Origin: Girardinichthys multiradiatus | Taxonomy: Eukaryota > Chordata > Actinopteri > Cyprinodontiformes > Goodeidae | Assembly: GCF_021462225.1 (NCBI RefSeq) | Contig: NC_061812.1 | Coordinates: forward strand, 40,887,675-40,951,674 | Length of the DNA: 64,000 nt | Reading direction: 5' to 3' | Shown: positions 1 to 64,000 of the stretch, piece after piece | How the letters are laid out: every line of letters starts with the position of its first letter | How positions within the stretch are numbered: the first letter of the stretch is position 1 | Notes under the pieces: generated by a model | The model's input: the letters and a program-made list of their open reading frames with translations, nothing else | What the model was told of the DNA's origin: nothing | Databases searched by the model: none | Program-made: the position numbers and the translations under genes

Positions 1-907
1 AGGTGGAACAGGAGGAGCCAGCTTTTCCAGCAGCTCCTTAAACGCCCTCCAAGCCATCAGCGAGGGCGTTGGTAACCCAATGTCTGCATCTCTCACATCT
101 CCACCACCCCACAAGCCGGACAGCTCCCCAAGCATCAACTCCACCAACCAGGCAGCAGGGGGATCCTGTAAAGCAGGCCCCCCGCCATATTCAGAATCCA
201 AGAGCCCAGGCAGCTCACTGGGGCCTGCTGGAGAGCAGCAGCTCTCGCACACCCCGACCACTGAGGGCCTTCCTGACAGGCCGGACAGCCACGCTTGCAT
301 TGGCACGGGAGAGTCCAATCGACGGGCCCCTGACAAGTGCAACAGGAAGCTTCTGCAGCTCCTCACATCTCCTACAGATGAGCTGGTGCCGCCTAATCAA
401 ACGCTAACATCTGCACCCACTTCATCACCAGACATGAAGGACGGAGCCCCTGGAGTAACCAGTCCCTCCTCTACAACAGGAGTGTCATCCTCCACGAATG
501 GGAATCACGGCGCTGTGTCGTCCTCTGGGGCCACAAACCAGTCACTGCAGGAAAAACACAAGATCCTTCACAAGCTCCTGCAGAATGGGAACACGCCTGA
601 TGATGTGGCTCGCATCACAGCCGAGGCCACGGGCAAGAGCAGCTTGGATTCAGGGACACCGGAGCCAGGTCCTGCAGCCTCTGCAGGGGGAAAGGGATCC
701 GAATCCAAGAAGGAGCAGCACAGTCCCAAAAAGGAGAAACCCCGTCCCCTCCTTCAATACCTTCTCAATAAAGATGACTCTAAAGAAGGTGGCGATGTAA
801 AGCCAAAGCTGGAGGATTTGGACAGGAGAGGAACAAAGGGGGTTGGAGTCACCAGCTCGGGCCCTCATAGCATGGATGGGAAGGTGAAGCTGGAGCCATC
901 TGATGAG
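1..907 (+). CDS. ncoa3: ncoa3 exon with the three nuclear-receptor LxxLL boxes (5' edge outside window)
   Basis: Reading starts at base 2 and stays open to a GAG|GTAGGA donor. The opening [12 protein letters not shown] is a conserved p160 segment. Box 1 (LLQLL) is encoded at 350-364, box 2 (LHKLL, followed by [19 protein letters not shown]) at 566-580, and box 3 (LLQYLL, followed by NKDD) at 749-766. These amphipathic helices dock in the AF-2 groove of nuclear receptors. Between them the exon is S/T/P-rich with a short basic KKEKPRP run. This is the single large central exon typical of p160 genes. I see no disruption. Confidence 0.95.
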
Positions 908-3900
908 GTAGGACTCAAAATGTTTCTGTTATAGATGGTGTCAGACTAAATAAATGGACAGATTACATTTATTATTAATCATTTTTGTTGCTTCAGACGG
1001 AGACTCTGGAGACCATTTTGGGTGTTCCACGGAGCAACTCCGGATTCTATCCTGAAACCGACTCCAGAGCTGGAAAGGAAGCAGGAAACAAACAGGGAGC
1101 AATGCCAGACAGTTTCCTTGGTGAGTCATCTTAATTGAGCACATCATAGACAATAATCAAAGACTAGGAATGCTCGGTGGGAAAACAATAATGCTGCAGC
1201 CTGCAAACGTATTCATACCCCTTGACATTTTTAACATAGTTCCTCGTAACATCCACAAACTTTAATGCATGGTACTCGATTTTTTTTATAAAACACCATC
1301 ACCATGACAGCGCATCTTTGAAGTGGAATACAATTCAGGTTTTCAAAATTATTAATAAATAAAAATCTGAAAGGTGTATTATTTTTTGGGCTCCCTACCA
1401 GATCTGCACATCTAGAGTCTGAAAATCAAGAAAATATTTTTCCAGTTCTTCTTAGCAAAATGGCTCATGCTCTATCAGATTAGATACAGCATCTGTGAAA
1501 TAAAGTATTTCAAGTCACTAATTCCTTTGGAGCTCTGGCTGTGTGTGTAGTGTTATCCTGCTGGAAGGTGAACCTAAAAGAAGAAAAGCTTCCACACAAC
1601 ATGATGCTACCACCAGCATGTTTTACAGTTTAGATGGTGTGTTCGTGGTGATGTGCTGTGTTCATTTTCCACAACATATAGCGTTGTACATGCGGACCAA
1701 AAAGTCTAACTTTGGTCTCATCTCACCAGAGCATCTTCTTCCTCGTGTTTGCTGGGTGCCCTTCGTAGCTGCGTTCCCAAACCTTAGCTGTCAATGTCTG
1801 CAGCTCCTCCAGAGTTAACATGCGCCTCTAGGCTACTTCTGTTGTTAATGCTCTCCTTGCCTGGCCTGGATTTTGTTTAGGAATGTCAGAGTAAATGCGG
1901 TTGAAAAATAATGCATGCCACACGTTTCAGATTTTTATTGGTAAGGAATGTGCAAAATGTGCAACATTTACCTTCTACTTAATTACTTATCCTACTGTGT
2001 TTTGGTCTGTCACATAAACTCTTAATAAAACAAACCCAAATGTGGCAGAGTTCAAGAGGTATGAATAGTCTTTCAAGGTGTCGGGAAGCTTAAATATGCA
2101 GATCTGTTTACAGAGGGGTTTTTATGTCCTCTAAGTGGATTGTGTAGCAGGTACCAGTGTTTAAATGCATATTGAACCTGTGTTTTAGATGGGGAAAGAG
2201 TCTCTGGCATGCCTGCGCAGCGTGCACCTTTTCAGAGAGCCTTGTCCTTGGATGCTAAGCCCATTGATGGAGAGATAGCAGCAGGAGGTGGACTGACAAC
2301 AAGACAGAATGTCCCCTGTCCATCATTGGTTAAACAGGAGAACATGGAGCCTTCAATACGACCCGGAGCTGTGCCCAATGGCTTTCCTGGAGGCATGGGT
2401 GTGTGTCCACCACGAGGAAACGCAACAAGTAATTTAAGCACCACATTCTTTACACACACTTGATAAAAACAGGATCTCACAAAATAGACAACATGCTAAA
2501 ATGAATGAAAAATACTTATTAGTTGCTTAAGCTAAATATCTTTTAAAATGCAGAGTTTTAGGGTGCCGTATTAGTCGAGTTATAAAGCTTGTATTTGAAA
2601 CTGTTCATCATATGTTGTTCAGGAGGCATGGGCAGGGGTATCCATCAGCGTCCTCCAATGGCAGTTCCAGGGGAATGGGGAATGCAGAGGCCCAACAGCA
2701 ACCCTGTGACCGGACCGGGACACCCGGGCATGGCTCGTTCTGGCCAAATGGGAGTACCCATGATGAACCGCTCCAACAGTGTCCCTGCAAACACCAGATC
2801 TATGCTGCAACAGCAACTCATGGATATGGGTACGTAATGAGTTCTATGATCTGAATTCATCTCTTCTCAGTTAATCCGCTGTTTTTTTGGGGGGGGGGGG
2901 ATTATAAGGCAAAATAGCAATATGAAATCCCAAACTACAATGATAGAAATCTGTTGATGGTATTCCATGATCCCGTTTGTGTTTGCAGCCTGAATAAGGC
3001 ACGTTTTCATACTCAATTGGACTGCTGTTCATACTATCTCTTGAAATTGATAAAAACAGTTTTATGGTTGATATTACATCTTCTTTTTTTTTTTTTTTAC
3101 ATACAATGTCTACTGTCACTTATGCAGGTAATAATGAAGGTGGTATGGTCATGAGCCCATTTGGTGGAAATGGCCCTCCTCAGTCTCCCTCCTGGCCTGA
3201 CCCTGCCATGGGAATGGACAGACCGCAAAACTGTACAAACAGGTAAATATTTTGCTGCTTTACATTTCCTTATTCACACCTTTTTTTTTTTTTTTTACTT
3301 CAGGTTCATTTAAGTAGCCGATAAGACATAGTTTCTGATTGTAGTTTCTGACAGAGACCTAATCCTTTTCATGTCACTGGTTGACTTAGGGACACGTTTG
3401 TGCATCCCCTTGAGGAGCTCCTGGGGACTCTGCCCAGTAATGATGGTCCAACTGATGAAAGGGCTCTTCTTGACCAGCTAGACTCTCTTCTCAAAACCAC
3501 TGATGTCATTGCTCTGCAGGAGATAGACAGAGCCCTGGGAATCCCTGAAATAGTTGGCCAGGTAATAATTGAACTTGGAGCATAACATTTGGAACCTCTT
3601 ACAGATGTTTGTGCCCATAATTTGTTGCTAACTACATCTAGCTGTTTGCTCATCATTCATAATTTATCCATCCATCCATTTGTTCTTCATCCATCAGCGC
3701 ACCCTTTGCCACTATGACAGCTTTAAGGTCTAGGAGTGTGTTTATATGAATGTTTGAACCATTCTTGTTGTAAGGTCACACATTTAGATGAAAAGTGGTT
3801 ATTGAGGTGGTTGTTCTGTCGGGTTAATGCTACGACTCTGTATTGCGCAAGTCAAGTTCTTCCACACCAAACTCTTTATGGAACTTCCTTTGTGCACTGG

Positions 3901-6900
3901 TGCACAGCCATGTTGAGATAAGAAGGGGCCATCTGCAAACTATTCCCCCAAAGTTGGGAGCATGAAATATCTTGGTCTAATGAAGCATTTAGAGTTCCTG
4001 TCATTAGAACTAATGCCCCTTTTCCACTGGTCCTTACTCGGCACGGTTCAGTACGGCTCTACTTTTTAGGCTTTTCCATTAGGTTACATTACTATTCTTA
4101 GTACCTGGTTGGATGTGGTGCCAAGCGAACCGATCCGTGCTGACACCCCAACATCAGAAGACTGTTGGTCACTGATTGGTTAGAGGGCAGCGTCACTAGT
4201 CACTGCATATTTTAATAACTAATATATTCAACCATTAAATTGTTGTACACTGGGCTTATTGTGTATAGAACCACTATAGCAAGTTGGCGTTAGATAGCGT
4301 TAGCGTACCCTCAAATCTCCTCTAGCTTGAACTCTTCAGTTCGATACCGCTCCATGGCTTCTCCTCTCTCCTGTACTTATCCAGAATAATTTGTCTTGAT
4401 TCGCCTGCCTCCTTCTCTGGCTCCTCTTTCACTCGCAGTGTGACAACAGTCATAGACTGAGCAGCAGGTCCTCCATTGTTGTTGTGTTTATGTCGCTACA
4501 AATCAGGTCACGTTAGTTTTTCGGACTGTGGGGCCACCTTGCTTTTGACGAACCTGCCCACAATGAGATGGTACTCAGTTATAATTTAAAACTAACCAAA
4601 CCGCGTAGAGTAGAACTGGCCCGGATAGAGTAGGATTTAGTAGAGAGGGAATTTTATGATTTTCTAATGGTATACATAACCATTAGAAACAGTTTGTCAC
4701 ATGATGTGAAATTGTTGCTGCTGTTTGATCTTACATGTAGCGACCTGCTTTGTGCTGCTATGTTACCCTGTTGCTCCAGGAAAGTTTGCTTACATGACTT
4801 CTATCTTCATCTGTACCAGGCGCAGGGACCCGAAGGCCCCCAGCAATGCCCAGATCAAGTACAGGGGTCATGCCTCCCATCGGAACCCTTTCCGGGTCTC
4901 AACTCCTCCATGACCTTGGACCAAAAACCTATGTATGGCCAGGCCTACCCAGGTGCCCCATCGATGGGAATGCAGCCTGGTTATGTCGGTAACACGATGC
5001 AAGGCCAGTCTCCTGGAGGCTTCAACCCCATGATGAACCAGATGGGCCAGGCAGGAGGCTTCCCTGGCATGGCAAGCATGGGGGCCATGGGTAACCCCCG
5101 TGCAAACATGCAGAGACCTCGCATGATGACTGCCACCAAACCTCTCCGTCTGCAGCTGCAGCAGCGACTACAGGGACAGCAGGTGATCACACAGACTGTC
5201 TTCACCCTGAGAATGGTCTTATTAATTCTTCTTCTTTGTTATTTCAATTTACTTTAAATGCAGAAAACATTGTGGGTGCTTTGAAAAGTGTTTTATATCT
5301 CCTCCGGCAGTTTATGAACCAGGCACGACAAGGCATGAAAATGGAAAATGTCCCTGGAGGAAGCCCCGCCATGCGCTCAGCCATGCAGCCTGGCATGCAG
5401 TCAGCAGGAATGAGTGGTCAGGTATGCAGTCAACACTTTACATATCATTTCAAATTACTGAACATGGTGTGTTGTTAGCAAACCCAGTGACTGCATGGAT
5501 TCATGTTTGCAGCCTGGTTTCATGAATGCCCAGATGATAGCTCAGCGCAACAGGGACAACATGATGAGGAGGCAAAGGATGATGATGCTAATGCAGCAGC
5601 AGCAGCAGAATCAAGCAGCAGCAGCAGCAGGAGGCTTCAGCCCTCCTCCTAATGTCACAGCACCAGGGGGCATGGAAAGCCCCATGGGAGGGCCCCCCAT
5701 TAATCAGCCTGGACAGCAGGGTTTCAACTATGGAAGTAACTACGGTGAGCTGAGTGAGGAAGAGACATCTGTCAGCAACATTTCTACCTGATTCTCGGAT
5801 TTCAGCATTGTTGCTGGTGTTTTTGCAGGGATGAACCAGCAGGGGGACTCAACTTTCATGGCTCCCGGTAGCAGTCCGCCAGGAAACATGATGCAAGGCC
5901 GAATGGGAGGTCCTCCTCACAACACCATGATGGCTGTTAGGCAGGGGAATCCCCAGGGTGGCCACATGTACACATCTGGAGACAAAGGCTGGCCACAGGG
6001 AGGAATGCCACGCAATAGGTGTGTATCAGCAACAATTCATTGGATCCTTTGGTCTTCTAATGGTTTTAGTTCTTTAAATGGCCTTTACGTGCAATAATCT
6101 GAGAGGTTTTTGACTCTGTTCTATTTCTAACCTATAAAGTCTGCTTGGTTTTACCTTTCCAGCCCGTATCCTCAGCAACAGTTCCCACAGCCAGCCAACC
6201 AGGGCCAGTTTGGACCCATGATGATGAACGCCACAATGAGTGGACCTGGGCCAGTCAGTGGCTCAGCAGCAGGGCAGATGGCTCAGATGCAAGGCCAAAT
6301 GGGCATGAACCCTATGGGAATGAGCAGACTCCCAATGGGACCTGATCAGGTAGATAATAGTTTGACCCAGTAGTCTCTTGCAGTAGTACTAAACCTTAAA
6401 CTTTTGACATTTTGTCACGCTACAACCACAGACTTCAGTGCATCTCATTTGGTTTTAATGGGATAGACCAACAAAAAGTAGCACCTAAGTTTGAGGTAGA
6501 AGGGGAAAAACATACAATAATCTAAAAATCATTTGTGTTCACCGCAGCCAAGTTAACACTAGGTGACTTTTTACCGTGATTAGTCATTTGGCACTTTCTT
6601 CTTTGCAAAATAGCTCAAACTCTTCTAAATAGAGTAGCCAGAGTTTTAACCTTTATTCTAACATATGATATGCTTTGATCTTAACCATTCATTTCTAGTG
6701 TTGACTGCATGTTTAGGGCCATTGTCCTGCTGGAAGGTGAACCTCCACCTCAGTCTCAATTCCTCTACCGTCTTAAGCAGGTTTTCTTCCTCGATTGCCT
6801 CGCCTACCTGCTTTGTTCCTTGGTCTTCATGATGCTGTTTCTTCACTAAAGTTCTCTATCAAACCTCTGAGGCCTTCACAGAACAGCCACATTTAAAATG

Positions 6901-7167
6901 ACACATTTAGACTGTATTTACTAATAAGGGTGAGTTCTGAAGGCAGTGGTTCCCCTGGGTTTTACCAAAGGTCATCAGAGTAAAGTGGAAGGAATACAAA
7001 TGCATGTCACCTGTTTAAAAACTAATTTGTGTTGTTCTATCACTTCAAATTTCAGTAACATGCATTAAAGTTGAGACAGTAAAATGTTTAAATGTTGGAG
7101 GGTTAGAGTGACGCAAGAAGTGTTTCATGATCTAACTCTTGCTCTGTCTCTGCAGAAGTATTGCTGA
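1..7167 (+). CDS. ncoa3: ncoa3 (nuclear receptor coactivator 3, SRC-3/AIB1), 3' portion, 12 coding exons
   Basis: Nuclear p160 coactivator that binds ligand-bound nuclear receptors and recruits CBP/p300. The visible coding exons are (1)-907, 997-1120, 2189-2428, 2623-2829, 3128-3242, 3390-3561, 4820-5182, 5311-5421, 5513-5744, 5829-6018, 6163-6349 and 7156-7167. Every junction has GT/AG and matching phase, giving 952 codons plus TGA. In order the protein shows an S/T-rich region, three LxxLL receptor boxes (LLQLL, LHKLL, LLQYLL), an acidic CBP-binding AD1 with ERALLDQL and [10 protein letters not shown], a Q/M-rich C-terminus with [11 protein letters not shown], and a terminal KYC. The motif [10 protein letters not shown], the MGPDQKYC-type end and FSPPPNVTA point to NCOA3 rather than NCOA1 or NCOA2. 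The bHLH-PAS N-terminus lies left of the window. Three introns carry transposon relics and none touches an exon. Confidence 0.95.
997..1120 (+). CDS. ncoa3: ncoa3 exon
   Basis: Follows a TTGCTTCAG acceptor and ends at CTTG|GTGAGT, 124 nt, phase 0 to 1. It encodes [13 protein letters not shown], matching the LDAILGDL-type acidic helix that follows box 3 in NCOA3. It is open in the frame set by the preceding exon. Confidence 0.88.
1121..2188. mobile_element. ncoa3 intron holding a degraded Tc1-type transposon (about 1195-2085)
   Basis: The intron core resembles a Tc1 element whose transposase read on the - strand. The + strand shows the antisense landmarks seen again and again in this window: CTGCTGGAAGGTGAACCT near 1560, ATGATGCTACCACCAGCATG near 1603 (antisense of the GGG-rich transposase motif) and TTTGGTCTCATCTCACCAGAGCA near 1711 (antisense of WSDE). 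The edges read CGTATTCATACCCCTTGACATTTTTAA near 1208 and a reversed counterpart near 2055. Many stops make it inactive. It lies antisense to ncoa3. Confidence 0.7.
2189..2428 (+). CDS. ncoa3: ncoa3 exon
   Basis: Acceptor GTGTTTTAG at 2188, donor ACAA|GTAATT. It is 240 nt and keeps phase 1 at both ends, so it could be skipped without a frameshift. The peptide includes [11 protein letters not shown], matching the PPYNRAVSLD-type segment of NCOA3, then a G/P-rich stretch. Low-complexity composition is normal for this part of p160 proteins. Confidence 0.9.
2623..2829 (+). CDS. ncoa3: ncoa3 exon
   Basis: Acceptor TTGTTCAG, donor ATGG|GTACGT, phase 1 to phase 1 (207 nt). Encodes a G/P/M-rich segment with [17 protein letters not shown], the counterpart of the RSNSIPGARPVLQQQ region in NCOA3. 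Confidence 0.92.
3128..3242 (+). CDS. ncoa3: ncoa3 exon
   Basis: Acceptor CTTATGCAG after a T-rich tract, donor ACAG|GTAAAT, phase 1 to 2 (115 nt). Encodes MSPFGGNGP then [10 protein letters not shown], matching the LGSWPDGMLSME-type segment just before AD1. Confidence 0.9.
3390..3561 (+). CDS. ncoa3: ncoa3 exon encoding the CBP/p300-binding domain (AD1)
   Basis: Acceptor GACTTAG, donor CCAG|GTAATA, phase 2 to 0 (172 nt). The sequence LEELLG, then [14 protein letters not shown], then [12 protein letters not shown] is the helical AD1 that co-folds with the NCBD of CBP/p300. It is the most conserved part of the p160 C-terminal half. LEELL is itself an LxxLL motif. Confidence 0.96.
3562..4819. 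mobile_element. ncoa3 intron with two repeat relics (about 3690-4000 and 4005-4650)
   Basis: The first relic resembles a fish Tc1-type element in antisense, with the landmarks CAAGTTCTTCCACACCAAAC near 3853 and AAAGTTGGGAGCATGAAAT near 3951. It is followed directly by a MITE-like block. That block opens CCCCTTTTCCACTGGTCCTT and closes with a diverged inverted copy rich in TCTACTCTA-type words near 4605-4650. No long open frame fits a host exon here. The superfamily of the second block is not certain. Confidence 0.5.
4820..5182 (+). CDS. ncoa3: ncoa3 exon
   Basis: Acceptor TCTGTACCAG, donor CAGCAG|GTGATC, 363 nt, phase 0 at both ends. Encodes a G/M/Q-rich region containing [17 protein letters not shown] and PRANMQRPR, then the conserved [13 protein letters not shown]. 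These match the post-AD1 segment of NCOA3 step by step. Confidence 0.95.
5311..5421 (+). CDS. ncoa3: ncoa3 exon
   Basis: Acceptor CTCCGGCAG, donor GGTCAG|GTATGC, 111 nt, phase 0. Encodes [17 protein letters not shown], matching the FLNQSRQALELKMEN-type stretch of NCOA3, then an M/S/G-rich tail. Confidence 0.93.
5513..5744 (+). CDS. ncoa3: ncoa3 exon with the polyglutamine region, here only five Q
   Basis: Acceptor TGTTTGCAG, donor TACG|GTGAGC, phase 0 to 1 (232 nt). Contains [13 protein letters not shown], a basic/methionine run, QQQQQ, AAAAA and FSPPPNVTA. In mammals the Q tract at this place is long and length-variable. Here it is five Q, then NQ and five A. Confidence 0.95.
5829..6018 (+). 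CDS. ncoa3: ncoa3 exon
   Basis: Acceptor TTTTTGCAG, donor AATAG|GTGTGT, phase 1 to 2 (190 nt). Encodes [15 protein letters not shown] and [13 protein letters not shown], matching the SSPPNAMMSSRMGP and MKGWPSGNLARN segments of NCOA3. Confidence 0.93.
6163..6349 (+). CDS. ncoa3: ncoa3 penultimate coding exon
   Basis: Acceptor CCTTTCCAG, donor GATCAG|GTAGAT, phase 2 to 0 (187 nt). Encodes PQQQFPQP, then an M/G/Q repeat ending in RLPMGPDQ, the sequence just before the family's KYC terminus. Confidence 0.93.
6350..7155. mobile_element. last ncoa3 intron with a degraded Tc1-type transposon (about 6395-7075)
   Basis: The + strand carries antisense transposase landmarks: GGCCATTGTCCTGCTGGAAGG near 6717, then TTCCTTGGTCTTCATGATGCTG near 6816. 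The second is the antisense of the MKTKE-type transposase start also seen near 53741. The left edge TTTTGACATTTTGTCACGCTACA near 6403 looks like the end of a Tc1 terminal repeat. It is inactive. The real splice acceptor CTCTGCAG lies beyond it. Confidence 0.65.
7156..7167 (+). CDS. ncoa3: ncoa3 terminal micro-exon coding part (Lys-Tyr-Cys-stop)
   Basis: Directly after a CTCTGTCTCTGCAG acceptor the sequence AAG TAT TGC TGA gives K-Y-C-stop in the phase required by the donor at 6349. GPDQ plus KYC is the NCOA3 C-terminus, so only 12 nt of this exon code and the rest is 3' UTR. Too short to find as a free ORF. Confidence 0.93.
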   Translation, partial: KYC

Positions 7168-8830
7168 GGACCTGTAGCAGACTCTTTCAGCTGGGAAGGC
7201 CTGGGCTGGACCAGGACCAGACCGTAGATATTCCCCTGCGAAAGAGAGCATAAATGATTACACAGAAGACTGGGTACAGTGCGTGGTAATATGGCATTGT
7301 ACTGCAATAAAAGAAATGAGCCACAGAGACTACTTTGTGCAAGTCGGAGCCTTGGAAGCACAAAGACAACATGGCTGTGTGGGTCTGTTTGGGTGCCCAA
7401 CCTAGAGCTGTGGGGCAGTATTCAGCGCCACAGCCGGGCTACAGAACAGGACTAAGGTACAACTGGCTGTGGCTGCACTTTACCAGGAAGCTTCTTTGTT
7501 TCTGTCGGGGAAAAAAGGTGGATGCAATATTCCTTCATCTTTACAGCCTTACTAGAGATTCAATGCCTTTACAACAGTATGTTTAGTTTATTGCTTTTTC
7601 CTTAGCCTTTGAATGCACCTCATTCTTAAGTCATTGAAAGCTATAAGCACACAGTTTACTAATAATGTTATGCAGATTGGAGCAATAATTCTTGCCTCTA
7701 TGCTTTCGGCTGTAACTGAGCATCATAATCCATGTTTAAAAAAAACAAATGGTACTGCAGTATTAGACGTCTCATATGTCTTCTGTGAATATGAATTGTA
7801 AATACTTGAGAAATATATATCACACCTGCTTTTTATAGGCCCATTCTAGCACAAAGAGATGAGACCTGGTTGTATTTTTGTGTCCCATAGGTCAACATTG
7901 ATTTGGTTGGTTTTTACCATTTGCAACACATTTGGTGTCATTTTCCGAATGCTTTTACATTTTCCTTAAAGGTTTGTGTTTCACCTTTTAGCAAGGCACT
8001 TTTTATAAGCGAGGAGTACCTGACCTGTTGAAGGTTTGTGCTTTGACCCGGTCACGGGTTTTACAGGAAGTTGGTTAAAGTGACCGAACAAAAAGAGATG
8101 AACTAGTTAAGGTGAGTTAATTGATTTAGTTGAGACACCTTCCTTTCCCACGAGCTCCCTCCTTCAGCTGCAGGTTTAGTTCGCGCCATCTTAGTTTTGA
8201 CTGTTATTGACTGGCAGGATCTACCTTTTCAACACGCGCAATCCAAAGATATTTTTCCACGTCTCTGTGTATAGTTATAGGTTTTCTGATGTACATTTTT
8301 TTTTTTGAGATGTGTTATCTATCATTGGAACGGTAAATGGGTACATATCATGGATGTTTAAAAACAAAAAAAAGAAAAACATAGGACGCTTCTGGAAATG
8401 GAGGAGACTGCTCAGCTCAGCGAAGTGAAGAGGACCTGAAACTTTGAACTTGTTGGAAGTTTTTCCTTCCAGGAAACAAAAGCATGTGTTGCTGTGTTCA
8501 ACAAATACCAATGGAATGACATCCACTTTGAAACATATCAAATATTTCTTCTATTTTTCAGGAAGTAGCATTGATTTTTGTTACTTCAAGAAACAGGAAC
8601 TTTGTTGAGTGAAATGAAGTACAAAAGAGAGAATTTTTTGTTTTTCTTTGTTTGGAGGTGGAATAAGCTGACATTTTACGGGATGTATATTACAATGTTT
8701 TCTGTTGATGTTGATATTGTTGTAAATACAAATTTATATTTAAACCTTCTGGACTCTCACTCCTCATTCATATCGGCATGCACATCATCCAGTGTCGATC
8801 TAATAAAAACATGTGGCTTTCCCGTTAGTC
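7168..8830 (+). other. ncoa3: probable ncoa3 3' UTR
   Basis: No coding exon is evident. The sequence becomes increasingly AT-rich and ends near GATCTAATAAAAACATG, where AATAAA at 8802-8807 is a good poly(A) signal. An earlier AATAAA near 7306 could give a short form. The exact end is an inference from signal position; long 3' UTRs are usual for this gene. Confidence 0.6.
8802..8807 (+). terminator. ncoa3: candidate ncoa3 poly(A) signal AATAAA
   Basis: Canonical hexamer after an AT-rich run, followed by TGTGGCTTT-type downstream sequence. Chosen over the AATAAA near 7306 because the sequence between looks like continuous UTR. Moderately sure. Confidence 0.5.
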
Positions 8831-10299
8831 TAATATTCTTTTACAAGAAAAGCTCTTGCTTTTATTTCCCCCAATATACACCAGATAAATATCAAATGTT
8901 TGCAAATGTTTTTTTCTTTTTTAGATTCTTAAAAAAAATCTTAGGAAATCTTAAAGACAAAACATTCGCAGACTTTGGCCAATTTAGGATCATGTGACTT
9001 TCATGTTGGATAGTTGTTTGAAGTGATTGCAGTGCAATTAAATCAGCAATGTGAAACTAACAACACACCATTACAAATAATCAGTATACATACCGATACT
9101 TGCATTAAGCATGTTAAAAGTAAGTGCACACCTAAAATGAAATCAAAGAGAATAAAATCTTTTGCATTATTTTTTTCCAGACAGCTTGGAAAGCTATTTT
9201 GAATTATATTAAAAACCTGAATCTGTTCATTTTATTCCAATTACAAAGGCGTTTTTTTTTTTTTTTTTTTTTTTTGTCTTGTTTCAATAATCAAACTCAT
9301 TCAGAATAAAGTGCTAGAAAAATAATCAAAGGAAAAGAAAAGCAGCCTAAGTTGGAATTAACTAAGGACTGATTCTTCCAAATGCTGTAAAAAAAAAAAA
9401 AACTTCCTGGAGCGTTTTGCTCCAGGAAGTAGTTCACTGGAAAAAATCATGAGGTTAAGAAATTATGGCATTAAAAGTTAATCTAAGTGATTTATGCACT
9501 CTTAGACTACAGTTCAACTCTCCTGGCAGCGTGTAAGGGAGTTACAAGCTTGTATTGTAATATTTGAGATGCATTTTGTTTTGCTGTCTTCACTGGCAGT
9601 TATGAATCCAACCTGGTGCATTTTCATGATTGCCTGCCTGTGGTTCTTTTTCAAATGCATGCAGACATTGTGTACTGTACAAATATTTTTCTGGTGTGAG
9701 ATTTTCAAATACAATTGCAGATTTCTTTCAACTTTAACAAACCTTGTCTACATTAAAATGTTAAAATTACATCACTGTTTCTTTGACAAGCATTCTTTAC
9801 TTGATCCTAACCAGTGGGTCCCAAACTTTATCGAATACTAGTAGTAGCTTAATTAAACAAGGACATAACGACAACATATACTACCAATTAAAAATGTTTA
9901 AGTCCTAAAAACACAAATAATAGAAAATCAAGTGTATATTAAAAATATACTATTTTAAACACATAATAATAATAGGCAAGATTATTAAAAAGACAATAAT
10001 AGCATGTAAACCCTTTAAAAATGAGTACTCGTGTAATTTGTATTTTTTGAAAAATGTCTTAATTACCCCAACTTTAGAAAACACCGACCGATTCCAATTA
10101 TCACTGGTTTTTTTGTATTAACAGATAGAGGAAAGTAAATCTTCTACAGTTTAGTCTGTTTCAGCAGCAAATCCTTAAGAAAGCATCAACTGTGCTACAT
10201 ATAAAGAACAGAAATGCAGTCAAAAAGAGAGAATGGGCTTAAGATTGTTTAGTTATATTGTTTATCTTAAATTATTCTTGGTAAATTCAGAAAAGCTCC
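8831..10299. other. AT-rich intergenic DNA between convergent ncoa3 and id1
   Basis: No gene seen. Holds a 24-base T run (9252-9275), a perfect hairpin (9402-9430) and near 9811 a CAGTGGGTCCCAAACTTT word that resembles a hAT-type terminal sequence without a visible partner. The rest is simple AT-rich sequence. Confidence 0.6.
9402..9430. repeat. perfect 12-bp hairpin next to an A-tract
   Basis: ACTTCCTGGAGC at 9402-9413 and GCTCCAGGAAGT at 9419-9430 are exact reverse complements around the loop GTTTT. The left arm follows a run of A. Read on the - strand it is a GC-rich stem followed by T's. Function unknown. Confidence 0.8.
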
Positions 10300-10829
10300 A
10301 GCTTCATCCGGTCTGGTAACATGACGCCATGTTACCGGAAGAGGGAGCTATTGTCTTCTTGTGGTTTTCCCTTCACTGTTTCTCTTTTTATCGTAAAATG
10401 TGATGCACCAATGAGGGGTGCAATCCATTATAATGTCGCTAGAGGGAGCTAAAATACAAACTGGAATCAAACGACGTGATAGGGGTTGATTCACGTTTGT
10501 GTATTTTGGGATTACCATAGAATTTAAATTATTGTCAGATAAGGAATTTCATCAACCGCATGTTGGAGATAATCATAGGAGAATGATAAGAGGGGTCTGA
10601 AATTTGTTTTCTCTTCAGCTTAATCATAAAAAAAATGATCGTTACTATCGACCATATACTGTAGATCCCTGGTGAATGGCGGACGGAGGTAACACCATAG
10701 CTGTCCAAGCAGCGTGTTAAAAGCCCTTAGGAGCTTGTATGTTAAATAACTTAGCGCGCAGACAGCTCCTGAAATATAAAAAAGAGACGTTTCTGTTTTC
10801 TCCGTGTGGATATTAATAGGTAACTTATG
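10300..10829. other. intergenic block with a 9-bp palindrome and two CTCF-like words
   Basis: GGTAACATG (10315-10323) and CATGTTACC (10328-10336) are perfect inverted copies around ACGC. Just after is GGAAGAGGGAGCTA, and CGCTAGAGGGAGC lies at 10437-10449; both resemble the AGAGGGAGC half of CTCF sites. No coding signal. Confidence 0.45.
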
Positions 10830-12060
10830 GCGTATGAGTGAACTGTGGGAATCTCTACCAGAGAGCAACTCCTTCCCTCTCTCTCTCTCTCTCTCTCTCT
10901 GTCTTTGGCGTGATTCCCAGCCCATCTGCGGCCTGGCCTGCGGATTACTGTTTGTTAATGTTTCAATCAGCTGTGTGTTGAGGAATGTGGAGCTATTTAA
11001 CCTGAACTTCCCCAGGTGTGCCGAGGCGCCGCTCAGTCTGGGCCCCGCCGCCCTCTCCTGCCCTTGGCACAAAGCTATCACACAAACACAATCACACACT
11101 GGCCGCGCCGGGGCTGCAGCTGTGCGCATCGCACCGCAGGGAAATGGGAAAAACATTGCACCAGGGAGACAGAATAAATCTTAGAGCGAATTGCCTCGCC
11201 AAAGCTCGTTTTTTAACCGCTGAGGGAGAGAGAGAGGCCGAAACAGAGCTGCAGATTTACGTGATAACATATAGGAACAACACATTTAAATGGTGTGTTA
11301 TGACGTGAAACAAGCCCCCCTTTTAGATTATTATTGTCTTCTTTCCTTATAAACCTTTCTCTATCATTTTCACTCCTGTCGACTATTAAACTGAAGTCAT
11401 TTCGCTTAAAGTTTCAAACAGTCTGCCTATATTTACCAAGGGCTCCACTTCCTCAAGTAATGTGATACTTTAATGGCCCACAGAGAGGCAAATGAGCAAT
11501 TTAACTGCATGGATATGAGCCATTATGTTTACCACCAGCTGCGGTTGGATGTTACCTGCAAAACTGGCCCAAGGGATAAAAGATCCAAGCTGGTTCTGTT
11601 AATAAATTATAAGTATCTGACACACTAAATATTTGTGTTTTGGCCCTCCCATTGCTTGAAACTATTTTAAACTGGTGTTTAAAGTTTAGGAATAGGACAT
11701 AAAAATTTTAAAATCTTTGATATTTCAATTTCCCCCCAAAGTTTGCATTCCCTTTTTCGTAATGAGTATTTGACGTGCTGAAAGTTGGAGCTATAAGAGG
11801 TTTTATTAGAGCATCTATCAAGGATAACAAAAGTTCTACGAGTACAACATTTAAAATTTAGCAGAATATGTTTTTTGGGGATCAAAAACAACTGAAAAAT
11901 GGGTAATCACACCACGAGAAATATTTGCTTGTGTCTGTGCTGGAGTCACACTTCATGCGCATCATTACTGTCAATTAATATGACCAATCAAACATGCCTC
12001 TCACTCCTGAGTCTGCATTAAAGTTGTGCATGGGACACAACTGCCAGACTAAATAAGTAA
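10830..12060. promoter_or_regulatory. candidate regulatory region downstream of id1
   Basis: A GC-richer block (about 10905-11170) and a non-repetitive stretch (about 11450-11600) stand out from AT-rich surroundings. The block holds GGCGCC-N5-GTCTG at 11025-11040, E-box-like CAGCTG words and a (CT)n run at 10877-10900. Open frames on both strands here show no protein family and no splice logic, so I treat them as chance. Regulatory role is inferred from motif content and nearness to id1. Confidence 0.4.
11025..11040 (+). promoter_or_regulatory. Smad1/5-Smad4 bipartite motif GGCGCC-N5-GTCTG
   Basis: GGCGCC at 11025-11030, spacer GCTCA, GTCTG at 11036-11040. This fits the GRCGNC-N5-GTCT(G) arrangement described for BMP-receptor Smad and Smad4 co-binding. 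It lies about 1.5 kb beyond the id1 3' end. Confidence 0.45.
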
Positions 12061-12549
12061 ATGAGGGATATAGCCTTGCCTGTGATATTTATTTTTTTAC
12101 CATTGATGCGACGTGAATAATGTGATAGTCAAGCTAAACAGCTGCTTAGCTTACTAGAAAACCAAGAAACTAAAGGTATTAAAAGCACAATATGTAAATG
12201 ACAAAGCTTAAGAGATATAGGTGTTGCTGTGGTGGCTGAAAGTGGGGCCCAAAATCAAATACCGCTCAGGGACCCATACTATCTATTGCCAGCCCTGGCT
12301 GCCTGAACAACAGCTTCTGGCAGATGTGAGGTGTTTTAGTGACATGTTTTCACTCACACCATAAAATCTTAACCTTTGTCAAAAAACAAACACAGATATT
12401 GCTGTAGCGGTAAATCCTACCAAGAGTTTTTGTTTTATTGGTCAATTTATGGAAACAAAGCTGCCAAATTTTACATCTAAAGTTTATGAAGTTATCCTTT
12501 AAAACCATCTTTCTCTTGGTTGGAAACAGACGCAACACAAGGATTCTTG
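12061..12549. other. AT-rich intergenic DNA
   Basis: No coding frame, clear repeat boundary or regulatory module seen. Confidence 0.6.
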
Positions 12550-13077
12550 TTCAAAAAATAGTGTTCTTGTTTTAATAAAAACGCAAATAATGTACATTGT
12601 AAGAAAACAATATCTTCACATAATGTGGCATTGTAATATACAATACAGTTTGTCACTCAGGAATCTGAGAAATTATTTTTCTTCTTTTACAAAATGTTTG
12701 AATTCTTTATCTGATTTACACAAAATACAAAAGAGCATGACAGAAACACAAGCTTTAGAAACTCTACAAGCAACAGACTAAAGCTGGTTGCTCTGAACTT
12801 TGTCTTGGTCCCCCAGACTAACCCAGTCTCTAGATCTGGACACCATGCACCGCTCTCAGAGCCCTCGGATGAATCGAGAGCTGTGAGTGACAGAGTCCAC
12901 CGCGGCCGGAGGATGTCCAGTCTGATTTTCTAGCATTTGATTTTGGGAGTTTTAAACATCCCTACACAGTTCAAGGCGCTAGATTTCGATGTGGTCCAGA
13001 AGCCACACCAGGTTCGCCTTGTTGCTCCTGCGCGGGCGCACGCTTTTGGGATGATGTGGAAGATGCTCCATCAGCTC
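12550..13077 (-). other. id1: id1 3' UTR
   Basis: Follows the TAA at 13078-13080. The first part is moderately GC-rich and the distal part AU-rich. It ends near an ATTAAA poly(A) signal variant (12571-12576 on the + strand as TTTAAT). A length of roughly 0.5 kb fits id-family UTRs. The end is inferred. Confidence 0.6.
12571..12576 (-). terminator. id1: candidate id1 poly(A) signal ATTAAA
   Basis: On the - strand the sequence reads TTTTTATTAAAACAAG downstream of an AU-rich stretch; ATTAAA is the commonest variant of the hexamer. No canonical AATAAA is closer to the stop. Confidence 0.45.
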
Positions 13078-13113
13078 TTAGCGGCACATTATCCTCTCTT
13101 CTGAGCAGCCATT
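13078..13113 (-). CDS. id1: id1 exon 2 (coding part, 11 codons plus stop)
   Basis: On the - strand a CCCCTTTGCAG acceptor is followed in phase 0 by codons for NGCSEERIMCR and TAA. The ending R-I-M-C-R-stop matches the DRILCR terminus of Id1 proteins. This fixes the true C-terminus: the frame running on past the exon 1 donor (to 13242) is intronic. Too short for ORF detection. Confidence 0.9.
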   Translation of the reverse strand, partial: NGCSEERIMCR

Positions 13114-13310
13114 CTGCAAAGGGGAAGGAAGAGAAGCTAGTGAGTGCATGTTGGTTACACATGGTAAACACATCTGTTTTCAGGCGCTTTTACGCACAGA
13201 TTGGCAACTTTACGCACACCTGCTTTCATGCAGTAAAAGCATTACAAACGTGCATCCTGCTTTATGGGAAGCTCTTGTCTAGTCTGCAACACGTGAGAGG
13301 AGATATTTAC
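13114..13310 (-). other. id1: id1 intron
   Basis: 197-nt intron with GTAAATATCT donor and TTTGCAG acceptor, phase 0. The position just after the helix-loop-helix and C-terminal linker is where id genes carry their coding intron. Confidence 0.9.
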
Positions 13311-13658
13311 CTCCACTGAGATGCTGGCGAGCTCTGCGTTCAGCGTGGTCAGCGGCGTGCGAGGGACCGAGTGCTGCTGGCGATTCTTCTCCGGCTCGTC
13401 CAGCTCGACCTGCAGGTCCCAGATGTAGTCGATGACGTGCTGCAGGATCTCCACCTTGCTCGCCTTTTTGTTGGTGGGCAGGGTGGGCACCAGCTCCTTC
13501 AGCTTGCTGTAGCAGCTGTTCATGTCCTGCAGGAAGACGCTCATCTGCTCGTCCAACAGCGGGATCTTGCATTTGGAGATGGCCAGGCTCTGCTCGGACA
13601 GGCCAATCTCTCCACCGACCTTGCTCTTCAGGGCGCAGGTAGATCCGACAACCTTCAT
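13311..13658 (-). CDS. id1: id1 (inhibitor of DNA binding 1) exon 1
   Basis: Encodes a nuclear HLH protein without a basic region, which dimerises with E proteins and stops them binding DNA. It is a classic immediate target of BMP signalling. The first ATG is at 13658 (MKVVGSTCALKSK, the Id1-type start); an in-frame GTG further upstream is not needed. Exon 1 gives 116 codons and exon 2 adds 11, for 127 residues. In order: an N-terminal tail with LSEQSLAISKCK, then the HLH at about residues 41-85, with helix 1 LLDEQMSVFLQDMNSCYSKL, loop VPTLPTNKKA and helix 2 KVEILQHVIDYIWDLQ. A variable tail ends in ASISVE before the donor. The CALK start and the C-terminus favour id1 over id2, id3 and id4. 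No defect seen. Confidence 0.96.
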
Positions 13659-13755
13659 CTTGTCTGTAGCTTCCACAGATGGCGAGGGTTTAAAAGATAA
13701 GGTGGGCTTCTCCTCCTCTCAGAGATGTCGGCAAGTCTGTGTTGACAGTTCGCAA
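13659..13755 (-). other. id1: id1 5' UTR (approximate)
   Basis: Lies between the first ATG and the position about 30 bp below the TATA box. The transcription start is estimated, not seen. Confidence 0.5.
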
Positions 13756-13780
13756 CGTCCATATGGGGAAGCCTCCTCGG

Positions 13781-13787
13781 CTTTATA
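13781..13787 (-). promoter_or_regulatory. id1: id1 TATA box TATAAAG
   Basis: On the - strand CCTATAAAGCCG sits about 125 bp above the ATG, with GC-rich flanks. Two inverted CCAAT boxes (CCAAT on the + strand at 13838-13842 and 13871-13875) and a GC/KLF-like CACGCCCCC lie just upstream, making a compact promoter. Confidence 0.75.
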
Positions 13788-13837
13788 GGACAGCAGCAGC
13801 TCAGGGGGCGTGTCCGAGCTGTCCCGAAGGAAGACGG

Positions 13838-13875
13838 CCAATGAGAGGCGGTCCAAAGCCGCGCTGTCAGCCAAT
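13838..13875 (-). promoter_or_regulatory. id1: pair of inverted CCAAT (NF-Y type) boxes in the id1 promoter
   Basis: CCAAT on the + strand at 13838-13842 and 13871-13875, 33 bp apart start to start (about three helical turns), 55-90 bp upstream of the TATA box. Paired CCAAT boxes with near-helical spacing are common in TATA promoters bound by NF-Y. Confidence 0.5.
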
Positions 13876-15930
13876 GTCTGCACTCGGCTGGTTATCGGAA
13901 TTTACAATCTGTTTGAGGGATGGCGTTACAAATGGAAACAAATGTGTGTCTTTTATGGGTAATATGTGGGAATCCAGCTGTCCACGGCTTGGGGACTCTG
14001 CAGGTGTGGATTGCCTGGGGACAGTCAATGGGTGGTGAATGCTGGGCCATGCACTGTGAGAATGTGTGTGGGATGGGACGGAATGAATAGGATGAATGGT
14101 TAATGACAATTAGGCCGCCGCAGTGCCCCAGATTTGCCTTTGACAATTGTTGATGGGACTGCAGATGTGCCAGACAATGGTACAGTACATTTAGGGAATT
14201 AATCACACAGGCTGGAGAGAATGACCACCTTTTTCTAACAGGAGTTGTTCAGTATGATTGCTGAGCTGGCCCAAGGATGAAGAGAAATAAGCAGCAAGGG
14301 ACCAGCTCTAGACAGCTATGCTGGGGCAAAAGATCTTAATACAGTCTTATATATTTATTTATTTATTCATTTATTATAAATAACAATACACTATTATTAA
14401 TTAACATATGTTCACTCTGTAGTTGTCATCAATGTGCTCCAAACATACTAAAACTAGACATTGAAAATAAAATGAGAACAACACTTTATTATGTGCTCAA
14501 TGTATGGCCTAAATCCCACAATTCAAGTCTTCTTGATCCTTTTTATAAAACAATTTTCTCATTTCAAGTTGAAATAAACATTTTTGCAAACACGTTGGGA
14601 TCCAACTATAAAATATTTCCTAAATACTCTGAACTTTATAGAGCTTTGTGTTTAATATAACTGACATCACAATCCAGTCTCTTCTGCACAAACCTCACTA
14701 CATATAATTCTGTAGTCTATATTTCCCTCATAGTCTATTGTCAAGCAGTCGGACTTACTTGTAATATTTTAAAGGAGATATTTAGGTAACGTTGCTGGCC
14801 CAAAGGTCACAACTTTTATTAAAATATGATATGGAAATTTTACAGAGAACCCACCTCGGAGCACAAGTACCAGTAAAATGGATCTGGCAGCACCTAATAA
14901 AAAGCTTTTTTAAATCATTTCTCTGGCCGTGTTTCTTATTCTAATCGTCCATTTTAACCAGTAGATTGTTAAGCCTGCCTGAAAGAGTTCCCCCTCAGTA
15001 AAATCAGTCTGTGGAATACCTTTTTAATTTATACTCAACAACACAATGTTGTTTTTTTCACTAAGCAGGGTTACAGAGGGGCTTAACAAAACCATTACAA
15101 ATAATATTTTCATGGTGGCAGCTTTGTCTGAACTGTCTCTAACTGGGATTTATTCATTCATTTTCTTTGTTTAATCGTCGTTGCCGCACGGAGATCACAG
15201 ACCTCTTTTACAAGGAAGACCTTACAAAGATGACAGCAACACATTCTCATTTTGTCGCTCTGTAGAAATGTAGAAACCGGTGCATACAAACGCTTGGTAG
15301 CGCAAGGTTTTCAAATAAACTTTGCAAATAAAAAAATAAACAAAAAAATAAATAAATGGTCAAAGAGGAAAGAGCAGGGTTCAAAATAAATATAACATTT
15401 TTATTATTACAATTTGTGTTTTATCTTTCTTGCTATTTAATATGTAGATGGTGTGAGGTAACTGACGGGATAACAAATAAAAATGTATTTTTTGATTTAG
15501 TTAATTAAAGGAAGCCATTGCAGGCTCTTTAATAAACGATAACACAAATTGTTTTAAATCCAGAATGTGAAAACACTAAAACTGGAAGTTGGCCCCATAT
15601 CACATTCTGCCCTGAGCCCTGTGCAACTTTGGGCTGGCTCTGGCTGGTAGTGGCTTCTTTACTACCAGCCAGTGTATTGAACTGACCTGATCTTTCAGGA
15701 CATAGGAGCGTTGTGATCTGTTTTAGTGATCTGGAAAATTCATCCCAGTGTCACCGCTCTCTGGGTAAAATCTGTGGTTATTAAACTCAAAGCTTTCTTT
15801 ATGCTCACAAAAAGCACAGAGTCTCTATTTTGCGTTGAGCTGAAGGAGAGCCAGTGTGAGCAGCAGCTTCACGGATTCCTTCACATGTTTCTGCAGTGTG
15901 TGCTCAGCCTTGTGTGCACACGAACTCAGA
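13876..15930. other. id1 upstream flank
   Basis: No gene. A non-repetitive stretch near 14095-14220 contains GACAATTAGG, TTTGACAATTGTTGATGG and CCAGACAATGG and could be regulatory. From 14330 to 15600 it is AT-rich with A/T homopolymer and ATTT runs. Confidence 0.5.
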
Positions 15931-15994
15931 TCACATCGCTCTGTTCCGAGGCCTCCTCCTCCTCCTCCTCCCAGATTGTCCAAACAAGCCAGAG

Positions 15995-16010
15995 CAGACT
16001 GGCAGGCGCC
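15995..16010 (-). promoter_or_regulatory. Smad bipartite motif GGCGCC-N5-GTCTG (id1 sense strand)
   Basis: The + strand reads CAGAC, TGGCA, GGCGCC. The reverse complement is a perfect GRCGNC-N5-GTCTG match. Confidence 0.55.
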
Positions 16011-16017
16011 AGCGCGC

Positions 16018-16025
16018 TGACGTCA
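16018..16025. promoter_or_regulatory. full palindromic CRE/ATF site TGACGTCA
   Basis: Perfect eight-base palindrome eight bases from the Smad motif. Binds CREB/ATF family bZIP proteins. Confidence 0.55.
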
Positions 16026-16330
16026 CCCATTCATCCGAGCCTTGACGCCTGTCAGCCTGGCGCCGCTCGGGCGGTCTCCATGGAGATTTCAAACAAGAGG
16101 GCTTGCTCTCTGCAACTCCTCCATTCACCTGCGTGGAGGAGCAGCAGCCATGAGAACAAACCGGCTCCGGAGTTTTTTCTTTTTTTTCTCTTTTTTCCAT
16201 TTATCACCTTAAAGCAACGGGATGAGATTACCGCCCAGCGCACCTGCGGAGCAAAGCGCTGTCAGCCGGTTAACAGCGGGGCAACAAAGGAGGAAGGCTC
16301 CTCATTATGCTGTTTTAACAGGGAATAACT

Positions 16331-17249
16331 GCAGCATTCCTGCAGACAGCCCACTTTCACTGCTTTATGTCCATGCGGTTGCTATAAAGGCTTAAAGCAT
16401 GCATTTTATTTCATCTGCAGGAATTTTCAATTTTATTTATACTGAGCTTTATAAGCTCAATGTAAAGTTCTGCATAAAGAACAGAGACTAAACATTGCCT
16501 ATATAACACACAAAAAAAAAAAACATGGAGCTTTTCATAGTCATGCCTCTTTGGTGTTTATCTACTAAATCTATGTACAGAAATGTATTTTAAGCAACAC
16601 AGAAACAAGTTTTATGGTTAATTCTTATCTCCTTACCACAAAAATTAGAGTAATACTAATCTAAAAACACCAACAAAATTGTGATCATTTTCAAATAAAA
16701 GGTTCTAAAATATTTCTAAGTGAAAGCAGCACTGCTGATTTTAAATATTCTACATAAAGGAAAGCCTGAACACTAGACCTACTGGGGTAAAATTAGCCCG
16801 TTTTGGTTACTTTGGTAACCCAGTCTTTGCTAGAACATGGATTAGTTCAGCGCTGGAATAATTTAACACAATACGGTTGGGTTATGTGTTTAACTCAGTA
16901 TTCTCGGTTAGGTTTCATTCCCCAGAAATTGGTCTAAGATGCTAATGTCTACCTGTAAGCCCATCAAAGAGTGGGTTGAAAAAAAGAAGCCATAATATTA
17001 ATGCTGAACATGTATCATTTGGGTTAAAATATAGGAAAGTATGAATGTTGACCATAGCTAGCATTAGCTCTGCTAACTACTTACCAGGTGAAAGACTAAT
17101 TTTAGTTTTAGCGAACCAGCTGGCTTAACACAACCCACTGACATCAACATAGTTATACAAAAACTATTTATCATTTTAAAATGTCTTCCTTAATCCTGTA
17201 AAAGTCTCATCAGGTTGTTGTATAGTTAAAAATGGCAGCCTGGGAAGAA
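16331..17249. other. AT-rich non-coding DNA
   Basis: No coding exon, repeat boundary or strong motif cluster seen. Confidence 0.6.
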
Positions 17250-17696
17250 TTGCTGCGTTCAATTTGTGCTCGGAAGTCTGTATTTCCGACCTCTGAGTAG
17301 TATATTTCAATTGGAACGCCCCCAAAAGTCAAAATTACGAGTCGGAAAGTTTGGGCAACACTACCATAACTGACTTCTGCATTCAAAATGGTTGCTACTT
17401 TGACTTTCTTTAACTTTCTTACATTGACTGTTTCTATCAATTCTTTATTATTTATGTAAGATTTAGTCAGTAGTACACGTACTACTCTTCAGTGTTTATA
17501 AGATGAGGTGTGTTTGTGTGTATGAAATACCGCGTACAACAGTGTTTCTTATCACTGTTATTGTTACTGCTGTTACAGATGCTAGCAATGCAAACAAAAA
17601 CAAGCAGGATGCTGGAACGCTGGAACTCAAAGATGACGTAAACTTCCCATGTCCGACATGTCCGACATCTGAGGTTAATGGAATGCAGCATCTGAT
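17250..17696. repeat. MITE-like relic with inverted ends
   Basis: Begins GCTGCGTTCAATTTGTGCTCGG and ends with a diverged reversed copy, GTTAATGGAATGCAGC. Inner words TTCCGACCTCTGAG and CCGACATCTGAGG also recur in inverted order. Small, no coding capacity. The superfamily is unknown to me. Confidence 0.45.
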
Positions 17697-18016
17697 CAGA
17701 CTCTATGGGGTAAGAACGCTGTCAAAAACAAGGTGTATGTAAAGACGGAAATGTGTGCATATTAGTCAATAGTTGGGCATAAGTAAAATCCAAAAGAGGT
17801 ATTGTATATTTTCTCTATAGAAAGACCAAGAAACTACGGTACAAAGCCAGGTAATGTTAAAAAGTTTGTATATGTCTTAATGTCGTTAATATATGCTCTT
17901 GGTCCGTCATCTTGGCGCTAGTGCTGCTGTTTCTTCTTCTTCTGCTGGTGGTTCGCAACAAATTCAGAGGTGCATACTGCCACCTACTGTACATCATTGT
18001 ATAACTCCACCCACTA

Positions 18017-19623
18017 CAGGTCCTTCTCAAAATATTAGCATATTGTGATAAAATTCATTATTTTCCATAATGTCATGATGAAAATTTAACATTCATAAAT
18101 TTTAGATTCATTGCACACTAACTGAAATATTTCAGGTCTTTTATTGTCTTAATACGGATGATTGTGGCATACAGCTCATGAAAACCCAAAATTCCTATCT
18201 CACAAAATTAGTATATTTCATCCGACCAATAAAAGAAAAGTGTTTTTAATACAAAAAACGTCAACCTTCAAATAATCATGTACAGTTATGCACTCAATAC
18301 TTGGTCGGGAATCCTTTGGTAGAAATGACTGCTTCAATGCGGCGTGGCATGGAGGCAATCAGCCTGTGGCACTGCTGAGGTCTTATGGAGGCCCAGGATG
18401 CTTCGATAGCGGCCTTTAGCTCATCCAGAGTGTTGGGTCTTGAGTCTCTCAACGTTCTCTTCACAATATCCCACAGATTCTCTATGGGGTTCAGGTCAGG
18501 AGAGTTGGCCGGCCAATTGAGCACAGTGATACCATGGTCAGTAAACCATTTACCAGTGGTTTTGGCACTGTGAGCAGGTGCCAGGTCGTGCTGAAAAATG
18601 AAATCTTCATCTCCATAAAGCTTTTCAGCAGATGGAAGTATGAAGTGCTCCAAAATCTCCTGATAGCTAGCTGCATTGACCCTGCCCTTGATAAAACACA
18701 GTGGACCAACACCAGCAGCTGACACGGCACTCCAGACCATCACTGACTGTGGGTACTTGACACTGGACGTCTGGCATTTTGGAATTTCCTTCTCCCCAGT
18801 CTTCCTCCAGACTCTGGCACCTTGATTTCCGAATGACATGCAGAATTTGCTTTCATCCGAAAAAAGTACTTTGGACCACTGAGCAACAGTCCAGTGCTGC
18901 TTCTCTGTAGCCCAGGTCAGGCGCTTCTGCCGCTGTTTCTGGTTCAAAAGTGGCTTGACCTGGGGAATGCGGCACCTGTAGCCCATTTCCTGCACACGCC
19001 TGTGCACGGTGGCTCTGGATGTTTCTACTCCAGACTCAGTCCACTGCTTCCGCAGGTCCCCCAAGGTCTGGAATCGGCCCTTCTCCACAATCTTCCTCAG
19101 GGTCCGGTCACCTCTTATTGTGCAGCGTTTTCTGCCACACTTTTTCCTTCCCACAGACTTCCCACTGAGGTGCCTTGATACAGCACTCTGGGAACAGCCT
19201 ATTCGTTCAGAAATTTCTTTCTGTGTCTTTCCCTCTTGCTTGAGGGTGTCAATAGTGGCCTTCTGGACAGCAGTCAGGTCGGCAGTCTTACCCATGATTG
19301 GGGTTTTGAGTGATGAACCAGGCTGGGAGTTTTAAAGGCCTCAGGAATCTTTTGCAGGTGTTTAGAGTTAACTCGTTGATTCAGATGATTAGGTTCATAG
19401 CTCATTTAGAGACCCTTTTAATGATATGCTAATTTTGTGAGATAGGAATTTTGGGTTTTCATGAGCTGTATGCCAAAATCATCCGTATTAAGACAATAAA
19501 AGACCTGAAATATTTCAGTTAGTGTGCAATGAATCTAAAATATATGAATGTTAAATTTTCATCATGACATTATGGAAAATAATGAACTTTATCACAATAT
19601 GCTAATATTTTGAGAAGGACCTG
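18017..19623 (-). mobile_element. complete Tc1/mariner transposon (IR/DR type), 1607 bp
   Basis: Flanked by TA at 18015-18016 and 19624-19625. The outer ends CAGGTCCTTCTCAAAATATT and its reverse complement are exact. The terminal repeats run about 200 bp each. The inner part (TCTCACAAAATTAG) echoes the outer part (TCTCAAAATATTAG), as in the IR/DR layout that uses two transposase sites per end. The transposase inside is open. A near-identical copy begins at 63405. Confidence 0.92.
18294..19295 (-). CDS. Tc1-like transposase, intact, 333 aa
   Basis: Cut-and-paste transposase that binds its terminal repeats and inserts at TA. Two helix-turn-helix units form the paired-like DNA-binding part: the first at about residues 24-43 (QKEISERIGCSQSAVSRHL), the second at about 65-105, joined by a basic linker (GRKKCGRKRC). 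The catalytic triad is D147 (FSDESKF), D237 (FQHDLAPAH) and E272 (NPIENLWD). Exactly 34 residues lie between the second D and the E, so this is DD34E, diagnostic of the Tc1 branch. A 333-residue length is normal (about 340 for the family). No stop or frameshift, so it may be functional; expression is not shown. Confidence 0.93.
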   Translation of the reverse strand: MGKTADLTAVQKATIDTLKQEGKTQKEISERIGCSQSAVSRHLSGKSVGRKKCGRKRCTIRGDRTLRKIVEKGRFQTLGDLRKQWTESGVETSRATVHRRVQEMGYRCRIPQVKPLLNQKQRQKRLTWATEKQHWTVAQWSKVLFSDESKFCMSFGNQGARVWRKTGEKEIPKCQTSSVKYPQSVMVWSAVSAAGVGPLCFIKGRVNAASYQEILEHFILPSAEKLYGDEDFIFQHDLAPAHSAKTTGKWFTDHGITVLNWPANSPDLNPIENLWDIVKRTLRDSRPNTLDELKAAIEASWASIRPQQCHRLIASMPRRIEAVISTKGFPTKY

Positions 19624-19928
19624 TATATTCTGAGCCTGAGATCATGTGACACCAAGTCGCTGATGTAAATTCGTATTCTCAAAGAAAATAAATCGTATTC
19701 ACAAATTGTTATAGCATATTGTATTCATAAAGAATAAACCATAACTGTAAACTTGAACTTTGTGTTTGTAATTTCTTGAAGCTGTAACATTTTATTTTGT
19801 ATTCTTACAGAGAAAATATACAATACCTCTTTTGGATTTTACTTATGCACAACTATTGACTAACATACACACATTTCCGTCTTTACATACACATTGCTTT
19901 TGACAGCGTTCTTACCCCATAAGACTCC

Positions 19929-22900
19929 ATCTAGTCTCCATCTAGTCCATCTAGTCTCTTCTTTAACCCAGCAAGCTGGGTCACAACTTCTGACCTAATA
20001 TTTGGTTAAAACTAACCAACGCCTGTCCTAGCAGCATATGGCCAGCATATTGGTTTAAGAAATAACCCAGTAGGTTTTACATGATATCAGAATAATACAC
20101 TTGTATGCTATGCATAATTATGTCCGTGGTTAGAATGTGTTTGCAAGGAGTTGGTATGCTGCTGCTGCTACAGGATCTGTGCTATGTCAGTTTACATAAA
20201 TTAAGTCATGCATGTCCCATTATATGGAACAATGGTTGAGATTAGCATATTTATTAAATAAGGCTTAGTGACATTAATGCAGGAAATTTTACTGAAATAA
20301 TTACAGAATATAAATCTTGTGACATGCCAACACATGCAAAACTCTAAATTTGTGCATCCTACATTTGACAATGCTGTTTTAGGCAGAGCTTTAAATGCAT
20401 ATTAGTCATCTTATAGTAGTTACAAACAGCTTTAGATTTTGAAGAGTCCCTGCTTATATCTGCACAGTTGTTGCAGAATGCCACAGATAATGTACAAAGT
20501 TAACAACCACTGGCTGTTTCTTTGAGTTGTCCCAGTAGCCTGTAAAAACTTTTCTAAAACTTTTTTTCCCCTGTCCTCTCTCTCTCTGCCTCTTTTTGCC
20601 CTCTGTCCCAGGTCGCAGCTGACAGGGCGGAGGGAAGGGCCGGGTGGGCAGAACAATGGGAGTGCGGTGCAGGGATTGTGGGAGAGAATCTAGGTTGGAG
20701 CCACAGTGTCTGGAGCGCCCCTCCACTCCCCTCATCCAGCTTTTGTTCAGCTGCAAAAGCTATCAGCACTTCCTACTGACACCAACAATAACTCCACACA
20801 GCTGGGCCCTTTTTAGCCTGTTTACAGCACATCAAGGCAAGGGGAGAGAGAGGGACGACAGAGCAGAGAGGCAGAGGAGGGAAAAGAAAAGTGAAACATA
20901 TTAGCTCCTGATTTTAACTGACAGAATGTCAGTGCCCCTCTCCCAGCTCCCTCATCACAGACACTGGATTAATTTCCCCGCGGACTCCTCATATGTGAGC
21001 TGATTATTGCACTGTGCTCTGCCGCCACGACAGGCTACTGTTTGCGCAAGCACTGTTGCAACATCACATATTGCATCAAACAGCAAAAGGCAACACTTGT
21101 ATTCAGTTACAGCACACTGTGTGTTTTGGTTATTTATAAACTCTTTCCCAGTAGTATTTCTCAGTAGAAATTGTTTTATTTGGTGGAGGGGAAACATTTT
21201 AGCTGATACGCCCTCTTTATCGCTGCTGCAAGTAAAGATCTACAAAACTGAACTACAGGAAGCCAAGTTGGTGCAGGAATTCACTCATAGGAAATAGGAC
21301 ATTCCAGCAATGCTTTGACACTTTTGCTGCTGTTTTTATTGCTGTGAGAACAATGTGTAGTGCTCGTACTGCTTCCTGAAACATGAAAGTGAGCAAAATA
21401 CTTGAATAAATACTTTTCTTCTATGCATTATACTTTTGAGATATGCTTTGGAAAATAATTTGATTATGAGAGGAGAAGTTTTTAACAATTTCCACTAACA
21501 CATGCTCCTACACATAGGTCATCTCCTCACAGCTGTGGGATTAGTTTCCAGTTCCCAGTCAGGCTCTTCCTGTTTGCTTGATAATGATCTCACCTGTGTG
21601 CAGGTGTGTGTGGAGGAGCTCATTTGGGATGGGGAGGGGTGAGCATGGTGTCAGATACAACACACGGCAGTGTGACATCTGAACAATGATTGAATGGTGA
21701 CATTTGATATGCATCAGCAGCAGGTACAAGTGCAGGAAGTTCGTGGATGTTTGTAAAACTACAGTGGGTGTGCTGGTGTGTATTTTCCGCATTTGTGCTG
21801 GGATTCCTTGTCTGGCCTGGCAGCTCCACGGGCAGCCCAGGGCCCTGTAATGACTGAAGACCAGTGGTTAGGACTCACTTCCTGTGGGAGCCCTGGTTTA
21901 GAGATGTGTCATTGGCAGGGCAGACCGACTGGAGCCTTGCTGCTGCCTGTTGGGTGTTTTCCCTGTGTTCAGACAGGCAGATTTGACGGATGGATGCATG
22001 CCCTTCCCTGAGAGCCAGGCGTAGCTTACAAGGCCACTATCTACCATCTGATAGCTGGTGCCTGCCGGAACTTCGCAGAGATCCTTGAAGCCCCACAGGT
22101 GTCCTTTGCTGTGCGTCCTTGGCCACCTTCATCTCTCTGTATCTCTTTTTCTGGACCCAAACTCACCCCTCCTTTACACCCTGTGGCCATCGCCCTCCGC
22201 CTGGTTCCCACACACACTATCAAAGCGCTTTAATGGCTTCTAATTAGCTCCCCATCTGCTGGTGACAGCGCACTGGTGGCATGCTAAAGCACCCATTGAG
22301 AGCATGGGCATTGTGCTCTGGAATACTTTCCACTCCAGTGGCAATTGCCTGGAGAGAGCTTTAGTTGGGGGTGAGTGTGCATGTTTATGTGCATGTGTGT
22401 GCTGGGTGGAGGTTGGGGGTAAGGGGGGCGCTCAGGGAAGACTTGGAATTTTCTCGCTTTGTTCAGGGGCTTGGGGGGAGGACAAGGATGGAGGGAGACA
22501 CAATGGGAGACAGTGTTACGGCTTGTAGCAAATCTAATAACGCCAGAGCCTTGTTTCCATCCAGCGGTCATCAACCCCTGCACAACTAGCAACTATTTAA
22601 CAGTCCCACCTCACCCCTCCACCGAGCTGTTTAAATATAGCAACAGCTTGTCATCAGTGTCATGTTGTGGCCTGGCAGATGAACCAATGCAGGTTTTTCA
22701 GTGATGCTGATGGGGAAACTGGAGACAAAACCTGAAGAGGTGGACCACTGTTCCAAGGAAACCAGAGGCTGTACCTCCCCTCCTATACCGAACAATTGGT
22801 GCACCTGTATAGAAACTGTAAATGAAGCCTAATGAGCCTTCTTCGTTAGCACATGCTATGAGGCCTTCTCCTTTGTAGGGCTTCCAGCAGAGACTGGTTC

Positions 22901-25900
22901 TGCTGGTAGCAGAAGGAGAGACCAGCTGTTCCCAGCTGGTAGCCAGAGGATGCCTATGGGGGACAGGGCTGATTGCTGTTGGCCAGCTGCCCCCTGCTGT
23001 AAGAGGAAGACGGGGAACAAATAAATAGGCTCTTCTGTTCTTGCTCCATTTCTAATTTACTCTTCCAAACATAATTGTTAGACTAGATGGGCATAATTAG
23101 GGATAAATATTTTTTTTATGTAAACAGATTTTGAGTCTTTCCAAATCTTCTAAGATAAAAGTTTATTTTTTTATAGTCATGTTTTACGGATGACACTAAA
23201 CTCAAAAACAGGCATTCATTCTGTTGTTCCTGAAACTCCTTGACAACTGAACTTCCTGCTTTGAAATGACAAGCAAGGTCCTGCTTTTAGCCACATATTT
23301 GTGTGTGTCTCTGTGTTATGAGACAAATGGCTTGTCACCTGACCTCTCTCCGTCCCATCACACACAAATTCGCACATCCCCACAGCTGCACAGAGGCGTC
23401 CAGTCAGCACGGCCAGGGGGACATGGGAGCCAAAGTCCATTTGCGGAGCGTGGACAGTGGCAGCTGGTGAACTGACAAAGCCCTATTCAGAGGGCCCAGG
23501 CCTGGGGACAATGGCCCGGCTAGGCTGAGCCCTCTCCTCCACTCTTCCACCAAAACATTAATACTTCAGATGGGCTTCCCGGTGGCAGGCAGGGCTAAAA
23601 AGGAGAGTCCTCCTGTTTGTCACCGGGCATTGTGCAGGTCGCCTGAGAACCAACCTCTTGGATAGGCTTGACAAATGAGAGCCGCCATTGACAGCGAACA
23701 GATTGGGGCTGCCACTTTTGTTTTGATTGTGGTGCCGGTATAATCAAGTTATTTGGGCCTTGGGAAGTTTTTGTTTCTTTCTCCCGATACTCTTGACGCC
23801 TGAGTCCCACCTCAACAGCCCATTGCTGGACCAGCTGTGGTTGGAACGTCCTCCAGTTTCCCCCTCCCTCTTGTTTGTTGTTTCTGTTTGTCAAAGCTGT
23901 GGAGGAAGTGAATTTACTTGGGTGTGGGAATCTTTTCATGCTTCTCACATGAAGCATTGCAGGTGCAACAGGTGTAGGTGTGTGTGTTCTTGTCACAGGA
24001 GAAGGTTATTGTAATGTTTTTCTATGCCTATGTTCCCCATACACCTGACCTGAATTGTTTGCAAAGAGAAGCAGCTCAGCCGGGGCACTGCAGTAACCAG
24101 AAACCCTTTCAGGTAAAGGTGCAGGCAGCGAACTCGTGCCTCCCACCCAATCCATTCTCTGAAACCCTGTCAGCACAGTGCAGGTGTTTAGCCCCCAGCA
24201 AAGCAGCATTTCAGGTTAAACTGTAGGAACGCTGCCCCACCTTTGCACTGGGAACTGGAAGTGGCTGCAGAGCACACGGCATCACACCTGCGCACCTGTG
24301 AGCGTGTGTTTGACTACTGTTGACGTGACTTTGCAGCAGGAGATATTCTGCCAGAGAACCCTTGCAGAGAATAAAGCTCACATTCAGCCAGCATTTTCTA
24401 TGCAAATGACATTTTTCTGTGCTTCATAGCCAAATTAATCTAACCTAAACTTTTTTAATGTTCCAACCTCAATGACAGAACTATTGTTCTCCTATACTGT
24501 AACTTCAGGCCATCTGCCCTGTCTGTCCCCGGTTGTTTTCTTAGCATCGAGAAACCATTCTCACGGTAAAGGAATGTGTCCTTCCTGTAAACATACTGTA
24601 CGTTGACCTCCCCTGCAGGCATCATAAGGTTCATCCCTTATCCTTGTTCCCACCCATCAGTACCATTGTCTTCTCACCCCCCCTTCCCCTACCTCTGGCT
24701 TTGGTCTGGTGTCTCCCTCATGCTACCAGTCTCCTTGTCCCATTTAGCTGCCCAGAGAAGATTCTTCTCTGGTTCCCACGTATGGTAGACAAACACACAG
24801 TTAAGACAAGTGTCCTGCTTTTTTTTCAGAAGGCTCTCATCCAGGAATCTGCTTGTGTGAACCTTTGATGTAGCAGAAGGTGCCCTACTTTTAAACCTCA
24901 TTCTTCTTCCTTGGGTTGTTTTTGGGGAGTTTAACAAAGGGCAAATGAGCCCGGGCTTGGGTCAGCGGGGGTGTGTTCATATGTGCATTTAGGCTGCACA
25001 TGTCATGTGTATGTGTGTGCGTGCACGTGAGCGGTGGGCTTTCGGATTATAAAGAGGAAGTGAATGGGAAGCACACACTCAGTGACAAAGTAAGAGGGAG
25101 ACATTCCTTTGCTGTCCCCCACCCTGCTCCCTCTTTCTCCTCTCTCCCTCCACAGTGGCAGGGCCCTGGGAAAATCAAACAGGTGGTTTGTGCCTGGCAG
25201 GAAAGCTGGCCGGGCCTGGGGTGGGCAGGCCTACAGGCTGCTGAGGGCTATCAAAAGCTCTTAGCCCCAGCTTTAAGCCAGCACCATGAATGGCCCCGGG
25301 CTTCATTATCATGTGAATTCTGGGAACTGCCCTGGGGCCCCAGTAACACCAGTGAGCTGCCCATATGGTGTTCACTTGGCAACTAGGGAGATCCAGCTCT
25401 CCACCCGGACCCCCACCCTTTCCTTGTAGCACTCTCTCTCCATTCCAGCAGTCCTGATATCAAGAAGACGAAGGAGTCCTTAACATCATTCCTCTGTTTG
25501 GGGAGGAAAAAGGGGGAGACTGGACCACACAGAGCAGCACTGACCAGTCCTTAGGGATACTGGGTGACATGGGTGCCCTGCAGGACAACATAATTCTATG
25601 CGCCCAAATCTGGGTGGATTTAGCATTACAATTACACATTTTAAAGCTGTCACGTTTGCATCAGAAGCCATAGTTTTGACACATAAAGACGTCAACACCC
25701 TTTCCGAGTTTTTAAATGTGCACCGGATCAGCAACCCACATGCCATCACAGGTTTTTTTTTTTTTCGTTCGTTGTGAAAAGGAATTTAGCTCTGAATCAT
25801 TGTTGTTATTGCTCAATCACAATCGAAACTAGGGTCAGGTTTACTGGTTTAGATAGAAATATACCCATGAGTGATGGACCAATCAAACTTTAGGCCTGAA

Positions 25901-27424
25901 TTTAATTTAAAATCTGTTCACAGACACTCTTAAACCAGTTTAACCAAAATTTAGCAGTTTTGGAAGAATGGGCAAAAATTCAGCGTCTAGATGTGCAAAG
26001 CTGGTAGAGACAAGGCTTAAAATACTTGAAGCTATATCTGCAGAAAAAGGTGGTTCTACAAAGTACTGACTCAGCGGGCTAAATACGGATGCCTGCATTA
26101 GTTCGTCCCTTAAAATCCCTTTTAGGTTATTTTCCATTTAAACTTATGTTTGATGTGACATAAAATAAATGGAAGGATGATTAAAACTTTTAAAGCCCTG
26201 TACATACAGACAATGTTAACAATGTATGTCAACAATCCACATTTAATTTATTATTTGTGATCAATTTTCTTTGTGAGCAGTGTTTCCGAAACCTAAACAG
26301 GATCCACATCAGGTAAAGAACACTGTGAGTCATGTGGCTTTTCCTGGCTGAGGATGAGGACACTTCTACAGAGGAGATGTCACTTAACAACTGAACTGGA
26401 ATGCTGCTCCGGCTGTAGCAGCCAGCCACCTGCACCGGGGTGCAACAGCGGCAGGGCCGGGAGGAGGAAGTGTGTAAGCGATGTGTGTTAAATACGCCAC
26501 ATGATCTCATGCTGATGAGGAGACTTTGGATGGCTCTGGCATTGTTCATTGTGATCACTGAGGCGTGTGTTATCTGTGTGTGTTTTGTGTGTGGGGATGC
26601 TCCACATGTGGCCACTTCTAGTGTGCTTACTTCACTGCTTGCACCTGTGATAAGGAAGGTGAGGTATGAAAAACAGAGGATGGGAGAGGGAGGGAGGGAG
26701 ATGTGTGTGTGTGTGGGCGTGCGTGTGTGAGAAAGAACTGAAAGTGTGATCTGACTTCTGAGGAACTCTGAGTGATTCATGCTGTTACACATGGAGCAAT
26801 TCACTCCCTCTGCAGCTGTGCTGGCCACATGCGCAATATGATTTCACAACATCTTCCCCATCCTTGGAAATCCCTTTTTTTCATGCAGACCTCTCACCCT
26901 CTTTCCCTCCTGTCAGCGTGCTGCCGCTATTCTCCTGACGGAGAGGCAGGTGCATGACTTAGTCATTCTCTCGTTCCCCGAATGGCTCACAATTTTCACC
27001 AAGGCTTTACCAAAGAGCCCTGTTAGAGTCATGTGTTTATCACACTGTTGGCTTCACAACACTGTGGGTGATGGCATTGCTGATATCCCTTTGCAAACCA
27101 CTGTGCCGTGACGTGTCAACAGCCAGCTGTGAGCTGAACAGAAATCTCTCTCAGTCGGCCAAAGTTAAGTGACTCAGCGTTTCTTGGTATTAGTTTCTGA
27201 TTTTTTGGTTAAAGTTCTCTTTCTAGGATTTTAACTGTTCCTTGTCCAGTTTGATCAAGGAGAGGCATCTTTAGGATTCCAGCCAGAGTGATCCGTGTAG
27301 AAAGTTGACCCCACTGACCAGCTGCTGTCCTGCAGGAGAAACAGCAAATCCAGAGTTCAGACTTCTGTTTCTGCCTGTATGGGACTCTAAGCAGATTTTG
27401 CTTCACAATCACTTAGAACTGTTT
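19929..27424. other. 7.5 kb of non-repetitive non-coding DNA
   Basis: No exon I can support. Open frames are short, overlap on both strands and carry microsatellite words. Blocks that look regulatory by composition include 20575-20830 (GC-rich, CAGCTG words), 22000-22250 and 25180-25390 (contains CTATCAAAAGCTC, a TCF/LEF-like word). Short TG/GT runs lie near 22375, 25000 and 26570-26735. Confidence 0.5.
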
Positions 27425-28145
27425 TACATACAGAGGGTAAAATAAGTATTGAACATGTCAACATTCTTCTCATGAAATATATTTCTATTATTTCTACTGA
27501 CATTAAATTTAAACCAGAATTCGGCAACAACCCAAGTAGTCTGCACATGCAAAGAAATCAAAGAAAATTATTTCAACATGAGAAAATAGGAAAAAAAAAT
27601 TATGACACAGGAAATACAAATTAAACACATTAAAAAATGAAGTGTAAAAAAAAGTACAGAGAGCCAAGAAACCAGCTGAAATCTGTTATTTAGGCCATGC
27701 TTCAACGTGGCCTATAAAAAAAAGTGAACACTTAGTGCCCAAGCCTCCACCGCTAAAGAAAAAGCAAAGGTTGTTGAAGGTTGTTCATAGTTTACCAAAG
27801 AAGATTTGGGGAAGGCAGTAAAATACCAGGAGAATAAAGTCAGATAAACTTTGGATGTTATTTCACACACCAAACTTGGAGGAAGAATGGTTCTTCACAG
27901 CAACCCAAAAACACCACACCATAAAAGTGTTTGCATCATGGTATTGGCTAACTTACAACATATGGTACCGTCAGACTTCATATTATTGAAGAAAGAATGA
28001 ATGGAGACTTGTACCAGGAGAATCTTAATAAAAACCTTAAGATAAAATGAGTGCCAATTTCCAAGCAAGATATTTGTCCTAAACCCATAATTGGTTTCAG
28101 AGAAAGAAAGGAAAACTGCTAGAATGGCCATTTCAGTCAACTGAC
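27425..28145 (+). mobile_element. degraded Tc1 relic (sense strand +)
   Basis: Starts GGGTAAAATAAGTATTGAACATGTCAAC, a fish Tc1-type end. Internally, ACTTGGAGGAAGAATGGTTCTTCA, CAGCAACCCAAAAACACCAC and TACCAGGAGAATCTTAA follow transposase order, with many stops. The right end is not clear. Confidence 0.6.
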
Positions 28146-28159
28146 CTGTCTTGGAATGT

Positions 28160-28275
28160 AGCTAATCAGAATCAGGATCAGCTTTATTGCCAAGTTTGTG
28201 CACACAAACAAGGAATTTGACTCTGGTACACTTTGACTCTGGTACACTTTGACTCTCGTACACTGCCCTCAGTGA
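28160..28275. repeat. retroposon-like tail with three 16-bp tandem copies
   Basis: ATCAGAATCAGGATCAGCTTTATTG followed by AAGGAATTTGACT resembles a very common fish LINE/SINE tail. TTTGACTCTGGTACAC is then repeated at 28216, 28232 and 28248 (the last copy has one change). Confidence 0.5.
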
Positions 28276-29459
28276 AGATTATTATTATTATTTAATGTAT
28301 ATATAAAAAATTGAAATAGAAATTATCTTTTTCCATTTAATATCTTTTTTAATACCACAAAAAGGAGCAAACATCTCTGTTTTTTTCAATTTGTCACAAG
28401 AACTCTGTTAGGTCTAACATCATTCCCTGAGGAGCTCCGACTTTTTGGACAAATCAAATGCACCATATTTCAGTATGAGAAGAAAAATGCTCTTGCAGGC
28501 CCTCTGCTGGCCTGGAGGCCCTATGCAGCAACTTAGCTTGGTAATGCCTAAAACTGGCTCTGCAACCATGTGAGGCTCATGGCAGTTGAGAAAATAAAGC
28601 CGCTTTAGCACTTGGTGGCTAATATAATACCACATTCATTTATCCAGGTAACATGATTGTTCCACACAGATTAGGCTCCACTCGCCTGAGACTTTCTTTC
28701 TGCAAAGCTTGACTTGTTAAAGCTTTGAAGACATTACACAGAAATGCACTTCAAAGTAGGACCTCATATAGAGTGATTTAGCAGCCCCCCCCCTCTGAGG
28801 CATGATGCTAACTAGATTTCATTGCATTGATTAAAGAAGAGGTTGATTAAATGACACCATTTCTATTCAGGACATTCCAATCAATACAGTGCTCAATCTG
28901 AAAAAGTTAAACACAGGCTGTAGATAAAATGTGGTTGCACTGATTTGCAAAACAAACCTTGACACTGACTTTATCAAGCTAATCTGATAACAGGCATGAA
29001 CACACTCATAGCTAAGTTTCTCCCTCATTGTGATTACAGTGTCAGGTTCTGAAATCTGCTTTGAATCACAGCTAAACATGAGATAATATGAGTTTACAGC
29101 TCCCGTCAAAGGCTTATATACAGTACAGTCATCATCAGCATGTCATATTAATGTGGTTTTTTTTAATGATGCATTTGAATTGTTCTATTTTTTTCTCTGG
29201 ACTGATAAAACACCATACAGCTTCACTATTTATAAAAACAAGAATTTTGAGTGTTTTCTTTAAGCCACACAGTTAAAACTGTACTCACACATTCAAATAC
29301 AGAGATCCGCCCCACAAAGTTTTAGAGAAACGTTCCTCAGCAATTTGTAAAGAAATCACAGACGTTTTGTAGCCATTAAGAGGTTTCTAACATAATTCTG
29401 GCTGAATATTTGATCACTCTTATGATGAGAAATATTAAGGTTCATTTAAATTGATTGTT
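28276..29459. other. AT-rich non-coding DNA
   Basis: No gene or clear repeat boundary. Contains an 8-base C run near 28785 and ATT-rich low complexity near 28278. Confidence 0.5.
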
Positions 29460-30290
29460 TTCCTGGCAAAGACCCTGCTTTTAAACATATCTACAAGTTT
29501 TTGGTATTGTTGAAGTCGGAACTTTGGGGAAGCTGTTCCATAAGTTTATTGTTAGGATTCTAAAACCAGCTTAAATGTGTGTTTGGAAATCGGTGTCCTG
29601 TTAGAACACCTGGCTGTGTCCAAGTTTAAACCACCTGCCTGTTCATTTCTTGTGAAGTTTAATAATTTAGAAGTATTTTTCTGTCTTTATTATTCCATCC
29701 ACCTTGTGTGTTGCAAACTGTCTCTGCCAGTGAAACACACCCTTAGTATAATGCTGCCACCACCATGCTTGACAGTTGATACATTGTGCTTACATTTGAA
29801 AGCCTTGCCTTCACTCTTTCCAAACATGCTATTCTTTATTGTGGCCAAATAGTTTAATCTTTGTCTTGTCTGAAGGCATTTTTCTCCAGTGGCATTTGGC
29901 ACGCCCATGTTGCCGCCTGAAAACTACAGTCGTACTTATTGCATCATTTTTTTGACCAGAGCTTCTTTCTTGGTCCATCATCTTCTCAAGTGTTCAGCTC
30001 AAACAGTTAATTATTGCAAGTTTATTCCCTCATTCCTGTTTCTAAAAAGGCAGATAACAGTTTTTGTGGTATGGATGGTGACCACTTGCATGTGACAAAA
30101 TATCTTCATGTTCAAAGCTGTTTCTGATCTAGAAACATGCATAAGAAGAGGGGTGAAATATCCAGCTGCAATTATACCAGAAGCTTGTTGAATGCTACAA
30201 AACCTTGAGCCTGTATATATAATTCTGACTGTGTGGGTTAGAGAACATCCATAATAAACTCAAAGTTGTGTACCTAACTCTTGTTTTTTT
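29460..30290 (-). mobile_element. degraded Tc1 relic (transposase antisense to + strand)
   Basis: ATAATGCTGCCACCACCATGCTTGACAGT near 29749 and ATTGTGGCCAAATAGTTTAATCTTTG near 29838 are antisense transposase landmarks. AGAACATCCATAATAAACTCAAAG near 30242 belongs to an end of this family. Inactive. Confidence 0.65.
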
Positions 30291-30794
30291 TCAATTTGTT
30301 ATTCTGAAGTTTATTGAAATGGTCAACATGACAAAAACTGTGGGATCAACCCAAAAACAATGACAATTTCCAGTGACCACATTGTGAAGATCTGGTTTTA
30401 CTACTTGAGCTCGTTTACAAGTTTTAATTTTGTCATGAGAGGTGTTTCATTGTGTTTTTGTTCTTGCAGGTTTCACATCCCAGACCTCATCTTTCTCTGT
30501 GCTCAGTCTGTCCAGGAGAAGACCTTTTCAGATTGCTTATAAAGGGAATGATAAAGCATAAATTGGCTTCACTGTGAGAAAACCCACATTGAAGCTTAAA
30601 TCGTTATTGGGATTAGTAAAGTGTATTTCATTGGTTTGCTGAAGTGAAAGGAAAATCATATGTGGTTTCATTTTATCTTTCACAGATAAAAATGTCAAAG
30701 GTGGGCTTCACACTTGTGTTTAGCACCCTCTTTTTACTCTGAAACTAACTACCGTCATAAATACACTAATTGGTAACCAAAGTCTACCCATGTT

Positions 30795-31092
30795 ATCCCT
30801 TTTCCACCAACGTGGTCCGGAGCCAGTTCCAGTTTCCGAACGTTATTTCGAACTGGTGATGTGTGTTTCCACTGACAAAAAGAGGTTCCAGAGCATGAAC
30901 TCTGGTTCAATGCAGGCACCACAGAATACTTGGTTCTCTTGCGTTATCCGTAACGTCACCCGTAGGCGTGTGAAATCTGAAGACAATAGAAATAACAAGT
31001 GCGCACATCCGTACTCAACAAAACATCAGTGTTTGAAGACATGCGAACCAAACAGTTCAAGATCGAGAGTTCCTTTGGTGGAAAAATGCTGT
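30795..31092. repeat. MITE-like element of about 0.3 kb
   Basis: Begins TCCCTTTTCCACCAACGTGGT and ends with an inverted, slightly changed copy, TCCTTTGGTGGAAAAATGC. The 100-codon frame across it shows no homology. The TTTTCCAC-type end recalls the one at 4010. Confidence 0.5.
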
Positions 31093-31149
31093 GTAATTTA
31101 ATCTCAGAATAAGTCTAGCTCTAGATCCAGCTATTTTGAACATTAGTGA

Positions 31150-32330
31150 ACAGGGGCAAACAGAGGATTTCAGCACACTTATTCTGTACATGATTTCACC
31201 TTTTAATGTGAGGCCCACATCTGCGTAATAAGGTAGCGTGGGCTAATATCAAGGCAAGTCCTAAGCAGACCCTCTTGGCTCCTCTTAAGGATGGCAATCA
31301 TCCATGTGGCCATTGTGCCTAGTGTCACAACACATGGAGAACTCAGGCTTTTAGACATCCTAGATCAGGCAAAAGCATTTCTGTTAAGGGATTTATCACA
31401 CATAGCACGTAGTACAGAAAATGTAATCTATTTAGTAAAATGTCCATTTGAAACGATTTATATACAGTAGGTAAAACATGTATATTGAAACAAAGAATTA
31501 GAGAGCATAATAGCTCTATTAGATGTAATGATGTAAATTATCCATTAGCCCGCAATGTCGGTGAGGTCTCCAATCCTGTCTCCTCTTTACGTTTTCAGGG
31601 CATTGAACATATTAATTTGCCAAGAGAGAGAGATACAGATTTGAAATTATGCTAAAAGGAGCTTTTTTTGGATTTACACTTTAAATGTTCTTCAACCTAT
31701 GGGCCTAAATAAGGATTTTGACATGAGTGTTATGTTGTAATTCAGTATATCGCTTTGTTTTTGTTTGTCTTTTTGTAGAACGTTTGGTTGATGATTCATG
31801 ACAGCCCCCACCTGATACCCCTTCATTCATAGCTCTCTGTTCTATTGTTGTAGTCAATTTTATTGTGAATCTGGGGATACCTTATTTAGGATGACTTTTC
31901 TAAGCCCTATTTACCACAAGACTACTATACCACTGTATTTAAAAACTACTTTCTTGTTTGATTGTTTTTGTCTTTCTTTATTCACTGTGACACATTCCTC
32001 TGTGGTATTTTGAACTACAACTCCCAGAATGCTTTGCTTTAATCAGATGATTGTACACAGGTGTACTGCATACTGCCAATGATCAGGGTTGTACTGACCT
32101 GTTTGACAACCTACCTGTTCATTGTTGTACTTTGTATGCTTTGATGAAGATCTCTCTGACTGAAAGCGCACATTAGAAGGTGAATTCTTGTACAGAATAA
32201 GTGTGGTTTGCCTTTGGACTATTTTTGGTTTCCAGCACCTTAACCAAGACATATCCAGGTTGAGCGGTAGTCCTTCTGCAGCTTCATTATTAGTGAACAA
32301 AAAGCATCAAGAAAACCAAGGAATGCAGCA
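31150..32330 (+). mobile_element. remnant of a Penelope-like retroelement (GIY-YIG end)
   Basis: The + strand, read across frameshifts, gives DGNHPCGHC, then C-H-N-T, SGKSISVKGFITHST, VIYLVKCPF and RFQGIEHINLPRERDTDL. This is the Cys/His-bearing, KCP-containing C-terminal part of Penelope-type elements that carry a GIY-YIG nuclease. Stops at several places show decay. A GATGAAGATCTCTCTGACTGAAA tail near 32142 recalls the 3' ends of such elements. Family call from memory, not from a search. Confidence 0.5.
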
Positions 32331-32625
32331 TGCAGGTTAGGAATAAAGCTGTTGAGATGTTTCAATGCAAGGTTCTGTTATAAACAAATCGGCAGAAATT
32401 AGTTCACTTGTCAGCTTACATGCAAAGCATTTTGCGTGATGGAAAACTAACACTACACATCACCCTGAACACACCATCCCCTCAGTGAAACATAGCATCA
32501 ATATGTGGGTGTGCTTTTCTTCAACAGGGACTGGGAAACTGGTCAGAGTTGATGGAACATGGTTGCAGCTAAAAACCTGTTAGAACCTGCCTACCTGAAA
32601 CAAGAATGAATGTTCAACTGCCATA
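32331..32625 (+). mobile_element. fragment of a Tc1 relic (sense strand +)
   Basis: CACCCTGAACACACCATCCCCTCAGTGAAACATAG followed by GGTGTGCTTTTCTTCAACAGGGACTGG gives the transposase order [19 protein letters not shown]. Truncated on both sides. Confidence 0.6.
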
Positions 32626-35034
32626 TATCTCTTTTTTTCTGCATGTTACTATTTTGCCATGTTTCTCTCAAAATCCCCGAAATTGTCTTTAAATTTTAGG
32701 GTTTATAAATTCTTTTTCAAGATTTTGAAGGGAACAATAGTTCACATTCTGGACAATGGCCTCCACTGGTACCACTTTAACATGGAATCAGGAGAAACTA
32801 AAAGTGCAACACGTACTTATTTTAATACTCACCATTCCCTGGAAGTTGCTTGCTGAGACATGACAACAGCTGGGTATCCTAATACCTCTATGTGACTGAC
32901 TACTGCTGACAGCTGGAAACAAACATCTGCTCCTAGCTGTACATTTCCACATTCACCTTAAAGATTTCTGTGAAAGGTTTGTGTACATTTAGAAACTGTC
33001 TGACCTGTTTCTTGTATCTGCTGTGCTAAATATTGATCATCAGTTGCATTCAAGTCCGCAAAATAAGAGTTGCTCCTATAAAGTTGAATCCTTCCAGCCT
33101 CTAAAAATCTGCGATGAATTAACCATTTTGATTTAGAGATATTTAGTATTTATAAAGAGCCATTTCTTAAGTTCTTAATCTGCCTCTCCACCCACCCTTA
33201 CACACATGAACATCTCTTATCCCCCTCGGCGCCAAAAGAACCAACAGTGGAAAGTGATTGAAAGAATTGGCCTTCGAAAGGCTGGGGATAAGAGTTGGGT
33301 TGAGGAACAAGTGAGGGAGAAAGAGAATGGGAAAATGAGAAGGAGAGGGAGCATTGATTCCATTCTTTGAGGCCTTAAAGACATGTTTCCCTCAGATGTT
33401 GGCTCTTCTTCAGATGCTAATGGTTCACTTATTCCAAAGCTGAGCCTTAGCATAACAATGGTGTGGAAGTGAAAGACCTAAACCTCTGCTTTCTTTAAGA
33501 AGCCAAAGCTGGGGCTTTTCTCGTGCACTAACGCCCAGCTCCCTCTTTGTGTTCTAACTGAAAGGCCTGTGGAACGCAAAGGCAAGGTGATCACAGAGTT
33601 TTCTGAAAGTGAGACTGAAACAACACATGTGCCTGCACTAAAAAATGCTTCGGTGTAGTCACTGAGCCAGGAGAAATGACCAAATATAGAGCAGTGAATG
33701 TTTCCTCACTTGGGTATGATGACAGCAGTCATTTTGAATATTATCAGCTTTTGCTTTTAAAGCTGTGATCAATTATGTCTGTTGGAAGACTCCAACCCAA
33801 ATGTTATGACTGCGTTTCCCGTGCTGACTTCAAGACAGCATCAGGCCCATCTAAAAAGCAGTTGGGAACTTGAAGGGTTTCAGGATGAACCTCATCCTGA
33901 CCTTGGTGAGTTCTTAGTAGATACGGTTAAGCCTGATAACTTCTGACAACAAACCCAGAACATGTGTTTGGCTTTATCATTTGCCACAGATATGGTTCGA
34001 CGCAGTGGCTGCACAGAGACATGATGACTTGGACTTATCTGTGTTTGTGGAGAGTCAGCGTGTTCCTTATTTATCTGAAATCAATTAGTATCGGGACTTT
34101 CAGTAAAAGGGCACTTCTTTGGATATGGTTTAATCATCACAACCTTTAGATGTGGTTTTAGGACTGCCCTCTCATTATCCTAAGGACTTTGACCTTAATC
34201 ATTTTGGTTTTCCAGTTTTGTGGTATTCTTGTATTTCTGTTCATTCCTAGGTGGATTTGTGTTAACTCCAATCCTCAAGGGCCAGAACCCTATAACTTTC
34301 AGAGGTGTCCTTGCTCTAAAAAAGCTGATTTTAATGGTTGAGTTACCTCCTCAGCTTTGCACCTGGCTTTTCAGAGGGCTGCTCATCACCCACTTACTTG
34401 ATTCAGGTCCTTTGAGGACTGACTCTGAAGACCAGTATTCTTAAACCAGGTTATGAGATGCTTCTCAATGCTGATTACCTTCCATATTCATGGAATTTTA
34501 GCTTTCCTTTCATTAAACAACTTATGATTTGATTCTGTTGTCCTCCTGCTTGTGTTCAGGAGCTCAACAACAAAGTATGACACATACTCGTTTATTTTTT
34601 TCCCCATTTGTTTTATTAGAATTTTTATTTTATTTTTTGTAAACAAGATAATGTACCTCTGACTGTAAATTGGAAGGAAAACCATATATGCATTTACAAA
34701 GTTTCTGCAAATAAAGATATGAAAGTGTGAAGTGCATTTGTATCTAGTTGCACACCTGAACAATATGAGACACTGACGAGTGCATTAGTTGAAAATAACT
34801 TCTTTACTTCTTTTTTCTCTGACAACTTTTTACTGCTGTAGTTCACCTGGGAATACACAAAACATGCACATAAGTCTGACATGCTTCACACTGCTGGTTG
34901 CGATGGTCTACTAAACACATGCAGATATCCTTAGGACAGTAATATGTCACACATCCTCTAGTCCATTATAACAGGTCCCCCACAATCTTGACTCCAAGAC
35001 TGAATAAAACACCTTGTGGTGTGTCTCTACTGGG
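32626..35034. other. non-coding DNA
   Basis: No exon or bounded repeat that I can support. A purine-rich run lies near 33310-33350. The rest is ordinary mixed sequence. Confidence 0.5.
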
Positions 35035-35730
35035 TGCTGAAATTTATGCCCCTTAATCTTTGTAAGATAGTTCAAGCCCAGTGACACTGAACAAAAAGTG
35101 ACTTGCAATTTTCAAGACTTGCCATACAGTCCTCACTGGATGTAGGTCAGGATTTAGACTGGGCCATTTTAATAGACAAATCTGTTTGCTTTAAATCATT
35201 CCACTGCAGCTTTGGCTATATGTTTAGGGTCATCATCCTGCTGGTAGGTGAACCTCCACCCCTTTCTGAAGTCTTTTGCTGCCTCTAACAGGTTTTATTC
35301 CAGGATTACCCTATATTCAGCTCATCCATCTTCCATAAAATAAACTCTGACCAGCTTCCCTGTAGCTGCTGTAACAAAGCATCCCAATAGCATCATGCAA
35401 CTACTACCACTCTTTCATAAAGGCCATATTTCTGGACTGACCATTGTCTTGAGAACAGATTCCCTCACTACAGATGTGGATCTCTGCAGCTCCTTCAGGG
35501 TTACCATAGGCCTCTTGGCTTCATCTCTGATTATTGCTCTCCTTGCTCTTTCTGTCAGACGTGTTTGCAGTTGTTACATTTTTATTTGGGAAAATATTGA
35601 AAAGCATTAACTCTTTTTTCTCTACTTTTGCCCTTCTTTGTATTGGCCATCACATAAAATCCCTATTTTATACATGGAAGTTTGTGGTTGTAAGACAACA
35701 TAATGTAAAAACGTTCACAGGAAATTAATT
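35035..35730 (-). mobile_element. degraded Tc1 relic
   Basis: TGTTTAGGGTCATCATCCTGCTGGTAGGTGAACCTCC near 35220, AGCATCATGCAACTACTACCACTC near 35389 and GGGTTACCATAGGCCTCTTGGC near 35498 match, in order, the antisense transposase landmarks of the element at 52504. Inactive. Confidence 0.6.
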
Positions 35731-36984
35731 CTCCTTCAAGACATTGCATATCACCTTGGTACTTGGATAATTCAGTTTTTTGCATGAACAGTAAAATAAA
35801 TCACCATTCAAAGGAATAAAATTGCAATAAAATTGGACTTAATTCTGTAACATTCATTTAATGACTGTAACTCCAATTACCCCACCTCTGACACCTCTGA
35901 TGTCCTCCATTTTTCACTCCTCCCATCTAATGCAGATGAGCAGTTGGTCCAGGTGCAACACCAAGAGGAAGTTAGCACCTCCTCAGCATAGGGACACACT
36001 CTATTTACATGCAAAACATTGGGCTAAGTCAGAAAATGTGTGAACACAGGTGGGTGTGTGGGAGCAGGACAGTGGTGGATGTTGTTGCTGGAGCCACTAA
36101 TCTGTTTGCCTTGACGTACTCTGTGTTTGCTCTGATGCTGCTGAATGGCTGCATTGTGTAATTAGATGCTTTGTGGGAGCACATTTTGGTTTTCTGTTGC
36201 AGAAGAAGTGGCTGGAAATATGGCTCTTGAAAACAGACGGAAAGCCTGCATTTGACTTGTGCTGAGGCAAACTTTTTTTGTGTGCTCTCTTATTTGTGTA
36301 CATGCGTATGTGTGTAGGCTGAGAGGAAGTCGGCGGTGGCATGCAGTGTCATTTGAAGCGGAGAGCCTGGCGCCACAGCATCAGGAACATCACTCCCTGG
36401 TGCCAGGCTCATTTTTATAAGCGCTCAGTAAATGACACACAGCTGGCGGCATAGAGACAGCTGTCACTGCCGTCACTACGCCCTAATCTGCCTGTGCCTT
36501 TTTCCGTCTCTTTTCCTCCTCTCTCACACTCTGGTGTTCAGCTGGGATACCTCCCATCCTCCTCCTTCCCCTCGGGGTCCAGACTTCGTGGAGCCGAAGC
36601 TGCAAAAACACACTTCCTGGAGCTGGTGTTCACTTCCTTTTCTTTTTGTTGGACTTCCTGTGCTGCCTCTGTGATCAAGCCGGCCAGAGTTGACTCTCTG
36701 GGAGAGATTTCCTGATGGGCAGACAGCTGGGGAGATAATTCTCCGCTTTCTGCTTTTGTCAGGATTTTTTTTTTCTGTGTCTTCAGAGGTCTCCCCTCCA
36801 TCTCTGTTGTGTTTTTCCATTATCTTTGCTGTGCAACAAGTTTGTTTTGACGTGATGCAAAATAAAATGGGATTCCCCTGAGAAACAGAGCCGTTTTTAT
36901 ACCTCTTCAACTTCACATCTGCACATTTTGTCAAGTTGCTGGCACAAACGTCAACATATTTTATTTTTATTGAGATTTTAAGTA
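35731..36984. other. non-coding DNA, GC-richer at 36350-36720
   Basis: No supported exon. A mixed GC block contains CTGGCGCCACAGC near 36368 and CAGCTGGCGGC near 36441, plus a pyrimidine-rich tract near 36503-36540. Possible regulatory DNA on composition alone. Confidence 0.4.
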
Positions 36985-37855
36985 CCACACCAAGGTACTA
37001 CATATTTGTGAGAAAAAAAACAAACAATAAATAGTTTTCATGTAAAAAAACAAACAATGAAATGTGACCTGCAGTTGTAATGAAGAAGATTCTCTGGTCT
37101 AGATTGGCCAGATGTAACTTTTTGGCTTTCATAAAACACAGTATGTGTGGAAAAGGAAACCAAACACTGCAGATCACTGTGAACACACCTTGTGGTGAAA
37201 CATAGTAGTGACAGTATCATGCTGTGGGAATGCTTTTTGATCAGTACGGACAGAGAAACTGGTCAGAGTTGATAAGAAGATGGTGGAGCTAAATACAGGC
37301 CAATCCCAGAGGAAAATCTGTTAATGGCTGCAAGAGACTTGAGACTGGAGTGGATGTTCACCATCCAGCAGGACAACGACACCAAACAGCTACAACAGTG
37401 TAGTATAGATCAAAGCATGTTCATCTGTGTGAATAATTCTAAGTCCAGGCCTAAACCCAGTTAGGAATATGTTGTAAGACTTTAAAATCTAGCTTCAAAG
37501 ACCCTCTCCATCTAATCTGATAAAACTTAAACCATTTTGCAAAGGGAAAACAGCAAAAATTACAGTCTGCAGATGTGCAATGCTGGTAGAGTCATACCCC
37601 CAAAGACTTGAAGCTGTAATACAAGTAAAAGGTAGTTCTGCTAAATATTAACTCAGGGGGGCTGAATACAAATCCATGCCACACTTATAAGATTTTTTTT
37701 TTCTAAAAAGATTTGAAAACATGTATGATTTTCCTTCAGTTTTAAAATTATGCACGTCTTAGTGATGGTCTAACATATAATGTCCACAATAAATACACTG
37801 AAGTTTTGTGGGGTTTTTTAATAAGTGTGGATACTTTTGCAAGGCAGTGCTGACC
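36985..37855 (+). mobile_element. degraded Tc1 relic (sense strand +)
   Basis: ACTGGTCAGAGTTGATAAGAAGATGG near 37258, GAGACTGGAGTGGATGTTCACC near 37340 and CATCCAGCAGGACAACGACAC near 37361 give the transposase T-G-Q-S and Q-Q-D-N-D-T words. The right end TGTGGATACTTTTGCAAGGCAGTG (about 37827-37850) is a Tc1-type terminal sequence. Many stops. Confidence 0.7.
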
Positions 37856-38869
37856 TTTGGAGGTCAGCCTTACAAAGTAAACAAGCCTACCAGACATCAT
37901 ACAGCTTAATGATATCACAATAAGACATAAAAGCACAGTCCATACCTGCTAATTGAATAAAATATCCTGTGATATTGCATAAGGCCATACCATCTGTGAA
38001 GACTGATGTTCACCTCACCTTCCCCTCTGGCTCAGAATGGTAGAATGAGGTGGGTGTTAGTGTGTGAGGATGAGTATAAGGATGAGTATAAGGATTGACT
38101 GGAGAGTAGAGGAGAGAATTAACCTTGGTTTTCGATACCTCTCTGTCTGAACTTGCAACACATCACCCGCCATAAATGTTATCACCACTTGTGTAGCAAC
38201 ATTGTTCACTTGTAGCCAGACAGAGATTGCAACCAGTGCATGCAACTCAAAAAGTTTTGCTCAGGGCCACTTATCCAGTAAGGTAGGAGGCCAGGGGTAG
38301 GTCTGAGGAGAGAGGGCATAAGGACTAACCAATAGAAACAGGTGTGCTGGTGAAAAAACATCTCCCAGCTGCTTCGACACATTGGGCCACAACAGCATCT
38401 GCTGGCACAAAGTCTCCTTGAAAACAGAGAGAGGATGTTCCCTAGTGGGTCTTGTAGAAACCCAGTCAGGGTCAGAAAGCTCCAGGTGTGTGAAAGGAAC
38501 AAATGGGTTTTTGCACAGCTGCTGTCCCATATTTGAGGTTCTCTCAGGGAACAAACTGGCAGGTGCAGTACATAGCTGAACTGGATAACTGGTGCTGTTT
38601 TACTTGAACAATCTGTTGTCAAGCATCTCCAAAGGACCAACCGAAGGTTTATTTAGCCTTGTTTTATAGCTTATATCAGCGTACAAACAGTGCTAAGAAT
38701 TTTGGACAAAGGCTGCAGGAAGGGATGAAAGGGTTTATTAGCAACGTCTGGGTGTTTCATCCTTGGCTTCAATCCAGGCCTGTTATGAGTCCACTGTAAA
38801 GGATTTGACAAGGTGATGGTGGCTCAGCTCTGTATATGGATGGAAGAGCACTAATCCGGTTATCGGAGC
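37856..38869. other. non-coding DNA
   Basis: Short tandem GGATGAGTATAA near 38068-38090. Open frames near 38206-38640 overlap on both strands without protein similarity. Nothing further supported. Confidence 0.4.
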
Positions 38870-39400
38870 CAACTTTAAAAAAAGAAAAGCTTTGTATTTG
38901 ATAGACCAACAGAAAGTAGTGCATAGCGGTTGAATGTGTTTTGCATTGTGGATCTGGTTGTATTGTTGAGGGCAATTGAAAGGTGAAGCTCTGGCCCTGT
39001 CTCAAGTCTTTGCATTTGTATCAAATCTTTCTGTGTTTTACTTCATCCATCTTCCCATTAATTCTAACCAGCTTTTGTGTTCCAGGTGAAGAAAAGAAAC
39101 CCTACAACATGATGCTGCCACCACCATGTCTCACTGTGGTGATGGTATGTGTAAGCCAAGGTGGAGTGTTAGTTTTATGCCACCGGATTACCTTTTTGCA
39201 TGTAGGCCAAAAGAAAAACTTCCATTTTGGCCTCATCTGACCATTTCACTGTCTTCCACATATTTGCATATATCTTTTATGTATTTCATTGCAAATTAAA
39301 CAGAAATGAAGACCTTATTGCTGAGCTGCAGTTAAGCCCTTAGCAGACTGATCACACACTCTGGAAGAGGTGGCCTCTGAAACATCAAATGCAGCAGCGG
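38870..39400 (-). mobile_element. degraded Tc1 relic
   Basis: ACATGATGCTGCCACCACCATGTCTCACTGTGG near 39107 and GGCCAAAAGAAAAACTTCCATTTTGGCCTCATCTGACCA near 39206 are antisense transposase landmarks. AATTGAAAGGTGAAGCTCTGGCC at 38976 is the usual upstream word. Inactive. Confidence 0.65.
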
Positions 39401-40153
39401 TTTGTTTGTTATCACTTTCAACTGGAGAAAGTATTGAGAGCTGAGTGTAATCTATTCATCTCAGGATCATTTTCAAATGATATTTAATATTTATGATGAC
39501 TTAAACATTATATGATACAAGCAATTCCAGTTTCTTCATCAGCTCCTGGCCCACAGGTTCATCTTTATATGGAAGTAAGGGCCTGTTTCGACAGAATCTA
39601 TTGCATTTACGATTTCCTCGATTATTTATGATAGAAACAGCAAAGAACTCAAAATAAATCACGTATCTTGGGATGTCTTAACAAGTACACTCAGTGGACG
39701 TTTTTTAATGCTATCGTTGTTTTATTTGCTTGAATCCTATAAATGTGGCTTAAGAAAACTTATAACAACGAAATTCAACACTTCCAAGATATTAAGCAGC
39801 TTATCTGAGAATGTCTTTTTATATAAAGGAGATGCTTCAGAGGAACCCAGGGATGGATGGATGTGTAATGAGCTCAAAATAACCTAAACCCTTTTTTCTC
39901 TCTCATTTTTCTCTCTCCTCTCTGTGTCCTCCCTCCTCCTCTCTCTGTCCCTTTTTTCTCCTCTTTTGGGAAACATGCCTTTCCCAGCTGCACAGCCCCC
40001 ACAGCGCGAGGCCAGGCCAGGAGCACAGCTGGCCAGACTTGGTGGAGCCAGTCGACAGGCGCATGGAGCGCAGCCCGCCCAGGGCCCGCTTCCTCCGCAA
40101 ACATGCCCAGGTGTGGGGCCTCTGAGCTGGGCTTCTGATCTCCACCAAACAAC

Positions 40154-40215
<62 letters not shown>

Positions 40216-41450
40216 GGTGTGTGTGTGTGTGTGTGTGTGTGTGCAGAGAGATGAGGGATCAAGAAGGCAAAGATGGGGGAGGAGGAGGGGTTTGTCATGT
40301 GGTAGATAGAGAGAGAGGAGGGAGGGAGGGAGGTGTGTGTGGGGGGGGTGTCCCTGGTGAAGCTGTGTCAACATTGTGTGTTAATGTGCGTGATTGTGTG
40401 CATCTGTATCTGCATGTGTTTATGTTTCGGGAAGTGAGGGGTCACCCCTGGGGGAGACAGTGGGCAAAAACAATTACTGCAGCATTGTAGCTAAATTGTG
40501 TCTGAATTGTTGGTCCCTGCCCACAGCCAGCCGGTGCCAGGAGAGAAAGGCAGAGTGTGGATGTAATTGGTGCACAGCGCCTCATTTAAAAGATGCAACG
40601 CTGCTTATTAGCATATAATAAAATATAAACAATCACCTGCAGAATGAGCTGAGACGCAAAATAATTTAATTCTGTGCACACTGCTGGTTATTTGCCATAT
40701 TTGTTAGAGAATAAACCACCAAAACTAAATAAACAGTGAAAGCTATTTTTTCAACTTTATCTTCGTTATCCCAGTCCTCCTAGAGGTTTTTTTCCTCATC
40801 TGCATGCTTTCTATTGACTCAAGAGTCCAGATTTACCTGTTGAGCTGTTCTCTTAACACACTTAAACGGAAACACACTCCAGCTCAGGCCACAGAGATTG
40901 TAACATTCCCATAATTCTCTTGATAAATCATGGCACAAATGTACACTTAAACAACTTCAGATTTCACTGTGGCAGTAAGATTACATGTGGCTCATTTGAA
41001 CTGTAGCCCTCCTCCCCCATAGGCAGCTATCATCCTTCTCCCCACCCTCCCTTCTTTAACTGTGTTACGGCTGACGGTGACCTCACTGTGGCCTGGTTGA
41101 CATCCGAGTCAAGCGTTTAACTTTATAACCAGACTCCAGCATGCATGCACACCTTCAAATAAATGCAAGCGCAAGGAAGTGCCTGCATACGCAGCTCCAG
41201 ATGAAACATGGTCTAACAGGAGGCATATGAGCTGGGGTCAGATCAGATAAGGCAAGGCCAGACAGCCTCAGATAAGCTCTTTGAACGGTTCTATCTGCAG
41301 CGTCAGGGCGTTGTTCTCCCCTACAGCCGTTTCACATGATGACTGCTAGCCAAGCGACTGCTGCTGGCCTGTTTGTGTCCAGGCCCTGCTACTAATTAAC
41401 TGGGGGAGCCCAGGGCCGTCTGACTGACTGCCTTGTCTCCAGCAGTAACA
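39401..41450. other. non-coding DNA with a GC-rich block and GT microsatellite
   Basis: A pyrimidine tract (39890-39967) leads into a GC-rich block (about 39985-40130) and then a (GT)n run. 40980-41440 is non-repetitive, with CAGCTG and TGACTGACTG words. No gene that I can prove. Confidence 0.45.
40156..40243. repeat. (GT)n microsatellite, about 88 bp
   Basis: Dinucleotide run with two small interruptions (TATG, GGGT). It creates the long T-H/V-C reading frames seen in translation. Confidence 0.95.
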
Positions 41451-41456
41451 CCCCCC

Positions 41457-41487
<31 letters not shown>

Positions 41488-41491
41488 ACAC
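41451..41491. repeat. C23 homopolymer followed by (CA)n
   Basis: Twenty-three consecutive C at 41451-41473, then ACACAC to 41491. Homopolymer length may be affected by sequencing error. Confidence 0.9.
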
Positions 41492-42179
41492 TCAGGATTG
41501 CTCATGCATGCATGCTAGCTGACGATCAAGTAAATACACACATAGACAGAGAGACGCCTATCTGTCTTGGACCACAAGAGGATCTCAGATGGTGTAGGTG
41601 GCCCCCTTGTGGAACTAGAAAATGATCCCTTTTAGTTTCTTGAATTGTCTGTTTCAGAAATATTTCTCAAATTTAGTGGGTAAATTGCAAATGATTCTAC
41701 AGATATCTTGACAAGTTTAGTAATATACTTGGTTGCTGTTCCAATGTTAAGGGTTCCATCAAGATCCACATTTTTATTCTGAAATATACAGGCTCAGTTT
41801 GCCGTAACACTAAACCACATTAATCATGTGCAGTTTTGTTCAAAATAATAAAAGTATTTTAAAGCCAACCCAACTTTATAAAGCACTTAAAAAACAGCAG
41901 GCATAACCAAAGTGCTGAATAAAGAGAATTAAAATAAATAAACAAATAAATGAACAAAACATTAGAACTTAAAACAAATATCATGATTAAAAGTAGAAAT
42001 AAATTACAAGTAAAAGTAGCAACAAGAAAATACAATGTAGGACAGGAAAAAAAAAAAAGAATATTAAAATCAAAAACTATTAAAAGGTCAAACACCAAAG
42101 TGAAGAGGGGATTAAATGATTGAGTGATTAGATCTCAAAATTCCCTTTTCCTTTTATTTCCATGTATGCATATACATTT
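41492..42179. other. non-coding DNA, partly retroposon-tail-like
   Basis: 41870-42065 contains AAAGCACTTAAAAAACAGCAGG followed by A-rich tandem words, similar to fish LINE 3' tails in reverse. GCCCCCTTGTGG at 41601-41612 resembles a CTCF site. No gene. Confidence 0.4.
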
Positions 42180-42860
42180 GGAACTTAATTTTATTTATTT
42201 AAAAAGGGACAACGCACATTAATTAATACAAGCATTTCAGTCCACCATTTAAATATGCTGAATTTAACCATAAATGCTCAATTTCATCTAGCATGCTGAC
42301 CACAAAAAACGAATTTAGAAAATATAATCACATGATTGGTCTAAAACAAGATACAAGATAGGTTAGTCTGCAACATTGTTCCTAATGTGTCTTAAATTAA
42401 TCACATTCAAATAAATTCTATTTGCACCTAAGTTGTGAATCTATTAGCACACTAAAATACTCTTTTATTGCTGACAGTCTTGTCCCTGAAACTGCAACAC
42501 CTGGATCTGGATCTCTGTGTAGATACCTTGCAAAGAAAAAATTGACAATATGATCAAGATTGAAGTGTAGGTGTATGTTACTTAACCATTCAGAGATTTT
42601 AATAATTGCTGCAGAAACGCCCTCTGTAGTACAGCTTGTTTTTTGAGTGTACAATGCATCCATCTAATAAGTAACATGAGGAATTAAAACTTTGGGAAGG
42701 TTATTAATATAAAAAAACAATAAGCAAAAGACCCAATGTAGAACCCTGAGGTACACCAACATTACCAAAACCCACTACAGACCTTTTTACAATTTGTGAA
42801 ATTTGGTATCAATCTACATAAAGTAATGAAAAGTAACAAAAAAAAAACAAATAAACAAAG
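42180..42860 (-). mobile_element. LINE reverse-transcriptase remnant (L2/Rex-like)
   Basis: On the - strand GVPQGSTLG followed by a hydrophobic I-x-N-N-L-P segment is the conserved non-LTR reverse-transcriptase motif. Downstream an 81-codon frame at 42418-42663 gives IKISEWLSNIHLHFNLDHI, the post-YADD region. A frameshift lies where the YADD catalytic box should be. 5' truncated, as LINE copies usually are. Confidence 0.6.
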
Positions 42861-42889
42861 AAATGTATAGTGAAACTGAAAAATTATTT

Positions 42890-43330
42890 TAAAATGTGCT
42901 TCTCTGTGGATCACTGACCAAATATTTAAGTTGTATTACCACTGTTTCTGAGAATTGCTTCACATCATTGTTGCATAGAGGCATTCAGCCTACAGGTACT
43001 ACAGGTTTTCACGCCCAAGACAGTTGGATTATATTGTACAATTACTCTCCATTTGTTGGTTTTGCCAGGAATGTCTAAAATGAAGGTCCGGGATTGGGCT
43101 GGCCGCTCCATAATGTTAGCTGGTGTGGAACTAGGATGCATCTCAATTACTGGTCTGTTTGCAGTTGTTGTCTTTTTAAAACTTCCATTTCCATGGCATT
43201 TTTCCTCTTTGGCATTTAGCAACATGACCTCTTTAAGTGTTTTGTTGTTTTTAAACTGATTCACGATTCCTAGTAATCAATAAATAGGCCAGACACAGTA
43301 GTGTGAAAAATACCCCTATAGTATGATGAC
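42890..43330 (-). mobile_element. degraded Tc1/mariner-type relic
   Basis: CAATTACTCTCCATTTGTTGGTTTTGCCAGGAATGTC near 43038 and GGGCTGGCCGCTCCATAATGTT near 43096 follow the order of a known fish element class. Only short open frames remain. Family assignment is weak. Confidence 0.4.
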
Positions 43331-44104
43331 TGAGCCTCCATGCTTCATTTTAAACTATGAATTAAATTTAGTGTTTGGGTGAAATATGATTTCTCCCAAA
43401 AACAGATTGAAAAAGTGATTTTGCTATTATTCTCAACACAACTGTTCATCATTGGTGCCATTTTAGAAGGAAGTCTCTCTGGTTACCTGTCCCAGCTCAC
43501 ATTTTCTGTTTAGCTTTTGTTTTGTCACAGAATAGTAATCAGATTAGTCAGATTGAGAGAGGAAGAAGAGTGAAGGTGCTAAGACATGGAGACAGAGGAA
43601 GGATAGACAAGAGTGACAAGATGGATCTTATCAAGATAAATTGAGGTAAACTGCTAAATGTAACATTTAATAACAAATATGTCTTTATTGTGGCAAAATA
43701 CAATTCCTTTTTAAATCTTAAGCACTTTTAGACTGATCTCTCAATAAGGAGTTAGGGACAGTGGGAATCTTGTTCATTCATTCATTCACCAATTAGAGGA
43801 CAAGGCATTTTACTACCTCGTGACAATCATAGGAACTTGTGGCGTGTATCTGCCCCACACTGAATTTCTTCTCTTTTACATTCTGAACACCTGCTGACCA
43901 TACCTTCATAATCCAACACAAGGCTGTCCGGAGTCCACGCCTCAGCAGACTGTTGTTCTGGTCTGTTGTGTTAAAGAAAGAGCTGTGCCAAGAAAGCAAA
44001 GCTCTCAATTTACCCTCACCTATGGTCATGAGATATGAGTTCATGAGTTATAGATCATGGCCAAAATGAAGATGTCAGATACAAGCAGCTGACTGGACTC
44101 AGCC
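43331..44104. other. non-coding DNA
   Basis: No supported gene. The 83-codon frame at 43793-44044 lacks any recognisable family. Confidence 0.4.
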
Positions 44105-44161
44105 ATAGAAACAAAAGTGAGTACACTCCTAAGTGATAATGTCACAATTCTTCCCAAAGTG

Positions 44162-45277
44162 TCAATATTTTTTGTGGCCACCATTATTTTCCAGCAGTGC
44201 TTTAACTTTCTTGGGCATGGAGTTTCCTAAAGCTTCACAGGTTGTCACTGGAATCCTCTTCCACTTCTCCATGGTGACATCATGGAGCTGGTGGATGTTA
44301 GACACCATGCGCTCCTCCACCTTCTGTTTGAGGATGTCCCACAGATGCTCAATTGGGTTCAGATCTGGAGACATGCTTGGCCAGTCCAGCACCTTTACGT
44401 TCAGTTTCTTTAGCAAGACAGTGGGAGTGTTGGAAGTGTATTTGATGTTATCATGTTGGGAGTGTTTTCACAGCAGGCAGCACCCAAACCATGACACTCT
44501 CATTACCATGCTTGACTGTAGGCAAGACACACTTGTACTACTCACCTGGTTGCTGCCACACACCTTTAACACCATATGAACCAAATAGGTTTATCTTTAC
44601 TCTCATCAGACCACAGGACATGGTTACATTGATCCATGCAAACAGAAAACTGTTTGTGGGCTTTCTTGTGAATAATCTTTAGAAGAGGCTTCCTTCTGGG
44701 ACGACAATCATGCAGACCAATTTGATGCAGTGTGGAGCGTATGGTCTGAGCACTGACAGGCTGACACCCCCCATGAACCTCTGCAGCAATGTTGGCAGCA
44801 CTCATACTTCTATTTTTAAAAGACAACCTCTGGATATGAGGCTGAGCGCGTGCACTCAGCTTCTTTGGTTGACCAAGGCGAGGTCTGTTTTAAGTTGTAC
44901 CTGTCCTGTTAAACTGCTGTATGGTCTTGGCCTCTGTGCTGCAGCTCAGTTTTAGGGTGTTGACAATCTTCTTATAGCCTAGGCCAGTGTTTCTTAACCC
45001 TGGTCCTCTAGGCCCACAGTTCCTTATGTTTTAGATGTGTCTCTGCTCCAACACACCTGATTAAAATGATTGCAATACTTCCTCAGGGTGCCCCGAAGTA
45101 CCACAGAAGCCTGTTAATCACCCATTCATTTAGGTGTGTGGCAGCAGGGAAACACCGAAAACATGTAGAACACTGGGCCCTGAGGGCCAGGGTTAAGAAA
45201 CCCTAGTCTAGGCCATTTTTATGTAAAGCACCAATTCTTTTTTCAGATCCTCAGAGTTCTTTGCCAGGAGGTGCCAT
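44162..45277 (-). pseudogene. Tc1 transposase pseudogene interrupted by a MITE
   Basis: The N-terminal MAPPGKEL starts at 45277 and runs into a stop. After the hAT insert (44985-45205) come HTH-type sequence, TIRSTLHQIGLHDCRPRRKPLL and the first catalytic D in VLWSDESK. After a gap that removes much of the catalytic core comes VLDWPSMSPDLNPIEHLWD with the E, then C-terminal sequence to GGHKKY. Frameshifts, a deletion of the second D region and the insertion make it dead. Confidence 0.8.
44985..45205. mobile_element. hAT-type MITE, 221 bp, inside the Tc1 transposase
   Basis: The left end CAGTGTTTCTTAACCCTGG and the reversed right end TAGGGTTTCTTAACCCTGG are near-perfect terminal repeats, extended by CTCAGGG-like sequence to about 28 bp. 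Flanks GCCTAGGC (44977-44984) and GTCTAGGC (45206-45213) match at seven of eight bases, the 8-bp duplication typical of hAT. No coding capacity. Confidence 0.8.
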
Positions 45278-45469
45278 TTTGAGCTCCTCGCAACCAGTAT
45301 AAGTGAACCAGTGAACACCAAATTTAACACACCTGCTCTCTATTCACACCTGAGACCTTGTAACACCAATGAGTCACATGACACCAGGGAGGAAAAATGG
45401 CTAACTGGTCCTAGTTTGGACATTCCCACTTAGGGCTATACTCACTTTTGTGATATACTCTAACAAAAA

Positions 45470-45848
45470 AGTTTTATAACTCTTTAAAGACTGATAGACA
45501 TCAATGACTTTCATTAAATCAAGATATAATGTGTTCCTTTATTACATATTTCAGTCTACTTCATGTTGGTAGACAGGTTCTACTGAAGTGATTGATCTAT
45601 TGATTCTACAAGTCCAGCAGTAGTCAGGCTTAGACATTGACATGGAAAATGGCGTTGTTGTTGATGTTAATCTCACATCTAATTCATGATATATGAAATA
45701 ATTTTCAACTTCTTTTAGTTTTTATTCAGGTTATCTATGTCTGATATTAACATTTGTTTGTTGATCTTAAAACATTTAAGTGTAACAACAAAAGCAAAAA
45801 CAGAAGAAATCTGTAAGGGGGAAAATACTTATTTCCTCTCACTGTAAG
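45470..45848. mobile_element. end fragment of another Tc1-type element
   Basis: AACATTTGTTTGTTGATCTTAAAACATTTAAGTG, then GGGGGAAAATACTTATTTCCTCTCACTGTA (about 45817-45846), is a common fish Tc1 right end stopping at TA. No transposase remains and the left partner is absent or unrecognisable. Confidence 0.5.
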
Positions 45849-47329
45849 TGGTTGGCTAAAATGGGAGAGTAGGATTGGGTTTACGTTTTTGCTTAATTCC
45901 TGAGTACCTGTGGATCAAAATTTCATTGAAACCCATGTACACCCTGTTGTAAATGAAAAGTAGGGACCTTCTTATCTTCTTAAATTTCAAATTACCTTGA
46001 CTGTACTCATGTTGTTGTGCAGAGAACACTTGATCACCTTATGTAATCTCTTGACAACAGCTTGGTCAGAGGTCTGCACTATGTTTCAATGGTGCTTCCC
46101 TCTCACAGTGCAGAGGTTAAAGCCCTGTTAACCTCATGTGTCCAGGAGCATTCCAGGGACTGTCAGTTGTTTTTTTTCTGCAGCGTCTTATCAAGGGCCC
46201 GTGCCTTGATGCTGAGAGAGTCGAGACAAGCCTGTCAAGATGTTTCAACAACCATTTAGCCTAAGCCTTTATACATGTAGTGTTTGAGCTGACTGCTGTT
46301 ACTGGAATACCACCAGGACTAAGGACAGCTATGTTTTGAAGGATCACCTGGGATTTGTGTGTCTGTAAATAGCTGTTTTTGTATGTTTCAGTTACAGTGT
46401 TTGTGTCCATTTGGCGGATTGAAAACAGGGGCTTATTCACCTGTTCACGCAGAGAGTTGAACAGAAGGGAAAAAAACTCTTTTTACAGGCCCAAATTCAC
46501 AGCTGAATGGCACATACGCAAACAGGCATACTCAGTGACCACCAGCACATTTTTTCCCTTCACCTCACCTGTTTATTCAGAGGATGTCTACAGACTGATC
46601 AACTGAAATGCAACTCCTACATTTCCACCCTACCTGTTTTGAACAGCATTGACTTTAGCACTTTAAACTATAGCTCTGTGTTGGTTTGGAAATGCATGCA
46701 GGCCTCCCCTCTTTGTGCTCTCAATGCTGCCTTGGGTTTGGATGTGTGTGACTTGCTCAAAAACGTTGTTTCCCCTCCAAAATAGTTCTCTCTGGTCCAA
46801 CAAAGTACAATAAGAAATCTGGTTTTAAGTGCATGTTTGTGGTTTGCATTGCTTACTATATATGGGCCTAGCCTATAAGCTCAACATCTAATTATGTGTT
46901 GAGCTCTGATGGGAAAGGAGTGCGCAGACACACATGTGCACACGTCCAGCAGGAATCTGTAATTGTGTGAATGCACTCTGTGGATCCCGGAGTGGATGTG
47001 AAGTTTGGGAAGCAGGGTGCAATTGAAGGAATGTCCTGGTGCCAGTGAGACTCGGGAGCAGGACAGCAGACGAACTGTGGTCGATCTAAGTGAGGAGAGG
47101 TGGCTGAGTTTATAAAGTCGGGCTGCGCTGCTCTCTGCTCCATAGGCAGCTGTACAGTGGGTGTCATCTGTGTTTCGAAAAGCACCTACAGTTGAAACCT
47201 GTTACATACGTACACTAAATAAAAAGACACTAGCTTTTTTTTTTTATTATTCTGCCATTAACCAGACTAAACCTAAACTGGTTTAGGTCAGTCAGAATTA
47301 CCAAATCTCAGAATAAATTCAGAACTTTA
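45849..47329. other. non-coding DNA
   Basis: No supported exon. A GC-mixed portion (46900-47160) has overlapping frames on one strand without a family match. Confidence 0.4.
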
Positions 47330-47990
47330 AATCCATTTTCTTAGTAATTGGGTAGAACTGCCATTTAAACCTTATGATTTGGGTCAGTTTGTGTATCCTT
47401 CCACAAGCTTCTCACAACAGTTTGCTGGAAATTTGGCCCATTCCCCCAGACAGAACTGCTCCAAGTGTATCAGGACTGTCTACTGTCTTGCTCACACTCA
47501 CCTTTTTAGCTCTACCCACTAATTGTCTGTGGGACTAAATCAGGGCTTTGTGATGACTGCTCCAAAACATTGGTGTTGTTGTTTTTAGCCCACTTTATAA
47601 CTAATCTGGAGGTATGCTAGGCTTCATTGTCCATTTGGAAGACCCATTTGTGACCAACCTTAAGCTACCTGGCTGATGTCTTGAGCTGTTGCTTCAATAT
47701 TTACACACTGTTCTTTCTTCTTGATGCCATTGACTCCTGTAAGCAGCATGTTTGAGGTGTTGATTTAAAATATGTGTATTGGTGAGCCTCCAATTAACTC
47801 AGATGTTGTAAATCAACCTAAAAGAAGCTTACATAGCTGTGCTGTGACATCATCATTTGGGATTTTCCAAATTGTTTAAAGGGTAAGTAATCTAAGTGTA
47901 TTTAAACTTCCAATTTTGAAGATAGTAATAATAAGGAACTCTCAAAAATTGTTCTGCCTCATTATTCTGGTATTAAGTAGAAATAATCTT
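47330..47990 (-). mobile_element. degraded Tc1/mariner-type relic
   Basis: GGCTTCATTGTCCATTTGGAAGACCCATTTGTGACCAA near 47620 and GGCTGATGTCTTGAGCTGTTGCTTCAATAT near 47671 are landmarks of a widespread fish family, in antisense. No long frame remains. Confidence 0.6.
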
Positions 47991-49299
47991 GGTGATCCAC
48001 ACTGACCTAAAACTGGGAACAGTTTGTTTTGATTTGATGTCAGACAGTGAGAAAAACCGATTGTGTGTCTTTTATACAGTCTATGTTAATATCTGGTTTC
48101 AGTTGCACATATAGATGAAAATGGAAGGTAAAAAAAGGTGAACATGGTAGCGGGTAGTCACTTTTTAAAAGTTTCCATCTCCTGCAGGCGGCGCGGAAGC
48201 CTATTAAAAATGTAAGGCTGTTCAGTGGGCTCATCGGCGTCCGTCTGTCGCTGGCCGGCCCGTTTTGGGGGTCCGGGTGGAGGGGTTTTGCGGCTGCGGT
48301 GCTGCCTGAGGCCTGGCTAGGCTGATTTACAGGCGGCGTGGGGACATGTGCTAGGGATACTCCCAACGCAGCCTGGTGGGGGCCAAAGCAGGCACTCTGC
48401 TGCTGCAGGAACATCTGGAGTCTAGACTGAGTGGCTCTGCTGAGCGCCTCGCTCCCTTCCTTCTCCCACATCCATCCATCTATCTATCCCTCACTGCCTC
48501 AGCTACTCGCCCCCACCAACCCTCCAAACTCAACTTTCAGCTAGTGTTTACGTAGCTGTTGGGGGGGTCCAGAGAAAAAAATTATAAAAGAAATCACCTC
48601 TCACGTTTTTATATCAGTTGCCTTTCTAACCTCTCTGTCTCGTTTTCTCATTTCTCAGTCTTGTCCAAACTCCAGCACATCTGATGAAGGACAAAACAGC
48701 CAGAAAAAAAGAGAGCAGATCATGAAGCACATGTGGAAGATATCATGGAGAGGATTGTTATTCCCTTCGCTCTAAAGGCAGGAGCCAAGTGTTCACAGAG
48801 GGACCCTCCAGAGGTCTTTTAATGAATTGAAGATCAGGGTCTCAAGCCAAAGAGCGGTCATATAAACACATTGGCTCTGACATACATATTAAACAGCTGT
48901 GATAAACATGATACCTTCCCCCTCTCTAACACACACTGTCTTGTTTTCAATGGTGGCTCCTGTTGGTTTCTGGCAGGACAAATGTTCCTTATTCTGTTGA
49001 TGACCTGGTACAACATCCACTCAGCTCTCTGTCCTCCCTTCCTTTACCTTCCTGTTTTAAATATAAACACACATTTCTCTTAACCCTCTTACTCACCATT
49101 CATCAGTCCTTATTTGGCCTCACACTGACACACAAATACAGCTCCTTCCTCAAATATACAAAGAGCAGAGCATGTTTGTAAGATTCAGAATTTAAGCCTT
49201 ATTTTCATGCGTAGGATGTACAAATGTATTGTGTCAAGATGGAACTTTATATATATTTATATTGTTATTGTACCATGTCAGTCTTTTAATATTTACAAT
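47991..49299. other. non-coding DNA with a GC-rich block (48180-48470)
   Basis: The block has high CpG (GGCGGCGCGG, CGGCGTCCGTCTGTCGCTGGCC) in an otherwise AT-rich region, ending in a CATC-type repeat near 48470. The 143-codon antisense frame over it has no recognisable domain and runs out into AT-rich sequence. A regulatory element or a promoter/first exon are both possible. Confidence 0.35.
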
Positions 49300-49920
49300 A
49301 CCTAGCAAAACAATTTACTCCCAGTGGAGTTTTTTTTTCACATTTTGACGCACAACCCCAATGTATTTGATGTATAGACCATAGTACTTAATCATGAAGT
49401 GGCAGGATGAGAGTCTGTGCTTTGAATTTTATCTTTATATAAAATTCTACAACATGTGAACTTCATTTTTCATCACTTGCAGTTGGGCCTTATACTATCT
49501 TTTTTCAGATGGTGGATTGACTATTTCTCTGTGAAATGTTTAAAGCTTGTCATATTGTTTTATAACCTAGCCGTGCTTAAAACTTCTCCACTTCTCCAGG
49601 ACCTGTTTGCTGTGTTCTTTGGTCTTTATTATGTTGCTTGTTCACTAATGTTCTCTAACAAACCTCTGAGGTTGGCATAATTTACAAGTTAGAAGACACA
49701 TGAAAGCAGTTGGTTGCACTGGATTTTATTCAGGTATATCTGAGTGAAGGGGTTGAATACAAATGCACACCACACTTTTCAGATTGTTTTTGTGAAAAAA
49801 GACATTCAAAACTATGCATCGTGTTTTTTCCATGCCACAATTATGTGCTACTTTGTGTGGGTCTCTAAAATAAAATCTTAATAGAATACACTAATGTGTG
49901 AATACTTTTGTAAGGCACAG
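49300..49920 (-). mobile_element. degraded Tc1 relic
   Basis: The left side has CCTAGCAAAACAATTTACTCCC and CACATTTTGACGCACAACC. The right side has GGTTGAATACAAATGCACACCACAC near 49751 and GTGTGAATACTTTTGTAAGGCACAG near 49895-49920. Coding landmarks are few; the transposase is mostly gone. Confidence 0.55.
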
Positions 49921-50865
49921 TTTGGATAGTTTTAAGGAAAAATTGGGAGCTTTCTAAGATTGTTCTTGACAGTGCCTGTTTTAAATTTCAGGCCTGTGTC
50001 TCCAGTAAACAGCATAAATCAGGGTTTCCCATTGGCACAGGAGGAAAACTGCAACAGTGTTTTTCCTTTCAAACTGTGGAAACGTTGTGACAGAAACAAC
50101 GTCTTTCAGAGAGGCAGGCATCAGAGTAGCTCACAGCAAGGAAACTTTATGTTGCTTAAGTGAGTGTCATTTTGTACTTTACTAACTGCTTTATTGCATT
50201 CACACCATGTCCTACCCTCCATGATATAAGCTTTGTTAAATGCAGCACTGGTAAACAGGTCACAGGAAGCTATGTGATATTCTCATCAAAGCTGCTCCAC
50301 TGACTGTGGCCTGCTTGCCACCTCCTCTACCCTGAAATGGAACAAATTGTACAGCCACTTTGGTAAAGCAAGGCAATATTCATTTTAGGGAGAAGTCAAG
50401 AAAAGGAACAACTACTGATTGCATCTGGACAGCACTGGCTGGTGTTTGTCTTCTCTGGAAGTCATTAGAAGGAATGGTTCCCCTGCTCTCCTCTCATTCT
50501 CATGTTTCATTCTGGTTGAACCTTTGCACATCCCTCTCACCACCTGTATCAGCTCCGGTTCCCACCCTAGTTTTTTTTTTGTCAAAAGACAGATGCAGAG
50601 GGCATGAGATGGGAGAAAGACACCAGATACAACAGAGGGAGGGAGCTTTGCATGACAGACAAAGAGAACAAGTAGTCCCAAATGCTCGGTGTGACCTTAG
50701 CTCTTCAGATTACAGGTGCAAACTGTCTGCATGGCTCTCACCTGCGTCAAGGCCACAGGGCTGCAATATTTAAAGAAAGGAGGAAAAAAAGATTGGTGCT
50801 CTGTGACAGACACTCTCCATAAAAGGTCTCACCAAGTGCTTACTGGAGTGAAGAGTTGACACATA
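49921..50865. other. non-coding DNA
   Basis: No exon supported. The frame at 50360-50773 shows no family match and overlaps an antisense one. Confidence 0.4.
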
Positions 50866-51257
50866 CACTATATTGCCAAAAGTATTTGTCTGTTTACTTT
50901 TACATGTAGGCTACATGAATGTAAAATTGCAAACACAACTTCTTATGGTTTCAACAAATTGGAATCTATAAGATCCAATTTGTTGATGGACCCCCCCATT
51001 GCCAGCAATAGCAACTTTAACTATTCTGTGAACATCTTCCCCGAGGTTTAGGAGTGTGTCCATAGATGAGGAAACCCGAATTGAAGCCTCCTCTCTAATT
51101 CATCCCAAAGGTGTTTAAGAAGGTTAAGGTCAGGACCCTGTGCAGGCCAGTCAAGTTTCTCCACACCAAACACTATACACCTGCAGCCATGGTTGTGATC
51201 AGAACACCAGAATTCATTGATTTGATGGTGTGACTCAATACATTTGGCAATATAGCG
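50866..51257 (-). mobile_element. internally deleted Tc1 element, 392 bp
   Basis: TA at 50864-50865 and 51258-51259. The ends CACTATATTGCCAAAAGTATT and (reversed) CGCTATATTGCCAAATGTATT match at all but two or three bases. Inside, the antisense frame keeps KLDWPAQGPDLN and LKHLWDEL, the transposase segment around the catalytic E, now L-K-H instead of I-E-H. Everything upstream is deleted. Confidence 0.8.
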
Positions 51258-51519
51258 TATGCAAAGACAAAATGTGGTCTCTTTGGACAACGATAGTACT
51301 TGTCGATAACTGAAACACAGAATTCAGTAAAGTGTGTGGAAGGTTATTTTGTCTTTCCAAACATTTAATCAAATCACTACTTAGGGGCACTTTTCTTTTA
51401 CATTGACAGACATCATTAGAACCTAATGTCATGCAGCTCGGTGTAATCCAAACTGAGACTCAGCTGGATGTATTTTCTTACTCTGAGGTTAAATTAAATT
51501 GTCACAGTGAAACTCATAC

Positions 51520-52500
51520 AGCTCCTGTCAAAAGCGTTTCTACCAAGTGAATCATTTTACATTTTTGTTATGCTACTAGACATAGACACAGCAGCACAGT
51601 GGAAGTAAAATGACACATGGTTTTAAAAATCTTTTGAAAATAAAAATCTGAAGTGTCACCCTGAGTAAATACTTTTGTATAACCACATTTTACCGCAATT
51701 AAAGCTGCAAGTATTTTGTGGTATGTTTTTGCCAGTTTTACACACAAAACAGCTGGACCATAAAGATGAACTCACTCGAAGCCAAAGGAGCTGCAAACTT
51801 TCCCACTTTGGGTGCAGGTTTGAAATGTAGTCGGTTTTGCGGCCGAATCGTGTGGACTGGAACCCCTTTCTGAATTCTCTTCTTTCACGGATTCCCTCAA
51901 ACCCGGCTTTGTGTGGAATCAGCCTAAAATGGCTGATTCAATGTCTGGCTCAATCAGATCGGATGAAGAGTTCTTGTGAACATTAATTCAACCTCATCTA
52001 AACCATTCAATTACAGCTCAGGCTTAGAGGTGCTGTCCAGCTGGAAGGTAGCCTATTACAGGGTTTTGCTCTTTATTTAGCTCTGACCAGCCTTCCTGTC
52101 CCTGCTGACAAAAAGCATCCCCACAGCATAATGTTGCCATCGCCTTTTTTTTTTTTACAGTGGGAGTAGTGTGTTCAGGGTGATGTGCACCTTCTGTGTT
52201 ACCTTCTCCACAACACAATGTTTAACAGATCGGCCAAACAGTTTAATTTTGGTCTCATCTGACCGTGCACAGTCTTCTCCATGTTTGCTGCGTGCCCTCC
52301 ATAGATTGTGGCAAGCTCCAAACACGACTTCTTATGGTTTCAACAAAGCAGTTGAATTTACAATGAAATGAAATTATACTTTATTGAACTCAATTGATTT
52401 ATTAGGCTACTTCTAAAGCCTACCAGCTGCAATGGACTTTATTTAGATACTTCAGAGTAAAATAAGCTGAAAACAAATGCACAATACACATGAATATATT
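51520..52500 (-). mobile_element. degraded Tc1 relic
   Basis: GAGTAAATACTTTTGTATAACCACATTTTACCGCAATTAAAGCTGCAAG near 51665, CATCCCCACAGCATAATGTTGCCATCG near 52116 and CGGCCAAACAGTTTAATTTTGGTCTCATCTGACC near 52232 follow antisense transposase order. It directly abuts the next Tc1 (52504). Confidence 0.65.
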
Positions 52501-52503
52501 ATA

Positions 52504-54132
52504 CAGTGCCTTGCGAAAGTATTCGGCCCCCTTGAACGTTTCAACCTCTTGCCACATTTATGGCTTCAAACATAAAGATATAAAATTCAAATTTTTTGTG
52601 AAGAATCAACAACAAGTGGGACATAATCGTGAAGTGGAATGAAATTTATTGAATGTGTCAAACTTTTTTAACCAATAAAAGACTGAAAAGTGGGGCATGC
52701 AATATTATTCGGCCCCCTTGCGTTAATACTTTGTAGCGCCACCCGTTGCTGCCATTACAGCTGCAAGTCGATTGGGGTATGTCTCTATCAGTTTTCCACA
52801 TCGAGAGACTGAAATTCTTGCCCATTCTTCCTTGCAAAACAGCTTGAGCTCAGTGAGATTGGATGAGAGCGTTCGTGAACAGCAGTCTTCAGCTCTTTCC
52901 ACAGATTCTCGATTGAATTCAGGTCTGGACTTTGACTTGGCCCTTCCAACACCTGGATACGTTTATTTGTGAACCATTACATTGTAGATTTGGCTTTATG
53001 TTTTGGATCATTGTCTTGTTGGAAGATAAATCTCCGTCCCAGTCTCAGGTCTCTTGCAGACTCCAACAGGTTGTCTTCCAGAATGGTCCTGTATTTGGCC
53101 CCATCCATCTTCCCATCAATTTTGACCATCTTCCTTGTCCCTCCTGACGAAAAGCAGGCCCAAACCATGATGCTGCCACCACCATGTTTGACAGTGGGGA
53201 TGGTGTGTTCAGGGTGATGAGCTGTGTTGCTTTTATGCCAAACATATCGTTTTGCATTGTGGCCAAACAGTTCGATTTTGGTTTCATCTGACCAGAGCAC
53301 CTTCTTCCACATGTTTGGTGTGTCTCCCAGGTGGCTTGTGGCAAACGTTAAACGAGACATTTTATGGATATCTTTGAGAAATGGCTTTCTTCTTGCCACT
53401 CTTTCATAAAGGTCAGATTTGTGCAGTGTATGACTAATTGTTGTCCTATGGACAGACTCTCCCACCTCAGCTGTAGATCTCTACAGTTCATCCAGAGTGA
53501 TCATGGGCCTCTTGGCTGCATCTCTGATCAGTCTTCTCCTTGTTTGAGATGAAAGTTTAGAGGGACGGCCGGGTCTTGGAAGATTTGCAGTGGTCTGATA
53601 CTCCTTCCATTTCAATATAATTGCTTGCACAGTGCTCCTTGGGATGTTTAAAGCTTGGGGAATCTTTTTGTATCCAAATCCGGCTTTAAACGTCTCCACA
53701 ACAGTATCTTGGACCTGCCTGGTGTGTTCCTTGGTCTTCATAATGCTCTCTGCGCTTTGAACAGAACCCTGAGACTATCACAGAGCAGGTGCATTTATAC
53801 GGAGACTTGATTACACACAGGTGGATTCTATTTATCATCATCAGTCATTTGGGACAACATTGGATCATTCAGAAATCCTCACTGAACTTCTGGAGTGAGT
53901 TTGCTGCACTGAAAGTAAAGGGGCCGAATAATATTGCACGCCCCACTTTTCAGTTTTTTATTTGTTAAAAAAGTTTGACAAATCCAATAAATTTCATTCC
54001 ACTTCACGATTGTGTCCCACTTGTTGTTGATTCTTCACAAAACATTTGAATTTTATATCTTTATGTTTGAAGCGTGAAATGTGGCAAGAGGTTGAAAAGT
54101 TCAAGGGTGCTGAGTACTTTCGCAAGGCACTG
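52504..54132 (-). mobile_element. Tc1 transposon, full length (1629 bp), lightly broken
   Basis: TA at 52502-52503 and 54133-54134. The terminal repeats are about 215 bp (52504-52719 and 53918-54132), beginning CAGTGCCTTGCGAAAGTA at both ends, with some divergence. The structure is complete and only the transposase has point lesions. Confidence 0.9.
52720..53741 (-). pseudogene. Tc1 transposase pseudogene (two nonsense codons, late frameshift)
   Basis: Begins MKTKEHTRQVQD at 53741. The HTH, a GRPSK AT-hook-like linker, the second HTH and the catalytic part are all recognisable: D in LWSDETKIELF, D in FQQDNDPKHK and E in SIENLWKEL, with 34 positions between the last two. TAG at 53481-53483 and TAA at 52977-52979 are in-frame stops within one continuous frame. 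A frameshift follows near the C-terminus. The rest of the reading frame is well preserved, so loss was recent relative to the other relics. Confidence 0.85.
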
Positions 54133-55659
54133 TATATGGAAGACACTGATTATATCACAGTTAGTTTTTAAACGAATGAGGCTGCAGCGATGAGGAATAT
54201 TTTTTGTGTCCTTTTGTTGCACGTTGCGGTATTACCCTGCTGGCTGTGTGCAGGGCATGTGTGTGCTGATGGTGTGTTGAGACTCGCAGATTGGCACATT
54301 ATGTGTGAATCATCAGGCTTACCATCGTCCACACAAGTGTTCCCAATGCCCCACTGGGAAAGGCTCAGCGGTCTTAGTGATGCACAAGGGCTGGTTTTAG
54401 TAGTGTTTGTATTCAGAGAATTGGGCAAACAAAGGCTTAAGTCAAGTATGAGGAAAAACCATCGGGCTGATAGTAAAGAAAGAGTCATTCATAGACGATT
54501 TGGTTTGACTTCTGTTAAAGACATTTATGGTAAGCAGGGAAGGTAAAGAAAAGCTATTAAATAGTATTAGTAAGCGAGAAGAATCACAGTGTGTAACATC
54601 ATTCTTTTCAAATAAACATTGTAGATGAATGTGGTAATACATTTTTTAACGGTCAACAGTCATGTTTTATAAATAACAGACAATGGTCTAGTGACAAAGA
54701 CAAAATTGAAATTGCAAAGATAAAAAATTTACTTAATCAAAACAATGGAGTTTTAGTTTTGATTCTTAAAGTAAGTTTGGCATAAGCATTATGGTTAAAC
54801 GTTTTAACTAGTTCAAAGAGATCTAACTGAGTTTGAGTTTAGAAATGCTGGCAACACTTTTTAAGCTTTTCCTTTATATATTGTTGGCTCTATGCCTTTT
54901 GTGTAGAAGAACCATATGAAGCTGACTAAATGGCCAGTATCCAGTTTCTGTAAAGTGTAACTGGTTTAGAAAATAAAATTATAAAGTGGGAGTGCTCTGA
55001 AATTACAACATGTTGCTGTAAAGCACAGATGAGCAGAAGGTAAATAGGGTCACTGATTGTGTCTGGTACCTACGTTTATAATTCAGCTGTTAAGGTGCTC
55101 ACTATTAGTGTTGGATGCTAAAAAAAAAGGGCGAGGATAGGTAGGAAAAAGGAGAAAGCAAAAAGATCTTATGTCAGGGCAAAAGAGGACAAGAGTCAGA
55201 AAAATGGTCGCAGTCCACGATTTTCCCAGAAAAATATGAGACATTGCTAGATAACTGTCACAGCTTAGGTTGTGCGTGTGATAAATCGACAGTTGTCACA
55301 TCTGAACAAGCACAGACCACTGGTTCTAGCTCAGGTACAGAGATTTTCTTTCACCACAAAAGATTTTGGTGAAGATTGTCAATAATGACACAGTGCAAAC
55401 CTAGTTTTACATTTCGAGTTGTAGGTCACGCCTCTTTAGTTCCACAACCCCAGCTGCAGGAACTTAAAGTGTCTGTGATCTTGGCAGATCAAGTACTATG
55501 ATGTAAAAGGGCATAGTAATCCAAAATAGAGGCTTTGTGGTTGCGGGATCTAAAAAGCGCTTTAGACAGTGGAGGAACACTGTTTATGTTAGGTAAAATA
55601 TCTCTTACTGGGCTTTGTAAGGCTGCAGACTATTTGAATAAAAAAACATTTCTATAAAA
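54133..55659. other. non-coding DNA
   Basis: No supported gene. Frames at 54168-54546 overlap on both strands without a domain. Confidence 0.4.
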
Positions 55660-56018
55660 TTTAAAACAGAATAAAGGGGTTGCACTGTTGCCTTGCAGCA
55701 AGAAGGTCCTGGGTTCAACTCTGGGGTCTTTCTGCATGTTCTCCCCGTGCATGCATGGGTTCTCTCCAGCTGCTCCCACAGTCCAAAAACATGACTGTTA
55801 GGTTAATTGGTCTCTCTCAATTGCCCTTAGGTATGAATGGATGTGTGCATGGTTGTTTGTCTTGTGTCTTTGTGGTACCCTGCGATGGACTACCAACATG
55901 TCCAGGGTGTACCCCGCCTGTCACCCATAGAGCGCTGGAGATAGGCACCAGCTCCACTGAGACTCAGTATGGGTATAGAGCAGGTATAGCAGATGGATGG
56001 ATGGATGGATGGATGGAT
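55660..56018 (+). repeat. interspersed repeat ending in (GGAT)n
   Basis: TTGCCTTGCAGCAAGAAGGTCCTGGGTTCAA, CATGTTCTCCCCGTGCATGCATGGGTTCTC, CCAGGGTGTACCCCGCCT and a GGATGGATGG tail (55992-56018) are hallmarks of a very abundant fish retroposon-type repeat. The 113-codon frame over it is not a gene. Confidence 0.75.
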
Positions 56019-57021
56019 TGACTATGCTACTAGAGATGTTGTGCTTTACTGTCTGTGGATATTGGCAAAGTAAAGGATTTGACTGTTCCTGTTTGCTAGT
56101 TTGGAACTTCAAGGATTAGTATGTTTAAAACTTAAAAATGTATTTGACACACCTGATCACATGTTGTGCAGAAAATGTGAAAAGTAAATCTGAAACAGTC
56201 TGACAGCTTGTCAGCTATAAAAAGACATCAGAACAATTCATTGATGATGGACTTGTTTTTATAGCACTCACCAAACCGGAGCCTTCAGGAGCAAATTGGG
56301 TGTGTATCTGTGAAGGTCTCAGCCAAAGAGCTTTACAGTGCATCAGTGCTGGCTGTAAACAGCTCCAGTGTGTTAACTTGGTTTCTAACAAACTACCCTA
56401 ACAGGGGTCTTTACAGCTGTGTTATGACATTGTGAATGGCCTGTTGTCTGCAGGTGCCACTTAACCTTTCACTCAACTTTCCTCACTCCCCGCTCTGTTT
56501 CACTCATGGTAAGCCTAATCCTATAGTCGATTCGCTCAGTTCAACACATGAAGTGAAACCATCTGGGCACTATCTATCACCCAGCTGCTGTTGCCATCTG
56601 TGATCTCAACAGCCCTTTGTCACCCTCACAGTAATGCCTGCAATAACACTTCTGCTGGTAATGACAACAACAATTCTCAGAGACATATTTAAAAGGATCA
56701 TGGGCTTCTCTCCTTAGGTGTGGCCTGTTGTTATTGGCTGTACATGCTCCATGAGAAAACTGGAACCCAGCTCAAAGAGTAAAGCTGTCACTTGGCCTTT
56801 ATAGTGATGATACATTTTCAAAAAAATAGGATAAGAGATAGTTGAGATTAAACAAGTAGTTTGGATGAGATGCAGTTCTGAGGCCTCGTCTCCTGGAGCT
56901 CTGTGCCTTTGGGAAATAATGAAAAATAAACACACAGTCTTGATGTTCGCTCAAGGAGAAATGATCCACAGGTTATTACTGCTCCCTGCTTTCTCCTGCT
57001 CTCCCATGACTTGAATGAGTT

Positions 57022-57022
57022 A

Positions 57023-57049
<27 letters not shown>
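57022..57049. repeat. (CA)n microsatellite
   Basis: About 14 uninterrupted AC/CA units, followed by CTCACAC. Confidence 0.95.
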
Positions 57050-57056
<7 letters not shown>

Positions 57057-57503
57057 TTAGCCTCCAGGGCTATGACAGGCAGATGCTGCTGTTATATCTC
57101 ATTTACACATATTGCTCTGCAGCTGTAACGGATAGATGATGTTTACAATACAAGTCTTTGCAAGCTGACTTTTCCCACCTGAAGGAAAGTTTCAGTTTAC
57201 TTGTTTTCTTTTTTTTTAACAATCACTAACAGAAACCTCCTAATCCTTTAAAATTAGACAAATATATATTCCTAAATTATCTGTCGATAGACAGATAATA
57301 GGCATAAGGTTTGGAATTCATATTTTATTTGCATAAAAAGTGCATTGGTAATGATAGAAAGAAAATGTTTTGCACAAATCTCACCATTCTGTTTGTTTCA
57401 AAAACATATGGCAGAAAATAGGACGTATTTTTCTCAATGCTGCCACAAAACACAGGCCTGGCCGTCTGTTTGCACCCTTACCAAAGACACAGGATGATCT
57501 GGT

Positions 57504-57518
57504 GGCGCCATCTTGTGG
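57504..57518 (-). promoter_or_regulatory. CTCF-like site CCACAAGATGGCGCC
   Basis: The - strand word fits the CTCF core (CCASYAGRKGGCRS) at all positions but one. It is the best match noticed in the window. Occupancy cannot be told from sequence. Confidence 0.4.
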
Positions 57519-58584
57519 CTGATATGACCCTGATGAAAGTTGGCTTTTTGTTGACGTTGGATAATTTTCATAAATAAAGCAGCGACCCCTTGTTCAAAAG
57601 CTCTTTATAATAAATACCACCTCAGCACATGTTTTTTTCCTCTAAGTACAACCATCTCGACACACATTTTAAAACATTATCACAATAAGACTTAAACAAA
57701 ATTTCTGAGGGAGCTAAAGAACACTAGCGTGAAAGCAAGGAGGTTTTTCTACCTATTGAGAAGATAAGACTTGGAGCTCCTCATCAAAAACAAATTCTCA
57801 GAATAGGTGAAAAAAAAAAAACTGGCCAAAAGAAGAGTTAGACCTTCATAAAGCCAGTAAAGACTCTTCCATTAAGGGCATAAATAACTTTCGACATGCT
57901 ATTTTTAAATAAAATGTAAATTAAAAAAATACTTTTTTGTTTCAAGACTGTCACTCCTTTTGGCATTTTTTATATTTTGCGAAATGCTAAATTCCAGTCA
58001 GAATCAATCTTCTTGGTTGAATGAAAAATAATTCTAAATGTAAATTTGCTGGTATGAATAATTCTGGGCTTAACTGTATAGCAAGGGAAAATATTATTGT
58101 CAGCTTGTATTTCCAATTAATCTGGTCTTTGAGCACATCAAGAAGCAAATGGCACTCGTTACTTTGCCATTTCACAGAAACATTTTACATTAGGTTAATT
58201 TAGGCTTGATGTCATTCCTAGATTCATGTTCCAACTTCTGAGGTAGCCTACATGTTAGGTGCACGTTTCTGGTGTGAAGCAAAGGTCAATCTGCGTGAAA
58301 AATGTCATATGCATATCTGCTGGGGCTTTATAGCTCAGCATCACTGTTCATTTGTTTGGGTTTAGCTTGAAAATAATGGTGCAAAAATTATTTTCAAGTA
58401 GCTACCAGTCATCACAGCAAATGGCGGCTGCTTTAAAGAATCTAAAATATAAAACATATTTAAAGTTCTGTTATAAATTTCTGTTTGCTACATAATTCTA
58501 TATGTGTTTATTTACAATTTAGAATCTACATACAATGTAAATAATCATGAACATAAAGAAAACCATTTAATAAGAAAGTGGTTC

Positions 58585-58609
58585 TGAAACTTTTGACCGG
58601 TAGTGTACA
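58585..58609. mobile_element. solo Tc1-type terminal fragment
   Basis: GAAACTTTTGACCGGTAGTGTA is the reverse of a common fish Tc1 end. No transposase or partner end is nearby. Confidence 0.4.
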
Positions 58610-60306
58610 TGGACATGCTTTTCAGTTGGCAAACATTTCAGTATTACAGTTTTGTTTATGGTCTTAAGTAATATTTAACTTTTAAGAGAAACAAATACTT
58701 AAGATATGTTTAATAAATCTATGCAGCATTTCAACATAAAGAAATTTCTTCTTAATTTGTAAAAATAAAAAAATTAAATCATAGACTGCAAAAAAAAACT
58801 ATTGCAACAAATACAAAATTCTGAAAATGAATAAAGTAAAAGATAACAAAATGTAATAACATGTCTTTAAAACATCTGAAACACAGTCTGCTTGAGAGTT
58901 CAAACATGATTTTAAGGTCTTTTGTTTCATTTAGTGCGACTGGGTGTGCACCATTTGTCACCCAGAGAACAGAGTGGTGAACCAGGTAGATAGAGTTTAA
59001 ACCCAATTTGAAACGGTACATTAGCTGGAGACGGTGGATGACCTGTGCAGGTCAGCTGGCAAGAAATGGTGTATTAAATAATAAACTCATTAAATCTGTA
59101 AAACATGATTAATTCCTAGATTGAGCATTAACCAGGAAGAAATCTCTCATTGAGATATCTTGTTCATTCTCCTTTACATTGTTAGTTATTGACGTATGTT
59201 CTCCGATCCCTTTAATGACCTCATGCCGCTACCTTATTCCATTCCCTTTACTTAACAAGAAAACTCCTTCTTAGCTGCTTCATCATCACGTCGATGATGA
59301 CTGTCAGCTGACTGTTAAGAAATGCGCCCTCTAGGTCCTTGCCAGGATGGGTAGGATACCTCTTTACATGTTTGTGCCTATGAAGCCATTTCTTCATAAT
59401 CCTACAAGGGGGATGAATCAAGGGAATGTTTGAGACATAGCCTCAGCATAATTCCCAAAGTCATATTATGTCTTAGGAAATTAAGCTATGAGGCTAACTA
59501 ATATAACAAATAATGAGCTTATGTGGTGGTGTCTGTAGATCTGCGTCATTCAAAATAATCCTTTCATCTGACTGCAGATCCTTGAAACCAGTACCAATAG
59601 TCTGTGAGTGATGTTTGAAGATTTAATAAATGCATGAAATATAGATGATTTGTCCTTGAAAATTGTACTAAAATGAACCAAACACTAGAGACATCAAGAA
59701 CTGCTTAGTCTTCTTTCAAACTGCCGCAAGACTTTCCAGCCGAAGAGAGGCATGCTCCTGTTATAAAATATTCCCACTGTTCCTCAGAACCTTCTTTCTC
59801 TGTCATATTGAGACAGGCTCATCGATACCAATGTCTGTGATGGGACTCAGACAGTGTTCGCGTATTTGGGACAATTGTCTTGAGGTGGTTGCCACAAGGT
59901 CTTGCATCCATTCACTGAATTATAATTTGTTATTCTCATTATAGATCCCCCAAGGTTATCAGCGAAGGGACGATGCTCAGTTCGACAAATGTCTCAAAAT
60001 ACAGTCACAAAGTCAGGATCTTGAAATCATCCACACACAAGGTAGGAATTGAGAGATTACTAACAGCTGTTTGAGGAAAGGTTTGGATTATTTATTGAAA
60101 CAAATGGTTAGATTTATTTGTGCTTGAGTTCCCTAAAGTTTTCATGAGCACAGCTATGAGTGACACAACTGCAGCAGATAGCAGTGCTTTCCAAATTTAG
60201 GTTAAGGATCAGTGGTGGAGATAATTTCAATTGCTAACACCCCTTTTTCACCATAACAAATGGATGACATTTTGTCTTTTAATTAGGTTGTTAGCAGTGG
60301 TATATA
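58610..60306. other. non-coding DNA
   Basis: AT-rich to mixed sequence with no supported exon. A regular-looking unique stretch at 59160-60040 has no long frame. Confidence 0.4.
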
Positions 60307-61929
60307 CAGTACAGACCAAAAGTTTGGACACACCTTCTCATTCAAATAGTTTTCTTTATTTTCATGACTATGAATATTGTAGCTTCACACTGAATGCATC
60401 AAAACTATGAATTAACACATGTGGAATTGTATACTGAACAAAAAAGTGTGAAACAACTGAAAATATGTCTTATATTCTAGGTTCTTCAAAGTAGCCACCT
60501 TTTGCTTTAATTACTGCTCCGCACACTCTTGATATTCTGTTGATGAGCTTCAAGAGGTAGTCACCTGAAATGGTTTTCACTTCACAGGTGTGCCCTGTCA
60601 GGTTTAATAAGTGGGATTTCAAGCCTTATAAATGGGGTTGGGACCATCAGTTGTGTTGTGCAGGAGGTGGATATAGTACACAGCTGATAGTCCTACTGAA
60701 TAGACTGTTAGAATTTGTATTATGGCAAGTAAAAAGCAGCTAAGTAAAGAAAAACGAGTGGCCATCATTACTTTAAGAAATGAAGGTCAGTCAGTCCGAA
60801 CAATTGGGAAAACTTTGAAAGTGTCCCCAAGTGCAGTCGCAAAAACCATCAAGCGCTACAAAGAAACTGGCTCACATGAGGACCGCCCCAGGAAAGGAAG
60901 ACCAAGAGTCACCTCTGCTGCGGACAATAAGTTCATCCGAGTCACCAGCCTCAGAAATCGCAGGTTAACAACAGCTCAGATTAGAGAACAGGTCGATGCC
61001 ACACAGAGTTCTAGCAGCAGACACATCTCTAGAACAACTGTTAAGAGGAGACTGTGTGAATCAGGCCTTCATGGTAAAATAGCTGCTAGGAAACCACTGC
61101 TGAGGACAGGCAACAAGCAGAAGAGACTTGTTTGGGCTAAAGAACACAAGGATGGACATTAGATCAGTGGAAATCTGTGCTTTGGTCTGATGAGTCCAAG
61201 TTTGAGATCTTTGGTTCCAACTATTTTTTGTGCGGCGCAGAAGAGGTGAACAGATGGACTCTACATGCCTGATTCCCACCGTGAAGCATGGAGGAGGAGG
61301 TGTGATGGTGTGGGGGTGCTTTGCTGGTGACACTGTTGGGGATTTATTCAAAACCGAAGGCATACTGAACCAGCATGGCTACCACAGCATCTTGCAGCGG
61401 CATGCTATTCCATCCGGTTTGCGTTTAGTTGGACCATCATTTATTTTTCAACATGACAATGACCCCAAACACACCTCCAGGCTGTGTAAGGGCTATTTGA
61501 CCAAGAAGGAGAGTGATGGGGTGCTGCGCCAGATGACCTGGCCTCCAGTCACCGGACCTGAACCCAATCGAGATGGTTTGGGTGAGCTGGACCACAGAGT
61601 GAAAGTAAAAGGGCCAACAAGTGCTAAGCATCTCTGGGAACTCCTTCAAGACTATTGGAAAACCATTTCAGGTGACTACCTCTTGAAGCTCATCAACAGA
61701 ATGCCAAGAGTGTGTGGAGCAGTAATCAAAGCAAAAGGTGGTTACTTTGAAGAACCTAGAATATACGACATATTTTCAGTTGTTTCACACTTTTCTGTTC
61801 AGTATATAAGTCCACATGTGTTAATTCATAGTTCTGATGCCTTCAGTGTGAAGCTACAATATTCAAAGTCATGAAAATAAAGACAACTCTTTGAATGAGA
61901 AGGTGTGTCCAAATATTTGGTCTGTACTG
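60307..61929 (+). mobile_element. Tc1 transposon, full length (1623 bp), broken transposase
   Basis: TA at 60305-60306 and 61930-61931. The ends begin CAGTACAGACCAAAAGTTTG and its near-exact reverse. The terminal repeats are about 195-200 bp, reaching into the GTTCTTCAAAGTAGCCACC / GGTGGTTACTTTGAAGAAC pair. This is a third distinct Tc1 family in the window. Confidence 0.9.
60722..61874 (+). pseudogene. Tc1 transposase pseudogene with several small deletions
   Basis: The first 143 codons are open: MASKKQLSKEKR, HTH with SVRTIGKTLKVSPSAVAK, GRPR hook, second HTH. A one-base loss near 61152 shifts the frame and removes the segment with the first catalytic D. A second open stretch (61230-61874) carries TVKHGGGGVMVWGCF and the second D in FQHDNDPKH. 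Near 61546 two bases are missing and near 61581 one is missing, so the intervening S-P-D-L-N-P-I-E-type segment with the catalytic E is read out of frame. Inactive. Confidence 0.88.
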
Positions 61930-62514
61930 TACTTTCATAGGTTGACAAATCTCTGGCACTGTTATATTGCGTTGTGTGGATGAGATAATTTTGAAAACCA
62001 TTAATTAAAAATTCATCGGCATTATCATCAAAAATCAGATGAAATCTAAAACAGAATCAGGTGCCACTCAAATGTCACCACAATGACATGGTAAAAACAT
62101 TAAACCTTTGTTATTCTGCAGATACCTCTTGTACACTGATGAAGATTCAATCACTTCGGCATGTCAAATGATTGAAGTGGCTTCAACAGGAGGGCAGTCT
62201 GACCCATTTTCTGATAAATTCAGCTTATGATTATTTTATCACTGTGGGCACTCATAAACTGTGTAAATTGCATCAAACGTTTGACTGAGATGGTCAGGTG
62301 TTCACCAAGTATAGAAAAGGAAAAAAAAGAGTTTGACATCTCTGTAAAAGTAACTCACTCTATCCTGACACAATAGCAGACTACACACCCTCATCCCAGT
62401 ATGCATGCACAATAAAAAGCAACAAATATTTCATACAAATGACGGCAGTTGATATTTTATAAAAGGTGCTTCTCATTATTCACATTTAAACCTGCATGCA
62501 ACACATTTTTAAGG
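61930..62514. other. non-coding DNA
   Basis: AT-rich, no gene, no bounded repeat. Confidence 0.5.
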
Positions 62515-62960
62515 TAAGGTAAGGTATGTTTATTTATATAGCGCTTTTCAGCAACGAGACACTCAAAGCGCTGTACATACAATTACAATACAATCACAAA
62601 GCAAACAAACACAGATACAGACACAGAAAAACAAATCAAATGATAAAATCAAACAACAGAGGTAATTTAAAAAAGTAAAATAAAATAAAGGCAATAGAAT
62701 GATAGACACAAAAATGAAAGGAAAATTGGACTGAAAACGCAACTAATCATGCCTAGATGGCACATTCAAAGGCCACTCTAAACAAATACGTTTTTAATCT
62801 TGATTTAAAGCAACTTAGGGTTTCAGCGCTTTTACAGTTTTCTGGCAGTTTATTCCAGATTAGTGGAGCATAAGAACTAAAACCTGCTTCTCCATGTTTG
62901 GTTCTGGTTTTGGGTATGCAGAGTAGATTTGAGCGAGATGACCTGAGATACCATCCATGG
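62515..62960 (-). repeat. LINE 3'-tail-like repeat
   Basis: AAGGTAAGGTAAGGTATGTTTATTTATATAGCGCTTTTCA, then CACTCAAAGCGCTGTACA, and later TTCTGGCAGTTTATTCCAGATTAGTGGAGC, are hallmark words of the 3' ends of fish LINEs, here reversed. The tandem AAGGT at the edge is the usual tail repeat. Confidence 0.6.
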
Positions 62961-63404
62961 CGAAATAAGAAATACTGGCTTAAACACTATTACAAAATAC
63001 AAACTCCATTATGTAAATGTTGTATACATTCCACAACTAAAAAGGAATCATACACTAACTGTAAGAGAAGAAAATGTGCTACAGGTTATTTATGTATTGT
63101 TATTTACATTCAGTTCAGACTCACATGTGTGATTATTTATGCCTTTTCAATATTTAAATTAAAACAGACGTAGCAGGTAACAACATTATTGTCATTTAGC
63201 TGATTTTTCTGTTTGGAAGCCAACGCTACAACACATCTGAATGGTGGGGAAACGGGGACCTTTTGAAGATGGTTTATACCAGTGTAAGGGGACTGCTGTG
63301 TGAAAATGTTTGTGGATAATTTCTAATTGGATTTTCTTGCCAGTATTAGAACTGAGGAAAAAATTCATTGTTTTTTTTTTTATTATTATATTTAGACAAC
63401 TTTA
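62961..63404. other. AT-rich non-coding DNA
   Basis: Nothing further supported. Ends with a T run (about 63371-63380) and the TA target of the next element. Confidence 0.5.
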
Positions 63405-64000
63405 CAGGTCCTTCTCAAAATATTAGCATATTGTGATAAAGTTCATTATTTTCCATAATGTAATGATGAAAATTTAACATTCATATATTTTAGATTCATT
63501 GCACACTAACTGAAATATTTCAGGTCTTTTATTGTCTTAATACGGATGATTGTGGCATACAGCTCATGAAAACCCAAAATTCGTATCTCACAAAATTAGC
63601 ATATTTCATCCGACCAATAAAAGAAAAGTGTTTTTAATACAAAAAACGTCAACCTTCAAATAATCATGTACAGTTATGCACTCAATACTTGGTCGGGAAT
63701 CTTTTTGCAGAAATGACTGCTTCAATGCGGCGTGGCATGGAGGCAATCAGCCTGTGGCACTGCTGAGGTCTTATGGAGGCCCAGGATGCTTCGATAGCGG
63801 CCTTTAGCTCATCCAGAGTGTTGGGTCTTGGGTCTCTCAACGTTCTCTTCACAATATCCCACAGATTCTCTATGGGGTTCAGGTCAGGAGAGTTGGCAGG
63901 CCAATTGAGCACAGTGATACCATGGTCAGTAAACCATTTACCAGTGGTTTTGGCACTGTGAGCAGGTGCCAGGTCGTGCTGAAAAATGAAATCTTCATCT
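63405..64000 (-). mobile_element. second copy of the intact Tc1 family (cut by window end)
   Basis: TA at 63403-63404. The left terminal repeat and adjoining sequence match the element at 18017 at roughly 97% by eye over the first 340 bases. Several differences restore internal symmetry, such as the REP word TTAGCATATT. Confidence 0.92.
63682..64000 (-). CDS. Tc1-like transposase, C-terminal 105 residues (partial at window edge)
   Basis: Open from the stop at 63682 to the window edge, with no lesion. It carries the second catalytic D (FQHDLAPAH) and the E (NPIENLWD) with 34 residues between, and ends FPTKY like the intact copy. Differences from that copy are few, for example R-D-P for R-D-S and S-A-K-R for S-T-K-G. 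Whether the N-terminal part is intact cannot be seen. Confidence 0.88.
   Translation of the reverse strand, partial: DEDFIFQHDLAPAHSAKTTGKWFTDHGITVLNWPANSPDLNPIENLWDIVKRTLRDPRPNTLDELKAAIEASWASIRPQQCHRLIASMPRRIEAVISAKRFPTKY

What the first reader, a model, noticed from the sequence alone, without database searches (positions are those of the whole stretch)
15995..16077. Compact Smad plus ATF/CREB module upstream of id1, resembling the mammalian Id1 BMP-response element
Within 83 bp the sequence shows GGCGCC-N5-GTCTG on the id1 sense strand, a full TGACGTCA palindrome, GACGCC, the word CTGTCAGCCTGGCGCCG and a further GTCT. From established work, Id1 is a direct BMP/Smad1/5 target through GGCGCC/GTCT sites, and Smad3-ATF3 acts on an ATF site in ID1. 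From memory the 17-mer differs from the mouse element at one base. Inference: a BMP element conserved from fish to mammals that sits farther from the promoter here (about 2.3 kb).
Basis: partly seen in the sequence, partly recalled or inferred. Interest (0 to 1): 0.75.

Follow-up and report, generated by a model that had tools for sequence, protein, structure and literature searches.

The report
Ancient BMP-response switch upstream of id1
A short stretch of DNA upstream of the fish gene id1 closely matches the mammalian DNA switch that turns Id1 on when cells receive a BMP growth signal, and pieces of the same switch lie next to the sister genes id2 and id3 (more faintly id4), which suggests it is older than the split of this gene family.

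Summary
The 17-mer occurs once in the 1.15-Gb genome and matches the printed mouse Id1 BMP-response element at 16 of 17 bases. Window 16018-16034 (TGACGTCACCCATTCAT) equals the first 17 bases of a mouse "BRE Id1" ChIP-qPCR primer, found by searching papers with the fish word. The block is very probably the fish counterpart of the mammalian Id1 BMP element. That is known biology: zebrafish id1-CRM2 is described as conserved with mammals and Smad-dependent (original paper not held). The mouse oligo's CAGAC and AGAC are absent at the matching place; a perfect GGCGCC-N5-GTCTG lies across the CRE. New here: 107 GGCGCC-N5-GTCTG sites exist genome-wide, 7 of them at the four Id genes. TGAATGG-N(0-30)-GGCGCC-N5-GTCTG, a pattern written after the fact, occurs four times, once upstream of each Id gene. 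Flanking homology is solid for id1-id2, good for id1-id3, absent or weak for id4. An Id enhancer older than the paralogue split is likely. BMP response was not tested.

The parts
13242..13658 (-). id1 exon 1 open frame from the ATG at 13658 (splice donor read at about 13310)
   Evidence: ORF, HLH domain, ID-1 names, best PDB hits ID-2 then ID-1; ATG; donor by eye
13078..13113 (-). probable id1 exon 2 coding end (NGCSEERIMCR stop)
   Evidence: read directly; not tested by a tool
13782..13787 (-). TATAAA, likely id1 TATA box
   Evidence: read directly
15995..16010 (-). BMP-response site GGCGCC-TGCCA-GTCTG on the id1 sense strand
   Evidence: one of 107 in the genome
16018..16025 (.). full ATF/CREB palindrome TGACGTCA
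   Evidence: only one in the window
16018..16034 (+). TGACGTCACCCATTCAT, identical to the first 17 bases of a mouse Id1-BRE qPCR primer
16027..16033 (-). TGAATGG, a word shared by the upstream modules of the four Id genes found
16044..16049 (+). GACGCC, a further GC-type Smad-like word
   Evidence: read
16049..16065 (+). 17-mer CTGTCAGCCTGGCGCCG, 16/17 with the mouse Id1 BRE
16059..16086 (-). TCTCCATGGAGACCGCCCGAGCGGCGCC, 26 of 28 bases shared with the id2 module; X-box-like by eye
   Evidence: alignment; X-box label recalled, not tested
16074..16077 (+). GTCT (single Smad4-type word)
   Evidence: read
11025..11040 (+). second GGCGCC-N5-GTCTG, downstream (3') of id1

Best explanation
The block is the teleost counterpart of the mammalian Id1 BMP-response element (and, by the published description, of zebrafish id1-CRM2). 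When BMP receptors phosphorylate Smad1/5, a Smad1/5-Smad4 complex binds the GGCGCC and GTCTG words, above all the 5-base-spaced pair at 15995-16010, and raises id1 transcription from the TATA promoter about 2.25 kb away. The CRE between the two GGCGCC words lets CREB/ATF proteins set the response: cAMP or basal help, or ATF3-Smad3 repression under TGF-beta or stress. The module descends from an enhancer of the ancestral Id gene, because id2 and id3 still carry versions that align with it. Shown here: the words, their identity with printed mouse Id1 element sequences, genome-wide rarity and concentration at Id genes, alignment with the id2 and id3 modules. Inferred: protein binding, BMP dependence, the role of the CRE, action on the promoter, and common descent.
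For: Mouse identity at two places. The primer is for the mouse Id1 BRE, reported as enriched in SMAD4 ChIP; the SMAD4-bound Id1 region drives LacZ in limb buds (passages of PMC8714076). Zebrafish id1-CRM2 is described as conserved with mammals and needing Smad1/5 and Smad4 motifs, and its human counterpart as driving the same telencephalic pattern in zebrafish (passages of PMC8534405). A 2-base deletion in the 5-base spacer abolishes BRE response (passage of PMC3439458). GGCGCC-N5-GTCTG: 7 of 107 genome matches lie in 40 kb around the four Id genes, 0.004 expected if sites were spread evenly; within those 40 kb spacing 5 gives 7, spacing 1 gives 2, and the other spacings from 0 to 15 give 0. 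TGAATGG-N(0-30)-GGCGCC-N5-GTCTG: 4 matches in the genome, one upstream of each of the 4 Id genes found, all on gene sense; reversed control 0. id1-id2 alignment 33 against a maximum of 20 in 100 shuffles; with GGCGCC and GTCTG masked 21 against 14. id1-id3: 32 of 39 bases ungapped against 19-23 for 20 shuffles.
Against: No reporter, ChIP or accessibility data for this fish. CAGAC and AGAC of the mouse oligo are not kept at the matching place, and the score of the whole oligo was reached by 2 of 200 shuffles. No second fish DNA could be aligned. With Smad words masked, id1-id3 only equals the shuffle maximum (14). The id1-id4 module alignment is no better than shuffles (16, maximum 18), and the best id1 match in the id4 locus lies elsewhere; id2 and id3 do not find each other. 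A control locus with no Id gene found reached 17 (16 when masked), so scores under about 20 mean little. The TGAATGG pattern was written after seeing the four modules. The bare BRE word is only 107 against 65 for its reversed control, and Id loci are probably richer in GC than the even-spread estimate assumes. The 6-base-spacing genome control did not complete.
Confidence: 0.87

Rival explanations
1. The block is mainly a CRE-driven element: CREB/ATF binding at TGACGTCA is what selection keeps, and the GC-rich Smad words are a by-product of a CpG-rich stretch.
For: The CRE and 9 flanking bases are the best match among the mouse pieces seen (17/17). The local stretch is GC- and CpG-rich (0.60 and 0.74 at 15901-16100).
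Against: GGCGCC-N5-GTCTG sits upstream of all four Id genes found, with exact spacing, while the full CRE is present at id1 and id2, TGACGTC at id3, and no CRE at id4. Random sequence of the local composition gives 0.13 GGCGCC-N5-GTCT per 64 kb.
Confidence: 0.06
2. The 5-base-spaced sites act chiefly as silencers: Smad with a Schnurri-type protein represses, or Smad3-ATF3 represses id1 under TGF-beta or stress.
For: Schnurri can join R-Smads at this BRE (passage of PMC3439458). ATF3-Smad3 represses Id1 through a CRE (passages of PMC11063908 and PMC8975794).
Against: The published mammalian and zebrafish Id1 elements activate (passages). ATF3 repression is reported as a delayed phase in epithelial cells.
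Confidence: 0.05
3. Similarity to the id2, id3 and id4 modules is convergence: each gene gained BMP sites independently.
For: id2 and id3 modules do not find each other, and id4 shares only short words. BRE words alone can arise repeatedly.
Against: id1 and id2 align over 77 columns, also with the Smad words masked; id1 and id3 share 32 of 39 bases in register. TGAATGG is not a Smad word that I know of.
Confidence: 0.2
4. Chance or a dispersed repeat.
For: 46 of 48 genome rows for GGCGCC...CRE...GGCGCC belong to one dispersed repeat.
Against: The other two rows are id1 and id2 and are not that repeat; the 17-mer is unique; mouse matches at two places.
Confidence: 0.01

Closest known systems
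Mouse/human Id1 BMP-response element (Korchynskyi and ten Dijke 2002, not read; oligo printed in PMC3354957, passages)
   Same: Upstream of Id1; 17-mer 16/17; GACGCC next to it; CRE with 17/17 flank in the mouse BRE primer
   Different: Fish lacks CAGAC and AGAC at the matching place; GACGCC lies 9 bases closer; a perfect GGCGCC-N5-GTCTG stands beyond the CRE (whether mouse has it was not testable)
Zebrafish id1-CRM2 (Zhang et al. 2020, not held; described in PMC8534405, passages)
   Same: id1 enhancer conserved with mammals, Smad1/5 and Smad4 motifs
   Different: Its sequence and position were not available, so identity is inferred
BRE GACGCC/GGCGCC-N5-GTCTG of Xenopus id3 and of mouse and human Id2 (PMC3439458, passages; von Bubnoff 2005 and Nakahiro 2010 seen only as citations)
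   Same: Same words, same 5-base spacing
   Different: Here combined with TGAATGG and a CRE in a fixed order
Smad3-ATF3 repressor site in ID1 (Kang 2003, seen only as cited)
   Same: CRE with Smad proteins in the Id1 promoter region
   Different: Repression not tested; the position of that site was not compared

Membership tests
Vertebrate BRE (GACGCC/GGCGCC-N5-GTCTG) | GC-type Smad1/5 word | tested here: met
   GGCGCC 16005-16010
Vertebrate BRE (GACGCC/GGCGCC-N5-GTCTG) | GTCTG at a 5-base spacing | tested here: met
   15995-16010
Vertebrate BRE (GACGCC/GGCGCC-N5-GTCTG) | Response to BMP, Smad1/5 and Smad4 binding | not testable with these tools
   needs reporter and ChIP
Id1 BRE / id1-CRM2 orthologue | Lies upstream of an id1 orthologue | tested here: met
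Id1 BRE / id1-CRM2 orthologue | Sequence identity with the mouse element | tested here: met
   16/17 and 17/17 at two places; whole 43-base oligo weak
Id1 BRE / id1-CRM2 orthologue | CAGAC and AGAC of the mouse oligo at the matching place | tested here: not met
   so at most an orthologous but altered element
Id1 BRE / id1-CRM2 orthologue | Alignment with zebrafish CRM2 | not testable with these tools
   paper not held, no fish DNA collection
Smad3-ATF3 site of ID1 | CRE next to Smad words | tested here: met
Smad3-ATF3 site of ID1 | ATF3-dependent repression | not testable with these tools
   needs assays
Shared Id-paralogue module | TGAATGG then GGCGCC-N5-GTCTG upstream, gene sense | tested here: met
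   4 of 4 Id genes found, 4 of 4 genome matches; pattern chosen after seeing them
Shared Id-paralogue module | Alignable flanks beyond the Smad words | tested here: inconclusive
   id1-id2 yes; id1-id3 yes unmasked, masked equals shuffle maximum; id4 no

The most novel reading that the evidence does not exclude
The id1 block is the best-kept copy of one enhancer of the single ancestral Id gene: CCATGGA box - GCGGCGCC - TGAATGG - CRE - GGCGCC-N5-GTCTG. It was copied with the gene in the early vertebrate genome duplications and still marks id1, id2, id3 and probably id4, so that in this 1.15-Gb genome a short pattern picks out the four Id genes and nothing else. The CRE and the unassigned TGAATGG factor would be as old a part of Id control as BMP input. 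Three of the four genes also carry a second BRE downstream.
Probability: 0.6. Interest if true: 0.6.

Novelty: new member of a known kind. Interest (0 to 1): 0.48.

Why it matters
It supports from raw sequence that the element behind a widely used BMP reporter (BRE-luc) is kept between a teleost and mouse, and it shows which words survived. The sharing with id2 and id3 would date the Id-BMP link, with its CRE input, to before the paralogues split. It gives a short pattern to try for Id enhancers in other vertebrates, and it names one shared word, TGAATGG, for which I know no factor. The use is mostly for evolutionary and enhancer-grammar work; the BMP control of Id1 itself is well known.

Tried and rejected
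Repeat origin: the composite GGCGCC-CRE-GGCGCC pattern gave 48 genome rows, 46 from one dispersed repeat; the other two are id1 and id2, so a repeat origin was rejected. C13:18688065 has the same BRE spacer as id2, but no Id gene was found on that contig, the pattern does not match there, and the DNA around it shows no module by eye. Six further BRE sites outside Id loci were opened, of the 93 listed non-Id rows; by eye none lay beside a gene that I recognised as a BMP target, and one (L025) lay among transposon-like frames. So the bare BRE is not specific. Direct alignment of id2 with id3, and of id4 with id1 or id2 at better than shuffle level, failed. Downstream BREs of id1, id3 and id4 do not align beyond the core (scores 14 or less between genes, no shuffles run). 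A paper search with CRE/TGAATGG words of id1, id2 and id3 listed 2 papers: the mouse Id1 primer paper again and a lentivirus paper, not opened; both hit on the id1 word only. One search for papers holding Id1, Id2, Id3, Id4, GGCGCC and enhancer listed one Zeb2 paper, not opened. 'Not in print' is therefore not claimed.

Not done, because did not complete: genome counts of the mouse 17-mer with one mismatch, of TGACGTCANCCCATTCA, of the 6-base-spacing control, and of the MH2 family.

Full report
Setting. The window is part of contig C19 of a 1.15-Gb genome. The gene on the minus strand at 13242-13658 encodes an Id protein: HLH domain, ID-family PDB hits with ID-2 first and ID-1 next, and ID-1 of teleosts as the best named relatives, closest Cyprinodon tularosa at 98% (120 of 479 listed). 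A second short exon ending NGCSEERIMCR is readable at 13078-13113 and a TATAAA at 13782-13787 (by eye). The neighbour at 80-934 carries SRC-1 and DUF4927 domains, which I read as ncoa3 from memory.

Observation. Every word of the finding is present at its place. GGCGCC-N5-GTCTG at 15995-16010 is on the id1 sense strand; window-wide there are 2 such sites against 0.02 expected. The CRE at 16018-16025 is the only one in the window. In Markov sequence of window or local composition no GGCGCC-CRE-GGCGCC cluster arose in 60 runs each.

Mouse test. PMC3354957 prints the mouse Id1 BRE oligo (passage). The 17-mer matches it at 16 of 17 bases; the next best places in the window have 13. I then searched the paper library with six fish words from around the CRE and the BREs. 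Five papers held at least one. One of them, PMC8714076, holds TGACGTCACCCATT inside the reverse primer for 'BRE Id1' in mouse limb-bud SMAD4 ChIP-qPCR (passages); the primer shares its first 17 bases with window 16018-16034. The other four papers hit on two other fish words and were not opened; their titles are unrelated. If the BRE lies inside the amplicon, as the primer's name says, the mouse order is CRE, then GACGCC and the 17-mer, as in fish; the mouse DNA between was not seen. I did not know of this match beforehand, and it is the strongest evidence that the block is the same element. By contrast, a gapped alignment of the whole mouse oligo was matched or beaten by 2 of 200 shuffles, because CAGAC, AGAC and the bases between GACGCC and the 17-mer (9 fewer in fish) are not kept.

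Id family test. A protein search found four Id genes in the genome (4 matches, 39 candidates scored). By sequence I read them as id1, id2 (L010), id3 (L016) and id4 (L015); the names of the last three rest on my recall of the family. GGCGCC-N5-GTCTG occurs 107 times in the genome (52 forward, 55 reverse; reversed-word control 27 and 38), of which 100 rows are listed; 7 of them fall in the four 10-kb Id loci, where 0.004 are expected if spread evenly. In those loci spacing 5 gives 7 hits, spacing 1 gives 2, all other spacings from 0 to 15 give none. Upstream of each ATG, at 2352 (id1), 1943 (id2), 976 (id3) and 1089 bp (id4), one such site is on the gene sense strand.

Module test. At id1 and id2 the order on the sense strand is TCTCCATGGA(G/A)ACCGCC(C/T)GAGCGGCGCC, then TGAATGGG, TGACGTCA, GGCGCC-N5-GTCTG; at id3 TGAATGG, TGACGTC, GGCGCC-N5-GTCTG with the same spacing as id1; at id4 TGAATGG and GGCGCC-N5-GTCTG without a CRE. 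The pattern TGAATGG-N(0-30)-GGCGCC-N5-GTCTG has four matches in the genome, one per Id gene, and none for the reversed control. Because I wrote it after seeing the four, the fair statement is that none of the other BRE sites has TGAATGG there, while 4 of the 7 Id sites do (hypergeometric 7e-6, using 107 sites).

Limits of the homology. Local alignment of the id1 module with the id2 locus scores 33 (100 shuffles: mean 13, maximum 20) and still 21 with GGCGCC and GTCTG masked (maximum 14); with id3 28 (maximum 18), masked 14 (maximum 14); with id4 16 (maximum 18), and masked 12 at another place. Of two loci without an Id gene, one reached 17 and 16 and the other 13 and 12. In the all-pairs run with 2-base shuffles, id1-id2 and id1-id3 found each other in both directions; id2 and id3 did not; id3 to id4 scored 20 at the module, equal to the shuffle maximum; the best id1 match in the id4 locus (20, shuffle maximum 17) lay elsewhere; several others lay elsewhere too. 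So ancestry is well supported for id1-id2, good for id1-id3, and only suggested for id4.

Mechanism. Published work describes the BRE as Smad words plus a GGCGCC palindrome, a 5-base spacer that is required (PMC3439458, passages), Smad5 MH1 domains on GGCGCC (PMC5727232, passages), SMAD4 at the mouse Id1 BRE, and a zebrafish id1 enhancer conserved with mammals and dependent on Smad1/5 and Smad4 motifs (PMC8534405 and PMC7538694, passages). ATF3 with Smad3 represses Id1 through a CRE (PMC11063908, PMC8975794, passages). From these I infer that this block is a BMP-activated enhancer of id1 with a CREB/ATF input. Nothing in these calls measures binding or activity.

Verdict. Fish-to-mammal conservation of an id1 BMP enhancer is already known, so the block is a new member of a known kind. 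BREs in Id-family promoters are also known as such. The sharing of the composite module with id2 and id3, and the four-for-four genome pattern, is the part that would interest a specialist; I did not see it in the papers searched (listings and the passages read), which is a limited library.

Noticed in passing
window 11025-11040 (+): A second perfect GGCGCC-N5-GTCTG lies 2.0 kb beyond the id1 stop codon; id3 (L016 4020-4035) and id4 (L015 3165-3180) also have one downstream, so three of the four Id genes are flanked on both sides.
   Followed up: partly
window 18294-19295 (-): An uninterrupted 333-aa Tc1-type transposase frame (HTH_Tnp_Tc3_2, DDE_3) sits about 2.2 kb beyond the module.
   Followed up: no
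L002-L009 and further places: A dispersed repeat carries GGCGCC, a CRE and a TATATA-like word in 46 of 48 rows, on 18 contigs; it could scatter CRE and GC-type sites (three copies printed).
   Followed up: no
window 16027-16033; L010, L015, L016: TGAATGG stands in front of the BRE at all four Id genes found; I know of no factor that fits it well.
   Followed up: partly
window 52977-53465 and 60722-61874: Further Tc1-type transposase frames, apparently broken, judged by eye (only 60722-61162 was scanned).
   Followed up: no
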